From assembly GCF_944384735.1 (NCBI RefSeq), contig NZ_CALWUN010000004.1, forward strand, positions 1-59,762: DNA of 59,762 bases, written 5' to 3'. The stretch is from an uncultured Agathobaculum sp. (GTDB lineage: Bacteria; Bacillota; Clostridia; Oscillospirales; Butyricicoccaceae). The position numbers and the translations under genes are program-made. Below, piece after piece: positions 1 through 59,762 of this stretch (positions within the stretch are counted from its first letter, which is position 1; every line of letters begins with the position of its first letter). The notes beneath the pieces were generated by a model. The model was given only the letters and a program-made list of their open reading frames with translations. It searched no databases and had not been told where the DNA came from.

Positions 1-1898
1 CGCAGCACGCCGATCAGGTCCACATCCTGCCGCGGGTTGTCGATCACGCGCAAAAGCGACACCATCGTGCCGACCTCGGCGGTGTCCAGCAGGCCGCCGC
101 GCGACTCCGCGCTTGCGGTCAGCCCGGCCTGCTCAAGCGCCGCGATGTACACGGGCGCGCGCGGCCCGGGCGAGCGCAGCAGAATAACGATGTCGCCCGG
201 TGTGACCGGGCGCAGCGCGCCGGTCTCCTTGTCGCGCACCGGAAAACCCTCGTCCAGCAGCGCGCGGATGCGGGTTGCGACCAGCCGCGCCTCGAGCGCA
301 GTTTTGTCGGGCGCGTCCTCGTCCTCGCCGAGGTTCGCTGCGTCCAGCAGCAGCACCTCGGTCTTATAGCGGTCGTGTCCCTCGTCCGGGTAGTCCATGC
401 CGAGGTGCAGCGCCTCGCGGTCGGTGTAGGCAAGGTCGCCCACCGTTTCGCCCATGACGGCGGCAAACAGGTAGTTGCAGGCGTCCAGCACGGCCGCGCG
501 CGAACGGAAGTTCTGCCCGAGCACGACGCGGCGCGGCGCGCCGTCCGGCGCTTCGTCCGCGTCGGCGTAATCATTGTATTTTTGCAGGAAAATCGACGGG
601 TCAGCCAGCCGGAAGCCGTAAATGCTCTGCTTGACGTCACCGACCATGAACAGGTTGGTCTGATTTTGCGACAGCGCGCGGAAAATCGTGTCCTGCACGG
701 CGTTGGTGTCCTGATACTCGTCGACCGCGATCTCGGCGTACTGCGCGGACAGCGTGCGCGCCAGCGCCGAGGGCTGTTGCCCGTCGTACAGCAGGCGCAC
801 GGCAAAGTGCTCGAGGTCGTTGAAGTCTGCGGCGTTTCGTGCCCGCTTGGCTGCGGCAAACGCCGCGTCAAAGGCGTTCACCGCGTCGATCAGCGCGGAG
901 AGCGCGGGCGCGGTCAGCGCACGGTCGGCGGCAGCCTCGTCCGCCCGGACGGTCAGCCATTTTTCGCGGATGGCCTTGGCCACTGTTTTCCATTCCTCGC
1001 GCAGCGCCTTGATCTCCTCTAAAAAGGCCTTGTCCTCGAACTTGCGCGCGGCTTTCAGCCGGTCGAACGTGATCGACCGCGCGGCCTCGACGCAGTCGTC
1101 CCAGCTGCCGGTATGCAGTGCATCCAGCAGGCGCTCGGCTTGGTTTAAGTCGCTCGTCAGCGCAGGCAGATAGGTGTCGTATAGCTCGTCGATGCCGGTC
1201 ACGGCATCGACCGCCATGCGCAGAAAGGCCGCGCCGTGTTCAGCCGCCGCCCGCGCCTGCGCGCGCAGCACCGCCGCGTGCGGCGTGTTCATGCCGTCCG
1301 CGTGCAATCCCTGCCGCACGGTTTCCAGAAAAGCCGCCGGGTCGGGATGCGCCTGTATCTTCTCATAGGTGCCCAAAATGACCTCGCCCAGCTTTTTATC
1401 GTCGCGCCCGGCGGTCAGCAGGTCACATAGCGCGAGAAAGCCCGCCCCGCCCTGCTCGTAGGCCGCTTCCAGCACCTCCTCGAGCACCTCAGCGCGCAGC
1501 AGCTTGCCCTCCTGCTCGTCCATCAGCCGGAAATCGGGCGCGATGCCGAGCGCCGCGGCCTGTTCGCGCGCAAGCGACAGGCACAGCGCGTGCACGGTCG
1601 TGATCTTTGCACGGTGCACGAGGAACAGCTGGCGGCGCAGGCGCGTGTCCTGCGGGTTTTCGGCGACCGCCTGCGCCAGCGCCGCGCCGATGCGCTCGCG
1701 CATCTCGGCGGCGGCGGCGTTGGTGAAGGTAACGAGCAGCAGCCGGTCGATGTCGATGGGGTCGCGCGCGTCGGTCAGGCGGGTGAGCACCCGCTCGACC
1801 AGCACGGCGGTCTTGCCCGAGCCAGCCGCTGCCGAGACGAGCAGCGCGCCGCCCCGGTTTTCAATCGCGGTCTGTTGGTCTTTTGTCCACTGCGGCAT
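1..1898 (-). CDS. addA: AddA helicase/nuclease subunit (N-terminal part, runs off window)
   Basis: N-terminal two thirds of a UvrD-like helicase, about 632 residues before the window edge. The protein begins MPQWTKDQQTAIENRGG and carries the Walker A stretch SAAAGSGKTAVLVERV, the Walker B-like DEYQDT, and the family motif VGDVKQSIYGFRLADPSIF. AddA pairs with AddB in the Firmicute counterpart of RecBCD, processing double-strand ends for recombination; the AddA C-terminal nuclease domain must lie beyond position 1. The ATG is chosen because AGGTAGGGGG sits eight bases upstream; an in-frame GTG at 1904 overlaps the addB stop but lies too close to that ribosome site. Only two bases separate the addB stop from the ATG, so translation is probably coupled. 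Confidence 0.93.
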   Translation of the reverse strand, partial: MPQWTKDQQTAIENRGGALLVSAAAGSGKTAVLVERVLTRLTDARDPIDIDRLLLVTFTNAAAAEMRERIGAALAQAVAENPQDTRLRRQLFLVHRAKITTVHALCLSLAREQAAALGIAPDFRLMDEQEGKLLRAEVLEEVLEAAYEQGGAGFLALCDLLTAGRDDKKLGEVILGTYEKIQAHPDPAAFLETVRQGLHADGMNTPHAAVLRAQARAAAEHGAAFLRMAVDAVTGIDELYDTYLPALTSDLNQAERLLDALHTGSWDDCVEAARSITFDRLKAARKFEDKAFLEEIKALREEWKTVAKAIREKWLTVRADEAAADRALTAPALSALIDAVNAFDAAFAAAKRARNAADFNDLEHFAVRLLYDGQQPSALARTLSAQYAEIAVDEYQDTNAVQDTIFRALSQNQTNLFMVGDVKQSIYGFRLADPSIFLQKYNDYADADEAPDGAPRRVVLGQNFRSRAAVLDACNYLFAAVMGETVGDLAYTDREALHLGMDYPDEGHDRYKTEVLLLDAANLGEDEDAPDKTALEARLVATRIRALLDEGFPVRDKETGALRPVTPGDIVILLRSPGPRAPVYIAALEQAGLTASAESRGGLLDTAEVGTMVSLLRVIDNPRQDVDLIGVL

Positions 1899-1900
1899 AC

Positions 1901-4900
1901 TCACTCACCCCCTACCTGCTGCCAGAATTCCTCGTCTGTCAAATGCTGCAACCAGCGCGCCTTGTCGCCCGCTGCTTCGTCAAAGCGGCAGCCCGCGCGG
2001 AAATCGCACCAATCGCAGTAGCTCGACTGCTTATCCTTTTTGCACGGGTCGGCCGTCACGCTGCCCGCGCGCAGTTCCTGCCCCATCTCAAGCAGCTTTT
2101 TGTGCGTGTAGCGCGCCAGCCGACCGAACTTTTCCAGATCGGCCACCGCGCTCTTGGCGGTAAACGAGGGCGCGTCCTCGCCCTTTTTGACCTTGATGGA
2201 CACGGGCAGGAACCGCCCGTCACCCTCGAGGCCGTGCTCCATCGCCTCGATCAGCTCCATGTCGTCCGACAGCAGGCCGCTGCGGCGCAGCGCCTTGTCG
2301 CGCAGCGCGCGCAGCGTATCCTCGTCCGCGTCGCGCGCGGCCTCGGGCAGCTCGTCCCGCACCGGGACGTACAGCACACCCGCGGGCACGATCTCATTGA
2401 GCTCGGCTTCCAGTCTCTCGCGGTAGCGTTCCAGTCCCTCCTGCTGCAAGGCATAGAGATAGATGACCAGCTGCATGTTCAGCCCATGCCAGATATCGGA
2501 CAGCGAGAACGACTTTTTACCGCTCTTGTAGTCCATCACGCGCAGGTACAGCCGCCCGTTCCGGATATAGCCGTCGACGCGGTCGACCTTGCCGGACAGC
2601 GACACGTCGTCCTCCCCGTCCGCACAGGTGACGGGCGGCAGGTCGCCCCCGCGCGAAAAATCGACCTCGTAGTCGATGGGCGCAAAGTCGGATACGCGCA
2701 GTTCCTCCAGCACGTTCTGCAAAATCTGCTCCGCAGTGCGCGCCAGCCGCCCGAACAGGTAGCGGAAGCGCGCAGAACGCGTTTCCAGCCCGCCCAGCTC
2801 CTCCTTGACATACCGCTGCACGACCGCGCGGCACACCTTGCGGACGGTCTTGTCGTCGGCCGCCGCCGCGCCGCCCTCGGTCTGACCGAGCGCATCCAGC
2901 GCGTGCTCGAGCACATAGTGCAGGAAGGTGCCGGTTTCGAGCGCGTCGAAGCGCGCCGTTTTGCGCGGCTTGGCCTTGAGGCCATACTTCAAAAAGAACG
3001 CAAACCGGCAGGAATAGAAGGTGTCGACGCGCGAGGCGGTCAAATTCAGCTGCTTGCCGTACAATCCCTCGACCGTGTGCAGGTTTTCCAGCGGGCCGCG
3101 CGCGCGCCGCTGAGCCGCCGCGCGGTGCACCCGCTCGTCGTCCTTGTAGTAGTCGTATGCCGCGCGCACCGCAGGCGAACGGTCGCCCGACAGATAGGCG
3201 CACGCGGTTTCGACCGCCGGGCGCTCGGCCTGCAAGCGGTCGCGCGCGGTCTGCGTCTGGTGGGTATCGGTCACCACGTCCGGCAGCAAGCTGCGCACCG
3301 TGCCGATAAAATAGGACGGCCGCGTCTCGCCGCCCGCGGCGTCCGCCGTGTGCCACGAGAGCAACAGTTCGTCCGTCGGGCAGGCAATCGCGCGGTACAG
3401 TGTCTCCTGCTCCATGAGCAGACGCTCCGCACCGTAGGCTTTCAGTTCGACGCCCAGCGCGTCCAACCCGGCGCGGTCGGCGTCGGACAGCAGCGACACG
3501 CCGCCTGCGGCCAGCGGGATCAGCCCGTCGTTGACGCCCAGCAGGATGACATACTTGGCCGGCTCGCCGCACACGCGCTCAATGTCGCCGCAGGTGACGC
3601 GGTCGAGCGAGACCGGGATCGAGCCGACATCGTACTCGCCCAGCACCAACCGGAACAGCTGCGCGAAGCGCTCAGCCGTGAGCGGCGTGTCGCCGCACAC
3701 CCACGCGAACTGCTCCATTGCGGAGACCAAAATCTCCCACAGCTGGCGGTATTCGTCCGCGAGCTGCAGGCGTCCCGCCTGCTCGTGCAGCGCGGCACGG
3801 TCGGCCATGCGCTGCGGCGCGTCGACCGCGAGCAGGAAGTCATACAGCGCGCGCACGCAGTCGGCGGCGGGGTTTTCGCCTTTGAGCCGCTCGCGCAGCG
3901 CGGCAAAGGGCGCAATCGCCTTGCGCCGCAAGGCGTTCAGCGCGTCCAGCTCAGCGCGCACCGCGTCGTCGATGGGCAGGCCGTAACCGTCCGGGTGCTC
4001 GACCCAGTCGCGCTCCCACGCGCCGCCGCGGACATTCCACGTCAGCACATAGTTTTCCAGCCGGTCGACCTCGTCGCGCGTCAGGCTGGTCAGCCCGGTC
4101 TTGAGGCAGGTAAACATCTCCTCATAGCGGAAGCCGGTGCGCACGGTCTCGAGCGCGCCGACGACCAGCGCCATCGGCGGGCGGGAAAGCAGGTCAGGCT
4201 TTTCCGCAAGGAACACCGGCACGTCGTACCGCGCCATCGCCATCGCCAAAAAGCCGGCATAGGGCGCGATGTCGCGCGCCGTGACGACGAAATCGCGGTA
4301 GCGTGCGCCCCCGTCGCGCACCTTGCGCCGGATGAACGCTGCCGCGTGCTCACACTCGTCAAAGGGAGATGCCGCCGCATACAGCTGCACCCCACCGGTC
4401 AAGTCCGGGTGCGTGCCGCGCACAGGCAGCAGGCTTTCCGCTTCGACCGCCGCAAGCGCCTCCGGGCGCGGCACGCGGGACGCGCCGAGGTCGATGCGCT
4501 CGACCGGCCGGTTGTGGCGCTTTGCCATGCGGGTCAGTGTCTTGACTGTCTTGCAGCCGGTGATGAAAATGTCAGGCTGGGACAGGTCGCAGGTGATGGC
4601 CGCCGCGAGCGGAACGCCCGCCGCCAGCATTGCCTCGACGACCGCCAGCTCCTGCGCGGTGAAACCCAGAAAGCCATCCAGATAGACCTGCGCGCCCGAC
4701 AGCACATGGCTTTGCGGCAGGCGGTCACGCAGATGGGTCAGGCGGTCGCGCGGGTCGGGCAGCGACTGCTCACACAGGCGGTCGTAGGCGGTCAGCAGCT
4801 GCGCCAAATCGGACAGCTTGGCCGCGAGCGTCCCGTCCTCGCAGGCCTCGGCGGCGTCGAACAGCGCTTCGGGCGCGACCGCGCAGGTCTTGCACTCGTC

Positions 4901-5269
4901 GACCAGCCGCAGCGCCTCGCGCAGCAGCTCGGGCTTGTCGGCAAGGCCGCTCCACGCGGACAGACTGTTTTGCACACGGCGCGCGGCCTGCTGCAAGGTC
5001 AACAGCTGCCCCGCCGGGGTCAGCATCGGCTGCGCAAGGCCACCCACCTCGGCAAAGACGCGGTCGGCCAGACGCGAAAATGTCAGCACCTCGGCCGTGC
5101 GCGCGCCGTGGTTGGCGGTCTCTTCGGCCAAGCGGCGCTCCATGCGGTGCGAATGCAGCTCGGGCACCAAAAGCACCTGCCTGCCCTCGCTTTTCGCACA
5201 GGCTTCCGCAATTTCCCGCAGGATCGCGGTGGTTTTTCCGCTGCCTGCGCGGCCAGTCCAAATGCGCAT
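1901..5269 (-). CDS. addB: AddB helicase/nuclease subunit
   Basis: 1122-residue partner of AddA in the end-processing helicase-nuclease. Walker A is GRAGSGKT at residues 6-13. The C-terminal nuclease domain shows the catalytic DYKSGKK around residue 913. The iron-sulphur cysteines of the family are present: one in YSCRFAFF near residue 753 and a CX2CX5C group (YCDWCDFRAGC) near 1085. An upstream in-frame start exists at 5359, but the ATG at 5269 directly follows a GGGGAGAGGGT ribosome site and begins with the family-typical MRIWTGRAGSGKT. First gene of the addBA operon, divergent from the tRNA-Phe promoter. The long open frame on the opposite strand across this gene is a high-GC shadow. Confidence 0.95.
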   Translation of the reverse strand: MRIWTGRAGSGKTTAILREIAEACAKSEGRQVLLVPELHSHRMERRLAEETANHGARTAEVLTFSRLADRVFAEVGGLAQPMLTPAGQLLTLQQAARRVQNSLSAWSGLADKPELLREALRLVDECKTCAVAPEALFDAAEACEDGTLAAKLSDLAQLLTAYDRLCEQSLPDPRDRLTHLRDRLPQSHVLSGAQVYLDGFLGFTAQELAVVEAMLAAGVPLAAAITCDLSQPDIFITGCKTVKTLTRMAKRHNRPVERIDLGASRVPRPEALAAVEAESLLPVRGTHPDLTGGVQLYAAASPFDECEHAAAFIRRKVRDGGARYRDFVVTARDIAPYAGFLAMAMARYDVPVFLAEKPDLLSRPPMALVVGALETVRTGFRYEEMFTCLKTGLTSLTRDEVDRLENYVLTWNVRGGAWERDWVEHPDGYGLPIDDAVRAELDALNALRRKAIAPFAALRERLKGENPAADCVRALYDFLLAVDAPQRMADRAALHEQAGRLQLADEYRQLWEILVSAMEQFAWVCGDTPLTAERFAQLFRLVLGEYDVGSIPVSLDRVTCGDIERVCGEPAKYVILLGVNDGLIPLAAGGVSLLSDADRAGLDALGVELKAYGAERLLMEQETLYRAIACPTDELLLSWHTADAAGGETRPSYFIGTVRSLLPDVVTDTHQTQTARDRLQAERPAVETACAYLSGDRSPAVRAAYDYYKDDERVHRAAAQRRARGPLENLHTVEGLYGKQLNLTASRVDTFYSCRFAFFLKYGLKAKPRKTARFDALETGTFLHYVLEHALDALGQTEGGAAAADDKTVRKVCRAVVQRYVKEELGGLETRSARFRYLFGRLARTAEQILQNVLEELRVSDFAPIDYEVDFSRGGDLPPVTCADGEDDVSLSGKVDRVDGYIRNGRLYLRVMDYKSGKKSFSLSDIWHGLNMQLVIYLYALQQEGLERYRERLEAELNEIVPAGVLYVPVRDELPEAARDADEDTLRALRDKALRRSGLLSDDMELIEAMEHGLEGDGRFLPVSIKVKKGEDAPSFTAKSAVADLEKFGRLARYTHKKLLEMGQELRAGSVTADPCKKDKQSSYCDWCDFRAGCRFDEAAGDKARWLQHLTDEEFWQQVGGE

Positions 5270-5352
5270 GACCCTCTCCCCTTTCGATGTGTCTATCATA
5301 CCATGCGCCGGCACCCCTGCGCAACCGCGCGGAAAAAAAGGAAAATTTATGG

Positions 5353-5381
5353 TTGACATTTCGTCATGGTTCGACTATACT
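5353..5381 (+). promoter_or_regulatory. Promoter of the tRNA-Phe/tRNA-Gly unit
   Basis: Consensus TTGACA (5353-5358), a 17-base spacer and TATACT (5376-5381) lie just ahead of tRNA-Phe, so this is almost certainly its housekeeping sigma factor promoter. Confidence 0.85.
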
Positions 5382-5399
5382 ATAACTCGTGCTGTGAAT

Positions 5400-5475
5400 G
5401 CCTCTGTAGCTCAGTCGGTAGAGCAGGGGACTGAAAATCCCCGTGTCGGTGGTTCGATTCCGCCCGGAGGCACCA
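5400..5475 (+). tRNA. tRNA-Phe (GAA)
   Basis: 76-base cloverleaf with acceptor GCCTCTG pairing with CGGAGGC, anticodon GAA in a GGGGA/TCCCC stem, a T-arm with TTCGATT, and an encoded CCA. First gene of a two-tRNA unit with the tRNA-Gly at 5749. A second, near-identical gene lies on the minus strand at 30402-30477. Confidence 0.96.
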
Positions 5476-5748
5476 TTTTTGAACAAGTGCCTTATGGCAC
5501 TTGTTCAAAAATCTTACCGCCGACGAAGGAATCGAAAGATGCGTCCAAGAAAATATGCCGGTGGCATATTTTCCGCATCGTGGCTTTGCCGCAGCAAAGC
5601 GATTCCGCCCGGAGGCACGATGCCAGCTGCGTAACCGTGATTCTAAGCAACGATTCCGCCCGGAGGCTTGATGCCATCTGTGCAACCGTGGCTCAAAGCG
5701 GTGATTCCGTCTGGAGGCTTCCCTATTCCGGCACAAACAACCGAATAT
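5476..5748 (+). repeat. Structured, repeat-rich spacer between tRNA-Phe and tRNA-Gly (copy A)
   Basis: 273 bases between the two tRNAs that do not look coding. It holds (1) a perfect 17-bp hairpin at 5475-5512 beginning at the last base of the tRNA CCA, loop TTAT; (2) a two-part hairpin, outer stem 5538-5543/5574-5579 and inner stem 5549-5558/5564-5573, loop CGGTG; (3) the hairpin GCTTTGC-CGCA-GCAAAGC at 5583-5600; (4) a 51-base tandem repeat whose units start with a copy of the tRNA-Phe 3' end, at 5600-5618 (19 of 19 bases), 5651-5667 (17 of 17) and about 5702-5718 (diverged). A homologous spacer lies at 30181-30401 on the other strand. What it does is unknown. Confidence 0.85.
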
Positions 5749-5824
5749 GCGGCTGTAGCTCATCTGGTAGAGCGCCACCTTGCCAAGGTGGAGGTAGCGA
5801 GTTCGAGCCTCGTCAGCCGCTCCA
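5749..5824 (+). tRNA. tRNA-Gly (GCC)
   Basis: 76 bases with acceptor GCGGCTG/CAGCCGC, anticodon GCC within a CCACC/GGTGG stem, T-arm GTTCGAGC and encoded CCA. It follows the spacer and is closed by a strong terminator. A second copy lies at 30105-30180 on the minus strand. Confidence 0.96.
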
Positions 5825-5863
5825 AACGAAAAGCGCCTGTCAACAGACAGGCGCTTTTCGTTT
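5825..5863 (+). terminator. Rho-independent terminator of the tRNA unit
   Basis: Perfect stem AACGAAAAGCGCCTGTC paired with its complement around a short loop, ending TTTTCGTTT. It directly follows the tRNA-Gly CCA. Confidence 0.85.
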
Positions 5864-5988
5864 GCCCAATGCGCCCCGCATAACTGCAACACACAGCGCG
5901 GCGGCGCCAAAACTTTCCCCGCATGGATTTATTGCAAAATGAAAACAACGGTGCAGTCCCGTCAAGCAGGTTGCCAAGAAAACAATCG

Positions 5989-6030
5989 CCGGGGGGCATT
6001 GTGCGCGAAGCACACGCACAGCGCCCCCGG
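5989..6030 (-). terminator. Probable terminator downstream of the glycosyltransferase gene
   Basis: GC-rich hairpin with CCGGGGGG at the base, a TGTGC/GCACA apex and T-rich flanks on both strands (TTGTTTT on the minus strand). It lies about 75 bases past the stop of the gene at 6104. I see nothing else in the rest of 5864-6103. Confidence 0.5.
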
Positions 6031-6103
6031 AGGATTTTATTGCCCTTTGCAGCAGGCTTTTGTCTGCCAGCCCAGCCTCGCTTGACGCGCGGCCGCCCGC
6101 GCC

Positions 6104-7234
6104 TTACCGCTGCTGCAAAACGAAATCTGCCAGCCGCTCGGTGGCGTCCGGATGTGCGACCGCCCGCATGGTCTGGCGGACGGTATGCAGGCGGACCGGA
6201 TTGCGGAACAGCTCATAAACCGCCTCGTCGATCGGGAAATGCTTGGTAATGAGCGCGGCCATGCCGTTGTTGACCAAAAACTCGACATTGCGCTCCTCGT
6301 GCCCCGGAATGGGGTCGACCAGCAGCATGGGCAGGTTTTTGGCCAGCGCCTCGGACACCGTCAGGCCGCCGGGCTTGGAGACGATGCAGTCGGACGCGCC
6401 CATCATCACTTCCACATTGTGCACAAAGCCATAGGGCTTGACCACACAGCCGCCCTCATACCGGGAGGCGAACTGCTCGACGCGCAGCAGCATCTTCTTG
6501 TTGTTGCCGCACACGACCAACAGCTGCAGCGGCAGGCCGATGCAGGTCAGCTTTTCGAGCGTTTTCACATGGTCGGCGTAGCCCATACTGCCGCCCATGA
6601 GCAGGATGGTGCGCATACGCGGGTCGATGCCCAGCTGTGCCGCCGCATCCTCGCGCGACAGCTGCTGGTTGAATTTGGGGTGCACCGGGATGCCGAACGG
6701 CAGGATGCGGCGCTCCGGGATGCCGCGCTGGACGCAGCGGTAGGTCAGCAGCTCGCTGGCCGTGACGATGTACTGCACGCGCGGCACATCCTCCCAGTAG
6801 GGATGCAGGGTGTAGTCGGTGACAATGCCGATCGTCGTGATATCATCGAGCTTTTTGCGTTTTTTTAGTTCGTCCACCATCTGCGCGGCAAAAATATGCG
6901 TACACAGGATGACGTCGGGCGCATAGCCGGCCAGCACTTTGGCAAATTTGGACGCGCCCAGCGCGTTGATGATGTTGATGATGCTCGGCGCATTGGAAAA
7001 ATAACCAGCGCCGTTGTTTTCCGCCAGCTGGTATACCAGACGGTACAGCGTCTGCATATGCTTGGACGAAAACAGGTAGCCCTTGTCGATCGTGTTCTTG
7101 ATCAGGTTACTGATATAGGCGTACACATCCAGCGTCTGCACCTCCGCGCCCTTGCTGGTCAGCATATCGCCGATGGCCTTGGCGGTCGCATGGTGGCCGT
7201 AGCCTGCGGTGACGGATAAAATCAATACTCTCAT
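6104..7234 (-). CDS. MGDG synthase/UgtP-like diacylglycerol glycosyltransferase
   Basis: 376-residue family 28 glycosyltransferase. The N-terminal glycine-rich acceptor loop reads SVTAGYGHHATAKAI and the C-terminal sugar-nucleotide half contains SKPGGLTVSEALAKNLPML followed by DPIPGHEERN, both typical of the MurG/MGDG-synthase fold. Family members move glucose or galactose from a UDP-sugar to diacylglycerol at the cytoplasmic membrane face, supplying glycolipid and, in many Firmicutes, the lipoteichoic acid anchor. The exact sugar and the number of additions cannot be read from sequence. The start has a GGAGAGG-like ribosome site. The gene is followed by a hairpin terminator and preceded, 82 bases upstream, by spoVG on the same strand. 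Confidence 0.85.
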   Translation of the reverse strand: MRVLILSVTAGYGHHATAKAIGDMLTSKGAEVQTLDVYAYISNLIKNTIDKGYLFSSKHMQTLYRLVYQLAENNGAGYFSNAPSIINIINALGASKFAKVLAGYAPDVILCTHIFAAQMVDELKKRKKLDDITTIGIVTDYTLHPYWEDVPRVQYIVTASELLTYRCVQRGIPERRILPFGIPVHPKFNQQLSREDAAAQLGIDPRMRTILLMGGSMGYADHVKTLEKLTCIGLPLQLLVVCGNNKKMLLRVEQFASRYEGGCVVKPYGFVHNVEVMMGASDCIVSKPGGLTVSEALAKNLPMLLVDPIPGHEERNVEFLVNNGMAALITKHFPIDEAVYELFRNPVRLHTVRQTMRAVAHPDATERLADFVLQQR

Positions 7235-7316
7235 AATCGGAACCTCTCCTTAGTATCAGAGTTATTTTACCCCATTACCGGCAAAATTGCAAACCAAACC
7301 GTGCGCACCGTCCCGG

Positions 7317-7577
7317 TCACTGCGGGAACGCAGCCCGATAAGCGTCCAGCACCTGCTGTTCGAGTTCTTCCCGCAGCGCGGCGCCGACCGGATGGGCGAC
7401 GTCGCGGAAGCGGCCGTCCGGCATGCGGCGGGAGGGCATGGCCAAAAACAGGCGGTCGTGCCCGGCGATGACCTTGATATCGTGCACGGCCAGCACGCCG
7501 TCAAAGGTGACGGATACCAGCGCCCGGAGCTTGCCGTAAGCCGGGACGTGGCGGAATTTGATGTCAGTGATCTGCAT
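7317..7577 (-). CDS. spoVG: SpoVG family RNA/DNA-binding regulator
   Basis: 86-residue protein starting MQITDIKFRHV and containing the conserved VHDIKVI and LFLAMPSRRMPDGRFRDV segments, full length for the family. SpoVG is a small nucleic-acid-binding regulator found in sporulating and non-sporulating Firmicutes, affecting septation, capsule and virulence genes. The ATG at 7577 is preferred over one 18 codons upstream because AAGGAG precedes it by six bases and alignment with the family begins here. It is divergent from murC across an AT-rich region (about 7620-7660) that holds overlapping -10-like TATACT and TATAAT hexamers. Confidence 0.93.
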   Translation of the reverse strand: MQITDIKFRHVPAYGKLRALVSVTFDGVLAVHDIKVIAGHDRLFLAMPSRRMPDGRFRDVAHPVGAALREELEQQVLDAYRAAFPQ

Positions 7578-7734
7578 GTGATACTCCTTTGTGATGAATT
7601 CCGGGATTTTGGTTTGTTTGACTATTTTCATTTTAACAAAACTATACTATAATATACCTTGTCTGGAAAGAATAAAGGGCAGGCGCCCCGGTTTATGCGC
7701 CTGCGAAAACAGAAAAACAGGAGGCTTTGGGGAA

Positions 7735-9105
7735 ATGGCCCTGTCTATCAAGCCCTATATTGAAAACAAGGAACGCATCCACCTGATCGGCATCGGCGGC
7801 GTGTCGATGAACTCACTGGGACAGCTGCTGCTCCACCGCGGCGTGCCGGTCAGCGGCTCGGACCGCCTGCGCACCGACGTGACCGCGCGGCTCGAAGCGC
7901 TGGGCGCCAAGATCGCTTACGAACACAAGGCTGAAAACGTCGAGGGTGCGTCGCTGGTCGTGCGCACGGCCGCCGTGCATGACGACAACCCGGAGATTGC
8001 CCGCGCGCACGAGCTGGGCATCCCGGTGATGGAGCGCGCCGAGGCATGGGGACACCTGATGCGCGATTATGAAAATGTGGTCTGTCTGGCCGGTACGCAC
8101 GGCAAGACGACCTCGACCTCCATGATGACGCTGGTGGCCATGGAGGCGCAGCTCGACCCAACCGTCATGGTCGGCAGCAACCTGCCCGCCATCGGCGGCA
8201 CGCTGCGCATCGGCGGCAAGGGCTGCTTTGTCGCGGAAAGCTGCGAATACTGCAACTCGTTCCTGTCCTTCGCGCCGACGGTCGCGGTCGTGCTCAACGT
8301 CGAGGAGGACCACCTCGACTTCTTCAAGGATCTGGGCGATATCATCCATTCCTTCCGCGCCTTTGTCGAGCTGACGCCGATGAACGGCCTTGTCGTTGTC
8401 AACGGGGACGACCCGAACGCCATGCGCTGTGTCGACGGGCTCGACCGCCGCATCCGCACCTTCGGTCTGAACGGGGATGCAGACGTGCGTGCGACCGATA
8501 TCCGTGACGAAAACGGCTATTACCGCTTTACCGTGCTGATCGACGGCGCGCCCTACGCCAAGGTGGCGCTGTCCGTACCCGGACGGCACAACATGCTCAA
8601 CGCGCTGGCCTGCTGCGCGGCAGCCGAGTTCCTCGGCGTGCCGGGCGAAGCGGCTGAACGCGGCCTGAACAAGTTCACCGGCTCTTCCCGCCGGTTCCAG
8701 CTGGTCGGCAAGATGCCGAACGGCGCGACCGTCGTCGACGACTACGCCCACCACCCGAGCGAAATGCGCGCCACGCTGTCTGCCGCCAAGGAGATGGGCT
8801 TCGACCGTATCCTGTGCGCTTTCCAGCCGCACACCTACACGCGCACCAAGGCGCTGTTTGCAGAATTTGTCGAAGCGCTCAAGCTGTGCGACCAGGCGGT
8901 GCTCGCGCCGATCTACGCAGCGCGCGAGCAGAACACGATCGGCATCTACTCGTCCGACCTGGCAAAGCAGGTGCAGGGCGCGGTCGCGCTGGACAGCTTC
9001 GCGGACATCGCCGCCTATCTCCGGCGTGAGGCCGGCCCGAATGACCTCGTGCTCACCATGGGCGCGGGCAATATCAACGAGGTCGGCCCGATGCTGGTCA
9101 AGTAA
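7735..9105 (+). CDS. murC: UDP-N-acetylmuramate-L-alanine ligase
   Basis: 456 residues. MurC adds L-alanine to UDP-MurNAc with ATP, the first amino acid step of peptidoglycan stem synthesis in the cytoplasm. The N-terminal UDP-binding loop is LIGIGGVSMNSLGQLL. The ATP P-loop GTHGKTTST begins at about residue 120. VLNVEEDHLDFF, GRHNMLNALA and DDYAHHPSE follow in the usual Mur-ligase order. The ATG is supported by AGGAGG at 7719-7724; the open frame extends 48 codons upstream without homology. Not in a larger division-and-cell-wall cluster here: flanked by spoVG and a terminator. Confidence 0.96.
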   Translation: MALSIKPYIENKERIHLIGIGGVSMNSLGQLLLHRGVPVSGSDRLRTDVTARLEALGAKIAYEHKAENVEGASLVVRTAAVHDDNPEIARAHELGIPVMERAEAWGHLMRDYENVVCLAGTHGKTTSTSMMTLVAMEAQLDPTVMVGSNLPAIGGTLRIGGKGCFVAESCEYCNSFLSFAPTVAVVLNVEEDHLDFFKDLGDIIHSFRAFVELTPMNGLVVVNGDDPNAMRCVDGLDRRIRTFGLNGDADVRATDIRDENGYYRFTVLIDGAPYAKVALSVPGRHNMLNALACCAAAEFLGVPGEAAERGLNKFTGSSRRFQLVGKMPNGATVVDDYAHHPSEMRATLSAAKEMGFDRILCAFQPHTYTRTKALFAEFVEALKLCDQAVLAPIYAAREQNTIGIYSSDLAKQVQGAVALDSFADIAAYLRREAGPNDLVLTMGAGNINEVGPMLVK

Positions 9106-9108
9106 GGT

Positions 9109-9142
9109 AAAGCCGCCGCAGCAAAAGCTGCGGCGGCTTTTT
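9109..9142 (+). terminator. Terminator of murC
   Basis: AAAGCCGCCGCAG and its complement around a CAAAA loop, then TTTTT, four bases after the murC stop. Confidence 0.9.
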
Positions 9143-9165
9143 GGCTGTTTATTTCAAAAAAGCGG

Positions 9166-9333
9166 TTAAGGCAATACCGCACAATGACATCTTCGACGCT
9201 TTGCGGAAATTTTTTGCCCGGATTTTGTTGCGATTTCTTGCAATACATCAAGTATTGCTGCCAAACGGCGCGGCATCCAGACGAAAAATTTGCACGCAAA
9301 TCATTCTTGCTGAATTATGCGGTATTGCCTTAA
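9166..9333. mobile_element. MITE-like element with 20-bp terminal inverted repeats
   Basis: 168 bases bounded by TTAAGGCAATACCGCA at the left and its complement at the right; the repeats stay nearly identical over about 20 bases (one C/T difference). An internal hairpin, GCAATAC-ATCAA-GTATTGC, echoes the terminal sequence. There is no coding capacity, and the interior is AT-richer than its surroundings. Possible target duplications are TTAA itself or AAAGCG just outside each end; neither can be settled from one copy. The size, ends and lack of genes fit a non-autonomous transposon moved by a transposase elsewhere in the genome. Confidence 0.7.
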
Positions 9334-9361
9334 GAAAGCGCAAAAAAATGGATAAAGCACC

Positions 9362-9390
9362 TTGACAAAAAGCATAAAGTAGTGCATACT
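9362..9390 (+). promoter_or_regulatory. Promoter of the cytidylate-kinase-like gene
   Basis: TTGACA, a 17-base spacer and CATACT. It begins 28 bases right of the MITE-like element, so the insertion did not break it. A short palindrome (GAATTAT/ATAATTC, 9402-9424) follows in the leader. Confidence 0.7.
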
Positions 9391-9456
9391 GACAGTACAA
9401 AGAATTATGCAATTTGTATAATTCAGGTGCATGTATGCTGGTAAGGAGGGTGCGTT

Positions 9457-10068
9457 ATGAACAACAATTTGATTATCACCATCGGCCGTCAGTACGGTAC
9501 CGGAGGCCGCGAGATCGGCCAGAAACTCGCGCTCCGCCTTGGCATTCCGTTTTATGACCGGGAGCTGATCACCCGTGCGGCGAAAAAGACCGGTTTCGAC
9601 GAAAAACTGTTTGAACAGCTCGACAAGCGCGCGACCAACAGCTTCCTGTATTCGCTGACCATGTTCGGCTCGGTCGGCCTCAACGGCATGAGCCTGACCG
9701 ACCAGCTCTATCTGGCGCAGTCCAACATCATCCGCGAGATGGCCGAGGATTCGCCCTGTGTGGTCGTCGGCCGCTGCGCAGACCATGTGCTGCGGGACTT
9801 CCCGAACAAGTTCGATTTCTTCATCCACGGCTCGATTGAGGACCGCGTCAAACGCATCCAGACCTGCGGCGACTACGAGATCGAGGGCAAAACCCCCGAA
9901 GCCGCGCTCGAGAAAATGGATAAGCAGCGTTCTACTTATTATAACTACTACACCGGCAAGGTGTGGGGCAAGTGCGACCACTACGACCTGTGCATCAACG
10001 CGGGCCGTCTGGGTGTGGAGTATTCCACGGATATCATTATGGAGTATGTGAACCGTCTGAAAAAGTGA
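9457..10068 (+). CDS. Cytidylate kinase-like family protein
   Basis: 203 residues beginning MNNNLIITIGRQYGTGGREIG, a P-loop form (GRQYGTGGREIG) typical of the AAA-like cytidylate kinase-2 family common in clostridia rather than of true Cmk. VVVGRCADHVL and a lid-like KTPEAALEKMDKQRSTYYNYYTG region are present. Members are annotated as nucleoside-monophosphate kinases, but their substrate is not established; the gene may act on a nucleotide or be regulatory. GTAAGGAGGG gives a strong ribosome site. Single-gene unit with its own promoter and terminator. Confidence 0.85.
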   Translation: MNNNLIITIGRQYGTGGREIGQKLALRLGIPFYDRELITRAAKKTGFDEKLFEQLDKRATNSFLYSLTMFGSVGLNGMSLTDQLYLAQSNIIREMAEDSPCVVVGRCADHVLRDFPNKFDFFIHGSIEDRVKRIQTCGDYEIEGKTPEAALEKMDKQRSTYYNYYTGKVWGKCDHYDLCINAGRLGVEYSTDIIMEYVNRLKK

Positions 10069-10093
10069 CGTTTTGCAGCAAAAAGAGAAAGAG

Positions 10094-10133
10094 GATGGGG
10101 AGCCGCGCCAGTTGGCGCGGCTCCCCATTTTAT
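10094..10133. terminator. Bidirectional terminator between convergent genes
   Basis: A 17-bp stem (GATGGGGAGCCGCGCCA) with a two-base loop, followed by TTTTATTT on the plus strand and preceded by A-rich sequence. It serves the kinase-like gene on the left and thiY on the right. Confidence 0.85.
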
Positions 10134-10159
10134 TTGCATATTGCCAGTCAACGGATGGG

Positions 10160-11182
10160 TCAGAAGTCGATCGTCGCCATAACCTCGGATACATCCGGCT
10201 TGCTGGAGATCAGCCCCTCGTCGTACATCCAGTCGATGTTCTGCTGCCAGCAGGCCTCGGACTGGCTGAGGAAGGCCGCGTCCGCGGTTTCCATCAACGG
10301 CAGCAGCGTCTGGCAGGACTGCTTCTCCACGTCCGGGTCGAGCGGGAAGTTGGATTCGTCCTGATTGTCGAGCAGCACCTGCAGCACCGCGTCGGTGTCG
10401 GTCTTGAAGTCCTCGAAGCCCTTCTGGCAGCCGCGCAGGAAGCCTGCGAGCACGTCCGGCTCGTTTTCGATCATGTCGTCGTTAGCCAGGAAGATGCCCT
10501 CGTAATACTGCGGCACACCGAAGTCGTCCGGGAAGAAGTAATTGACCTCGAAGCCCCCCTTCTCCATCTGCGGCACCTCGTGGTTGACCAGACAGCCGAT
10601 TGTCGCGTCGACGTTGCCGGTCACCATCGAGCTCATCAGGTCAAAGCCGACGTCGATCAGCTCGACGCTCGACGGGTCCTGCCCGCTCTGCTGCATGATG
10701 CTGTGCACCAGCGCCTCGGACAGCTCGGTGCCCGCGTAGCCGACCGTCTTGCCCGCAAGGTCGGCAGGCTCGGTGATGTCCTTTTCCTTGAGCGACAGGA
10801 TGATGTTGAGCGGCGCCTGCACGACCGCCGCGATCGACTTGACCGGCACGTCCTGCTCGACGCGCGCCTGAATGACGTCCTGCTGGTAATACAGGCCGAT
10901 ATCCGCCTTGCCGGCGGCGACCATGCTCATGGCGTCGTTGACGCCCGCGGGCGACTGGATGTTGACCGTCAGGCCTTCCTCGGCAAAGTAGCCCGCCTGC
11001 TCGGCCTGATACAGGAAGGCGTGCAGTGCGTTCGGATACCAGTCGAGCACGACGGTCAGCTCGCGCAGTTCCTGCTCCCCTGCCCCGTCAGCCGTTGTAT
11101 CGTCTGCGGCGGTCTGACCGCCCGCGCAGCCGCTCAGCAGCAGCGCACAAGCCGCAAATGCGGCGAAAATCCTCTTTTTCAT
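10160..11182 (-). CDS. thiY: ThiY-type thiamine-precursor-binding lipoprotein
   Basis: 340-residue NMT1/THI5-like solute-binding protein. A lipoprotein signal peptide ends at LLLSGC (Cys19), followed by a low-complexity linker and the family start LTVVLDWYPNALHAFLYQAE. Homologues bind formylaminopyrimidine or related HMP precursors outside the membrane and deliver them to ThiXZ. The segment DIGLYYQQDVIQARVEQDVPV matches the ligand-site region. Last gene of the TPP-controlled operon, immediately before the bidirectional terminator. The pairing with TenA supports a pyrimidine ligand rather than another NMT1-family substrate. Confidence 0.9.
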   Translation of the reverse strand: MKKRIFAAFAACALLLSGCAGGQTAADDTTADGAGEQELRELTVVLDWYPNALHAFLYQAEQAGYFAEEGLTVNIQSPAGVNDAMSMVAAGKADIGLYYQQDVIQARVEQDVPVKSIAAVVQAPLNIILSLKEKDITEPADLAGKTVGYAGTELSEALVHSIMQQSGQDPSSVELIDVGFDLMSSMVTGNVDATIGCLVNHEVPQMEKGGFEVNYFFPDDFGVPQYYEGIFLANDDMIENEPDVLAGFLRGCQKGFEDFKTDTDAVLQVLLDNQDESNFPLDPDVEKQSCQTLLPLMETADAAFLSQSEACWQQNIDWMYDEGLISSKPDVSEVMATIDF

Positions 11183-11213
11183 CTGTGTTTGTTCCTTTCT
11201 ATTGCATCTGTTA

Positions 11214-11969
11214 TCACAGGCTGCCGCGCCATGTGATGATCTTCTTTTCCAGCCACGACACGGCCGCGACCGCCAGCATCGCCACGACGCTCAACAGCAC
11301 GATCGGCGCGAACACGCCCGCGCCGTCCAGCTGCGTCATCATGCGGCGGCTGAAATAGCCCAGCCCAGCCTGCGCGCCCAGCCACTCGCCGATCGCCGCG
11401 CCGATGATCGACAGCGGGATCGCCATTTTGATGGCCGAGAAGAAATACGGCAGCGCGGCGGGCAGCTTGAGCTTTTGGAAAATCTCGCGCTTGCCCGCGC
11501 CGAACGTCTTGAGCATGTCGATCATGTCCGTGCTCGCCGAGCGGAACCCGTCGAACACCGTGATCGCGATCGGGAAAAACGTGATCAGCACGGTGACGAG
11601 CACCTTGCTCCAGATCGTGTAGCCGAACCAGAGTACGAACAGCGGCGCGAGCGCGGTCGTCGGGACGGTCTGCGAGGCCACGATCAGCGGATAGAGCATC
11701 TTTTCCGCCGTCGGACTTGCGTCCATCAGCACCGCGAGCAGCAGACCAAGCACGACCGAGATCGCAAGGCCGATGCCGGTGCAAAACAGCGTCGCGGGCA
11801 GGTGTGCGGTCAGCAGCGGGCCGCGCAGCTCCCACATGCGCGTAAGAATCTGCGTCGGTGACGGCAGGATATAGGCCGCGTCCATGCCTATCGCGCCCAG
11901 CTGCCAAAGGATAAGCAGCGCGAACAGGAAGATCAGCGCAGGCAGATTGGCGTTCACTCGCTTTTTCAT
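11214..11969 (-). CDS. thiX: ThiX-type ABC transporter permease
   Basis: 251 residues with about six membrane helices and the binding-protein-dependent permease signature region KLPAALPYFFSAIKMAIPLS with the downstream GAAIGEWLGAQ (EAA-type loop facing the ATPase). It belongs to the SsuC/TauC/ThiX permease group. The start overlaps the thiZ stop by four bases (ATGA), so the two are translationally coupled. With ThiY and ThiZ it forms an importer for thiamine pyrimidine precursors. Confidence 0.9.
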   Translation of the reverse strand: MKKRVNANLPALIFLFALLILWQLGAIGMDAAYILPSPTQILTRMWELRGPLLTAHLPATLFCTGIGLAISVVLGLLLAVLMDASPTAEKMLYPLIVASQTVPTTALAPLFVLWFGYTIWSKVLVTVLITFFPIAITVFDGFRSASTDMIDMLKTFGAGKREIFQKLKLPAALPYFFSAIKMAIPLSIIGAAIGEWLGAQAGLGYFSRRMMTQLDGAGVFAPIVLLSVVAMLAVAAVSWLEKKIITWRGSL

Positions 11970-12721
11970 TCCGCCACCTCCCGCCGCAGCAGGTCAATCA
12001 GCTGTTCACGCAGGGCAAGCATCTTCGGGTCGGTCAGACAGGCGCGCGTGCGCGGATAGGGCGCGGGCACGTCAAACGACTTGAGCCGCCGGATCGGCAT
12101 CTCCTCGACGACCAGCACGCGGCTGGACAGCAAGATCGCCTCCTCGACGTCGTGCGTGATGAACAGCACGGTTTTCTGATCACTCTCCCACTGGTCGAGC
12201 AGCCATTCCTGCATGTTGATGCGCGTCAGAAAGTCGAGCGCGGAAAACGGCTCGTCGAGCAGCAGCAGCTCGGAGCCGGTCAACAGCGTGCGCGCAAAGG
12301 CCGCGCGCTGCCGCATGCCGCCGGACAGCTCGTCCGGCCGCTTGTCGCCCCAGCCGGTCAAGCCGACGTGCGCGAGCGTCTCGTCCGCACGCCGCACCAT
12401 GTCCGCGCGGCTGATGCCGCCGCGGATCTCCATGGGCAGGCACAGGTTATCCCGCACACTACGCCACGGGAACAGCAGGTCGCGCTGCGGCATGTAGCCG
12501 CAGTAACCGCGCCGCCCATCGATCTTCTCGCCGCCGACCAGAATGTCGCCCGCCTTTTTGGGCAGCAGCTGGTTGGTCAGGCGGAAAATCGTCGACTTGC
12601 CGCAGCCTGACGGCCCGATGACCGACACGAACTCGCCCTTCTCCATGCGGAACGACAGCCCGTCGATGATGTTGAAGCCCTCGGTGTCATATTGGAACAC
12701 GACGTTTTGAAACTCGAGCAT
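11966..12721 (-). CDS. thiZ: ThiZ-type ABC transporter ATPase
   Basis: 251 residues. Walker A is IGPSGCGKSTIF, the signature LSGGMRQRAAFARTLL, Walker B LLLLDEPFSALD, and the switch histidine is in FITHDVEEAI. It closely resembles the SsuB/TauB/ThiZ ATPases. The ATG at 12721 is chosen over in-frame upstream starts because its ribosome site AAGGAC lies in the four-base gap after the tenA stop. Confidence 0.92.
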   Translation of the reverse strand: MLEFQNVVFQYDTEGFNIIDGLSFRMEKGEFVSVIGPSGCGKSTIFRLTNQLLPKKAGDILVGGEKIDGRRGYCGYMPQRDLLFPWRSVRDNLCLPMEIRGGISRADMVRRADETLAHVGLTGWGDKRPDELSGGMRQRAAFARTLLTGSELLLLDEPFSALDFLTRINMQEWLLDQWESDQKTVLFITHDVEEAILLSSRVLVVEEMPIRRLKSFDVPAPYPRTRACLTDPKMLALREQLIDLLRREVAE

Positions 12722-12725
12722 GTCC

Positions 12726-13397
12726 TTACATCGCCTCGTTCCACGCCATGTCCCAGAACATCGCCTCATAGCGTGAGCAGGCGACAAAGATGTCGACCAG
12801 ATGCGCGACCTGCGCGTCGGTATAGTCCGCGCTCAGGCGCTCCATCAGCGCGATCAGGCGCTGGTTTTCGGCTGCATAGCCTTCGCTCGCGTAGCCGCGC
12901 ACCCATTCGCTATAGAAATCGTGCTTGTCGGCGTCCGGATAGTGCTCGACGATCCACTTTGCGATGTACTCATAGCTGACCGTGCAGGAAAGCACGGCCG
13001 CCATGATCTCGGCCGGGCCCTCCTCAGCCGCGACCGCACGCATGTAAGCGGTGTAGGACAGGTTGGACAGCGACGGCTGCACGGCCTCGGCCTGCGTTTC
13101 AGAAATGCCCAGCCGCGCCATATAGCCGCGGTGGATCTCCATCTCGCCGTTCAGGATGCTCGCGACATAGGATGCGAACACGCGCATGACCTCGGGCTCG
13201 CGGGACTTGACCACGCCCTGCGCAAAAACCTTGGCGTAGTCGAACAGGTACAGGTAGTCCTGCAATAGATAGAAACGGAATTTGTTCACAGCAAGGCTGC
13301 CGTCCGCAAGCCCCCGGACGAATGGGTGGCTGAGATAGCCCTCCCAGATGTCGCGGGACGCATCAAGCAGTCTCTCGGTGGTTCGGTTGTTGTTCAA
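12726..13397 (-). CDS. tenA: TenA aminopyrimidine aminohydrolase/thiaminase II
   Basis: 223 residues, full length for TenA. The likely catalytic cysteine is Cys138 in AVLSCTVSYEYIAKW; the conserved acidic residues are in LQDYLYL (Asp47) and CSRYEAMFWDMAW near the C-terminus. TenA hydrolyses aminopyrimidine breakdown products of thiamine to HMP, which ThiD then phosphorylates. Its place just before thiZXY suggests that imported formylaminopyrimidine is the substrate stream, as in the known salvage pathway. It starts 67 bases after thiM with no visible promoter or terminator between. Confidence 0.94.
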   Translation of the reverse strand: MNNNRTTERLLDASRDIWEGYLSHPFVRGLADGSLAVNKFRFYLLQDYLYLFDYAKVFAQGVVKSREPEVMRVFASYVASILNGEMEIHRGYMARLGISETQAEAVQPSLSNLSYTAYMRAVAAEEGPAEIMAAVLSCTVSYEYIAKWIVEHYPDADKHDFYSEWVRGYASEGYAAENQRLIALMERLSADYTDAQVAHLVDIFVACSRYEAMFWDMAWNEAM

Positions 13398-13464
13398 GGT
13401 GGTACCCCCAATGAATTTTTTGCCTGACGGTGCGTAGACCGGCAGCGCTTGTTGTGGTTGTTGC

Positions 13465-14289
13465 TTAAATCAGTTGAATGGATGCGTTTGCCAGACCGTC
13501 CGCCGTCAGCAGGCTGACCGCGTCGATCAGGCGTGTACGAAAGGAAGCGGTGCCCTCCATCTCTTTACGCACACGCATCTCGGCTTGTTGTCCGCAATGG
13601 TTCATCACCTCCGCTGCTGCGACTGCGGCTTCAAATAATGTATTGGGACACGCGCCGCAGTACAGTGCGGTCAGCGACGTGAGCATGCAGCCGGCCCCGG
13701 TGATCCGGCCCATCAGCCCGCTGCCGCCCCGCAGCACCGCGGTGCGTTCTCCATCGGTGATCACGTCGATCACGCCGGTCAGCATGACGACGGCGCCCGT
13801 CCGGCGGCTGAATTGACGCAGCCACGCGGCGGACTCGGTTAAATTCTGCTCGGTCACGCGGTCGAGCGCGTCGACCTCGACGCCCGCGGCGCTCTCCTGC
13901 CCCGCGGCCAGCGCGCGGATCTCGGACGCGTTGCCGCGCACGACCGACACCAGCCCCTCGGCCAGCAGGCGGCTGCACATCTCGCCGCGCAGGCGGCTGG
14001 CCCCGGCGGCGACCGGGTCTAAAACGACTGGGTGCCCCAGTCGCCTGGCCGTGCGCGCGGCCAGCAGCATGGCCTCCTGCGCACGCAGCGCGCCCATGTT
14101 GAGCGCGAGCGCGGCCGCGTGCGCGGTGATCTGGTCGACCTCGCGCTCGTCCTGCGCCATGATGGCCGTGCCGCCCGCGGCAAGGATGATGTTGGCGCAG
14201 TCGTTGATTGTCACCGGGTTGGTGATCGCATGCACCATCGGACGCGCCTGCTGCGCGCGGGCAACGACCTGCTGTATCGCTTCGGTCAC
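13465..14289 (-). CDS. thiM: Hydroxyethylthiazole kinase
   Basis: 274 residues. ThiM phosphorylates salvaged hydroxyethylthiazole. The family landmarks ITNPVTINDCANIILAAGG, the substrate-region GALRAQEAML, DPVAAGASRLR, the ATP-site VRGNASEIRAL and the C-terminal GAGCMLTSLTALYCG (catalytic Cys in GAGC) are all present. The start is a GTG overlapping the thiW stop (GTGA); the longer open frame upstream is the thiW gene in another frame. Coupled translation with thiW fits import of thiazole followed by its phosphorylation. Confidence 0.94.
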   Translation of the reverse strand: MTEAIQQVVARAQQARPMVHAITNPVTINDCANIILAAGGTAIMAQDEREVDQITAHAAALALNMGALRAQEAMLLAARTARRLGHPVVLDPVAAGASRLRGEMCSRLLAEGLVSVVRGNASEIRALAAGQESAAGVEVDALDRVTEQNLTESAAWLRQFSRRTGAVVMLTGVIDVITDGERTAVLRGGSGLMGRITGAGCMLTSLTALYCGACPNTLFEAAVAAAEVMNHCGQQAEMRVRKEMEGTASFRTRLIDAVSLLTADGLANASIQLI

Positions 14290-14795
14290 CGGAGCGCCTC
14301 CTCCAACTGGCCGAACACCTGCGTGCGCTTGAGCGCGGCCAGTACAAAGACCGAGATCGCCGCGCCCACGGCGGTCGACACAAGGAAGGACGGCACAAAG
14401 GTAAAGAGCGCGGCCGTCTCGTTGTTCAGCAGCAGCACCGCGAGCGGATAGGAGGCCATGCCGCCCAGTATGCCCGTGCCGAACACCTCGCCGACATAAG
14501 CGGCGGGCAGCTTGGGACATACTTTATAGAGCAGCCCGCACAGCAGCGCGCCGATCATCGAGCCGGGGAACGCAAGGATGCTGCCCAGCCCGACCAGATT
14601 GCGGATGAGCGACGCGGCAAACGCCATGCCGACCGCATACCACGGCCCGAGCAGCACCGCGCCCAGCACATTGACCATGTGCTGCACGGGCGAGCACTTG
14701 GCGCCCAGCACCGGGATGGAAAACAGGCTGCCGACGACCGCGACCGCGACCAACAGCCCCGCGAGCGTCAGCTTGCGGATGGATTTCTCTTTCAT
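14286..14795 (-). CDS. thiW: ThiW, thiazole-specific ECF transporter S component
   Basis: 169 residues, very hydrophobic with five to six helices. The N-terminal KLTLAGLLVAVAVVGS and the conserved GAKCSPVQHMVNVLGAVLLG segment are typical of ThiW. S components bind the vitamin precursor in the membrane and share an energising EcfA/EcfT module encoded elsewhere. Overlaps thiD upstream and thiM downstream by four bases each, so thiD-thiW-thiM is one tightly coupled block. Confidence 0.92.
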   Translation of the reverse strand: MKEKSIRKLTLAGLLVAVAVVGSLFSIPVLGAKCSPVQHMVNVLGAVLLGPWYAVGMAFAASLIRNLVGLGSILAFPGSMIGALLCGLLYKVCPKLPAAYVGEVFGTGILGGMASYPLAVLLLNNETAALFTFVPSFLVSTAVGAAISVFVLAALKRTQVFGQLEEALR

Positions 14796-15592
14796 TTTGC
14801 ACCCTCCTCCGGGAACAGACGGCAGAAATGGTTGAGCGGCCCGCAGCCGTGCCCAAAGCCGGGCGCGTGGCGGATCGCATCGGTGACGTATGCCTTGGCG
14901 CGCTCGACGGCCTCGGGAATGTCATAGCCCAACGCCAGATTGGACGCAATTGCGGACGACAGCGTACAGCCCGTGCCGTGCGTGCTGGTCGTATCGAGCT
15001 GCGCGATCTCATAGCGACGGAAGTCCGCGCCGTCATACAGCACATCGACCGCGCCGGACATATTCTTGCCGCCCTTGACGAGTACGCTGCGGCAGCCCTT
15101 GGCATGGATGCGGCGCGCCGCCTCCTCCATGTCCGCCGGGGTGCTGATCTGCATGTCCGCGAGATACTGCGCCTCGGGGATGTTGGGCGTCAGGATATCG
15201 GCAAACGGCAGCACAGTTTCGATCAGCACGCCGACCGAAGCCGGGTCCATCAGCGCGTCGCCGTTTTTGGCGAACATCACCGGGTCGATAACGACATGCT
15301 GCGGCTTGTATTGCTGAAGCTTGCCCGCGACCGCGCGCATGCAGTCCGGCGAGGACAGCATGCCGATCTTGACGGCATCGGGCACGATGTCCTCGAACAC
15401 CGCGTCGATCTGCTCCTCGATCATCTTGGGGCTGATATCCTGAATGTCGATGACGCGCGCGGTGTTCTCCGCCACGACCGACACGATCACGCTCATGCCG
15501 AACACACCGTGCGCCGCCATGGTCTTGAGGTCGGCCTGCACGCCCGCACCGCCCGAACAGTCCGAGCCGGCAATGGTGAGCACTTTTTTCAT
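14792..15592 (-). CDS. thiD: HMP/HMP-phosphate kinase ThiD
   Basis: 266 residues beginning MKKVLTIAGSDCSGGAGVQADLK, the diagnostic ThiD N-terminus (HMP site). VIDPVMFAKNG and the anion-hole STHGTGCTLSSAIA with its catalytic cysteine follow. It phosphorylates HMP twice to give HMP-PP. The ATG is chosen after GGGAGGG; 22 upstream in-frame codons fall in the riboswitch leader. First gene of the thiamine salvage operon, directly under riboswitch control. Confidence 0.95.
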   Translation of the reverse strand: MKKVLTIAGSDCSGGAGVQADLKTMAAHGVFGMSVIVSVVAENTARVIDIQDISPKMIEEQIDAVFEDIVPDAVKIGMLSSPDCMRAVAGKLQQYKPQHVVIDPVMFAKNGDALMDPASVGVLIETVLPFADILTPNIPEAQYLADMQISTPADMEEAARRIHAKGCRSVLVKGGKNMSGAVDVLYDGADFRRYEIAQLDTTSTHGTGCTLSSAIASNLALGYDIPEAVERAKAYVTDAIRHAPGFGHGCGPLNHFCRLFPEEGAK

Positions 15593-15622
15593 TGATTTTC
15601 CCTCCCGTTTTCCAAATACGCA

Positions 15623-15653
15623 CAAAAAAGGAACACCCCGGCTGGGATGTTCC
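15623..15653 (-). terminator. Regulatory terminator of the TPP riboswitch
   Basis: Read leftward: a stem of about 11 bp (AGGAACATCCC/GGGGTGTTCCT) followed by TTTTTT, between the aptamer and thiD. This is the expected expression platform: TPP binding would favour it. A second hairpin (CCGCAC/GTGCGG then GTCTTTT, 15663-15684) lies between it and the aptamer and could take part in the switch. Confidence 0.8.
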
Positions 15654-15699
15654 TGCATGTCCGCAAAAGACCCGCACAGGCGTGCGGCTCCGGCTTATT

Positions 15700-15788
15700 C
15701 CAGCATCCCTACGTTGGCATTATCCAAATCAGGTAAGGTCGAGGTCGAAACCTCCTCTCAGCCTCCTTGCGGAAGCTCCCTTGCTGAT
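15700..15788 (-). ncRNA. TPP riboswitch aptamer
   Basis: Read leftward it has the THI-box consensus in order: AAGGGAGC, GCTGAGAGGAGG, TTACCTGATTTGGATAATG and CCAACGTAGGGA, closed by a P1 helix CAGCA/TGCTG. It binds thiamine pyrophosphate and represses thiD-thiW-thiM-tenA-thiZXY when thiamine is plentiful. A -35-like TTGACA lies just upstream at 15817-15822; the matching -10 is not clear. Confidence 0.95.
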
Positions 15789-15879
15789 ATATAACGTTAT
15801 CACTTGTCGAAACATTTGTCAATAGGGAGGGGCGGCAATGGACAGCCAGACACCCGGGCGCGGCCACGCACATATCCCC

Positions 15880-15907
15880 TTGCGTCTGCCGTCCGATATG
15901 GTATGAT
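15880..15907 (+). promoter_or_regulatory. Putative promoter of tcdA
   Basis: TTGCGT, a 16-base spacer and TATGAT. The -10 matches the one ahead of tsaE (TATGAT at 16774). Weaker evidence than for the tRNA promoters. Confidence 0.5.
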
Positions 15908-16028
15908 AAAGGGGCAGCGCCGGTTATGGTGTCCGGCGTCTGCCATCCCGGAATCCCGCCCCGGAGGCCGCCCCTGCGGCACGGCGCGGCGTTTCGTCTA
16001 TTCTATTGATGGATTGCGAGGTTTTTTC

Positions 16029-16745
16029 ATGCTGCATGCATTTTCCCGTGCAGAACTGCTGCTCGGCGCGGAGGCGATACAAAAGCTTGCCGCGTCGCAC
16101 GTTGCCGTGTTCGGCATCGGCGGCGTCGGCTCGTTCGCCTGCGAGGCGCTTGCGCGCGCGGGCGTGGGGACGATTACCCTGGTCGACAACGACGACGTAT
16201 CGCTGACCAACCGCAACCGCCAGCTGATCGCGCTGGCCTCGACGACCGGCTGGCCCAAGGTCGAGGTCATGCGCGCGCGCATTGCGGACATCAATCCAAA
16301 CTGCACCGTGCACGCCCGGCAGGAGTTCTATACCCCGGACAGCACGCTTGACCTTGCGCAGTTTGACTATGTTGTCGACGCAATCGATACGGTGACCGCC
16401 AAACTGCACCTGATCACCGAGTGCGACCGGCTGGGCGTGCCGCTCATCTGCTCGATGGGTACGGGCAACAAGCTCGACCCGACCCGCTTCGAAGTCGCGG
16501 ACATCTACAAGACCTCGGTCTGCCCGCTCGCGCGCGTCATCCGGCTCGAGTGCAAAAAGCGCCGCATCCGCCGCCTCAAGGTCGTTTATTCCAGGGAGGA
16601 GCCGCGCACGCCCCTGCCCTCGGACGAGCAGAAGGGCACGGCCGGACGCGCCGTACCGGGCAGCGTGTCGTTCGTGCCGCCGGTCGCGGGCATGATCCTC
16701 GCGGGCGAGGTCGTCAAGGCGCTTGCGGGCGTGCCGCAGCCGTGA
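16029..16745 (+). CDS. tcdA: tRNA threonylcarbamoyladenosine dehydratase TcdA (E1-like)
   Basis: 238 residues of the ThiF/MoeB/HesA adenylating fold. The nucleotide loop is VFGIGGVGSFACEALARAG, followed by DNDDVSLTNRNRQL, the DAIDTVTAK segment and the family-typical TcdA C-terminus VRRLKVVYSREEPRTP-like (here IRRLKVVYSREEPRTPL). TcdA cyclises t6A37 in tRNAs to ct6A with ATP. A GAGG eight bases upstream supports this ATG over a longer frame from 15804. The following genes tsaE and tsaB also serve the t6A pathway, which strengthens the call. Confidence 0.93.
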   Translation: MLHAFSRAELLLGAEAIQKLAASHVAVFGIGGVGSFACEALARAGVGTITLVDNDDVSLTNRNRQLIALASTTGWPKVEVMRARIADINPNCTVHARQEFYTPDSTLDLAQFDYVVDAIDTVTAKLHLITECDRLGVPLICSMGTGNKLDPTRFEVADIYKTSVCPLARVIRLECKKRRIRRLKVVYSREEPRTPLPSDEQKGTAGRAVPGSVSFVPPVAGMILAGEVVKALAGVPQP

Positions 16746-16750
16746 CCGCC

Positions 16751-16779
16751 TTGCCATTTGCCTGCTTCCATGGTATGAT
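16751..16779 (+). promoter_or_regulatory. Putative promoter of tsaE-tsaB
   Basis: TTGCCA, 17-base spacer, TATGAT, directly after the tcdA stop. Confidence 0.6.
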
Positions 16780-16810
16780 AAAAACAGAATTCACAGAAAA
16801 AGGTGTTCCC

Positions 16811-17232
16811 ATGGACTATATCACCCACTCGCCGGAGGAAACCGAAGCCTTGGGCACGGTTTATGCCGCTTCGCTGCATCCGGGCGACGTTGTCGCGTTT
16901 TCCGGCGACCTTGGCGCGGGCAAAACCGCGTTTACCTGCGGCGTGCTGCGCGGGCTTGGCTACGACGGCCGCGTCACCAGCCCGACCTTCGCCATTGCCA
17001 ACGAATACGACACCCCCGGCGGCCGCGTAGCGCATTTCGACCTGTACCGCATCCTCGACAGCGAGGCACTGTTTGAGATCGGCTTTGAGGAATATCTGGA
17101 CGGCAGCCGCATCGTGCTGATCGAGTGGAGCGAAAACGCGGCCGATATCCTGCCGGAGCGCTACAAAACCGTGCACATCGCCTATGGCGAAGCGCCGGAC
17201 GAGCGGCATATCACGATCGGGGAGGCGGACGC

Positions 17233-17236
<4 letters not shown>
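16811..17236 (+). CDS. tsaE: tRNA t6A biosynthesis ATPase TsaE
   Basis: 141 residues. Walker A is SGDLGAGKTAF (residues 31-41), followed by the conserved SPTFAIANEY, HFDLYR and LIEWSE motifs that define the family. TsaE drives the TsaBD complex through its ATPase cycle in threonylcarbamoyl transfer to A37. Overlaps tsaB by four bases (ATGA). Confidence 0.95.
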
Positions 17237-18589
<1,353 letters not shown>

Positions 18590-18599
18590 ACTTCACACC

Positions 18600-18633
18600 A
18601 AAAAACGGTGCGGCATGCGGCTGCACCGTTTTT
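18600..18633 (+). terminator. Terminator of upp
   Basis: AAAAACGGTGC and GCACCGTTTTT around a 12-base loop. The ribosome site of the next gene follows directly, so some read-through may feed it. Confidence 0.8.
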
Positions 18634-18649
18634 ACAGGAGCAAAGCAAT

Positions 18650-19249
18650 ATGGAACTGCAACATTATGAAATGACCTCGGAACGGCTGCGCTTCCGCCGC
18701 CTGCGCGCGGACGATTTCGCGCTGGTCTCCCCCATCCTGCAGGACGCGCAAACGATGTACGCCTGGGAGCATCCCTTTTCCTATGAAGAAGTCATCGACT
18801 GGATCGCGGACATGCTGCGCCGCTACCACGAGGACGGCTGCGGCTACTTTGCCGGACTCGACCGCGAAACCGGCGAACTGGTCGCGCTGGCCGGGCCGCT
18901 GGCCGAGCGGCTCAGCGATGGGGAGACCGCAATCGGGCTGGGCTGCATTGTGCGCCGCTCGCACTGGGGACAGGGCTACGGCGCGGAATGTGCCCGCGCC
19001 GCCATTGCATTTGCCTTTGAAAAACTGGATGCCCCGCGGGTGCTTGCGCTCATCCGTCCGGACAACCTGCCGTCGCTGCGCGCGGCGGCCGCCTGCGGCA
19101 TGCAGCCGGTCGGCCAGATGGTCAAGCGCTATCAGGGCAAGGATATGCCGCATGTGGTGTGCGAGCTCCAGCGTCCCGTCCCGGCTTCCGACACCCCGGA
19201 CGACACGGACGCTTGCCCCACCCCGGAAGAGGCCCCTGCGGCGGAATAG
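18650..19249 (+). CDS. GNAT family acetyltransferase (RimJ/RimL-like)
   Basis: 199 residues. The N-terminus TSERLRFRRLRADD and the acetyl-CoA loop RRSHWGQGYGAECARAA are typical of the RimJ/RimL branch, which acetylates protein N-termini or small amines. The substrate is unknown. After about residue 178 there is a short acidic/proline tail (ASDTPDDTDACPTPEEAPAAE) that is not part of the fold. AGGAG precedes the ATG; the open frame begins 14 codons earlier inside the terminator. Confidence 0.85.
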   Translation: MELQHYEMTSERLRFRRLRADDFALVSPILQDAQTMYAWEHPFSYEEVIDWIADMLRRYHEDGCGYFAGLDRETGELVALAGPLAERLSDGETAIGLGCIVRRSHWGQGYGAECARAAIAFAFEKLDAPRVLALIRPDNLPSLRAAAACGMQPVGQMVKRYQGKDMPHVVCELQRPVPASDTPDDTDACPTPEEAPAAE

Positions 19250-19300
19250 CCCGCCGCCCTCCGGCGGACGGCGCCTCCCCTCCCCTACATACAGCATAAC

Positions 19301-19342
19301 AGCCGCCGTGCGGCAGGGACACTCCCCTGCCGCACGGCGGCT
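19301..19342. terminator. Hairpin between convergent genes
   Basis: An 18-bp stem AGCCGCCGTGCGGCAGGG with loop ACACTC, between the acetyltransferase and the SLH protein. It lacks a long T run, so termination would rest on the very strong stem. Confidence 0.6.
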
Positions 19343-19363
19343 GTCCTGTTTCCGGATTACGTT

Positions 19364-20536
19364 TCACGCTTCGCTGTCCAACACGGCGGTCAGCACGGCC
19401 TGCAACGCAGTGCCGTTCTGCTCCAGTGCGGCCGTCAGCGTCTGCGATGCAATGCGCCCATCCTGCAGCACGGTCTGCACGAGCGCCGCATCCCCGGCCG
19501 GCTCAAATGCGCCGCCCGCATGCGCCAGCGCCCACAAGCTGCCCGCATATGGCGCGGGCAGACCCGCCAGTGTCACCGTCCATGTGCCGTCCATCTGTTC
19601 GATCGACTGCACGCAAGCCAGCGGCACCACGCCATAGCCGTACAACAGGCCCGCGCGCACCGCGCCGTCCTGCCCCGCAGCGTCCCGCTGGTAGGTCTGG
19701 GTGTACGGCGCAACGCCGGGCGCATACAGTGTGAGCGTGCCCCCGGCTGCCGCGCTGCCCTGCGTCCGGTCGACCGTTTTGCTGCCCTCCATTTGCAGGC
19801 AGGTGCCATCTGTTCCGGCGCCGGACAGCGAAACCGTCAGCCCCTCGCGCACCGTATACTGCTGCAGTGCCTCCATGTCCGCCGTCGCCGCGCAGTACTG
19901 CCCGTACAACGAAAACAGCGCCTGCACGGGCGCGGCCGCCTGTGCTTCCACCGCACCGTCCGCCACAAGGCTGTCCAGCAGCGATTGCCCACTGCCCTTG
20001 ACCGGCAGCGACAGCGCCGTATAGCTGGCCGCTGCCACGTCATCGCGCAGGAAGTCCGCCGTGTCCGTCACAGCCGGGTCGTAAAGGCCAGCCTGTCCGG
20101 CAAATGCCAGCACGCTTTCATAGGTATAATCGCCCTCCGCTTCGGTGTAGCCCAGCGCGCGCAGCACGAACGCCGCGTACATCTGCGCAGAGCAGGCTTC
20201 TTCCGGCGCAAATGCCGCTGCGGATACGCCGGTCGTCAGGCCGTTTTCATGCAGATACTGCACATAGGGCTGCTGCCAGTCGTACAGGTCGGTAAACGGC
20301 GCATCATATTGCAGCGCAAGCGCCTGCTGCTCCTCGCCGAGCAGACGCACCAGCATGACGGCAGCCTCGGCGCGCGTCGGCGCACGGTCGAGTTCATAGC
20401 CCTGCCCGCTGCCGCGGAACAGGCCGAGCGCCTGCAATTGCGCCGCACAGCCGGTAAAGTCCGCCGCGGCGGCTGAAACGGCCAGCATTCCTGCCAGCAC
20501 AGCGCCCGCCAGCGCCGTACGCAAAAATTGTCTCAT
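19364..20536 (-). CDS. Secreted SLH-domain protein of unknown function
   Basis: 390 residues with a Sec signal peptide (MRQFLRTALAGAVLAG, cleavage near AAAAD). S-layer-homology repeats fill about residues 27-190: RAPTRAEAAVMLVRLLG, PFTDLYDWQQPYVQYLHENG with TTGVSAAAFAPEE, and a third, weaker one. SLH domains bind pyruvylated wall polymers. The rest (about 195-390) has no motif I recognise; it is rich in Ala, Gly and Thr and may be a DUF-type beta domain. A promoter (20570-20598) and a motif shared with the divergent ldh lie upstream. Confidence 0.8.
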   Translation of the reverse strand: MRQFLRTALAGAVLAGMLAVSAAAADFTGCAAQLQALGLFRGSGQGYELDRAPTRAEAAVMLVRLLGEEQQALALQYDAPFTDLYDWQQPYVQYLHENGLTTGVSAAAFAPEEACSAQMYAAFVLRALGYTEAEGDYTYESVLAFAGQAGLYDPAVTDTADFLRDDVAAASYTALSLPVKGSGQSLLDSLVADGAVEAQAAAPVQALFSLYGQYCAATADMEALQQYTVREGLTVSLSGAGTDGTCLQMEGSKTVDRTQGSAAAGGTLTLYAPGVAPYTQTYQRDAAGQDGAVRAGLLYGYGVVPLACVQSIEQMDGTWTVTLAGLPAPYAGSLWALAHAGGAFEPAGDAALVQTVLQDGRIASQTLTAALEQNGTALQAVLTAVLDSEA

Positions 20537-20553
20537 CTTGATTCGCTCCTCCC

Positions 20554-20620
20554 CGCGTAGTATTTTTCTATCTTATCACAGTTTTGCGTTTTTTCCAACA
20601 GCAAACGGACATACTACGCG
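20554..20620. promoter_or_regulatory. Divergent regulatory region with a perfect 10-bp inverted repeat
   Basis: CGCGTAGTAT at 20554-20563 and its complement ATACTACGCG at 20611-20620 flank 47 bases. Each arm sits just upstream of the ribosome site of one divergent gene, so each message would carry ATACTACGCG near its start. A promoter for the SLH gene lies between: TTGGAA (20593-20598), 17 bases, TAAGAT (20570-20575), read leftward. No clear -35/-10 pair for ldh is visible. Confidence 0.6.
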
Positions 20621-20639
20621 CAGAAAGGAAGTGTGCGTT

Positions 20640-21581
20640 ATGACCAGTATGCAAAAATGCGGCGTGATCGGCGTCGGCTTTGTCGGCGCGACCTGCGCCT
20701 ATACCCTTGCGGTGTCCGGCCTGTTTTCCGAGGTCGTCCTGGTCGATATGAACCGGAAAAAGGCTGAAGGCGAGGCCGCCGACATCAACCACGGCGTTTC
20801 CTTTGCCAAGCCCTGCGCCGTCCGCGCGGGCGACTATCAGGACCTGACCGAATGCGGCCTGATCATCATTGCGGCCGGCGCCAACCAGAAGCCGGGCGAA
20901 ACACGCATCGAGCTGCTCAGCCGCAACCGCGTGATCCTGTCCTCCATCCTTGCACAGCTGACCGCGGTCAACCGCGACGCTGTGCTACTGATCGTGTCCA
21001 ATCCGGTCGATGTGCTCACCTGTATGGCGCAGCAGCTCTCCGGCCTGCCGGCCGGACATGTGCTCGGCTCGGGCACCGTGCTGGACACCGCGCGCCTGAA
21101 ATATCTGGTCGGGCAGCGCTTGGGCGTGGACAGCCGCAATGTACACGCCTTTATCATCGGCGAGCACGGCGACAGCGAGCTTGCCGTCTGGTCCAGCGCC
21201 AACATCTCCGGCGTCGACCTAGACGACTACTGCCGCATCACCGGTATCGACGACCCCGCCGACATGCTGCACCACATTTATGCCAGCGTGCGCGACGCGG
21301 CGTATGCGATCATCGAAAGCAAGGGCGCCACCTACTACGGCATCGGTATGGCTGTGCGCCGCATTGCAGAGGCCATCGTGCGCGACGAGCACTCGGTGCT
21401 GCCCGTGACCTCGCTCATTCAGGGACATTACGGCGTGGACGGCATTTGCCTCGGCCTGCCGTCAATCGTCGGACGCAACGGCGTTGAGGCCGTGCTCGAT
21501 ATCCCGCTTTCCGCAGAGGAATTGGCGCAGCTGCAAGGGTCGGCGGAAAAGATGAAAGCGCTCATCGGGCAGCTGCACTAA
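20640..21581 (+). CDS. ldh: L-lactate dehydrogenase
   Basis: 313 residues. The NAD-binding GVGFVGATCAYTLAVSG, AGANQKPGETRIELL, the substrate arginine in DTARLKYLVG and the catalytic histidine His176 in IIGEHGDSE mark an LDH rather than a malate dehydrogenase; TYYGIGMAVRRI is also typical. It reduces pyruvate to L-lactate, regenerating NAD in fermentation. AGAAAGGAAG precedes the ATG. Monocistronic, followed by a strong terminator. Confidence 0.93.
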   Translation: MTSMQKCGVIGVGFVGATCAYTLAVSGLFSEVVLVDMNRKKAEGEAADINHGVSFAKPCAVRAGDYQDLTECGLIIIAAGANQKPGETRIELLSRNRVILSSILAQLTAVNRDAVLLIVSNPVDVLTCMAQQLSGLPAGHVLGSGTVLDTARLKYLVGQRLGVDSRNVHAFIIGEHGDSELAVWSSANISGVDLDDYCRITGIDDPADMLHHIYASVRDAAYAIIESKGATYYGIGMAVRRIAEAIVRDEHSVLPVTSLIQGHYGVDGICLGLPSIVGRNGVEAVLDIPLSAEELAQLQGSAEKMKALIGQLH

Positions 21582-21584
21582 GCA

Positions 21585-21622
21585 GACGGCGCGGCACGGA
21601 GAAGGCTCCGTGCCGCGCCGCC
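21585..21622. terminator. Terminator of ldh
   Basis: GACGGCGCGGCACGGAG with its complement around AAGG, four bases after the ldh stop. It also lies just past the end of the leftward spoVM gene. Confidence 0.75.
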
Positions 21623-21632
21623 GCCTGCCGTC

Positions 21633-21704
21633 TCACTCCACATGAAACAGCCTGCACAAAATCCCGCGCAAATATTTCGGACTCTTCCAAACGACAACCT
21701 TCAT
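21633..21704 (-). CDS. spoVM: SpoVM-like sporulation micropeptide (23 residues)
   Basis: Translates as MKVVVWKSPKYLRGILCRLF then HVE. It lines up with the 26-residue Bacillus SpoVM at Met1, Lys2, Lys7, Pro9, Lys10, Leu12, Gly14 and Ile15, including the helix-breaking Pro9. SpoVM is an amphipathic helix that recognises the convex forespore membrane and anchors the SpoIVA basement layer of the spore coat. GGGAGG lies eleven bases upstream of the ATG. It is far too short for normal gene calling. The next gene upstream on this strand is the 48-residue membrane peptide; together they form a small leftward unit. Confidence 0.75.
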   Translation of the reverse strand: MKVVVWKSPKYLRGILCRLFHVE

Positions 21705-21722
21705 CAAATCGTCCACCTCCCA

Positions 21723-21869
21723 TTAACAGCGAAGCAGGAACCAGCCTGCGGCAATCAGCGCCAGCGCCACGGGCCAAACCGGCAGGCAAAGTCCGAGCAG
21801 CCCGCCGAGCAGCAGGCCTAGTCCCAGACAAAGGACGGCGAGGCCGATCGCCTGACAGCGACAAAACAT
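21723..21869 (-). CDS. Small hydrophobic membrane protein upstream of spoVM
   Basis: 48 residues: a short Cys-containing head (MFCRCQ), a Gly/Leu-rich helix IGLAVLCLGLGLLLGGLLG, a turn at CLPVWP, then a second helix VALALIAAGWFLLRC. It has the look of a two-helix membrane hairpin. AGGAG lies eleven bases upstream of this ATG. An overlapping frame starting at 21876 runs much longer but is Arg/Pro-rich and overruns spoVM, so it is less likely. Function unknown; co-transcription with spoVM suggests a spore-membrane role (inference). Confidence 0.6.
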   Translation of the reverse strand: MFCRCQAIGLAVLCLGLGLLLGGLLGLCLPVWPVALALIAAGWFLLRC

Positions 21870-21920
21870 AGCGCATCACGCTCCTGCCATCAGTATAATC
21901 GGCAGGACAGCAGGAGGTGC

Positions 21921-21950
21921 AAAAAAAGCCGCCCGGTCGGGCGGCTTTTT
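21921..21950. terminator. Terminator downstream of dut
   Basis: AAAAAAGCCGCCCG-GT-CGGGCGGCTTTTT. It has A and T runs on both sides and sits five bases beyond the leftward dut stop. Confidence 0.85.
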
Positions 21951-21954
21951 ACCG

Positions 21955-22467
21955 TTATTTTTTTGTCGTGCTGCCAAAGCCGCCCTCACGGCTGCCATCC
22001 GCGTCGTCATCCTCGGTGATGCCGAACGGCAGGAAGATGCCCTGCGCAAAGCCGTCGCCCGCACCGACTGCCAGCGTTTTGCCCTGCCGGTTGCAATTGG
22101 TCATCTTAATGAAGATATGTCCCTCATTCTTGGCGAAAAAGTAGTCGCTGTCGATGATGCCGACCGTGTTGTCCATCGACAAACGGTATTTAAACCCCAG
22201 CCCGGATCGCGGGTAGAGCTGCAGCACCCAGCCGTCCTCGATCTCGGCGCGTATGCCGGTCGGGATCAGGATCGTCTCATGCGGCACGAGGGAAAACGCT
22301 TCGGGCGCAAAAAAGTCGTAACCCGCCGAACCGACCGTCGCCCGGCGCGGCAGACGGATCTTCTGATAGACCGCCTTTGCGTCCGTGCTGTTGCTGCCGG
22401 TCGCGACGCACCAGTCCGTGATGAACTGCTTTTCCGACACCCTGTGAAACTTTGCAACCTTTTGCAT
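21955..22467 (-). CDS. dut: dUTP diphosphatase
   Basis: 170 residues of the trimeric dUTPase family. All five motifs can be seen: SAGYDFFA, PRSGLGFKY, NTVGIIDSDYF, GDGFAQGIF and the C-terminal P-loop-like REGGFGSTTK. Between motifs 3 and 4 it departs from the consensus (AKNEGHIFIKMTNCNRQG), as in other clostridial forms. It removes dUTP and supplies dUMP for thymidylate synthesis, fitting its place next to the ribonucleotide reductase genes. Upstream gap to nrdG is 22 bases, so the three genes are probably one operon. Confidence 0.9.
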   Translation of the reverse strand: MQKVAKFHRVSEKQFITDWCVATGSNSTDAKAVYQKIRLPRRATVGSAGYDFFAPEAFSLVPHETILIPTGIRAEIEDGWVLQLYPRSGLGFKYRLSMDNTVGIIDSDYFFAKNEGHIFIKMTNCNRQGKTLAVGAGDGFAQGIFLPFGITEDDDADGSREGGFGSTTKK

Positions 22468-22489
22468 ATAAACCAGCCTTCTTTATCGT

Positions 22490-22984
22490 TTAATTGGAGT
22501 CGAGCAGGACGATTTGATGCGCCGCGCGCGTTTTGCGCACATCGATCACACGCTGGTTGGCGCTGCCGCGCCAGTGCAGCTGCGGGTCGGCCTGCGCCTG
22601 CACGAACCGGCCGTCGACCAGCACATCCACATCGTCCAACAGCGGGAGGGCTTCGATCTCCTCCCACCCATAGCCAGTATACATCCAAATGGTCTTGTTC
22701 GGCAAGTCCCTGCGGACACGGACGCACAGCGCGGCCACGTCCGCGCGGTTGGCTGGGAACAGCGGATCGCCGCCCGACAGCGTCAGCCCGGCGATATGGT
22801 CGGGCGCGAGCGCCTCGAACAGCTCGTCCTCTGCCGCCCGGTCAAACGGCAGGCCGCCGTCCGCGTCCCAGGTGATCGGGTTATGGCAGCCCGGACAGGC
22901 ATGTCCGCAGCCCGCGACCCACAGCACGACGCGCAGCCCCTCGCCGTTTTTCATATCATCCTTGGTGATATCGTGATAACGCAT
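22490..22984 (-). CDS. nrdG: Anaerobic ribonucleotide reductase activating protein
   Basis: 164-residue radical-SAM enzyme. Its cluster motif is Cys26-X3-Cys30-X2-Cys33 (GCGHACPGCH), followed by LTLSGGDPLFPANR, the usual SAM-binding GGDP. It installs the glycyl radical in NrdD. It starts at the base next to the nrdD stop, so the two are coupled. Confidence 0.95.
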   Translation of the reverse strand: MRYHDITKDDMKNGEGLRVVLWVAGCGHACPGCHNPITWDADGGLPFDRAAEDELFEALAPDHIAGLTLSGGDPLFPANRADVAALCVRVRRDLPNKTIWMYTGYGWEEIEALPLLDDVDVLVDGRFVQAQADPQLHWRGSANQRVIDVRKTRAAHQIVLLDSN

Positions 22985-25105
22985 TTACATGCTTTTCCTT
23001 TCTGCAATCTCGGCCATTTTGGCGTCGTTCAAACGGGTGTCACCCTTGACGCGCGAGTAGGACAGGTAGCCGTTCATGCGGTCGATCTTGGTCAGGTTGC
23101 GGCTGCCGCACTTGGGGCAGACGTCCATCGACAGCTCCTCATGCCCGCAGTCGTCGCAGTAGGCCAGCGACAGGTTGACACCCTCATAATAGCCCAGCTG
23201 CATCGCGCGGCGCACCAGCGCACGGATGGCTTCCAGATTGTAGTCGATCGGATACTTGACATATTGGATCTTGCCGCCATTGCACAGGTTCCAGAAACGC
23301 CCCTCGAGATCCTGCTTTTCGATCGGTGTCAGGTCCTCGGACACATGGCAGTGGAAGCTGTTGGAGACATACGGCCGGTCGGACACGCCCTCGACGATAC
23401 CGTACTTGCGGCGGAACTGCTCGACCTGCAGCCCGCACAGGCTTTCGGCCGGTGTGCCGTAGATGGCGTACAGGTTGCCATCCTCCTTTTTGAACTGCGC
23501 CACCTTTTCGTTGATGTATTGGAGCGTATCGAGCGCGAATTGCCCGTCCTCGACGAGCGACTTGCCATTGTACAGCTGCTGCAATTCATTGAGCGCCGTG
23601 ATGCCGAACGACGCGGTCGCGGTTTTCATGATGGGCTTGATCTTGTCCGACGGCTTGAGGTGGCCGCCGTAGAAGCCGCCCTCGCAGTACGCCAGCGGGT
23701 TGGTCGAGGCGCGCATTTCGCCCAGATACGCATAGGTGCGGATGTGCAGCTTGCGGATCAGCCCGAGGTAATAGTCGAGCACCTCGTGGAAATCACGGTT
23801 TTCCTGCTGCGACTTGGCGTAAATCATCGGCAGGTGCAGCGACACCGCGCCAATGTTCCATCGGCCGACAAAGACCGGCTTGTCCTCGTCGTCCACCGGT
23901 TCCATGCCGCCCCGCTCGTACCACGGGGACAGGAACGCGCGGCAGCCCATCGGGCTGATGATCGCGCCGTACTTCTTGTACATCGACGGCACATAGCCCT
24001 CGCCCGTCAGGCTGAGCCAGTCCGGGTACATCGCCTTGGACGAGCACAGGATACCGGCTTCGAACACGTCCTCCAGCTCCTTGCCCGGCCCGTGCAGATT
24101 TTCGTCGTACAGGAACACGATCTTGGGGAACAGTACGGGCTTTTTCTGCCCCTTCTTGCCCTGCCCCTTGCGGCGGACGTTGAGCATCGTGATCGACGCG
24201 AGCTTGGCAAAGCGGCCGGTGCCCGTGCCCATCGTCATGGTGATGAACGGGTAGTCGCCGCGGCTGGACGCGACCGTGTTGAACTTGTACTCCCAGCCCT
24301 GAAAGCCCTGCTCGAAGTCGTTGAGGATATCGGCCATGACCTCTTTTTCGACCGTCTCGGCGTCCAGCCCCAGACGGCTGTACTTTTCGGTCAGCATCTT
24401 GTAGCTGCGCTCGGCATAGGGCTCGAGCAGCAGGTCGACCGACGGCACGGTAAAGCCGCCGTACTGCTGGCTTGCCGCCGACAGCACGATATCGCCGATG
24501 ACGTCGAACGCGACGTTGAGCGTCTTTGGCTCGTTGTACCACAGGTTGCCCATCTCAAAGCCGCCCTCCAGGACGTGTTTGACATCGAACAGGCAGCAGT
24601 TCATCGTGTCGCGGCGCGCGGACATGTCGTGGACATAGATATAGCCGTCCCGGCAGGCCTGCAATTCCTCGGTGTTCATAAAGAACTTCTGGTACAGCTC
24701 CTTGTTGAGCTGGTTGAAGATCAGGCTACGCTTGGTCGACACGAGTGCGGAATCCGTGTTGGAATTCTCCTTGTCGCCGATGTACATGATCGACTGGCTC
24801 TTTTTGTACACGCTGTCCAGCATGCCGACAAAGTCCTGCTTGTAGTTGCGGTAGTCGCGGTAGCTCTTGGCGACCTCGGGGCGCACGGCCTCGAGCGCAG
24901 CCTCGACAATGTTGTGCATCTGCCAGATCTGCACCTCGGTCATGCCGTGGTGGCGGATGTAGCTTTCGACGTGGTCGCAGATGGCCTGCAGCTCCGCATC
25001 GGTAAAGGTATACAGTACACGGTTTGCGGATTTATTGACGGCAACGACAACTTTCTGAATGTTGAACGCCTCTTTGGTGTTGTCCTTTTTGATGACACGA
25101 ACCAT
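22985..25105 (-). CDS. nrdD: Anaerobic (class III) ribonucleoside-triphosphate reductase
   Basis: 706 residues. An N-terminal ATP-cone (MVRVIKKDNTKEAFNIQKVV, to about residue 95) precedes the barrel. Near the C-terminus a zinc site YCDDCGHEELSMDVCPKCG is followed by RMNGYLSYSR; the Gly of NGYLS (about residue 679) is the expected radical site. It reduces NTPs to dNTPs without oxygen using formate or a thioredoxin-like donor. The allosteric cone implies dATP/ATP control. First gene of an nrdD-nrdG-dut unit. No oxygen-dependent reductase is in the window. Confidence 0.95.
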   Translation of the reverse strand: MVRVIKKDNTKEAFNIQKVVVAVNKSANRVLYTFTDAELQAICDHVESYIRHHGMTEVQIWQMHNIVEAALEAVRPEVAKSYRDYRNYKQDFVGMLDSVYKKSQSIMYIGDKENSNTDSALVSTKRSLIFNQLNKELYQKFFMNTEELQACRDGYIYVHDMSARRDTMNCCLFDVKHVLEGGFEMGNLWYNEPKTLNVAFDVIGDIVLSAASQQYGGFTVPSVDLLLEPYAERSYKMLTEKYSRLGLDAETVEKEVMADILNDFEQGFQGWEYKFNTVASSRGDYPFITMTMGTGTGRFAKLASITMLNVRRKGQGKKGQKKPVLFPKIVFLYDENLHGPGKELEDVFEAGILCSSKAMYPDWLSLTGEGYVPSMYKKYGAIISPMGCRAFLSPWYERGGMEPVDDEDKPVFVGRWNIGAVSLHLPMIYAKSQQENRDFHEVLDYYLGLIRKLHIRTYAYLGEMRASTNPLAYCEGGFYGGHLKPSDKIKPIMKTATASFGITALNELQQLYNGKSLVEDGQFALDTLQYINEKVAQFKKEDGNLYAIYGTPAESLCGLQVEQFRRKYGIVEGVSDRPYVSNSFHCHVSEDLTPIEKQDLEGRFWNLCNGGKIQYVKYPIDYNLEAIRALVRRAMQLGYYEGVNLSLAYCDDCGHEELSMDVCPKCGSRNLTKIDRMNGYLSYSRVKGDTRLNDAKMAEIAERKSM

Positions 25106-25143
25106 AGTAGTATCCTCGCTTGTGCTATTTGGTGTAGGTTTTT

Positions 25144-25172
25144 ATTATAGCATACAAGATGTGGTGGCGAAA
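25144..25172 (-). promoter_or_regulatory. Putative promoter of nrdD
   Basis: TATAAT (25144-25149 on the complement) with a weak -35 TTTCGC at 17 bases. I looked for NrdR boxes and saw no convincing pair. Confidence 0.5.
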
Positions 25173-25311
25173 GGGAAAATTCTGAACAAAAAGATCATAC
25201 TGAATTTGTGTGATTTTGGCATGCCTGCCAATGCAGGATTTTCCTTTGATTTTAAGTCTGTTTCATGTTGCGCATGTACGATATAATAGAGACATACCGG
25301 GATGGAGAACG

Positions 25312-25986
25312 ATGCGTTTATTGCTGGCAGAAGATGAAAAGGCGCTCAGCCGCGCGCTGGTCGCGATTTTGGAGCGCAACAACTATTCGGTCGACGCGGT
25401 CTATGACGGACGGGATGCGCTGGCCTATCTGGAAGCGGACAACTATGACGGCGCGATTTTGGATATCATGATGCCCGGCGTGGACGGGGTGACGGTATTG
25501 CAGACCATCCGCGCCAAGGGCAACTGCATCCCCGTGCTGATGCTGACCGCCAAAAGCGAGATCGAGGATAAGGTGCGCGGACTGGACGCGGGCGCCAACG
25601 ACTATCTGACCAAGCCGTTCCATATGCAGGAGCTGCTTGCGCGCATCCGCGCGATGACCCGCACGCAGGCCGTGCAGCCCGATTGCCGGCTGCATTTTGG
25701 CAATGTCACGCTCGACCGCGCGACCTTTGAGCTGTCCACACCGTCCGGCAGCGTCCGGCTGGCCAACAAGGAGTACCAGATGCTCGAACTGCTGATGCGC
25801 GACCCGCGCAGCCTGATTCCCACCGAACGCTTCCTCGAAAAAATCTGGAGGTATGACAGCGACGCCACCCTCAACGTGGTCTGGGTGTACATTTCCTATC
25901 TACGCAAAAAGCTGGCTGCGCTCGACGCCACCATCCAGATCAAGGCTGCGCGCAACGCAGGCTACTCGCTGGAGGAAACGACATGA
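25312..25986 (+). CDS. OmpR/PhoB-family response regulator
   Basis: 224 residues: a receiver domain (Asp51 in AILDIMMPG, Lys in LTKPF) and a C-terminal winged helix (DSDATLNVVWVYISYLRKKL). A TATAAT at 25282-25287 lies upstream with no clear -35. It overlaps the next frame by four bases (ATGA), the normal layout for a cognate kinase, but that kinase is truncated (next entry). The regulator itself looks intact, so it may be orphaned or phosphorylated by another kinase. Confidence 0.9.
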   Translation: MRLLLAEDEKALSRALVAILERNNYSVDAVYDGRDALAYLEADNYDGAILDIMMPGVDGVTVLQTIRAKGNCIPVLMLTAKSEIEDKVRGLDAGANDYLTKPFHMQELLARIRAMTRTQAVQPDCRLHFGNVTLDRATFELSTPSGSVRLANKEYQMLELLMRDPRSLIPTERFLEKIWRYDSDATLNVVWVYISYLRKKLAALDATIQIKAARNAGYSLEETT

Positions 25987-26603
25987 TCCGGAAACTGCGC
26001 ATTAAGCTGATTTTTGCCTCTATGGTGTCGCTGCTGACCGTGCTGCTGGCCATCATGACCGCGGTCAACCTGCTCAGCTACCGCAAGGTCATCACAGACG
26101 CGGACGGCACGCTCGCCCTGCTTGCGGCAAACGGCGGCTATTTCCCCAAGGACATGCGCGGCGGGCAGCCGCCCATGCAGCCGCCCGAGCCACTTGCGCC
26201 GCACTTTTCGCCCGAATTCCCCTACGAAACACGCTACTTTTTTGTCACACTGGATGAAAACGGCGTGGTTCAGGCAGTCGACACCGGCAAAATCGCCGCA
26301 GTCGATTCCGAGGAGGCCATCGACTACGCCCAAGCAGTCTGGTCCGGCGGAAAGACGCAGGGGTTTGCCGACAGCTACCGTTTCCTGCTCTCGGAAACCG
26401 GGGACGGCCAGACCCTTGCCCTGTTCCTCGATTGCAGCCGCAGTCTGGATACGGCGCGCACGCTGCTGCTCAGCTGCCTTGCCGTGTCCGCCGTCGGCAC
26501 GCTGCTCGTGCTGCTGCTGCTGATCCTGCTGTCCGGGCGCATCGTCCGGCCGTTCCTCATCAGCTACGAGAAGCAAATGCCGAGCCGCATGAAAGCGACA
26601 TGA
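25983..26603 (+). pseudogene. Truncated sensor histidine kinase: sensor and membrane part only
   Basis: 206 residues. The first helix is LIFASMVSLLTVLLAIMTAV, then an extracytoplasmic sensor of about 125 residues with a Pro-rich stretch (GGQPPMQPPEPLAPHFSP), then a second helix AVGTLLVLLLLILLSG. The frame follows the kinase family exactly to RIVRPFLISYEKQ, the point where the H-box helix should begin, then gives eight unrelated residues and stops. The dimerisation, H-box and ATPase domains are absent. The following frame lacks its own N-terminus, so a deletion running from the kinase into the next gene is the simplest reading. An assembly collapse would look the same. Confidence 0.75.
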
Positions 26604-27775
26604 TGCCCGGCGACGGCATGGGCGGTATGCGCGGACAAGGCGGCGAGCCGCCCGAGGGGATGGAATGGCCGGCAGACGGCGAAATGCCGCAGCCCGGCGA
26701 GCGTCCGGCGAATGGCGAGATGCCGGAGGGCATGCAGCCGCCGACGGACGGTTCCTTCCCCGAGGATATGGAGCCGCCAGCCGACGGACAGGCGGCGACA
26801 GGCGCCGCCCCCAGCACGGAAGACGGGACGGCCGCAGCCGACGCACAGACGGATGAAACCACCGAGGACACTGTCAGCACCAAGGGCTTCAAGGCCGGCA
26901 CCGACCTGACGGTTGCGGGCGGCGCCTTTACGCTGGATTGTGTGGACGATGCGTTCCACTCCAACGGTGACCTGACCTTTATCAGCGGCGACGCCTCCAT
27001 CCAGACCGGCGACGACGCTTTCCATGCCGACAATGCGCTGACGGTGCAAAGCGGCACGGTCAATGTGGCCGCCTGCTATGAAGGGCTCGAGGGTCTGACC
27101 GTGACGGTCAACGGCGGCGACATCAGCATTGTCGCCAGCGATGACGGCATCAACGCGGCGGGCGGCGTCGACCAGAGCGGCGTCGGCGCCCGTCAGGACC
27201 AGTTCGCCGCGCAGGATGGCGTTTGTATCTGCATCACCGGCGGCACCCTCACCATCGAGGCGGGCGGCGACGGGCTGGACTCCAACGGCGACCTGACGGT
27301 CAGCGGCGGCGTGGTCTATGTCTCCACCCGGCCGAATGGCGCGGACTCCGCCATCGACTATAACGGCAGCGCGGACATCTCGGGCGGCACGGTCATTGCC
27401 ACGGGCGCCTCCAGCATGGCGCAGAATTTCGGGGACGGTTCCACACAGGGCTCCATCCTGCTCACGGTCGACAGCCAGCAGGCGGGCAGCACGGTATCCG
27501 TTGCCGACAGCACGGGCAAGGTGCTCGCTTCGTGGACACCGACGCAAGGATACAACGCCGTCGTCATCAGCTGCGCCGGGCTGCAGGCGGACGGCACCTA
27601 TACCGTCACCGCCGGTGACACCACCACCGAAATCACACTGGACGGCCTGCTGCATGGCGAGGGCTTCGGATTCGGCGGCGGCATGGGCGGCGGCCGGGGC
27701 AAGATGCAGCAGCGCCCCGCCCAGACCGGCACACAGGACACCGGTGCGGCAGACCAGACTGCAACCACCGCATAA
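26600..27775 (+). CDS. Cthe_2159-like carbohydrate-binding-domain protein, N-terminus missing
   Basis: 391 residues from the first ATG, which overlaps the truncated kinase stop (ATGA). A Met/Pro/Gly/Glu-rich linker (EWPADGEMPQPGER-like repeats, to about residue 75) leads to a repetitive beta domain with units such as SNGDLTFISGDASIQTGDDA, GGDISIVASDDGINAAGG and GGTLTIEAGGDGLDSNG. The pattern recalls the beta-helix carbohydrate-binding proteins often encoded after such two-component genes. No signal peptide is present although relatives are exported, so the 5' part appears lost. It ends in a Gly-rich segment (GFGFGGGMGGGRG). Without export it may not be functional. Confidence 0.65.
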   Translation: MMPGDGMGGMRGQGGEPPEGMEWPADGEMPQPGERPANGEMPEGMQPPTDGSFPEDMEPPADGQAATGAAPSTEDGTAAADAQTDETTEDTVSTKGFKAGTDLTVAGGAFTLDCVDDAFHSNGDLTFISGDASIQTGDDAFHADNALTVQSGTVNVAACYEGLEGLTVTVNGGDISIVASDDGINAAGGVDQSGVGARQDQFAAQDGVCICITGGTLTIEAGGDGLDSNGDLTVSGGVVYVSTRPNGADSAIDYNGSADISGGTVIATGASSMAQNFGDGSTQGSILLTVDSQQAGSTVSVADSTGKVLASWTPTQGYNAVVISCAGLQADGTYTVTAGDTTTEITLDGLLHGEGFGFGGGMGGGRGKMQQRPAQTGTQDTGAADQTATTA

Positions 27776-27787
27776 ACCGCAATACTA

Positions 27788-27832
27788 ACGCCCCTGCCCG
27801 CAGGCATCCGTCCTGTGGGCAGGGGCGTTTTG
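27788..27832 (+). terminator. Terminator
   Basis: ACGCCCCTGCCC...GGGCAGGGGCGTTTT; stem about 12 bp. Confidence 0.85.
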
Positions 27833-27914
27833 CCGGATTGCGCGCCGGCTGCGCCACCGGCGGCGTCCCCCGATAAATTCCGTTTGATTTTGCAATTTAT
27901 CGCCCAAAAAGGAA

Positions 27915-27943
27915 TTGACAATATGGCTGCATCGGCGTATACT
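27915..27943 (+). promoter_or_regulatory. Promoter of rpsB-tsf
   Basis: TTGACA, exactly 17 bases, TATACT. One of the best promoter matches in the window. Confidence 0.88.
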
Positions 27944-28055
27944 ATTAAGGCATGAATTCGCACACCTCGTGATGAAAGCAGCCGGTGACCGGTCTTCCGG
28001 TTGCTGCTGTCAGATGATCAGGGGTGGAGGAAACAACCAAGGAGGAAATGTAAAA
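27944..28055 (+). promoter_or_regulatory. rpsB leader, possible autoregulatory RNA
   Basis: About 100 bases of untranslated leader with an imperfect hairpin AGCAGCCGG...CCGGTTGCTGCT (about 27974-28010) ahead of the GGAGGA ribosome site. S2 leaders act as feedback sites in several bacteria, but I cannot match this one to a known class. Confidence 0.35.
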
Positions 28056-28784
28056 ATGGCAGTAATCTCTATGAAGCAGCTTCTGGAGGCCGGCGTACAC
28101 TTTGGCCACCAGACCCGCCGCTGGAACCCGAAGATGGCGACCTACATCTTCACCGAGCGCAACGGCATCTATATCATCGACCTGCAGAAGACCGTCAAGA
28201 AGCTCGAGGAGGCTTACTTCTTCGTGCGCGACATGGCGGCGGCCGGCGAGTCCATCCTGTTTGTCGGCACCAAGAAGCAGGCGCAGGACGCAATCAAGGA
28301 AGAAGCCGAGCGCTGCGGCCAGTTCTATGTCAACGCACGTTGGCTGGGCGGCATGCTGACCAACTTCAAGACCATGCGCACCCGTATCGCCCGTTTGAAC
28401 CAGCTGCAGAAGATGCAGGCGGACGGCACCTTTGACCTGCTCCCGAAGAAGGAAGTCATCAAGCTCCAGCTCGAGATCGCCAAGCTCGAGAAGTATCTGG
28501 GCGGCGTCAAGGAAATGAAGAAGCTGCCGGGCGCGCTGTTCGTGGTCGACTCCCGCAAGGAGAAGAACGCGATCGCCGAGGCCCGCAAGCTGGGTATCCC
28601 GATCGTTGCGATCGTCGACACCAACTGCGATCCGGATGAGATCGACTACGTCATCCCGGGCAACGACGACGCGATCCGCGCCATCAAGCTGATCTCCCAG
28701 ACCATGGCCAACGCTGTGCTCGAGGGCAAGCAGGGCGAGCAGCTCGAGGTTGAGGCCAAGGCCGAGGAAGCAAAGGCGGAGTAA
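28056..28784 (+). CDS. rpsB: 30S ribosomal protein S2
   Basis: 242 residues. [27 protein letters not shown]-type start, [21 protein letters not shown] and [15 protein letters not shown] are all S2 landmarks. It ends in a short acidic tail. GGAGGA precedes the ATG. Co-transcribed with tsf, the usual bacterial pairing, across a 114-base gap. Confidence 0.97.
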
Positions 28785-28817
28785 TCCCCCGATAACTGCA
28801 TAAGTTTGTGAGTTGTT

Positions 28818-28862
28818 CGTAGGGCGCGACGACCCGGCGCGCCGTGGTCGTCACGCCCTACG
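28818..28862. repeat. Palindromic repeat between rpsB and tsf
   Basis: CGTAGGGCG and GACGACC pair with GGTCGTC and CGCCCTACG around a GC-rich centre; TTTTATTTTG follows. The form (GTAGGGCG...CGCCCTAC) resembles dispersed intergenic palindromes of gut clostridia. In place it could act as a partial terminator that sets the S2 to EF-Ts ratio. Confidence 0.6.
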
Positions 28863-28898
28863 GTTTTATTTTGTAATTTTGTTTGGAGGAATAGTAAA

Positions 28899-29831
28899 AT
28901 GGCTTTTACTGCTGCTGACGTAAAGAAGCTCCGTGAAATGACCAATGTAGGCATGATGGACTGCAAGAAGGCGCTGACCGAGGCGGACGGCGATTTTGAC
29001 AAGGCGATTGAGCTGCTGCGCGAGAAGGGCCTTGCCAAGGCTGCCAAGAAGGCTGACCGCATCGCGGCGGAAGGCGTTGTCTGCGCGACCGTATGCGACG
29101 ACTGCGGCGTCGGCGCGATCATCGAAGTCAACTCCGAGACCGACTTTGTCGCCAAGAATGCGGACTTCCAGCAGTTCGTTGCCGACCTGGCCGGCGTTGT
29201 CATGAAGGAAGCCCCGGCTGACGTGGAAGCGCTCAAGGCCTGCAAGATGGGCGACCTGACCGTACAGGAAGTGCTGCAGGAAAAGGTGCTCACCATCGGC
29301 GAGAACATCCAGATCCGCCGCTTCGACCGTTTTGACGAGTCCACCGTCAATGTTTCCTACACCCACATGGGCGGCGTGATCGGCGTGCTGGTCGGCCTGT
29401 CGGTTTCCGACAACCTCAAGGGCAACGCGACCGTCAAGGAGCTGGGCAAGGACATCGGTATGCAGGCTGCTGCGATGAACCCGTCCTTCATGGACAAGTC
29501 CCAGGTAGACGAGGCGACGCTGGCCAAGGAGAAGGAGATCCTGCTGGCGCAGGCGCTCGAGGAGAATAAGACCGCGGCCAAGCCGAAGCCGGAGCAGATC
29601 ATCCACAAGATGGTCGAGGGCCGTATCGGCAAGTACTACGAGGAGAACTGCCTGTTGCAGCAGGCTTTCGTCAAGGAAAACAAGGTTTCCGTAGAGCAGC
29701 ACATTGCGGCGGTTGCCAAGGAACTGGGCGGCGAGATCAAGTTGACCAAGTGCGTGCGCTTTGAAAAGGGCGAAGGCATCGAGAAGAAGCAGGACGATTT
29801 CGCAGCAGAAGTCGCTTCCATGGCGAAGTAA
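28899..29831 (+). CDS. tsf: Elongation factor Ts
   Basis: 310 residues. VKKLREMTNVGMMDCKKAL and the N-terminal UBA-like helix region, then VCATVCDDCGVGAIIEVNSE (family has VNSETDFVA) and the dimerisation core. It exchanges GDP for GTP on EF-Tu. GGAGG precedes the start. A terminator follows. Confidence 0.97.
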   Translation: MAFTAADVKKLREMTNVGMMDCKKALTEADGDFDKAIELLREKGLAKAAKKADRIAAEGVVCATVCDDCGVGAIIEVNSETDFVAKNADFQQFVADLAGVVMKEAPADVEALKACKMGDLTVQEVLQEKVLTIGENIQIRRFDRFDESTVNVSYTHMGGVIGVLVGLSVSDNLKGNATVKELGKDIGMQAAAMNPSFMDKSQVDEATLAKEKEILLAQALEENKTAAKPKPEQIIHKMVEGRIGKYYEENCLLQQAFVKENKVSVEQHIAAVAKELGGEIKLTKCVRFEKGEGIEKKQDDFAAEVASMAK

Positions 29832-29857
29832 GCTCCCCCGTTTAGCCATAAGTAAAG

Positions 29858-29898
29858 ACAAAGGCCTGAAGCACGTTCCGTTGCTTCAGGCCTTTGTA
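29858..29898 (+). terminator. Terminator of rpsB-tsf
   Basis: ACAAAGGCCTGAAGCA and its exact complement around eight bases. Confidence 0.88.
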
Positions 29899-29976
29899 TG
29901 TGCGCAGCATTGCCCCCCCCTCCCCCTGCCCGGGCAGGTAGCACGAACGACCTTGCTGCTGACCGTTTTTGTACAT

Positions 29977-30007
29977 AAAAAAGCACTATCAAATGATAGT
30001 GCTTTTT
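29977..30007 (-). terminator. Terminator of the leftward tRNA operon
   Basis: AAAAAGCACTATCA/TGATAGTGCTTTTT with A and T runs on both sides. It lies about 20 bases beyond the tRNA-Cys 3' end. Confidence 0.88.
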
Positions 30008-30026
30008 GGGGCATATCGCGCCCTAT

Positions 30027-30100
30027 TGGAGGTACCACCCAGAATCGAACTGGGGATCAGGGAGTTGCAGTCCCACGCCTTACCGCTTGGCTATGGTACC
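30027..30100 (-). tRNA. tRNA-Cys (GCA)
   Basis: 74 bases read leftward: acceptor GGTACCA/TGGTACC, D-arm AGCCAAGCGGTAAGGC, anticodon loop CTGCAAC, T-arm GTTCGATTC, encoded CCA after a U discriminator. Last gene of the tRNA operon, four bases after tRNA-Gly. Confidence 0.95.
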
Positions 30101-30104
30101 ATTG

Positions 30105-30180
30105 TGGAGCGGCTGACGAGGCTCGAACTCGCTACCTCCACCTTGGCAAGGTGGCGCTCTACCAGATGAGCTACAGCCGC
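30105..30180 (-). tRNA. tRNA-Gly (GCC), second copy
   Basis: Identical in the mature region, as far as I can compare, to the gene at 5749-5824, with anticodon GCC and encoded CCA. Confidence 0.95.
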
Positions 30181-30401
30181 ACATTTGGTTATTTGTGCCG
30201 GAAAAGGAAAGCCGTCGGACGGAATCATCGCTTCGCGCCGCGGTTATACAGATGGCATCATGCCTTCGGGCGGAATCGCTTTGCTGCGGCAAAGCCACGG
30301 CGGTTGAAACAATCCACCGGATTGTTTCTAAGAGCCGCCTTTCGATTCCTTAGTCGGCGGTAAGATTTTTGAACAAGTGCCTTATGGCACTTGTTCAAAA
30401 A
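30181..30401 (-). repeat. Structured spacer between tRNA-Phe and tRNA-Gly (copy B)
   Basis: Read leftward it has the same order as copy A: a 17-bp hairpin after tRNA-Phe (30365-30402; same stem, loop ATAA instead of TTAT), then CTTACCGCCGAC and AAGGAATCGAAAG, a two-part hairpin (outer 30299-30303/30335-30339, inner 30306-30314/30320-30328, loop CGGTG), the identical GCTTTGC-CGCA-GCAAAGC hairpin, and two tRNA-3'-end-like units (about 30260-30278 and 30208-30226) about 51 bases apart. It has one 51-base unit fewer than copy A. The stems of the two-part hairpin differ in sequence from copy A but still pair. Confidence 0.85.
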
Positions 30402-30477
30402 TGGTGCCTCCGGGCGGAATCGAACCACCGACACGGGGATTTTCAGTCCCCTGCTCTACCGACTGAGCTACAGAGGC
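30402..30477 (-). tRNA. tRNA-Phe (GAA), second copy
   Basis: Same mature sequence as 5400-5475: acceptor GCCTCTG/CGGAGGC, anticodon GAA, encoded CCA. A hairpin TTCTTCGG...CCGAAGAA (about 30482-30508) separates it from tRNA-Asp and may guide processing. Confidence 0.96.
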
Positions 30478-30509
30478 AAATCTTCTTCGGCCGTTTGCGA
30501 CCGAAGAAA

Positions 30510-30586
30510 TGGCGACCCGGATGGGACTTGAACCCACGGCCTCCAGCGTGACAGGCTGGCGCTCTAACCAACTGAGCTACCGGGCC
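30510..30586 (-). tRNA. tRNA-Asp (GTC)
   Basis: 77 bases: acceptor GGCCCGG with CCGGGTC (one G-U pair), anticodon GTC in a CCAGC/GCTGG stem, T-arm GTTCAAGTC, G discriminator and encoded CCA. First gene of the four-tRNA leftward operon Asp-Phe-Gly-Cys. Confidence 0.95.
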
Positions 30587-30622
30587 AAATCGCCGCCGTC
30601 GTAATCATCAGCGGCGAGATTT

Positions 30623-30651
30623 ATTATATCGAAAATACAGGCAATTGTCAA
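30623..30651 (-). promoter_or_regulatory. Promoter of the Asp-Phe-Gly-Cys tRNA operon
   Basis: Perfect TTGACA, 17-base spacer, perfect TATAAT, read leftward; a GC-rich hairpin lies between it and tRNA-Asp. It begins 19 bases after the hslO stop. Confidence 0.9.
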
Positions 30652-30670
30652 CACTTTTCTGACGATTTTT

Positions 30671-31552
30671 TTATTTTTCTGCCTGCCGCAAAAGCTGCTG
30701 TAACTCCGCGCGGGTAAACGTATAGATTTTATCGCAGAACTGGCAAGTTACCTCACTTTTTTCCCGTTCTTCCGCCATTTTGGCAAGCTCTGTCCTACCC
30801 ATACTGATCAGTGCGCGCTCGACCTTGTCGCGGCTACACGCGCAGCGGTAGCCGATCGCGTCGGTCTGCAAAAAGTCGACCGCGAACCCGTCCAGCACGG
30901 CCAGCACGATCTCCTCAGGCGTCATGCCCTTGTCGAGCATCGCGGTCATCGGCGCGAGCTTGGCCAGATTAGCCTCCAGCCGGTCGATATCACTGTCCTT
31001 GACGCCCGGCATCAGCTGCACCAGCCAGCCGCCTGCACAGCGCACCGTGCGGTCGGTATCGACCAGCACGCCGAGCGCGCAGGCCGACGGGAGCTGCTCG
31101 CTCTCGGCGAAGTAGCGCGTCAGATCCTCGGCGATCTCACCGTTGACCAGCGCGACCGTGCCCGTGACCGGGTCTTTCAGGCCGATGTCCTTAATGACCA
31201 TCAGGTAGCCGCGGCCGACGCCGCCGCCCACATCCAGCTTGCCATCCGCGCGCAGCGGCAGCTCGCAGGCCGGGTTTTGCAAATAACCGCGCACCCAGCC
31301 GTCCGCATCGCCAACGCACACGATCGTGCCCAGCGGGCCGTTGCCCTTGACCTGTACGGTCACCGAGCCGTCGTCCGTTTTGAGTTGGCTGCCCATGATA
31401 GCCGTTGCGGTCAGCGTGCGGCCGAGCGCCGCGGTCGCGACCGGCGAGGTGTCGTGTATCTGCCTTGCGCGCTCGACCAGCCCGGTCGTGACGGCAGCAG
31501 AAATCTGAATACCCGCATCGCGGGCGATGGCGCGGAGTAATGTATCGCTCAT
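30671..31552 (-). CDS. hslO: Hsp33 redox-regulated chaperone
   Basis: 293 residues. The zinc-binding redox switch has CAC (about residues 237-239) and CQFC (about 270-273), the family CXC/CXXC pair. The core has RALGR-like ALGRTLTATAIMG, VKGNGPLGTI and GGGVGRGYLMVIKD. It holds unfolded proteins when its cysteines are oxidised. Lies seven bases after the methyltransferase gene, so part of a yerC-methyltransferase-hslO operon. I see no strong terminator before the tRNA promoter. Confidence 0.94.
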   Translation of the reverse strand: MSDTLLRAIARDAGIQISAAVTTGLVERARQIHDTSPVATAALGRTLTATAIMGSQLKTDDGSVTVQVKGNGPLGTIVCVGDADGWVRGYLQNPACELPLRADGKLDVGGGVGRGYLMVIKDIGLKDPVTGTVALVNGEIAEDLTRYFAESEQLPSACALGVLVDTDRTVRCAGGWLVQLMPGVKDSDIDRLEANLAKLAPMTAMLDKGMTPEEIVLAVLDGFAVDFLQTDAIGYRCACSRDKVERALISMGRTELAKMAEEREKSEVTCQFCDKIYTFTRAELQQLLRQAEK

Positions 31553-31558
31553 AAAAAC

Positions 31559-32299
31559 TTAGTCTCTCTTTCGTGCAGTGAAGTAGACCCGGTCCTCCCC
31601 GCCCCGGACAGGCGCAAAAGACTGGTCCCCATAGGTTTTGATTTCGGCAAAGCCCGCCCGCTCCAGCATGGCGGTCAGTGCCGGGATGGTGTAGATGCGC
31701 TCCTCGTGCGTTTCCTGCGCGCGCAGCCACACGTCGTCCTCTTTCTCGAAGATATCGAATTGATAGGCGCACAGGCCATCCTCGACCGCAGCCTGCCAGA
31801 CGCAGAACACATCCGCATCCTCGCGGACATAGCTGTTGCCGTCGATGCGCGCAAACTTCTCCGGTGTGTTGATGTCGAACACAAACAACCCGGTCTTTGG
31901 CTCGAGGAACAGGTGCACGCGCTCGAACGCGCGCTGCAGGGCGTCCGGGTCGGTGACATAGTTGACGCTGTCCAGACAGCACAGGCACACGTCCACCGTG
32001 CCGTACAAGTCCAGCGCCTCCATCCGCTGGTTGAGGAACAGCGGCCGCGGGTCGCAGTCCATCGTATTCTGCATGGCCTGCATGAGCATCTCGGGCGAGG
32101 CGTCCACGCCGATCATCTCATAGCCGCGGCGCGCGAGCAGGCCGGTCAGCGTGCCCGTGCCGCAGGCCAGGTCGAGCACCAGCCGGGGCTCGACGCCCTC
32201 GCGCGCAAACAGCGCCTGAAAGAAATCCGCCCACTGCGCATAGCCTACATCGTTGGTAAAGCGGTCATAGTATGCCGACAGCGTCTGATAACTATTCAT
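31559..32299 (-). CDS. Class I SAM-dependent methyltransferase
   Basis: 246 residues. Motif I is LVLDLACGTGTLTGLLARRG, followed by MIGVDASPEML and the acidic post-motif LCCLDSVNYV. It begins SYQTLSAYYDRFTNDVGYAQW as in a widespread Firmicute family of unknown substrate. Overlaps yerC by eight bases. The substrate cannot be inferred from context. Confidence 0.88.
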   Translation of the reverse strand: MNSYQTLSAYYDRFTNDVGYAQWADFFQALFAREGVEPRLVLDLACGTGTLTGLLARRGYEMIGVDASPEMLMQAMQNTMDCDPRPLFLNQRMEALDLYGTVDVCLCCLDSVNYVTDPDALQRAFERVHLFLEPKTGLFVFDINTPEKFARIDGNSYVREDADVFCVWQAAVEDGLCAYQFDIFEKEDDVWLRAQETHEERIYTIPALTAMLERAGFAEIKTYGDQSFAPVRGGEDRVYFTARKRD

Positions 32300-32588
32300 G
32301 GTCTTCCTTCAGCCTGTCGAGCATTTTCCGGTAGCCGTCCGACCCGTAGACCAGGCATTTATTGACGCGGCTGATCGTCGCGGTCGACGCGCCGGTCTCC
32401 TGCACGATATCGCTGTAAATGCGGCCCTCATCCAGCATGCGCGCCACCTGGAAGCGCTGTACCATCGCGCGCAGCTCGGCGATCGTGCAAAGGTCTTCAA
32501 AGAAGTCGTAGCACTCCTCCACCGTGCTGAGCGTGAGGATGCCGCGGAACAGGATATCCATATCCTCATCCTTCAGTTTTCGATTCAA
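32292..32588 (-). CDS. yerC: YerC/YecD family TrpR-like DNA-binding protein
   Basis: 98 residues with the TrpR-type helix-turn-helix: LCTIAELRAMVQRFQVARML and then QETGASTATISRVNKCL as recognition helix. The family is broadly conserved in Firmicutes; ligand and targets are mostly unknown. First gene of the operon, behind a good promoter. Confidence 0.92.
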   Translation of the reverse strand: MNRKLKDEDMDILFRGILTLSTVEECYDFFEDLCTIAELRAMVQRFQVARMLDEGRIYSDIVQETGASTATISRVNKCLVYGSDGYRKMLDRLKEDHE

Positions 32589-32628
32589 GGCGATCCCTCC
32601 TGCCTGATATCCTTGTGCGATACTTTGT

Positions 32629-32657
32629 ATTATAACACAACACTTTTATAGTGTAAA
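32629..32657 (-). promoter_or_regulatory. Promoter of the yerC operon
   Basis: TTTACA, 17-base spacer, TATAAT, read leftward. Confidence 0.8.
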
Positions 32658-32692
32658 GCATGAAAACCGGACGGCTATCCGCTTTTCGGACA

Positions 32693-32727
32693 GAAAAACA
32701 GGCTGTATCCCGAAGGATACAGCCTGT
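32693..32727 (-). terminator. Terminator of fba
   Basis: ACAGGCTGTATCC-CGAA-GGATACAGCCTGT followed on the minus strand by TTTTTC, 29 bases past the fba stop. Confidence 0.88.
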
Positions 32728-32755
32728 CCGCTGTTTGGTCGATGCGAAATTGTTT

Positions 32756-33724
32756 TTACGCCTTGCCGTTGCAGCCCAGAACATGGATCAGCTTGTGCGC
32801 GACCATGTCCTTGACCGCCTGACGGGCGGGCTTGAGGTACTGACGGGGATCGAAGTGATCCGGATGCGCGTCAAAGTACTCACGGATGGTAGCGGTGATG
32901 GCCAGACGGATGTCGGAGTCGATGTTGATCTTGCAGACGGACATCGTCGCAGCCTTGCGGAGCTCTTCCTCCGGGATGCCGATCGCATCGGGCATCTTGC
33001 CGCCGTGCGCGTTGATAATGTCAACAAAGTTCTGCGGAACCGAGGAGGAACCATGCAGTACGATCGGGAAGCCCGGCAGACGCTTGGAAACTTCCTCGAG
33101 TACGTCGAAGCGCAGCGGGGGCGGAACGAGGATGCCCTGCTCGTTGCGGGTGCACTGCTCGGGGGTGAACTTATAAGCGCCATGCGAGGTGCCGATGGCG
33201 ATCGCCAGCGAGTCACAGCCCGTGCGGGTTACGAACTCCTCCACCTCTTCCGGATGGGTGTAGGAGGAATCCTCTGCGGAAACCTTAACGTCGTCCTCAA
33301 CGCCGGCCAGCGTGCCCAGCTCTGCCTCAACGACAACGCCGTGCTCGTGCGCGTAATCAACGACCTTCTTGGTGATCTCGACGTTCTCGTCGAACGGCTT
33401 GCTCGAGCAGTCGATCATGACGGAGGTGAAGCCGCCGTCGATGCAGGACTTGCAGGTCTCGAAGTCCGGGCCGTGGTCGAGGTGCAGCGCGATCGGGATA
33501 TCCGGGCACTCCTTGACCGCAGCTTCCACCATCTTCACCAGATAGGTGTGGTTGGCATAAGCGCGCGCGCCCTTGGATACCTGCAGGACGACCGGAGCCT
33601 TCTGCTCCTGGCAGGCCTCGGTGATGCCCTGAACGATTTCCATGTTGTTTACGTTGAAAGCGCCGACGGCGTAGCCGCCCTCGTAGGCTTTCTTAAACAT
33701 TTCGGTCGTAGTAACTAATGGCAT
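32756..33724 (-). CDS. fba: Class II fructose-bisphosphate aldolase
   Basis: 322 residues. Zinc ligands are in LHLDHGPDF, GTSHGAYKF and LHGSSSVP; the N-terminus YAVGAFNVNNMEIVQGI and the NIDSDIRLA segment are characteristic. It cleaves fructose 1,6-bisphosphate in glycolysis. The ribosome site is AGAAAGGAAG. Divergent from pfp; the two glycolytic genes share a promoter motif (see 33778 and 33885). Confidence 0.95.
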   Translation of the reverse strand: MPLVTTTEMFKKAYEGGYAVGAFNVNNMEIVQGITEACQEQKAPVVLQVSKGARAYANHTYLVKMVEAAVKECPDIPIALHLDHGPDFETCKSCIDGGFTSVMIDCSSKPFDENVEITKKVVDYAHEHGVVVEAELGTLAGVEDDVKVSAEDSSYTHPEEVEEFVTRTGCDSLAIAIGTSHGAYKFTPEQCTRNEQGILVPPPLRFDVLEEVSKRLPGFPIVLHGSSSVPQNFVDIINAHGGKMPDAIGIPEEELRKAATMSVCKINIDSDIRLAITATIREYFDAHPDHFDPRQYLKPARQAVKDMVAHKLIHVLGCNGKA

Positions 33725-33777
33725 GGCAATCTTCCTTTCTTACAAAACAGATTTAGCCTAAGCTCAATTCTTCCTTT

Positions 33778-33806
33778 ATTTTATCAGGATGTTCGACCGA
33801 AATCAA
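33778..33806 (-). promoter_or_regulatory. Promoter of fba
   Basis: TTGATT (33801-33806), 17-base spacer, TAAAAT (33778-33783), read leftward. The -35 is part of the 10-mer TTGATTTCGG that recurs inverted at the pfp promoter. Confidence 0.75.
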
Positions 33807-33884
33807 GTGTATCGTCAAAATTGGAAGCAAAATTTGCGCGCCCCTTTTGTATGCCGCCGCGTCGGCAAAAAATTCTGTTTTCCA

Positions 33885-33913
33885 TTGATTTCGGACAGGT
33901 TTTATGATAACCT
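33885..33913 (+). promoter_or_regulatory. Putative promoter of pfp
   Basis: TTGATT within TTGATTTCGG, 17-base spacer ending in TGA as in the fba promoter, then a weak TAACCT. TATGAT at 33903-33908 is an alternative -10. The rest of 33725-33976 is AT-rich with no other feature I can name. Confidence 0.5.
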
Positions 33914-33976
33914 TATATTGCAAGAGAATGCAGCGGGCAATCCCTGTATTTCAACTTTGTTAGGAGGTTTATCATT

Positions 33977-35218
33977 ATGAGTGAACTGAAAGGCGCTTGC
34001 GTCATCGGCCAGTCGGGCGGCCCGACCTCGGTCATCAACTCTTCCGTGCTCGGCGCACTGGAAACCGCGCTGGACAACCCGTCCATCACCCGCGTATTCG
34101 GCATGGCACACGGCATCAAGGGCCTGCTGAACGATGAGCTGTACGACATCGATAAGGAAGACCGCGACGAGCTGGCACTGCTGCGCTACACCCCGTCCTC
34201 CGCGCTCGGCTCCTGCCGCTACAAGCTGGCCGACCCGGATGTCGACGACACCGACTACAAGCGCATCCTCGAGATCTTCAAGAAGTATGACATCCGCTAC
34301 TTCTTCTACAACGGCGGCAACGACTCGATGGACACCTGCAACAAGGTTTCCAAATATATGATGAAGTCCGGCTACGAGTGCCGCGTCATGGGCATCCCGA
34401 AGACCATCGACAACGACCTGTTCGGCACCGACCACTGCCCGGGCTTTGCCTCCGCTGCCAAGTATATCGCCACCTCCTGCATGGAAATCTATCAGGACGC
34501 GCGCGTATACGACACCGGCATGGTCTGCGTTGTGGAGATCATGGGCCGTCACGCCGGCTGGCTGGCTGGCGCTGCCGGTCTGGCTACCGCGATGGGCGCA
34601 GGCCCGGATCTGGTCTACCTGCCCGAGACCGATTTTGACATGAAGAAGTTCCTCGCGGACGTCAAGAAGGTTTACGACGCCAAGGGCAACTGCCTGGTCG
34701 CCGTTTCCGAGGGCATCCACTATGCCGACGGCTCCTTCGTTTCTGAGGCCAAGACCTCGGCGACCGACGGCTTCGGTCATGCGCAGCTGGGCGGTCTGGC
34801 TGCCATGCTGGCGGACACTGTCAAGAACGAGCTGGGCTGCAAGGTGCGCGGCATCGAGCTGAGCCTGCTGCAGCGCTGCGCGGCGCACTGCGCTTCCAAG
34901 ACCGACGTCGACGAGTCCTATATGTCCGGCAAGGCTGCGGTTGAGAACGCTGTCGCCGGCAAGACCGACTATATGCCGGGCTTCAAGTGCACCCGTGACG
35001 AGAACGGCTACAAGTGCGAGATCGAACTGCTGCCGCTGTCCCAGGTTGCCAACACCGAGAAGAAGGTGCCGCGCGACTGGATCAACGAGGAAGGCAACGG
35101 CGTGACCGAGAAGTTCGTCGAGTACGCAATGCCGCTGATCAACGGCGAGAACGTCGGCCCCAAGGTGAACGGCCTGCCGAAGTTCGCAAACCTCAAGAAG
35201 ATCAAGGCGGAAGCGTAA
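33977..35218 (+). CDS. pfp: 6-phosphofructokinase, probably pyrophosphate-dependent
   Basis: 413 residues. GQSGGPTSVINSS at the start and GGNDSMDTC near residue 113 replace the ATP-type GGDGS. PKTIDNDLFGTDHCPGFASA near residue 141 carries Lys where ATP enzymes have Gly (PGTIDND). The Asp and Lys substitutions are the accepted markers of PPi use, so the enzyme probably phosphorylates fructose 6-phosphate with PPi, reversibly. The catalytic TIDND and EIMGRHAGWLAG are intact. AGGAGG precedes the ATG. Confidence 0.9.
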   Translation: MSELKGACVIGQSGGPTSVINSSVLGALETALDNPSITRVFGMAHGIKGLLNDELYDIDKEDRDELALLRYTPSSALGSCRYKLADPDVDDTDYKRILEIFKKYDIRYFFYNGGNDSMDTCNKVSKYMMKSGYECRVMGIPKTIDNDLFGTDHCPGFASAAKYIATSCMEIYQDARVYDTGMVCVVEIMGRHAGWLAGAAGLATAMGAGPDLVYLPETDFDMKKFLADVKKVYDAKGNCLVAVSEGIHYADGSFVSEAKTSATDGFGHAQLGGLAAMLADTVKNELGCKVRGIELSLLQRCAAHCASKTDVDESYMSGKAAVENAVAGKTDYMPGFKCTRDENGYKCEIELLPLSQVANTEKKVPRDWINEEGNGVTEKFVEYAMPLINGENVGPKVNGLPKFANLKKIKAEA

Positions 35219-35271
35219 GCCGCCCCTTGCTTTCAAATGATTGTACCTTGCGGTGCAATTTGTAAAACCAC

Positions 35272-35302
35272 AACGGGCAGGGCCGCAAGGCTCTGCCCGT
35301 TT
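35272..35302 (+). terminator. Terminator of pfp
   Basis: AACGGGCAGGGCC-GCAA-GGCTCTGCCCGTTTG: a 12-bp stem with short T run. Confidence 0.75.
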
Positions 35303-35326
35303 GCCGTTTCCAAAGGTGGGATAGAA

Positions 35327-35986
35327 ATGCGCAAAACCATTCCAACAACCGTGCTGGCTGCGGCTTCCATTGCCGCGTGGCTTGCGGCAAGCAGCGTTGC
35401 CACCTGGCTCAACTACATCTATGACGGCGCGCTTGGGATCAATACGGTCTATCTGTGGGTCTGGGGTGCGGTGATGCTGCTGCTCCCCTTCGTGGCCGTG
35501 GAATACATCGAGCGCGAACCGCCCAACCGCTCGCCCCGCTGGGCAGGCGCGTTGCTGCTTTTGCTGTGCACCGCAATCGCCTATCTGGTGCTTGCATACG
35601 GCGGCTGGTATCTCTGCTATCAGCTTGAAACCTGGTGGCTGTGCCTGCTGGCACTGGTCGGCATCGCCGTCTGGCTGTACCATCTCCTCCCCTGCCGCCG
35701 CCCCATGCGGCCGCGGCAGCCGCGCAGCAAGATACAAGGCATCTTTATCCTGCTGCTGGTATTTTATGTGCCGATGCTCGTGGTGCTGCCGGTCTACCTG
35801 CTGGTGCTGCACCCGGCTTCGGTGCAAGAGATTACGCCCATCGGAGAAGCTGAAGGCGGCCGGTTTGTCGGCCGCATCACCGGCGATCGGTCGGAAACCC
35901 CGCTCGGTATCTACTTCTTTGCCGACGGCGACCATTGGTACTATTACGATGTGCTGACAGGACAACCCATCCCATACGGGGATTGA
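35327..35986 (+). CDS. Integral membrane protein of unknown function
   Basis: 219 residues with about five membrane helices: TVLAAASIAAWLAASSVATW, NTVYLWVWGAVMLLLPFVAV, WAGALLLLLCTAIAYLVLAY, LCLLALVGIAVWLYHLL and GIFILLLVFYVPMLVVLPVY. The C-terminal 50 residues look soluble (EGGRFVGRITGDRSETPLG, then FFADGDHWYYYDVLTGQPIP), probably extracytoplasmic. I recognise no family. AAAGGTGGG precedes the start. Between two terminators, so a single-gene unit. Confidence 0.75.
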   Translation: MRKTIPTTVLAAASIAAWLAASSVATWLNYIYDGALGINTVYLWVWGAVMLLLPFVAVEYIEREPPNRSPRWAGALLLLLCTAIAYLVLAYGGWYLCYQLETWWLCLLALVGIAVWLYHLLPCRRPMRPRQPRSKIQGIFILLLVFYVPMLVVLPVYLLVLHPASVQEITPIGEAEGGRFVGRITGDRSETPLGIYFFADGDHWYYYDVLTGQPIPYGD

Positions 35987-35994
35987 ACAAATTG

Positions 35995-36031
35995 CAAGCA
36001 GGCGCCGCTAATGAGCGGCGCCTGCTTGTTC
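35995..36031 (+). terminator. Terminator of the membrane-protein gene
   Basis: CAAGCAGGCGCCGCT-AATG-AGCGGCGCCTGCTTG then TTC. The following 36032-36206 holds nothing I can identify. Confidence 0.75.
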
Positions 36032-36206
36032 GTCCTGCTGCTGTTCATGCATCCCAGCAGCACTGATCAAGCGGAGTATAAACGCGCAGCAATATGCATA
36101 ACTGCAAAAAAAGTATCAGCAGCGTTCTTCCCCATCCTGCACAACTCAACATGCGTTTTTTTGTAGGACTTGCGTATTGTTTTTTCCACCATGCTCTGCT
36201 AGACTA

Positions 36207-36215
36207 AATTCAATC
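36207..36215 (+). promoter_or_regulatory. Extended -10 of the beta-glucoside operon
   Basis: TGCTAGACT (TGn plus a TAGACT -10) just before the antiterminator site; no good -35. An extended -10 would compensate. Confidence 0.45.
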
Positions 36216-36220
36216 AATTG

Positions 36221-36298
36221 AATGGCTGTTACTGGTAATGCAGGCAAGACCACGCAAAGGATCATCTTCGGGATGATTTTTTGTTGTGGTCTTTTTTT
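36221..36298 (+). promoter_or_regulatory. Ribonucleic antiterminator (RAT) and overlapping terminator
   Basis: GGCTGTTACTGGTAATGCAG with flanking AAT and GCAAGACC (36221-36251) matches the LicT/BglG RAT consensus. Its 3' end (AAGACCAC, 36246-36253) is also the 5' arm of a terminator closing with GTGGTCTTTTTTT (36286-36298); an inner GGATCATC-TTCG-GGATGATT hairpin sits in the loop. RAT and terminator are mutually exclusive, so binding of the LicT-type protein at 39713 would let transcription into the PTS gene. Confidence 0.9.
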
Positions 36299-36366
36299 GT
36301 GCCGTTTCGGGCTGCAATGCGCGCAGCAGTTCGAGCGACATCGCAACACAAAGAAAGGGGTTCCTT

Positions 36367-39667
<3,301 letters not shown>

Positions 39668-39712
39668 AATAAAAGGCAGGACACAGCCTGTCAGGCAAGG
39701 GAGAATACAAGC

Positions 39713-40543
39713 ATGATCGTGCGCAAGATCCTTAACAACAACCTGCTGCTTGCAGCGGACGAAAACGGGCGCGAACAGATCGTCATGGGCAAGGGTCTGC
39801 GCTTTCTCAATCAGGTCGGCGAGGAGCTGCGGCAGGAGCAGATCCAGAAGATCTTCGTGCTGCAGGACGAAAGCGCCGCGCAGCGCTACATGCAGCTGCT
39901 GCAGGAGATTCCGGATACATTTGCCGAGGCGATCGAGGACGCGATGCAGCTGGCCTACGAGCAGTTCCCCGGCAAGCTGAACGGCCAGCTGTTTGTCACG
40001 CTGTTCGACCATCTGGTGTATGCGGTCGAGCGCTGCCGGAAGCAAATCGTGCTGCCCAACCGCCTGCTCTGGGAGGTGCAGCGGTTCTATCCCAAGGAGT
40101 TTGCTGCGGGCGAGCAGATCCGCGCGCTGTTAAACGAGCGGCTGGACATCGAACTGCCGCCCGAGGAAGCGGGCAACATCGCCTTCCATCTGGTCAACGC
40201 ACAGACCGAAAACCCGGATATGGAGCGCACCATGCAGGCCATGCGCATGCTAAAGGACATGTACGGCATCATCCAGATGTCGTTTGGCCGCACGATCGAC
40301 GAGCACTCGCTGCACTATTCACGTTTTCTGACGCACATGCAGTTCTTCATTGAGCGCGTGCTCGACGACAAGATGCTCAGCAGCGCGGACATTCAGGTGC
40401 TCGAGCCGGTTTTGGAGCAGAACCCGCAGGCCTATGCCTGCGCCAAGCGCATCGCCGGCTATATGCAGCGCAACCTGCAGGTCGAGATTCCGCGCGAAGA
40501 GCTGATCTACTTGACCATCCACATGACGCGCATCATGCTGTAA
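39713..40543 (+). CDS. licT: LicT/BglG-type transcription antiterminator
   Basis: 276 residues: an RNA-binding CAT domain (MIVRKILNNNLLLAADENG, to about 55) and two PRD domains with paired histidines (FDHLVYAVERC and IAFHLVNAQ; HSLHYSRFLTHMQFF and IYLTIHMTRI). It binds the RAT at 36221 and is controlled by PTS phosphorylation. Here it closes the operon instead of opening it, so its synthesis depends on its own antitermination. Confidence 0.93.
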   Translation: MIVRKILNNNLLLAADENGREQIVMGKGLRFLNQVGEELRQEQIQKIFVLQDESAAQRYMQLLQEIPDTFAEAIEDAMQLAYEQFPGKLNGQLFVTLFDHLVYAVERCRKQIVLPNRLLWEVQRFYPKEFAAGEQIRALLNERLDIELPPEEAGNIAFHLVNAQTENPDMERTMQAMRMLKDMYGIIQMSFGRTIDEHSLHYSRFLTHMQFFIERVLDDKMLSSADIQVLEPVLEQNPQAYACAKRIAGYMQRNLQVEIPREELIYLTIHMTRIML

Positions 40544-40615
40544 CGCCTGCCTGACTCTTGTGCGCCGCAGCATACACTGGCGGGCTGCCCTCTACCAGAA
40601 CAAATTATAATATCA

Positions 40616-40662
40616 CCCCCGGGGATCGAGATGCACTGCATCCGGATCCCCGGGGGATTTTT
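40616..40662 (+). terminator. Terminator of the beta-glucoside operon
   Basis: CCCCCGGGGATC paired with GATCCCCGGGGG, an inner GATGCA/TGCATC hairpin, then ATTTTTATG. Confidence 0.85.
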
Positions 40663-40708
40663 ATGTGGCATCAGCCGCATTCGATATATTTCCCCGTTCC
40701 CCTATTGA

Positions 40709-41002
40709 CAAATATCCTTCCATGCAACCAAAGCTATCCATCCGGACAAACGCGGCAAGGACTGGTACCGGAGCTGCGACGAGGCGGAGCAACAGAAGAT
40801 CGGCCAGTGCAGCTACTTCTGTTTCCGGCTGATGTCCACCATCTTCCCCATTGCGATGCTGCTGTTGTTCTTCCTGTCCAGCAGCAATATGGTTCAGCCC
40901 GGTTGGGTGCTGCTGGTGGGTATCCTCTGGCTGGCGCAGCAGCTCAGCTATCAGTGCATGGCCTATCATCTGGATCACGGCAAAAAGAAAGGCGCGCGGT
41001 AA
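40709..41002 (+). pseudogene. Remnant of a DUF3169-type membrane protein
   Basis: The frame ending at 41002 is open only from 40709 and reads HPDKRGKDWYRSCDEAEQQK and IGQCSYFCFRLMSTIFPIAM, followed by two membrane helices and HLDHGKKKGAR. DUF3169 proteins end in a similar helix-rich segment after a CDEAE motif, but are about 200 residues longer at the N-terminus. No start codon precedes the homologous part, so this is a 5'-truncated fragment. Confidence 0.55.
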
Positions 41003-41031
41003 TCCACTACCCCTGCCCGAACAAAGCCCAG

Positions 41032-41066
41032 GCGACGGAACCGCACCCAGTTCCGTCGCTTTGTTT
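41032..41066 (+). terminator. Hairpin after the DUF3169 remnant
   Basis: GCGACGGAAC and GTTCCGTCGC followed by TTTGTTTT. Confidence 0.6.
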
Positions 41067-41074
41067 TATGCCCC

Positions 41075-43774
41075 CTATTCCTGCCGCAGGCGTTCGACCA
41101 CCGAATACCGCGCCGCCGCACGGCCGCTCACCGCCGGGATGAGCGCGCCCAAAAGCGCGAACACCGGCAGCAGCAGCGCGATCGGCAGTATGGTAAACCG
41201 GTAGGTGAAGAACCAGAATACCGACGAGCAGCCCGCGCCGATGACCGGCCCGACCGTCACACTCAGCGCAAGGCTGACCGCGAGCGCAAGCCCAGTGTAG
41301 TACAAACCCTCGAGCATCAGCATGCGTTGCAGCTGCCTATCCGTCATGCCGATGGCCTGCAGGACGGCGAACTCGTGCCGCCGCGTCAGGATGCCGGTCA
41401 GCACAGCGTTAACGAAGTTAAGCACGCCGATCAGCGCGATGATACCGCTCAGCACACCGCCAAGCGTCAGGAACATCGAGCGGAAGCCGTCAAACTCGGC
41501 CTGATAGGTCGCTTTGCTCTCGTAGTCGAAAAGCGGCTGCACATGCTCGGTGTAATCTGCGAGGAAGGCCTCCATGCGGTCGGCCGCGTCGTCCGATACA
41601 TCGAACACATAGGTCATGACCGCGTCGGTCTGCGTATCCTGCTGGAACTGCTCGGCGCCCATGACAAATTGGTCGGCACCGTAAAAGCGGTAGTCGATCG
41701 AACTGGGAACGACCACCGCCGCGACGACCGTATACGCCTTTTCGCGGTAGGTTTTGGCACGCGAGCCGATGGCGCGCTCACCAAGAAAAGCCGCGTCGAC
41801 CTCGTCCGGCGGGATGACCTCGCCCGTGTCCTGATAGTAATATTCGTATTCCTCCACATAGCGCAGGTGCACCGTGTCGCCCACCTTGGCCCAGTGCGAC
41901 TGCGCTTCCGGGTCGCCGTAGTCGTCGGTCGTGTAGACCGCCGCGACCGCGTTCGCGGTCGGGTCGGACAGCGCGGACAGGTCGCCGTCCAGCACGGTGA
42001 TGCGCGAGAGCGGGAAGTCCTCCATGCCGTAAAGCTGGGCGCGGTCGGCCAGCAGGCCGTCCGCAGTGCGTTCCTGTCCCGCCACCATCTGATCGAGCGC
42101 GTCCGCGGTGTTCCACCGTCCCCAGCTCCGGCGGTACCACTCCTCGGTGACAAATTCCTGCACGCCGGACACCTGCCCGTAGATGCGGCCGGAAGCCGTG
42201 ATACCGCCGACCGCATCGATGTCCGCGATGACGTTTTCCGGCACGTTTTCGTCGACCGAGGTAAAGCCCGCGCCGGTCTGAAAATAGGCCGCGTCGCCGA
42301 CGATAAAGTCGACGGCCGATTTATCCGCGAGATATTTGTCCATGTCAAAGCCGACGGCAAAGGTGTAGGTCGTTTGCAGCAGCACGACCGCGAGCGCGAG
42401 TGAAATGACCGTGACTGCGGTCTTGCCTCGGCTGCGGCCGAGATTAGCCCACGCCATGTGCGGCAGGCGTGCGCCCGCGCCTTTGCGGGCGATATGCCTG
42501 CCCCGCCGCGCCTTTGGCTGATGCACGTCGGCGTCCGTATACCGCACCGCCTCCACCGGCGACACACGCGCCGCCATCTTGCCCGGCTTGTGGCAGGAGA
42601 TGCGCACGGTTAGCAGGGAAAACAGCGCCGCCCCGACAAAAATCAGCGGGCTGACAGACACATAGCTGCTGGTGCTCGACGTCTGCGCCATCACGACCGG
42701 CGTCAGCCAGCCGCCGACCGCAAAGCCGACCACCCAACCGAGCGGAATGCCCGCGAGCGACAGCACAAACGCCTGCCGCCGGATGATGCGCCGCAGCTGC
42801 CGGGGCGTCGTGCCGATGGTCTTGAGCAAGCCGTAAAACCGGATGTCGCCCGTGACCGAGATCTGGAACACGTTGTAAATAATGAGGTAGCCCGTAAACA
42901 TGATGAGCAGCAGCATGGCCGCGAGCGCCGCGATGGTCGTGGGGTCGGCGACCATATCCATCTGCGCGCCCGTATAGCCCCAGTTGACGCCGATGGCGAT
43001 ATAGTTGTCCGCCGTCGGGTCGTCGCACTGGTAGCCGTGGTTTGACAGCACTTGTTCGGCTTTTTCGCGGATGCCGAAGTCGCTGTCGAACATCACATCC
43101 AAGTGCCACTTGCCGGTCTGGCTCTGGGGGTCGCCGGCAGACAGCGCGCATAGTTCCTCAGCCGCCGAACGCGGCAGGATGACGTTGGACGCGACAATCG
43201 CGCTGTCGTACTCCCACCAGCCGGACAGCGTGAACGTGCGCTCGACATACTGCGCCTGCTGGGTGTTCTCGTCGATGCCGACCGGTATGGTGAACTGCGC
43301 GCCCACCTTAGGCTCAACACCAAGCAGCGCGAGCACGCGCGTATCGGTCGCGGCCTCGGCCGTGCCCTCGCGCGGCAGGCTGCCTTCGTCAGGCTCGATG
43401 AAATAATGCCTTGCTTCGTTTTCGTCCATGTCCATGTAGCTGATCTCAACATGGCTCTTGTTGAACGGCGGGTCACTGCTTGGCATGCCGATGAACAGCC
43501 GCGTACCCGTTTCCTCAATCAGCGGGTCGTCCGCGAGCTCGCGCAGCTGTGTCTCGGTCAGGTTTTTGAAGGTGGCGTGCATATCGCCGCCCGCCTGCCG
43601 GAAGTTCTGCTGCTGGAAGGAATAGTTGATCGACGCGCCGATCGTAAAGAGCGAGGTGAACAGCACGGTCGTCAGCGCGATGGCGAGCACCGCGACGAGG
43701 TTGCGCGTCTTTGCCGCCCGCAGACTGCGGTCGGACAGGCGGCGGATGCACTTGCGGTTGGAAACCTTGAGCAT
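41075..43774 (-). CDS. FtsX-type ABC permease (module 1)
   Basis: 899 residues. N-terminal helix (NLVAVLAIALTTVLFTSLFT), a large extracytoplasmic domain (about 60-260), an FtsX core with LLKTIGTTPRQLRRIIRRQA, then a second half with another helix, an ectodomain (about 470-730) and a C-terminal FtsX core with LQAIGMTDRQLQRMLMLEG. Such duplicated permeases work with MacB/BceA-like ATPases in peptide export or resistance. The ATG follows GGGGG by eight bases; an in-frame GTG three codons earlier is less likely. Last gene of RR-HK-ATPase-permease. Confidence 0.88.
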   Translation of the reverse strand: MLKVSNRKCIRRLSDRSLRAAKTRNLVAVLAIALTTVLFTSLFTIGASINYSFQQQNFRQAGGDMHATFKNLTETQLRELADDPLIEETGTRLFIGMPSSDPPFNKSHVEISYMDMDENEARHYFIEPDEGSLPREGTAEAATDTRVLALLGVEPKVGAQFTIPVGIDENTQQAQYVERTFTLSGWWEYDSAIVASNVILPRSAAEELCALSAGDPQSQTGKWHLDVMFDSDFGIREKAEQVLSNHGYQCDDPTADNYIAIGVNWGYTGAQMDMVADPTTIAALAAMLLLIMFTGYLIIYNVFQISVTGDIRFYGLLKTIGTTPRQLRRIIRRQAFVLSLAGIPLGWVVGFAVGGWLTPVVMAQTSSTSSYVSVSPLIFVGAALFSLLTVRISCHKPGKMAARVSPVEAVRYTDADVHQPKARRGRHIARKGAGARLPHMAWANLGRSRGKTAVTVISLALAVVLLQTTYTFAVGFDMDKYLADKSAVDFIVGDAAYFQTGAGFTSVDENVPENVIADIDAVGGITASGRIYGQVSGVQEFVTEEWYRRSWGRWNTADALDQMVAGQERTADGLLADRAQLYGMEDFPLSRITVLDGDLSALSDPTANAVAAVYTTDDYGDPEAQSHWAKVGDTVHLRYVEEYEYYYQDTGEVIPPDEVDAAFLGERAIGSRAKTYREKAYTVVAAVVVPSSIDYRFYGADQFVMGAEQFQQDTQTDAVMTYVFDVSDDAADRMEAFLADYTEHVQPLFDYESKATYQAEFDGFRSMFLTLGGVLSGIIALIGVLNFVNAVLTGILTRRHEFAVLQAIGMTDRQLQRMLMLEGLYYTGLALAVSLALSVTVGPVIGAGCSSVFWFFTYRFTILPIALLLPVFALLGALIPAVSGRAAARYSVVERLRQE

Positions 43775-43787
43775 ACTGCGCACCCCC

Positions 43788-44456
43788 TCACGAACGAACG
43801 ATTTTGCCGTCCTCGATGCGGACGATGCGGTCGGCCAGCTGCGCGATCTCCTCGTTGTGGGTGATCATCACCATGGTCTGGCCGAATTTCTGCCCGGTCA
43901 CCTTCATCAGGCCGAGCACGTCCTGACTGGTCTTGCTGTCCAGATTGCCGGTCGGCTCGTCCGCCAGCAGAATGGCAGGCTTGGTGGCAAGTGCCCGCGC
44001 GATCGCGACGCGCTGTTGCTGCCCGCCGGACAGCTGGCTGGGCAGGCTGTCCAGCCGGTTTTCCAACCCGAGCGTCTGCACGACCTGCCGGACAAATTGC
44101 TCGTCCACCGGGCTGCCGTCGAGCTGGATGGGCAGCACGATATTCTCCCACACGCTGAGCACCGGCACCAAATTGTATGCCTGAAACACAAAGCCAATCT
44201 TGCGGCGGCGGAATATGGTCAGCGCCTCATCCTTGAGTGTAAATATGTCCTTGCCGTCCACGGTGACCGTGCCCGCGGTCGGCCGGTCGAGCCCGCCCAG
44301 CATGTGCAGCAACGTCGACTTGCCCGAGCCGGACGTGCCGACGATGGCGACGAACTCGCCTTGCGCCACGGACAGGTCTACCCTGTCGAGCGCCCTGACC
44401 TGCGTGTCGCCCGTGCCGTAATACTTTTTCAGCGCCTTGGTCTGTAAAATGTCCAT
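43788..44456 (-). CDS. ABC transporter ATPase (module 1)
   Basis: 222 residues of the MacB/LolD group: Walker [11 protein letters not shown] (39-48), signature [15 protein letters not shown], Walker [13 protein letters not shown], and THNEEIA switch. Ribosome site is GGAGG. Thirteen bases before its permease. Upstream a stem-loop at 44476 separates it from the kinase gene. Confidence 0.93.
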
Positions 44457-44475
44457 GTGTCTGCCCTCCAAAGGA

Positions 44476-44509
44476 AAAGTCTGTACTGTCTTTTGACAAT
44501 ACAGACTTT
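44476..44509. promoter_or_regulatory. Stem-loop between kinase and ATPase genes (module 1)
   Basis: AAAGTCTGTA/TACAGACTTT perfect 10-bp arms with an inner TGTC/GACA stem and TTTT loop. It could be an operator for the module's own response regulator or an attenuator: on the minus strand TTTTCCTTTT follows. Sequence alone does not decide. Confidence 0.5.
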
Positions 44510-44523
44510 ATCACACAAATCTG

Positions 44524-45465
44524 TCAGGGTGCTTTCGAGAATGTGACAGTTTCGTCACATTTGCCCGTTTCGCGCGGCAGGTACAGCGAAAAGGTGCTGC
44601 CCTTGCCCGGCGCGCTCTGTAAACGCACATAGCCGCCCTGCAAGGCAGCGATCTGCCGGGTCAGGTACAGGCCGATGCCTACCCCGTCCTGCTGGTACGT
44701 CTCCGGCGCGCGGTGGAACCGCGCGAACACCTGCGCCTGCTCGCCCTCCGGAATGCCCGGCCCGGTATCCTGCACCGAAACCGCGGCAAACGACGCAAAG
44801 CTTTGCACCGTGACCCGCACCGTGCCGCCCGGCGGCGTATATTTGACCGCGTTGTCCAGCAGGTTGCACAGCGCCTCCTCCGTCCATTTGACGTCGAAAA
44901 CCGCCGTCCCCGCGATGGGCTCGACCGTCAGCGTCAGCCCCTTTGCCGCGGCGCGCGGCGCATACTGCGCGGCGGCGCGCTCCACCACCGGCGCGATCTC
45001 TCCCGCCTGCGGATGCACGGCCAGAATGCCGTTTTCCAGCCGCGAGGTCTTGACGAGTGCCTGAATGAGCGCCTGCAATTTTTCCGCCTGCGCCGCGATG
45101 GCGCGCACGCAGTCCTGTCCCTGCGCGGACAGCGGCTGCTCGGCCAGCAGCTGGGTATACAGCAGCACATTGGCAAGCGGCGTCTTGGTCTGGTGCGAAA
45201 TATCCGAGATCCAGCTGCTCAGCTGGTTCTTTTGCGCCTGCACCTGCCGCGCTGACAGGCTGCTCGCCGCGAGATAGCGCGCCATGCGGCTTTCCAGCGC
45301 GGACAGACGGCTTTCGTCAAAATCCGCCTCGGAAAAGCGGTCGTCCATCGCAGCCGTCAGCATCCGGTCGAGCCGCGCGATCGTGCGCGCGGTGCGCCGC
45401 CGATACCACAAAACAGTGGCCAGCGCGAGCAGCACCGCGATGCCCGCGACAGCATATCCGGTCAT
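44524..45465 (-). CDS. Sensor histidine kinase (module 1)
   Basis: 313 residues: a single membrane helix (GYAVAGIAVLLALATVLW), then a short linker and the H-box SDISHQTKTPLANV (His91), N-box LCNLLDNAVKY, G-boxes DTGPGIPEGE and GVGIGLYLTRQI. With almost no extracytoplasmic part it probably senses through the membrane or its transporter partner. Start overlaps the regulator stop (ATGA). Confidence 0.92.
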   Translation of the reverse strand: MTGYAVAGIAVLLALATVLWYRRRTARTIARLDRMLTAAMDDRFSEADFDESRLSALESRMARYLAASSLSARQVQAQKNQLSSWISDISHQTKTPLANVLLYTQLLAEQPLSAQGQDCVRAIAAQAEKLQALIQALVKTSRLENGILAVHPQAGEIAPVVERAAAQYAPRAAAKGLTLTVEPIAGTAVFDVKWTEEALCNLLDNAVKYTPPGGTVRVTVQSFASFAAVSVQDTGPGIPEGEQAQVFARFHRAPETYQQDGVGIGLYLTRQIAALQGGYVRLQSAPGKGSTFSLYLPRETGKCDETVTFSKAP

Positions 45466-46148
45466 GGCTTCACCGCCCATGTGTAGCCGATGCCGTACAC
45501 GGTTTTGAGAAACTGCGGCCGCGCCGGGTCGTCTTCCAGCTTGGCGCGCAGCCGCCCCACCGCGACCGACAGGGCGTTTTCCTCGACGAACGCCGCGCCG
45601 TCCGTCCAGACGCGGTCGAGCAACACCGCCCGGCTGACCGCGTGTCCACGGTTGTCCACCAGCACGCGCAGCAGCTTCTGCTCGGTTTTGGACAGCTCGA
45701 CCAGCTCGCCCGCGCGACGGAACTCCATGCGCGCAAAGTCGAACCGGAACGGCCCGATCGCCAGCACCGCATTGTCCGTCCTGTCCGCGCGCCGCCGCAG
45801 CTGCGCGTCCACCCGCGCCCGCAGAACCGCGAGCGAAAACGGCTTAGTGATGTAATCGTCCGCGCCCGCTTCCAGCCCGGTGACCTCGTCGATCTCCAGA
45901 TCATTTGCCGTCAGCACGATGACCGGCGTGCGGTCTCCCCCAGCGCGCAGCGTGCGCAGCAGCTCCAACCCGCTGCCGTCCGGCAGGTTGATGTCCAAAA
46001 TCAGCAGGTCATACCGCGTCTGCGCCAGACAGGACTGCGCCCCCGCCAGCGTTTCCACCCGCTCAACCGTGCGCGCCGGACGCTCGAGCGCCATCGCCAC
46101 GCCGTGCCCCAGCGCCGCATCATCCTCCAGCAGTAAAATCCGTTCCAT
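45462..46148 (-). CDS. OmpR-family response regulator (module 1)
   Basis: 228 residues: receiver with Asp52 in LLILDINLPDG and Lys in YITKPF; winged-helix C-terminus (ENALSVAVGRLRAKLEDD). First gene of module 1, divergent from the YafY gene over about 200 bases. GAGAGG-like ribosome site. Confidence 0.93.
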   Translation of the reverse strand: MERILLLEDDAALGHGVAMALERPARTVERVETLAGAQSCLAQTRYDLLILDINLPDGSGLELLRTLRAGGDRTPVIVLTANDLEIDEVTGLEAGADDYITKPFSLAVLRARVDAQLRRRADRTDNAVLAIGPFRFDFARMEFRRAGELVELSKTEQKLLRVLVDNRGHAVSRAVLLDRVWTDGAAFVEENALSVAVGRLRAKLEDDPARPQFLKTVYGIGYTWAVKP

Positions 46149-46355
46149 CGGCGCTTCCTCTCCTTTTGTTACGCCCTTTGCGGCTATCTTGCCGCCGCCC
46201 TTGTTCCAGCATACCACAGCGAGCTGTTTCCCGGCAAGCCCCTGCCTGCTGCAAAAAAGCATCGCACCATCATTCTGCTGCCCTTTTCCGGCAAACATGA
46301 CAGACAGTTGTCGCGTTCCTGTGCTATAATACAAGCAAAGAAAGGCGGTGGCGTG

Positions 46356-47270
46356 ATGAAACTGGACCGGCTGATCGGCATCCTTTCTATCCTGCTCCAG
46401 CGGGACAAGGTCACCGCGCCGGAGCTGGCAGAACATTTCGAGGTGTCCCGCCGGACGATCCAGCGCGACATCGAATCCCTGTGTCGGGCGGGCATCCCGA
46501 TCGCCACCGCGCAGGGCGCGGGCGGCGGCATCTCCATTCTGGAGGGCTACCGCGTCGACCGCACGGTGCTGACCGCACCCGAGATGCAGGCCATCCTCAC
46601 CGGGCTACGCAGCCTGGACAGCGTCAGCGGCACGCGCCGCTATGCACAGCTGATGGAAAAGCTGTCCGCCGGGACGGGCGGGCTGGTGCCCGGCGGGGCG
46701 CACCTGCTGATCGACCTGTCCTCATGGTACAAGACCAGCCTGCCGCCCAAAATTGAATTGATACAAAGCGCCATCGACCAACATCACATCATCCGCTTCA
46801 CCTATTTCTCGCCCAGAGGCGAGTCCGAACGGACGGTCGAGCCGTATTATCTGGTGTTCCACTGGTCGGCGTGGTATGTGTGGGGCTGGTGCGGGCTGCG
46901 GCAGGATTTCCGGCTGTTCAAATTAAACCGCATGACCGGGCTTGCAACGGGCGAAACTTTTTCGCCCCGCCCCGCTCCCCTGCCCGATCTGGAACCCACA
47001 CGCGTGTTCCCGGAAAAATACCGGGTCACCGTGCTGTTTGACCCGTCCTGCCGCTGGCGGCTGATGGAGGAATACGGCGCCGACCGCCTGACCGTAGAGC
47101 CGGACGGCCGGCTGCGGTTCACCGGCGGCTTTCCGGACGCAGAGGGCGTGCTGGGCTGGGTGCTGACCTACGGGGACAAGGCCGAGCTGCTCGAACCGGC
47201 AGAGCTGCGGACGAAACTGCAAGACATGCTGCGCCGCACGCTGGCACAGTACGAAAACGAGGAGGCATGA
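46356..47270 (+). CDS. YafY-type HTH/WYL transcriptional regulator
   Basis: 304 residues: an N-terminal winged helix (TAPELAEHFEVSRRTIQRD) and a WYL domain (EPYYLVFHWSAWYVWGWCGL, with DFRLFKLNRM). WYL domains bind ligands or nucleic acid. A TATAAT at 46325-46330 without clear -35 precedes it; ribosome site AAAGGCGG. The next gene starts three bases after its stop. Confidence 0.9.
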   Translation: MKLDRLIGILSILLQRDKVTAPELAEHFEVSRRTIQRDIESLCRAGIPIATAQGAGGGISILEGYRVDRTVLTAPEMQAILTGLRSLDSVSGTRRYAQLMEKLSAGTGGLVPGGAHLLIDLSSWYKTSLPPKIELIQSAIDQHHIIRFTYFSPRGESERTVEPYYLVFHWSAWYVWGWCGLRQDFRLFKLNRMTGLATGETFSPRPAPLPDLEPTRVFPEKYRVTVLFDPSCRWRLMEEYGADRLTVEPDGRLRFTGGFPDAEGVLGWVLTYGDKAELLEPAELRTKLQDMLRRTLAQYENEEA

Positions 47271-47273
47271 CCG

Positions 47274-47918
47274 ATGCGCTACGAATGGCTGGACGACTAC
47301 CTGCTGCACAAGCGCGGCGTGACCAAGGATTATCAGCCGGTCTGGAACTGGATCCGGTACCACATCGGCGGCAAAATGTTCGCGGCGCTGTGTCTGGACA
47401 AGGCGCATGAGGTCTATTACATCAACCTCAAGCTGCAAGAGGACGAGAGTACCCTGCTGCGCGGCCAGTACGCGGACATCCTGCCGGGCTATTATTCCGA
47501 CAAGCGGTGCTGGGTGTCGGTCAAGCCGGACGGCGCGGTGCCGGACGAGCTGCTGCGCGCCATGCTGGACAAGTCCTACGGTCTGACGCTTGCGGGCATG
47601 AGCAAAAAAGCGCGGCGGATGGCGCTCGGCCTGACCGTCTGCGGGCTGGAATGCGCCGCCTGTCCGCTGTACCAAGGCGACTGCCCCGGCTGCAACGAAT
47701 GCGGCGGGCGGGTGTTCCACGCGCCGCCGGGCAAGCCCTGCCCGCTCTACGCCTGCGCGGTCAACCGCAGGCACCGCACCGGCTGCGGTGCCTGCGCCGA
47801 CGCGCCCTGCGCGCTGTGGGAGCAGGTACGCGATCCGGCGCTGAGCGAGGAGGAGTTCCGCGCGTCTGTCGCCGCGCGGCTGGAAAACTTGAATGAATTA
47901 CCAGAAATTAGCCGATGA
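47274..47918 (+). CDS. MmcQ/YjbR-DUF3795 fusion protein
   Basis: 214 residues. The N-terminal half (1-107) is MmcQ/YjbR-like (YEWLDDYLLHKRGVTKDY, then SDKRCWVSVKPDG). The second half is a cysteine-rich DUF3795-type module with many CXXC-like pairs (CGLECAACPLYQGDCPGCNE, then CGACADAPC), likely to bind zinc or an iron-sulphur cluster. Function unknown. Overlaps the next gene by 26 bases. Confidence 0.8.
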   Translation: MRYEWLDDYLLHKRGVTKDYQPVWNWIRYHIGGKMFAALCLDKAHEVYYINLKLQEDESTLLRGQYADILPGYYSDKRCWVSVKPDGAVPDELLRAMLDKSYGLTLAGMSKKARRMALGLTVCGLECAACPLYQGDCPGCNECGGRVFHAPPGKPCPLYACAVNRRHRTGCGACADAPCALWEQVRDPALSEEEFRASVAARLENLNELPEISR

Positions 47919-48879
47919 GGACAAGAATGAAGCAATGGAAAAGATTAACACAATCATTCGCCAAATACGGCCGGAGGAGTATGGTCTTCTGCGAGAATTT
48001 GTCTATCAAGCCATCTACATTCCGGAAGGCGCGAAACCGCCGCCCCGGTCGGTGGTCGACTTGCCGGAATTACAGGTCTATGTTACGAGTTTTGGCACAC
48101 AGTCTGGCGACTATTGCCTTGTTGCCGAGGTCACAGGAAAAGTAGTTGGTGCAGCGTGGAGCCGCATCATGCAGGACTACGGCCACATCGATGACCACAC
48201 GCCTTCTTTGGCTATCTCGCTGCTGCCGGAATATCGCGGTCTGGGTATCGGGGCACAGCTGCTGCGCAGTCTCCTGCTTTTGCTGCAGGAGAACGGGTAT
48301 CTCCGTTTTTCCCTCTCAGTACAGAAGGATAATCCGGCACTGCGTTTGTATGAGCGGGCGGGCTTTCGGATTTTAGCGGAAAAAGGCACAGAATATTTGA
48401 TGCTGCGGGATATCACCCAATCCGTACAACAGGAGAATGCAGATATGGAAACAACAATGGAGAAACAACGGGAAAACAAAATCCAGCAGTGGTTTTCCAT
48501 GTGGTTGGACAGAAAAGACACTGGCATTGAATATCTTTTTGCGCCCGATGCCGTCTACATCGAGAGCTGGGGGCCAGCATATCATGGCCGCGACAAGATC
48601 AAGCTGTGGTTTGACGAGTGGAACACCAGAGGAACCGTCGAACGATGGGACATCCGGCAGTATTTCCATAAAGGAGCACAAACGGTCGTGGAATGGTCGT
48701 TCCGGTGCACGATGACGGATGGAACTGTCCAGGGTTTTGACGGTCTCTCCCTCATTCGCTGGAACGAGGCAGGACAGATATGCTTTTTACAGGAATTCGG
48801 CTGCAACGAAAACCGCTATGACCCCTATGCCAACGGGGATACTCCAGTGTTTCAGGAAGAACAAACGATGTGGTTTTGA
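47893..48879 (+). CDS. GNAT acetyltransferase fused to an NTF2/SnoaL-like domain
   Basis: 328 residues in one open frame. Residues about 15-175 are a GNAT domain (RQIRPEEYGLLREFVYQ, LLPEYRGLGIGAQLL, KDNPALRLYERAGF). Residues about 185-325 are NTF2-like (NKIQQWFSMWLDRKDTG, then YIESWGPAYHGRDKI and WDIRQYFHKG). The linker holds a good ribosome site (AGGAG) and an ATG at 48445, so the second domain may also be made alone. Base composition is visibly more AT-rich than the genes before it, hinting at transfer. An alternative start is the ATG at 47935. Confidence 0.8.
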   Translation: MNYQKLADEDKNEAMEKINTIIRQIRPEEYGLLREFVYQAIYIPEGAKPPPRSVVDLPELQVYVTSFGTQSGDYCLVAEVTGKVVGAAWSRIMQDYGHIDDHTPSLAISLLPEYRGLGIGAQLLRSLLLLLQENGYLRFSLSVQKDNPALRLYERAGFRILAEKGTEYLMLRDITQSVQQENADMETTMEKQRENKIQQWFSMWLDRKDTGIEYLFAPDAVYIESWGPAYHGRDKIKLWFDEWNTRGTVERWDIRQYFHKGAQTVVEWSFRCTMTDGTVQGFDGLSLIRWNEAGQICFLQEFGCNENRYDPYANGDTPVFQEEQTMWF

Positions 48880-48893
48880 AAGGGTGACGCGCT

Positions 48894-49319
48894 ATGCCAA
48901 CTTCCAAGGTGACAGTCCACTTTTCCTGCCCGGTGAAACAGGTATGGGAAACGGTGACCGACCTGACCCGCACCGCATGGCGCAGCGACCTTGCGCGGGT
49001 AGCGGTCTTGGACGAAACCCACTTTATCGAACACACCAAGAGCGGCTATGCCACAAACTTTACGGTCACCGCCTGCGAGCCGCCCCGTCGCTGGGCTTTC
49101 GTCATGGAAAACGGCAACATGTCCGGCTCGTGGGAGGGCTTCTTCGAAAAGACAGCGGATGGCACCCGACTGACCTGCACTGAAACAGTGAACGCTAAGT
49201 GCTGGTGGATGCGTCCCTTTGTGCCCGGTTATCTGAAGCGGCAGCAAAAACGGTATCTGAATGACCTGCGAAAAGAACTTAACCATGGAAATCAGGCTGG
49301 CACAAACACAGGACATTGA
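48894..49319 (+). CDS. SRPBCC-family small-molecule-binding protein
   Basis: 141 residues of START-like fold: VTVHFSCPVKQVWETVTDL at the N-terminus, then SGSWEGFFEKTADGTRLT. Such proteins bind hydrophobic ligands; no specific ligand can be named. Follows the GNAT-NTF2 gene by 14 bases. Confidence 0.78.
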   Translation: MPTSKVTVHFSCPVKQVWETVTDLTRTAWRSDLARVAVLDETHFIEHTKSGYATNFTVTACEPPRRWAFVMENGNMSGSWEGFFEKTADGTRLTCTETVNAKCWWMRPFVPGYLKRQQKRYLNDLRKELNHGNQAGTNTGH

Positions 49320-49371
49320 CGCTTGGATAGTGCATCCTGAAACGGATGCCTGTCAGACAAGCGTGAAGTAG
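49285..49371 (+). pseudogene. Stub of a second GNAT gene
   Basis: MEIRLAQTQDIDAW at the start matches the usual N-terminus of a clostridial GNAT family, but the frame departs within about 14 residues and stops after 28. It overlaps the SRPBCC gene. Probably the 5' end of a deleted acetyltransferase gene. Confidence 0.4.
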
Positions 49372-49372
49372 A

Positions 49373-49410
49373 AAAAACTCCGAATGAAGATGCTTCATCC
49401 GGATTTTTTT
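49373..49410. terminator. Bidirectional terminator
   Basis: TCCGAATGAAG-ATG-CTTCATCCGGA (one G-U pair) with AAAAAA before and TTTTTTT after. It separates the convergent YafY cluster and LytTR genes. Confidence 0.85.
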
Positions 49411-49425
49411 GGTCCATCTTTTACC

Positions 49426-50721
49426 CTATGACCCGGGATACTGTCCGGCTTCGGCAACCGGAATACAGATCAGCAGTTCAAACCGACCGTCTTTCGCCTC
49501 GGACTGCAAAGTGCCGCCGTTGCGCAGCGCGATCTCCCGCATACTGGGCAGACCTAAGCCGTGCGCGCATGGGTCTTGCTTGGTTGTTGGCAATCCGGGC
49601 AGCACTTCTCCCTCCAAAGCATTTTCCACCCGCAGCATGAACAGCCCTTTATGTACCTTACATCGGGCGACAACCATCTTGTCCTCCGCCTGCGCGGCCG
49701 CTTCCATCGCGTTGTCGAGCGCATTGCCCAGCAGGGCGCACAGATCGGTGTCAGAAATCGGCAGCGGCTCGGGCAGCGCAACGGAAAAAACCGGTATCAG
49801 TCCCGCCTGCCGCATGACTTCCGCCTTGGCGGTCAACACAGCATTTGCGGTTTCATTCTCGCAGATGCGCTGCGCGCCCTGCAAAGCTGGGGACGCCGAA
49901 AGCGCTTCCAGATAGCGGAGCGCCCCGTCTGTATCGCCTTGCTCCAACCGCGCGCCGATCACCGTCATATGGTTGCGCAGGTCATGGCGCAGCGTGCGCA
50001 CCTGCTGCGCCTGCCGCTGCAAGCCCTGATAGTAAACCTCGCGCAGAGAAGCCAAGCGGTTTGCCTGCTCCAATTTTTCATGGTCGACCAGCACCAGCAC
50101 CGCCCGCAGCAGCATGACGGCAGTCAGCAGCACAAATGGCAGCACGACCATCCCCAGATTCATCGCCTGCGCGTAGGCTTCCGGTGCATCATATTTTTGA
50201 TACGTCAGCAGCACCACAGCCGCCAAGGCGCAGAACGGCATGGCGGCCAGCCCCAGCATCAGCCGCCACAGCCCGGCGGACAAGGCTACCGGCTCCTGCG
50301 GCAGCCGGTGCCGCAGCGCCAAATACAATCCGCCGAACACGACGGGCCGCAGCAGCCGCGTCCACATCTCATATCCCTGTATATGCTGCAGATAGGTGTC
50401 CAGCATCGCGCAAACCGACATCACAAGGCAGAAAAAGATCAGGCACATCGCCAGCCGCCCTACCCGGTCGCCGTGGGTGCATACGAAAAACGCCGCCAGA
50501 AAAAACGGCAGCGTATAGAGCAGGTTGGGGTCGCCCACCCAGATCACCATGCCGCTGCTGCCGGCAAACAGCAAAAGCAGCAGCACGCCCCAGCCTTTGC
50601 CCCGGATCGACAAAAACGGGCGTGCCAGCCGGTAGATCAGCCACCCATTGAACAGGATCAGCGCCACCCATGCCCCATTGCTCACCAGCTGCGTAAACCA
50701 CGCCAAAAACCGCTCCCCCAT
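49426..50721 (-). CDS. GHKL sensor kinase (AgrC/LytS-like)
   Basis: 431 residues. Six or so N-terminal membrane helices (to about 215), then the phosphoacceptor helix RTLRHDLRNHMTVIGARLE, the N-box LLGNALDNAMEAAA and HGLGLPSMREIALRNGG. The type pairs with LytTR regulators and often senses peptides. The ATG at 50721 overlaps the regulator stop by one base (TGATG); GGAGGGT precedes it. Confidence 0.92.
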   Translation of the reverse strand: MGERFLAWFTQLVSNGAWVALILFNGWLIYRLARPFLSIRGKGWGVLLLLLFAGSSGMVIWVGDPNLLYTLPFFLAAFFVCTHGDRVGRLAMCLIFFCLVMSVCAMLDTYLQHIQGYEMWTRLLRPVVFGGLYLALRHRLPQEPVALSAGLWRLMLGLAAMPFCALAAVVLLTYQKYDAPEAYAQAMNLGMVVLPFVLLTAVMLLRAVLVLVDHEKLEQANRLASLREVYYQGLQRQAQQVRTLRHDLRNHMTVIGARLEQGDTDGALRYLEALSASPALQGAQRICENETANAVLTAKAEVMRQAGLIPVFSVALPEPLPISDTDLCALLGNALDNAMEAAAQAEDKMVVARCKVHKGLFMLRVENALEGEVLPGLPTTKQDPCAHGLGLPSMREIALRNGGTLQSEAKDGRFELLICIPVAEAGQYPGS

Positions 50722-51437
50722 CAATTACCCTCCAATTCCGCACGCGTCAGCGCCAGCAGCGCATCCGCAAAACACGCGCGGCTGATTGGCAGGCGTGTGC
50801 CGTCCACCAGCACCGCCTCGCTGCCCTCTACCCGGTCGACCGCCGCCGCGCGCGCCAGATAGCGCTGATGCAGCCGGACAAAGCCGCCGCCGACCTCTGC
50901 CGCCACGCTGTCCAGCTTGCCGTAAAAGGTGTATTGCCGCTCGGGTGTCACGCAGGTCACCTTACGCCGGTCGGAGACAAAATACAGAATGTGGCTGACT
51001 GGGATGCGGTAGTGCGTATCGCCGCTGCGGCAAACAAAGGTGTGTTCCATGCCCCGGCACAGCGCCGCCTGCGCCCGGGTGATGATCTCTTCAAGCTGCT
51101 CCGGCTTGGGCGGCTTGAGCAGATAGCCCAGCGCGCCGACGCTGTACCCATCGAACACATGCTCGGCGTAACCGGTGACAAACACCAGCTGCAGATCCGG
51201 GTCGGCCGCGCGCAGCCGCCGGGCGGTCTCCATGCCGTCCAGCTGCCCCATCTCCATATCCAGAAACACCAGATCGAGCTCTCCGGCGTGCCGCTCCAGC
51301 CATTGCAGCAGCCCTTCTCCGGAGGAAAACGCAAAAAACTGCGCCTCGCTCCGCCGCGGCTCCAACACCCGCTCAAGCGCGGACTGAAGCGCCATGCGTG
51401 CATCATATACATCATCGCAGATGCCAATTCGCAGCAT
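50721..51437 (-). CDS. LytTR-family response regulator
   Basis: 238 residues: receiver with Asp60 in LVFLDMEMG and Lys in YLLKPPKPEQ; LytTR DNA-binding domain (ILYFVSDRRKVTCVTPERQY, FVRLHQRYLA). It faces the BceAB-type genes on the other strand, which are its likely targets. Confidence 0.93.
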   Translation of the reverse strand: MLRIGICDDVYDARMALQSALERVLEPRRSEAQFFAFSSGEGLLQWLERHAGELDLVFLDMEMGQLDGMETARRLRAADPDLQLVFVTGYAEHVFDGYSVGALGYLLKPPKPEQLEEIITRAQAALCRGMEHTFVCRSGDTHYRIPVSHILYFVSDRRKVTCVTPERQYTFYGKLDSVAAEVGGGFVRLHQRYLARAAAVDRVEGSEAVLVDGTRLPISRACFADALLALTRAELEGN

Positions 51438-51719
51438 CCCGTTTCCCCCATTCCCTCTGGCCCGCCGAAAGACGGGGCTTTTTCTGTGCCGTTATGGCCG
51501 CTGGGGCTATTCTACCACGGCTGCCCGGTTTCAGCAAACCAAACTTGACAGCAAAGCCGCCGATTATGACAAGACGGCACGATACACCCCCAAACTTTCC
51601 CGTTTTGGCGCAGAGAATGACTGGGTTGGTTGCCCGCTGTCTGCCCGCGCGGTACGCTGAAAGCAGAAAGGCCGGACAGCCGTCCGACGCTTTGCCAACA
51701 CAGAAAGGAAGGGGTCGCC
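51438..51719. promoter_or_regulatory. Divergent control region between LytTR regulator and transporter
   Basis: 282 bases. A TTGACA lies about 51544-51549 but without a matching -10. Near-repeats such as CCAAAC...GTTTTGG around 51589-51608 could be LytTR sites, but no convincing paired 9-mer was found. An AAAGGAAGG ribosome site ends the region. Confidence 0.35.
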
Positions 51720-52463
51720 ATGCTGACCGTCAAAGACTTACACAAATCCTATCAGGTGGGCAATACCACCTATGAAGTGCTCAAAGGGGTGTCCCTCACG
51801 GTGGACGAAGGCGCATTTGTCGCCGTGATGGGGCCGTCCGGCTCGGGCAAAACCACGCTGCTCAACTGCATCTCCTGCTATATCCCCTCAGACCACGGCA
51901 GTATCCTGCTGGGCGGCACCGAGCTTGCCCGACTGGACGAGGACGCGATAGCTGCGGTACGCAACCATAAGCTAGGCTTCGTGTTTCAGGATTTCCTGCT
52001 GCTCGACGGGCTGACCGTACGGGAAAATATCCTGCTGCCCGCCATCATCGGCGGCGCGGTTTCCGCGACAACCGAAACCCGCGCCGACCAGCTTTGCGAT
52101 GTGTTCGGCATTGCCGCCATCCGGAACAAATACCCGGCGGAGATCTCCGGCGGCGAAAAGCAACGCACGGCCGTGGCGCGCGCGCTGATCAACCACCCGC
52201 TGCTCATTCTGGCCGACGAGCCGACCGGCAATCTGGACTCCAAATCCTCCCGCGCGGTCATCCGCTCCTTTGAGCAGGCCAAAGCCGCGCTGGGCGCGAC
52301 CATCTTTATGGTGACGCACGATTCGTTTGCCGCGTCCTTCTGCGATCAGGTCGTCATCCTGCGCGACGGCGTGGTGTGGCAGACGCTGACCAAGGGTACG
52401 CAAAGCCGGAGTGCCTTTCAGGATCAACTGTTGGACGCCATCCGCGAAATGGGTAAGGAGTGA
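51720..52463 (+). CDS. BceA-like ABC ATPase
   Basis: 247 residues: Walker A MGPSGSGKTT (37-46), signature ISGGEKQRTAVARAL, Walker [23 protein letters not shown]. The form resembles BceA of peptide-sensing transporters. Ends four bases before the permease. Confidence 0.93.
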   Translation: MLTVKDLHKSYQVGNTTYEVLKGVSLTVDEGAFVAVMGPSGSGKTTLLNCISCYIPSDHGSILLGGTELARLDEDAIAAVRNHKLGFVFQDFLLLDGLTVRENILLPAIIGGAVSATTETRADQLCDVFGIAAIRNKYPAEISGGEKQRTAVARALINHPLLILADEPTGNLDSKSSRAVIRSFEQAKAALGATIFMVTHDSFAASFCDQVVILRDGVVWQTLTKGTQSRSAFQDQLLDAIREMGKE

Positions 52464-52467
52464 GACG

Positions 52468-54588
52468 ATGCGAACTTTTCCCCAAATCTATGCCGCCCTG
52501 CGGCGGAAAAACAGAGGACAATACGCCCTGCTGAGCGGCTGCTGCTTTTTCTCCGTGCTGCTGATCACCGCCTATGTGTGCATGATGCGCTCACCCACCA
52601 TCCTCGCTGTACTGCCCGAGGGCGGCGACAGCCGCAAGCAGGTGATGATGATTTTTGTTCTGGCCGTCATCGGCTGCGCGGTGTTCACCACCTACGCCGC
52701 CGGACTGTTTTTCCGGCAAAAGTCCCGGGAGACCGGCGTGTTCCTCGCCTTGGGTGCTGCCCGCAGACAGCTGAAACAGGAACTGCGCCGGGAACTGGCT
52801 GTCATTTCCTTGGGGGCCTGCGCCGCCGGTGCGATCTTGGGCGGCCCTCTGGCTTGGGCGCTGTGGCAGATCTTCCGCGCGCTGGTGGTGGATACGCAGG
52901 AAATGTCCCTCACCTTTGACCCCGCCGCCTACACCTATGCACTGACTTTTGCCGCCTATGTCACCGCTATGCTCTTCCTGCTGGGCGGCCGCTCCATCCG
53001 CAAAACCAATATCATTGACGTGATTTCGGAGTCCCACCGCTCCGAGCCCATCCGCGCGGTCAAACGATGGTACGGCTGGGTGGGCATCGCCTTGCTGGTC
53101 ATGGGCGGCTTCTGTGGCTACATCGCCCCATCTGTGTTCGTCCGCGGTCTCCACTGGTATGCCCCGGAGGGGCTGTCTGCCGTTTTTTATCTGCCTGCGC
53201 TGGTGGGATTGTATATGATTTTGCTGCACACGGTCGCCAACGGCTGGGGCAGTAAACGGCGCAAATACAAGGACATCATCGCTGTCTCCCTGATGCGCTT
53301 TCAGGGGCGGCAGACCGTGCGGAATATGCTGGTGATGACGGTGCTGATCGCCGGGGCTTACTTTGCCTCGTTTTACACCCCCATGCTGGGCACCGGCGCC
53401 ATGCTGGGCTATGATGCCCGGCCGGTGGACTATGCCTATCACTTTCGCGCCGATCAGGATATCCCACAGCAGGACGAGGTGCACGCATTGGCCGAGGAAT
53501 ATGGTGTCACGATCACCTCTTGGACGCAGGCCCCCATGGCCAGGCTGGCCGTGGACGGAGACCGGCATGTGGAGACTGACGGGACGCTGGGCACAACTTG
53601 GGAAAGCGTTTACTATGCGCAGGCCAAGTCCGAACTTTTTCTCTCCGAGTCCGCCTACAACACCCTCACCGGGGAAAGCCTGGATTTACAGCCCGGACAA
53701 ATCGCCGCCATCATGGACGCCAGCGGCGACGGTCAGGGCGTGTTCGGCGGGTTCGTCACCTTGGTCACCAACCCCATCACCGGGGAGCGCTTTCCGGTGA
53801 CCATGGTGGACGACCTGCGAAACGACCTGCTCTTTGGCCGCTATGTGGTCGATGACGCTGACTACGCGGCCATGACCGACCGTCTCCCCGATGACTGGCG
53901 CGAGCAGATGGTGTTCTTCAACGTGGAGAACGACGCGCAGACCTACAACTTTGCCAAGGCTCTCTTTTATGAGATCGTCGACCGCTCCGGCCCGGAGGTC
54001 GCGCTATACGACAGCTACGATCCCGTTGCGCGGGAGATTGCAATTGCCGAAACCGGGGAATATTTTCTCGACCCGGAGACCTGCGAAGCGTATGACTTCA
54101 CCCCGATCGACTACGACCAGCGGGACAGCTCTAACTTCCGGCTCTACTGGCAGTACATGCCCCAATTCCGGGTGTTGGACAAGGCGGATTTTGTCAAGAC
54201 CACGGCCGTATTCCTGATGCTGTTCGTCTTTATCGCGATCGTCTGCTTTGCCGCTGTGATCGTCATTGCGTTCACCCGCTGCCTGACCATCGCTATCACA
54301 AACCGGCAGGTCTATGACGACCTGCGCCATCTGGGGGCGCCGCGGGCATATCTGTTCCGCTCCGTCCGCAGTCAGGTACGACGGGTGTTTCTGGTGCCCA
54401 TGGTGACCGGCACCGCCCTGATTTACGCCTTTTACGCCATGATCATGTTCTTTAACGACAACCGCCTGACCATGGGCGAATTGGCGGGGTTGGGCAGCTG
54501 CCTGCTGCTGATCTTCGCCGTATCCGCGATATTATACGGCGTTTACCGGCTGACCCACCGCACTGTCTGCCGCAGGCTGGGCATCTGA
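52468..54588 (+). CDS. BceB-like ABC permease
   Basis: 706 residues with about ten helices. Helices 1-4 carry RQKSRETGVFLALGAARRQL (FtsX loop), helix pairs follow, then a large ectodomain of about 200 residues (about 330-580) between the seventh and eighth helices, and a C-terminal helix group. This is the BceB plan, in which the ectodomain senses antimicrobial peptides. In BceRS systems the partner kinase is small and the regulator OmpR-type; here the neighbour is a GHKL/LytTR pair. Confidence 0.9.
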   Translation: MRTFPQIYAALRRKNRGQYALLSGCCFFSVLLITAYVCMMRSPTILAVLPEGGDSRKQVMMIFVLAVIGCAVFTTYAAGLFFRQKSRETGVFLALGAARRQLKQELRRELAVISLGACAAGAILGGPLAWALWQIFRALVVDTQEMSLTFDPAAYTYALTFAAYVTAMLFLLGGRSIRKTNIIDVISESHRSEPIRAVKRWYGWVGIALLVMGGFCGYIAPSVFVRGLHWYAPEGLSAVFYLPALVGLYMILLHTVANGWGSKRRKYKDIIAVSLMRFQGRQTVRNMLVMTVLIAGAYFASFYTPMLGTGAMLGYDARPVDYAYHFRADQDIPQQDEVHALAEEYGVTITSWTQAPMARLAVDGDRHVETDGTLGTTWESVYYAQAKSELFLSESAYNTLTGESLDLQPGQIAAIMDASGDGQGVFGGFVTLVTNPITGERFPVTMVDDLRNDLLFGRYVVDDADYAAMTDRLPDDWREQMVFFNVENDAQTYNFAKALFYEIVDRSGPEVALYDSYDPVAREIAIAETGEYFLDPETCEAYDFTPIDYDQRDSSNFRLYWQYMPQFRVLDKADFVKTTAVFLMLFVFIAIVCFAAVIVIAFTRCLTIAITNRQVYDDLRHLGAPRAYLFRSVRSQVRRVFLVPMVTGTALIYAFYAMIMFFNDNRLTMGELAGLGSCLLLIFAVSAILYGVYRLTHRTVCRRLGI

Positions 54589-54616
54589 TTTCGCTTCCGT
54601 ATATCGCTCCCCCACC

Positions 54617-54652
54617 AGCCGCCGGGCATCTCCCGGCGGCTGCGTTGTTTTG
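54617..54652 (+). terminator. Terminator of the BceAB-like unit
   Basis: AGCCGCCGGG-CATCT-CCCGGCGGCT then GCGTTGTTTT. Confidence 0.8.
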
Positions 54653-54666
54653 GCCGAATGCACCAC

Positions 54667-54694
54667 TTGTAATCTGTGCATAAAGTCCTATAAT
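54667..54694 (+). promoter_or_regulatory. Promoter of module 3
   Basis: TTGTAA, 16-base spacer, TATAAT, ahead of the response regulator. Confidence 0.7.
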
Positions 54695-54738
54695 AGAAAA
54701 CTGTAAGCGCAATCCCACTGCAAGGACGGTGAACGCCC

Positions 54739-55425
54739 ATGAAGCGTATCTTTTTTGTTGAGGACGACCTGAGCCTGATCCACGGTCTGTCCTTCGCCCT
54801 GCGGCAGCAGGGCTATGAAGTCGTTGGCGCCCGCACCTGTCTGGAAGCCAAAACGCTCTGGCAGGCAGGCGGCTATGACCTTGTGATTTTGGACGTGACC
54901 CTGCCCGACGGCTCGGGCTTTGACCTTTGCCGCCGGTTCCGCCAAGGCTCCAAAGTACCCATTTTGTTTCTGACCGCGGCGGACGAGGAGACCGACGTCA
55001 TCATGGGGCTGGATATCGGCGGCGACGATTATATCACCAAGCCGTTCAAGCTGGCGATCTTCCTGTCGCGCGTCAACGCCCTGCTGCGTCGCAGTGGAGA
55101 CTTCCGTCAGTCGGATGACACGCTCCAATCGGGTGGTATCACTGTGCATCAGCTGACGCGCGAAGTCATCAAGGATGGCATGCCAGTCGAACTCACCGCC
55201 AGCGAATACAAATTGCTGTGCTTATTTCTGGAGCACCCGAACCTTGTGCTGTCACCTGAGCAGATTCTGGGCAGACTATGGGACTGCGAACAAAACTATA
55301 TCGACAGCAGCACGCTGACCGTCTATATCCGCCGTCTGCGCGCCAAGATCGAGGACGACCCCAGCAGCCCCAAGCGCATCGTCACGGTGCGCCGCATGGG
55401 CTATAAATGGAATGCTGCGAAATGA
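54739..55425 (+). CDS. OmpR-family response regulator (module 3)
   Basis: 228 residues: Asp52 in LVILDVTLPDG, YITKPFKL, and a winged helix with STLTVYIRRLRAKIEDD. Closest in plan to the BceR/VirR type regulators of peptide resistance. Its ribosome site is weak (GGACGG). Confidence 0.93.
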   Translation: MKRIFFVEDDLSLIHGLSFALRQQGYEVVGARTCLEAKTLWQAGGYDLVILDVTLPDGSGFDLCRRFRQGSKVPILFLTAADEETDVIMGLDIGGDDYITKPFKLAIFLSRVNALLRRSGDFRQSDDTLQSGGITVHQLTREVIKDGMPVELTASEYKLLCLFLEHPNLVLSPEQILGRLWDCEQNYIDSSTLTVYIRRLRAKIEDDPSSPKRIVTVRRMGYKWNAAK

Positions 55426-55433
55426 GGTGCGCC

Positions 55434-56468
55434 ATGAACATGCTGGCTGACCGGCACATCAAACGCCTGTTTTGCCTTGTCCTGACCCTGACGGTCGGGT
55501 TTGCCCTGCTGTCCGCCGTGCTGCTCGCGGCAGGCGGCGAGTACGCCGCGCGGTATCTTCCGGCGGCGTTCGCCTGCATGGGGCTTGTGATTCTGACCGC
55601 CATGTACCGCTATTTCCGCAGGCAGCACCAGACCATGGCGCGCGCGATCGAACAGCTGCACGCGTTTCTCGCGGGCGACCCCGCCGCGCGCATCGAGTGT
55701 GACGACGAGGGTGAACTCAACCGCCTGTTCCACGAGGTCAACTCGCTGGCCGCCATCCTGAACGCGCACGCCGAAAACGAAGGCCGCGCCAAACAGTCTA
55801 TGAAGGAAACGCTGTCCGACATCTCGCACCAGCTCAAGACCCCGCTGGCAGCACTCCATATCTACAACGGCATTTTGCAGCAGCCGGCCGACCCGGAAAC
55901 CGTCCGGGAATTTACCGCCCTGTCCGAGCAGGAGCTTGACCGCATCCAGATGCTGGTGCAAAACCTGCTGACCATCACCAAGCTGGATGCGGGTACGCTC
56001 GTGCTGGACAAATCCGAACATAACCTGTCCGACCTGATGGCAGGAGTCGGGCGGCGCTTTGCTGTACAGGCGCGGCAGCAGGATACCCTGCTGTCCTGCT
56101 CCGGCGACGACGCTATCTCCCTGTGCTGCGATGCGCACTGGCTGAGCGAAGCCATCAGCAATCTGATTAAAAACGCGCTCGACCACACCGAGACAGGCGA
56201 CACGGTCGCGGTTTCTTGGCACGCCTTTGCGTCGATCGTCCAGATCACGGTGCGGGACAATGGCAGCGGCATCCATCCGGAGGACTTGCCGCATATCTTC
56301 AAACGGTTTTACCGCAGCCGCTTTTCTCAGCATACACAGGGCGTCGGCTTGGGGCTGCCGCTTGCCAAAGCGATCATCGAAGCACATGGCGGCACGATCG
56401 AAGTGGACAGCATTTTAGGCGGCGGCACGGTTTTTACGACCAACCTCCTGATTCCTACAATATTGTAG
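55434..56468 (+). CDS. Sensor histidine kinase (module 3)
   Basis: 344 residues: two N-terminal helices (about 11-58) with almost no loop, HAMP-like linker, H-box LSDISHQLKTPLAAL (His132), ISNLIKNALDH N-box, RDNGSGIHPED and GVGLGLPLAKAI. An intramembrane-sensing type. An ATG at 55422 overlaps the regulator stop, but GAGG precedes the ATG at 55434. Confidence 0.92.
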   Translation: MNMLADRHIKRLFCLVLTLTVGFALLSAVLLAAGGEYAARYLPAAFACMGLVILTAMYRYFRRQHQTMARAIEQLHAFLAGDPAARIECDDEGELNRLFHEVNSLAAILNAHAENEGRAKQSMKETLSDISHQLKTPLAALHIYNGILQQPADPETVREFTALSEQELDRIQMLVQNLLTITKLDAGTLVLDKSEHNLSDLMAGVGRRFAVQARQQDTLLSCSGDDAISLCCDAHWLSEAISNLIKNALDHTETGDTVAVSWHAFASIVQITVRDNGSGIHPEDLPHIFKRFYRSRFSQHTQGVGLGLPLAKAIIEAHGGTIEVDSILGGGTVFTTNLLIPTIL

Positions 56469-56543
56469 GCTGCAAGTCATGTAATCGTAGGGTTCCCGTG
56501 GTACCCTTTTCCTATCGCAACAGAAAGAAGGTGCCAACCCAAC

Positions 56544-57227
56544 ATGGATTTACTGGAAGTCCAGAACTTATGCAAAACCTACGGCAGCGGCGAGACCGCC
56601 GTGCACGCCTTGCGGCACGCGACGTTTTCCGTTCCGAAAGGCGAATTTGTCGCTGTGGTCGGGGAATCCGGCTCGGGCAAATCAACGCTGCTCAACTTGA
56701 TCGGCGCGCTCGACACGCCAACCAGCGGCCGGGTGCGAATCGACGGCAAGGACATTTTCTCGATGAAGGAACGAAATCTGACCGTGTTCCGCCGCCGCAA
56801 TATCGGCTTCATTTTCCAGAGTTTTAACCTCATCCCCGAGCTGACCGTCGAACAGAACATCGTCTTTCCGGTGCTGCTCGATTACCAGAAGCCGAACAAA
56901 TCCTATCTGGAGGAGTTGCTGACGGTGCTCGGCCTGCGTGAGCGCCGCCACCATTTGCCGAGCCAGCTGTCCGGCGGGCAGCAACAGCGCGTCGCCATCG
57001 GGCGCGCGCTCATCACCCGCCCGGCGCTCATTCTGGCCGACGAGCCGACCGGCAATCTGGATACGCAGAACACGAGCGAGGTCATTGCCCTGCTCAAAGA
57101 GGCGTCCCGCCGGTACGAACAGACCATTTTGATGATCACCCACAGCCGCGCGATCTCCCAGACCGCCGACCGCATTTTGCAGGTGTCCGACGGCAGACTG
57201 ACCGACTTCGGGAGGTGCCGCGCGTGA
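56544..57227 (+). CDS. ABC transporter ATPase (module 3)
   Basis: 227 residues: VGESGSGKST (39-48), [34 protein letters not shown]. Closely resembles the module 1 ATPase. 75 bases after the kinase gene. Confidence 0.93.
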   Translation: MDLLEVQNLCKTYGSGETAVHALRHATFSVPKGEFVAVVGESGSGKSTLLNLIGALDTPTSGRVRIDGKDIFSMKERNLTVFRRRNIGFIFQSFNLIPELTVEQNIVFPVLLDYQKPNKSYLEELLTVLGLRERRHHLPSQLSGGQQQRVAIGRALITRPALILADEPTGNLDTQNTSEVIALLKEASRRYEQTILMITHSRAISQTADRILQVSDGRLTDFGRCRA

Positions 57228-59611
57228 GGAGCTACCTGAGCCTGATCCCGATTTCCGCCAAAGTACACCGGCGGCAAAACCACATGACGCTGCTCTGCAT
57301 CCTGTTCGCGGTGTTTCTGGTCACGGCCATTTTCAGCATGGCGGACATGCTGATCCGCAGCGAAACCATGCACGCCAAGGAAGTCCACGGCAATTGGCAC
57401 ATTCAAATTCATGATTTGACCGAAAGCGAAGCGTCCGCCATTGCCGCGCGCGACGACGTCGCCGCCGCGTCGTGGTATGACGTGACCGCACTGGACAAAG
57501 ACAGCCCGTATCAAATCGGCGGCAAACAGGCCGTACTCTGCGGCATCGATGAGGCGTTCCGCACGAACATCATGCGCTACTTCCCCGCCGGTTCCAGCGT
57601 CGCGACGGATGACGAAGCGATTTTGACGCCGAACGCCCAATCGCTGCTCGGCGTTGCCGCTGGCGACACGATCACGTTGGACACGCCTGCTGGAAGCTAT
57701 TCCTTCCGCGTGACCGGATTCCGCAGCGACGACAGCCAGTTCGCCTCCAATAACGGCACCGGCGAGACGACCGCCCTGCTGGTGGACGACGATCAGATCG
57801 GCGTTTTCATGAGCATCACGGCATTCCGCCAGATCCTGTCGGCTAACGGCGAGACCGGCAGCCCGGTGTTCTATGTCCAATTTGACAGCCATGCCAATAT
57901 AGGAAAAGCCATCCGCGAGATCGGGACGCAATACGGCCTGACCGACGCCGATATTGAGCAGAACTTTATCCTGATGGGGCTGGCCGGGCTGAGCAACAAC
58001 ACGATGATCAAAAACGTGTACCCGCTGGTGTTCATCCTGTTTCTGCTCATCCTGCTCGCGGGCGTGCTGATGATCTCGGGCAGCCTGAACAGCACGGTCG
58101 CCCAGCGCACGCAGTTCTTTGGCATGATGCGCTGCATCGGCATGAGCAAGCAGCAGGTCGTCCGCTTTGTGCGGCTGGAGGCGCTGAACTGGTGCAAAAC
58201 CGCCATCCCGCTCGGCGTGCTGCTCGGCACCTGTCTCGCTTGGGGACTGAACGCCGTGCTGCGGTATCTGGTCAGCGGGGAGTTCCGCGACATTCCGGTC
58301 TTTGGCGTCAGCGCGGTCGGCATGGTCAGCGGCGCGCTGCTCGGCCTGCTGACCGTCTGGCTCGCGGCGCAGGCGCCCGCCAAACGCGCTGCGCGGGTCT
58401 CCCCGATGGCGGCGGTGTCCGGCAACGACAGCCTGCGCCCGACCCGGCCGCACCACCTGCACACCCGTCTGCTGCCCATCGAGTGCTCGCTCGGCGTTTC
58501 GCACGCGGCCGCCGCCCGCAAAAATCTCGTGCTGCTGTCCGGCTCTTTTGCGCTCAGCATTGTTCTATTCCTGTGCTTTTCCGTGCTCGTCGAGCTGCTA
58601 GGCTGCCTGCTGCCCGCGTCGCTGTCCGCCCCCAACCTGAGCATCGCCAGCGAGGATAACACCAACACCGTCTGCCATGCGCTGGTCGCCGAAATACAGA
58701 CGATGCCGGGCGTGAAGCACGCCTTCGGCCGGATGTACCAGCCGGACGTTCCCGCGGCTTTTTCCGCAGAAACGGACGAAACGACCGTCGATCTGATCTC
58801 CTACGACGATCTGCAGCTTGGCTGGCTGGCGGACGACGACATGCTGCGTCCGGGCAGCGACCTGTCCAACGTGTACGGCGACAACGGTTCGGTGCTCGCC
58901 ATCTGGGACGAGGCCGTGCCGCTGGACACGGGCGACACGGTTTCCATCGGCGGTACCACCTTGCAAATCGCCGGTATGCTGAAATACAGCCCGTTTTCCA
59001 ACAGCGGACGCACAGACGGCGAGGTCATCTTGATCTGCTCCGAGCCGACCTTTACCCGGCTGACCGGCATGCAGGACTATGCGATCATCGACGTGCAGGT
59101 GGGCAAAGAGACGACCGACGCGCAGGTCGCAGCCATCCAAAGCCTTGCCGGTGATGACTATACCTTCATCGACCGGCGGGACGAGGGCGACCGCAGCACG
59201 TTTTACGCATTCAGCCTGTTCATTTACGGGTTTCTCGTCATCATCGCGCTGATCACCGTGCTGAACATCATCAACAGCATTTCGATGAGCGTTTCCGCCC
59301 GCACGCGACAATACGGCGCGATGCGCGCGGTCGGCATGGACGGGCGGCAGCTCACCCGCATGATCGCGGCCGAAGCCGCGACCTATGCGCTCACCGGCTG
59401 CATCCTCGGCTGCGCCGCTGGTCTGCCGCTGCACAGGTTGCTGTATGACCGGCTGGTGACCGCGCACTTCCCCTATTTCACTTGGACAATGCCGTTTGCC
59501 GCTCTTGTAGTCATTTTGTTGTTTGTGCTCGGCGCGACCGTGCTGGCGGTTTACGCCCCGGCCAAGCGCATGCGGCGCATCTCGGTCACCGAAACGATCA
59601 ACGAATTATAG
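57224..59611 (+). CDS. FtsX-type ABC permease (module 3)
   Basis: 795 residues: N-terminal helix (LLCILFAVFLVTAIFSMADM), ectodomain (about 50-250), FtsX core with MMRCIGMSKQQVVRFVRLEA, second ectodomain (about 460-640), C-terminal FtsX core with MRAVGMDGRQLTRMIAAEA. A GTG start at 57224 follows GGGAGG and overlaps the ATPase stop (GTGA). Same plan as the module 1 permease. Confidence 0.9.
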   Translation: MRSYLSLIPISAKVHRRQNHMTLLCILFAVFLVTAIFSMADMLIRSETMHAKEVHGNWHIQIHDLTESEASAIAARDDVAAASWYDVTALDKDSPYQIGGKQAVLCGIDEAFRTNIMRYFPAGSSVATDDEAILTPNAQSLLGVAAGDTITLDTPAGSYSFRVTGFRSDDSQFASNNGTGETTALLVDDDQIGVFMSITAFRQILSANGETGSPVFYVQFDSHANIGKAIREIGTQYGLTDADIEQNFILMGLAGLSNNTMIKNVYPLVFILFLLILLAGVLMISGSLNSTVAQRTQFFGMMRCIGMSKQQVVRFVRLEALNWCKTAIPLGVLLGTCLAWGLNAVLRYLVSGEFRDIPVFGVSAVGMVSGALLGLLTVWLAAQAPAKRAARVSPMAAVSGNDSLRPTRPHHLHTRLLPIECSLGVSHAAAARKNLVLLSGSFALSIVLFLCFSVLVELLGCLLPASLSAPNLSIASEDNTNTVCHALVAEIQTMPGVKHAFGRMYQPDVPAAFSAETDETTVDLISYDDLQLGWLADDDMLRPGSDLSNVYGDNGSVLAIWDEAVPLDTGDTVSIGGTTLQIAGMLKYSPFSNSGRTDGEVILICSEPTFTRLTGMQDYAIIDVQVGKETTDAQVAAIQSLAGDDYTFIDRRDEGDRSTFYAFSLFIYGFLVIIALITVLNIINSISMSVSARTRQYGAMRAVGMDGRQLTRMIAAEAATYALTGCILGCAAGLPLHRLLYDRLVTAHFPYFTWTMPFAALVVILLFVLGATVLAVYAPAKRMRRISVTETINEL

Positions 59612-59685
59612 GTATTTGGGGAGCAGATGCTTTTACAGACTTGTCCACCGCCATGAAAAATAAAGAAAGGCCATGCAGGGCATAT

Positions 59686-59762
59686 TGTAAATGTCAATGA
59701 AAAAGTGAGCCAGGCGCTCATGAATTTTTGAGCCAGCAACGCTCATAAAAAAGTGAGCCACT
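59686..59762. mobile_element. Tandem TGAGCCA repeats, possible end of an IS21-type element
   Basis: TGAGCCA occurs at 59706, 59729 and 59754 (23 and 25 bases apart), separated by two GCTCAT motifs and T or A runs. Reiterated end repeats of this sort are typical of IS21-family termini; TGTAAATGTC at 59686 could be the outer end. No transposase lies in the window, so the call depends on sequence to the right. Confidence 0.4.

Follow-up and report, generated by a model that had tools for sequence, protein, structure and literature searches.

The hairpin between tRNA-Phe and tRNA-Gly is read here, with moderate confidence, as a copy of a family of miniature, probably non-autonomous mobile elements that insert in tRNA genes at the T-loop. 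The proposed family ranges over Oscillospirales and some other Clostridia. Judged from sequence comparison, it is the arms derived from the tRNA, together with the flanking copies of the tRNA, that point to insertion.

The element in its genomic context

The window (the whole stretch of 59,762 nucleotides that was analysed) comes from a genome of 2.06 Mb which is 83% complete; the genus is probably Agathobaculum. ARAGORN finds two tRNA-Phe to tRNA-Gly pairs in the window, at 5400-5824 (+) and 30477-30105 (-). Both spacers have the same order: a palindrome, the element, and then at least one direct copy of the tRNA-Phe 3' end (Table 1). The spacers (273 and 221 nt) can be aligned over their whole length, as stated in an earlier note on this DNA. 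That note also gave the hairpin as the only difference between them, which is not the case; the tRNA-Phe 3' end is directly repeated in both spacers, which gives copy A one 51-bp unit more than copy B, and scattered substitutions also occur. In the spacer of copy A, ATTCCGCCCGGAGGC is found at 5457 (inside tRNA-Phe), exactly at 5602 and 5653, and with 2 mismatches at 5704. Since they lie 3' of promoter-like sites of tRNA clusters, both element copies are probably transcribed.

Table 1. Coordinates of the two tRNA-Phe/tRNA-Gly regions of the window and of the parts of the element
Feature	Position	Strand	Basis or detail
Sigma-70-type promoter-like site 5' of tRNA-Phe, copy A	5353..5381	+	TTGACA-17-TATACT, 11/12, consensus match only
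tRNA-Phe (GAA), target gene of copy A	5400..5475	+	ARAGORN; Rfam tRNA 68.4 bits
Perfect palindrome right behind the tRNA-Phe CCA, separate from the element, copy A	5476..5511	+	z -8.7
Element copy A, whole	5528-5606	+	R1 match; the copy is itself part of the R1 model
Copy A, 5' arm GGAATCG, antisense of tRNA-Phe 56-62	5528..5534	+	Sequence
Copy A, core	5535..5599	+	Fold, covariation
Copy A core, AAA and then stem P1	5538-5543/5574-5579	+	Fold, covariation
Copy A core, stem P2 with tip GGT	5550-5559/5563-5572	+	Fold, covariation
Copy A core, GTGG	5580-5583	+	Fold, covariation
Copy A core, hairpin P3	5584-5589/5594-5599	+	Fold, covariation
Copy A, 3' arm and tail, direct copy of the tRNA-Phe 3' end (CGATTCCGCCCGGAGGCAC)	5600..5618	+	Identity to tRNA-Phe
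Second direct copy of the tRNA-Phe 3' end, period 51	5651..5667	+	Repeat comparison
Third direct copy of the tRNA-Phe 3' end, diverged	5702..5718	+	Repeat comparison
tRNA-Gly (GCC) 3' of copy A	5749..5824	+	ARAGORN
Promoter-like site of the Asp-Phe-Gly-Cys cluster with copy B	30623..30651	-	TTGACA-17-TATAAT, 12/12, consensus match only
tRNA-Phe (GAA), target gene of copy B	30402..30477	-	ARAGORN
Perfect palindrome behind the tRNA CCA, separate from the element, copy B	30366..30401	-	z -8.1
Element copy B (5' arm 30343-30349, core 30279-30342, 3' arm 30272-30278)	30272..30349	-	Fold; R1 104.1 bits (copy in model)
Tail of the tRNA-Phe 3' end copy behind copy B (GCCCGAAGGC)	30262..30271	-	Sequence
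tRNA-Gly (GCC) 3' of copy B	30105..30180	-	ARAGORN

The palindromes right behind the CCA have 15 pairs each, with a T-run first and an A-run last, and are thus not usual terminators. In several relatives, some of which lack the element, a palindrome just as perfect but of another sequence occupies this place behind the tRNA.

The hairpin had not been recognised as a member of a known family, and Rfam 15 agrees: only tRNA and TPP are found in the window, with nothing on the element at the gathering threshold or at E up to 5, and no family lies on the element in the loci of 20 relatives. The TPP riboswitch is located at 15688-15792 (-) and scores 66.7 bits.

Structure and covariation

The element is ~78 nt long and forms a three-way junction, with the closing arm GGAATCG/CGATTCC in both window copies. 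The two-part hairpin described earlier (P1, an internal loop, and P2 with the tip CC-GGT-GG) is one arm of this junction; GTGG and then P3 follow. Its stems are as claimed, the outer being GATGCG/CGCATC in copy A and GGCGG/CCGCC in copy B and the inner AAAATATGCC/GGCATATTTT in A and GAAACAATCC/GGATTGTTTC in B; the loop is CCGGTGG. None of 200 dinucleotide shuffles folds as well as either window copy (z -4.6 and -3.7). The constant part is a core of ~65 nt, consisting of AAAG, P1, P2 with the CC-GGT-GG tip, GTGG, and P3, in which the structure is kept.

Changed bases with conserved pairing are found well beyond the two window copies; the covariation is genuine and strong and extends through the order. 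Without any fitting to a model, a MAFFT alignment of 10 copies has 98.4% of its cells paired, and both partners are changed at 7 of 25 pairs. With model fitting, 112 copies (107 distinct) have 2599 cells, of which 96.8% pair, and 22 of the 25 pairs are double-changed. Pairing is 95.6%, with 21/25 pairs double-changed, in another fitted set of 100 copies, 89 of them distinct; most of these come from other families, and at least one contig is common to the first set (L131 and L205, matched by their length). Comparison with chance had been named beforehand as a test of the covariation: no shuffle out of 500 equals the pairing observed in the 112 copies, and sliding the partners by 1-3 columns gives 26-47 double-changed cells against 395, although model fitting favours structure and these controls leave relatedness in.

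The closing helix covaries because both of its arms derive from the tRNA. P1, P2, and P3 lack this link with the tRNA, and their covariation therefore has to be explained by something else, namely selection on the fold. In the sense-strand helices, with the arms excluded, there are 58 G-U cells against 30 A-C cells (196 copies); the figures are 41 against 16 after a similarity filter (106 copies) and 25 against 10 after a stricter one (53 copies; p 0.017). This excess favours the sense strand as the folded molecule, as for RNA, although model recruitment and a C-to-T bias of the sense strand could give the same effect.

The hairpins of copies A and B are not two unrelated insertions. The window copies align over their full length with eight others, some of them intermediate; L006, one of the intermediates, has the inner stem of copy A. 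The model scores of the window copies are no proof of kinship, because both copies are in the model.

Arms and flanking copies derived from the tRNA

The frame around the core was compared in a pooled set of 168 distinct copies, made up of 53 from the genus (all of those listed), 46 further copies from the family, and 69 among the order matches listed. A same-strand tRNA lies within 75 nt upstream in 110 of these copies, and 24 anticodon types are represented. The 58 without such a tRNA include later tandem units and contig-end copies; a few have no tRNA anywhere in the fetched stretch.

The 5' arm is an exact 7-mer antisense to positions 56-62 (T-loop/T-stem) of the adjacent tRNA in 87 of the 110 copies. 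Permuting the tRNAs among loci gives a mean of 28.3 matches, with a maximum of 41 in 2000 permutations. The arm departs from the tRNA 7-mer in 23 copies, none of which pairs with its own 3' arm. The G370 copy (GGAGTTG/CAACTCC), considered as a compensatory change of the closing arms, is not among the departing arms, which means that its tRNA has an identical T-loop.

On the other side of the core, the 3' arm continues into a copy of the 3' end of the adjacent tRNA (the right copy), which extends to the CCA in 72/110 loci. It goes beyond the CCA by at least 10 nt in 23 loci, and by at least 30 nt in 14 of these; no right copy is aligned in 11. By inspection, the terminator-like hairpin of the tRNA precedes the element in many loci, and the 14 long right copies have a terminator-like hairpin on both sides. 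In some (G029:C44, G041:C255, G195:C20, and G183:C24) the left and right hairpins are nearly identical. The native downstream sequence resumes after the right copy, as at empty sites.

Relatives with a long core are found outside the order. Their duplication, which includes the terminator region, is exact over 63 nt in L280 and near-exact in L278 and L281, and the inverted arm spans the whole T-loop, across the proposed nick position. In L278 and L281 the arm recurs 3' of the right copy, in L278 with the first core bases as well, as in A. desmolans; this recurrence fits partly decayed tandem units.

Distribution of the element

Two covariance models were used, R1 built from 10 copies and R2 from 112. 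The search of related genomes proposed in the earlier note finds the element at every level: in 18/25 genomes of the genus (R1, E up to 0.1), 36/87 of the family (R1, E 0.001), at least 109/394 of the order, representing 55/168 genera (R2, E 0.001), and at least 17/391 of the class (R2, E 0.0001), 5 of which are the source genome or of the same order. The order and class counts are lower bounds, due to stricter filters and the scoring of 12 candidates per genome. A genome has no more than 10 matches in the searches of the genus and of the family, which scored 150 and 54 candidates per genome, respectively; in the order search the maximum is at least 12.

A 21-base pattern search of named genomes matched 56 contigs. 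Fifty-four belong to Agathobaculum, Butyricicoccus, Pseudoflavonifractor, Heteroscilispira or unclassified Oscillospiraceae, Clostridia, Clostridiaceae, Clostridiales, Eubacteriales, and Bacillota; four of these (L132, L152, L177, and L178) are interrupted or cut. In the pattern contigs from Thermoguttaceae and Verrucomicrobia, the sequence does not go on as the element. Plasmids and sequenced phages have no match to the element. Seven viral contigs contain the pattern: it belongs to one unrelated sequence in five, and to loci at tRNA 3' ends in two (L264; L265 by inspection). On L264 (1451-2608, -) a tyrosine-recombinase-like ORF (so named by inspection) and prophage-like ORFs lie after a tRNA-Ser pair with an element copy.

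A Gly-linked version, with 11 hits in 9 genomes of the genus, is located 51-57 nt 3' of tRNA-Gly. This suggests long vertical retention, and the version may be an old or domesticated copy.

Occupied sites, empty sites, and arrays

A pattern for a short Phe-Gly spacer has 19 matches in 10 genomes of the genus. In 14 of them, from 9 genomes, a full tRNA-Phe lies directly in front; these are true spacers of 6-8 nt. The matches at G023:C34 and G012:C24 are right-hand copies behind elements and not empty sites, and at G015:C54, G001:C59, and G012:C34 the tRNA-Phe is lost at the contig end. Both states of the Phe-Gly pair occur in one genome, G023, which has an occupied (C34) and an empty (C4) site. 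G012 was discarded as a second such genome, because the contig stops at its short-spacer match and any tRNA before it is out of view.

The earlier note suggested that the hairpin is perhaps a processing signal or an RNA of the Phe-Gly spacer. Phe-Gly pairs of sister species with element-free spacers of 6-8 nt rule out the processing signal, as tRNA maturation in the genus needs no element, and the element stands behind 24 anticodon types. Of that interpretation, the covariation and the lack of a known family are supported; a processing or RNA role tied to the Phe-Gly spacer is not.

Another pair of states is found at an Arg-His spacer, which follows directly after the tRNA in L039 and follows, nearly unchanged, after the right copy in L038, from another species. 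L058 has a remnant with arms and without the core, which is a deletion. Tandem arrays also occur, with units 107-203 bp from start to start; Agathobaculum desmolans has three units of 117 bp and a partial fourth.

Copies at different tRNAs within one genome have a mean core identity of 0.814 (88 pairs), a value which is inflated by the relatedness of genomes; it compares with 0.737 (sd 0.014, maximum 0.797 of 500) when genome labels are shuffled within tRNA type, and with a mean of 0.786 (282 pairs) for the same tRNA in different genomes. The test used 88 of the 110 copies, excluding Gly-linked and unusually long or short ones. In G101, the Tyr, Phe, and Gln-CTG copies have one P2 5' strand (GGCGGGGCGCC), and the Phe copy bears a Phe arm; the Gln-TTG copy has a different P2.

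Related and neighbouring structures

Two long forms (L049:1501-1619 and L073:1016-1132) have an extended P3 (GTAGGCCGACAACC...GGTTGTT) and may be closer to an ancestral, larger element. Weak matches occur at L067:1501-1539, on contig C19 of the source genome, and at L084:962-1052, with no tRNA in the fetched stretch. Both have P2 with a CC-NGT-GG tip in the frame GCGAGCCGT...AGCGTGCGGGG, and are perhaps a non-tRNA relative of the element.

The Thr-Tyr spacer of the SIG492 MAG (L130:5450-5585) has another core in the same frame, with an antisense T-loop arm and a copy of the tRNA-Thr 3' end to the CCA; this is perhaps a second core family of the same architecture. The same contig has near-identical modules at 5671-5820 and 7763-7912, each consisting of a terminator-like hairpin, an arm, a core, and a tRNA-Tyr 3' end; the second has no tRNA in front.

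In two MAGs, another repeat (GGGGAG...GCTGCCRGTGGCAG...GCACCGCAACAGG) splits the element right behind the CCGGTGG tip (L132 from ~7325 and L177 from ~320). The spacer from His-GTG to Gln-TTG (e.g. L038, L041, and L055) contains a different hairpin, such as GACGCGCTGC...GCAGCGCGTT, in at least 14 such spacers listed. The Rfam Gut-1 RNA (RF01706) adjoins a distant relative of the element at L276:931-1007 (+) and L284:918-993 (+). PMC2864571 gives Gut-1 as known from environmental sequences only, with the taxa 'Human gut only'. It was rejected as the identity of the element, since in L276 it is adjoining, on the opposite strand, and of different sequence.

Candidates for a partner enzyme

Candidate partner enzymes do not follow the element among the 87 genomes of the family. 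The Y1 transposase (Y1_Tnp) is found in 11/36 element-bearing and 20/51 other genomes (Fisher p 0.50). RVT_1 is found in 11/36 and 15/51, and the IS110 recombinase in 17/36 and 20/51; neither tracks the element. No RVT_1 was found in G008, which is 99% complete and has 10 element copies. Among the loci examined there is no autonomous long form with a gene in the loop; the split cores of L132 and L177 were considered as such a form, and the insert is the other repeat. Apart from the wide pair in L130, which has ORFs between its copies, the units are too short to hold an integrase gene between the tRNA 3'-end copies.

Origin of the element

Insertion at the T-loop could proceed as follows. Of two nicks in the tRNA gene, the first would fall near 56/57 and the second, in the opposite strand, ~20 to 85 nt further along. 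The element would enter as a folded single strand, either as DNA or as RNA copied to DNA. Gap filling would then produce the direct copy of the tRNA 3' end, so that the tRNA stays intact; the inverted arm would arise at the three-way junction by strand-switch or fold-back copying. One core could thereby invade many tRNAs, its ends always matching the new target. The copying step is the weakest part of this mechanism; the inverted arm of the long-core relatives crosses the nick site, so a simple fold-back from 56/57 is not enough for every arm.

Evidence for mobility comes from the patchy multi-copy distribution, the tRNA-matched arms, the right copies, the empty sites, the arrays, the sharing of cores within genomes, and the covariation of P1-P3. 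Counted against it are the lack of a partner enzyme and of a plasmid or phage match, the 11/110 copies without a right copy, the 23/110 departing arms, and the 58/168 copies without a near tRNA. The retention of the Gly-linked version, the phylogenetic confounding of within-genome similarity, the G-U excess of the sense strand, and the arms of the long-core relatives also weigh against it.

A stronger form of this reading, which we put forward only tentatively, is that the mobile element makes its terminal inverted arm out of the sequence of any tRNA gene that it enters. The folded core would insert at the T-loop, target-primed or fold-back copying would make the antisense arm, and a staggered cut would restore the tRNA. 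Mobile DNA classically lands in tRNA genes, which are essential. If the stronger form is true, a single element would be able to spread over many tRNA genes without harm to them; in an order of gut bacteria, where it sits behind at least 24 kinds of tRNA gene, it would be a new way to use a conserved target safely and to rewrite the element ends from that target. The element also explains long, variable tRNA spacers.

The evidence has to be weighed against three other explanations. Strong covariation, the preference for G-U over A-C on the sense strand, and the position of the window copies 3' of promoter-like sites of tRNA clusters would all suit a functional RNA family, co-transcribed with the tRNA, in which the three-way junction regulates or buffers tRNA maturation and the 3' tRNA copy sequesters the antisense arm. 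We consider this rather unlikely. The element is patchy across sister species, and even between the two Phe-Gly pairs of G023; many copies lie, by inspection, past a terminator-like hairpin. The pairing of the arms is accounted for by both of them matching the tRNA, with 0/23 departing 5' arms paired. It should be noted that covariation alone is no proof of a host RNA, as the closing helix covaries through arms copied from the tRNA.

Remnants of ordinary tRNA-site integration by the tyrosine recombinases of phages or ICEs, in which the core would be an attachment-site structure, perhaps a folded single-stranded one, are less probable again. The direct copies do have the shape of att sites, from T-loop to CCA, the two near-identical tRNA-Tyr modules of L130 lie 2.1 kb apart with ORFs between them, and on viral contig L264 a tyrosine-recombinase-like ORF (by inspection) comes after the tRNA-Ser pair with its element copy. 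However, outside L130 the units (107-203 bp from start to start in tandem arrays) leave no room for genes, an inverted arm is foreign to ordinary att duplications, and one core is common to 24 tRNA types. The duplicated terminator regions are locus-specific; they were therefore probably made locally and not brought in. The third explanation involves no mobility: replication would slip locally at tRNA 3' ends and palindromes would form there, with gene conversion homogenising the cores. This would be in keeping with the tandem and partial units and with the similarity of cores within genomes. It is highly improbable, given that the same core is found at unlinked tRNAs in many families and that empty sites exist.

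Comparison with known systems

No description of the element family was found in the open-access papers searched, supplements aside; the unnamed candidates of PMC8040213 could include the element. According to PMC3116915, PMC3733652, and PMC2817692, REP/REPIN sequences are alike in being short non-coding palindromes which occur several times per genome and are probably non-autonomous. In contrast to them, the present element is located at tRNA 3' ends, is framed by inverted and direct copies of its target, and shows no co-occurrence with a Y1 transposase comparable to REP/REPIN with RAYT. REP/REPIN copy number is usually over 100 per genome (PMC2817692), whereas no genome searched in the genus or the family has more than 10 matches to the present element. 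The tetranucleotide tag beside the REP/REPIN palindrome is GTAG or CGTC (PMC3733652); the present element has a largely conserved GTGG 5' of P3, which is neither.

Three other systems are associated with tRNA genes or with folded insertion sites. rtT RNA, a processed RNA that is released from the tRNA transcript, comes from repeats behind E. coli tyrT, each with a tRNA 3' end, and is known from one enterobacterial locus; the present element differs in having a structured core and an antisense arm at many tRNAs, and it has no Rfam match. Integrative elements that use tRNA sites produce a second tRNA 3' end, and the tRNA remains intact. The present element resembles these in the tRNA 3' end duplicated at its far end, where the CCA is reached in 72/110 loci. 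It differs in that the unit has no integrase or cargo, has an inverted arm and, in some loci, duplicates the terminator region as well. Integron attC and CTX-phage attP sites are folded single-strand sites with an imperfect inverted repeat, a closing stem like the target duplex, and extra hairpins; the present element uses the tRNA T-arm, not dif or attI, and has one core at 24 tRNA types. As the defining features tested are not all present, the element is not filed as a REP, a retron, an IS110-moved element or an integrative element. On the basis of its sequence features it is best regarded as a probably undescribed, tRNA-framed repeat family, to be classed with the miniature structured mobile elements.
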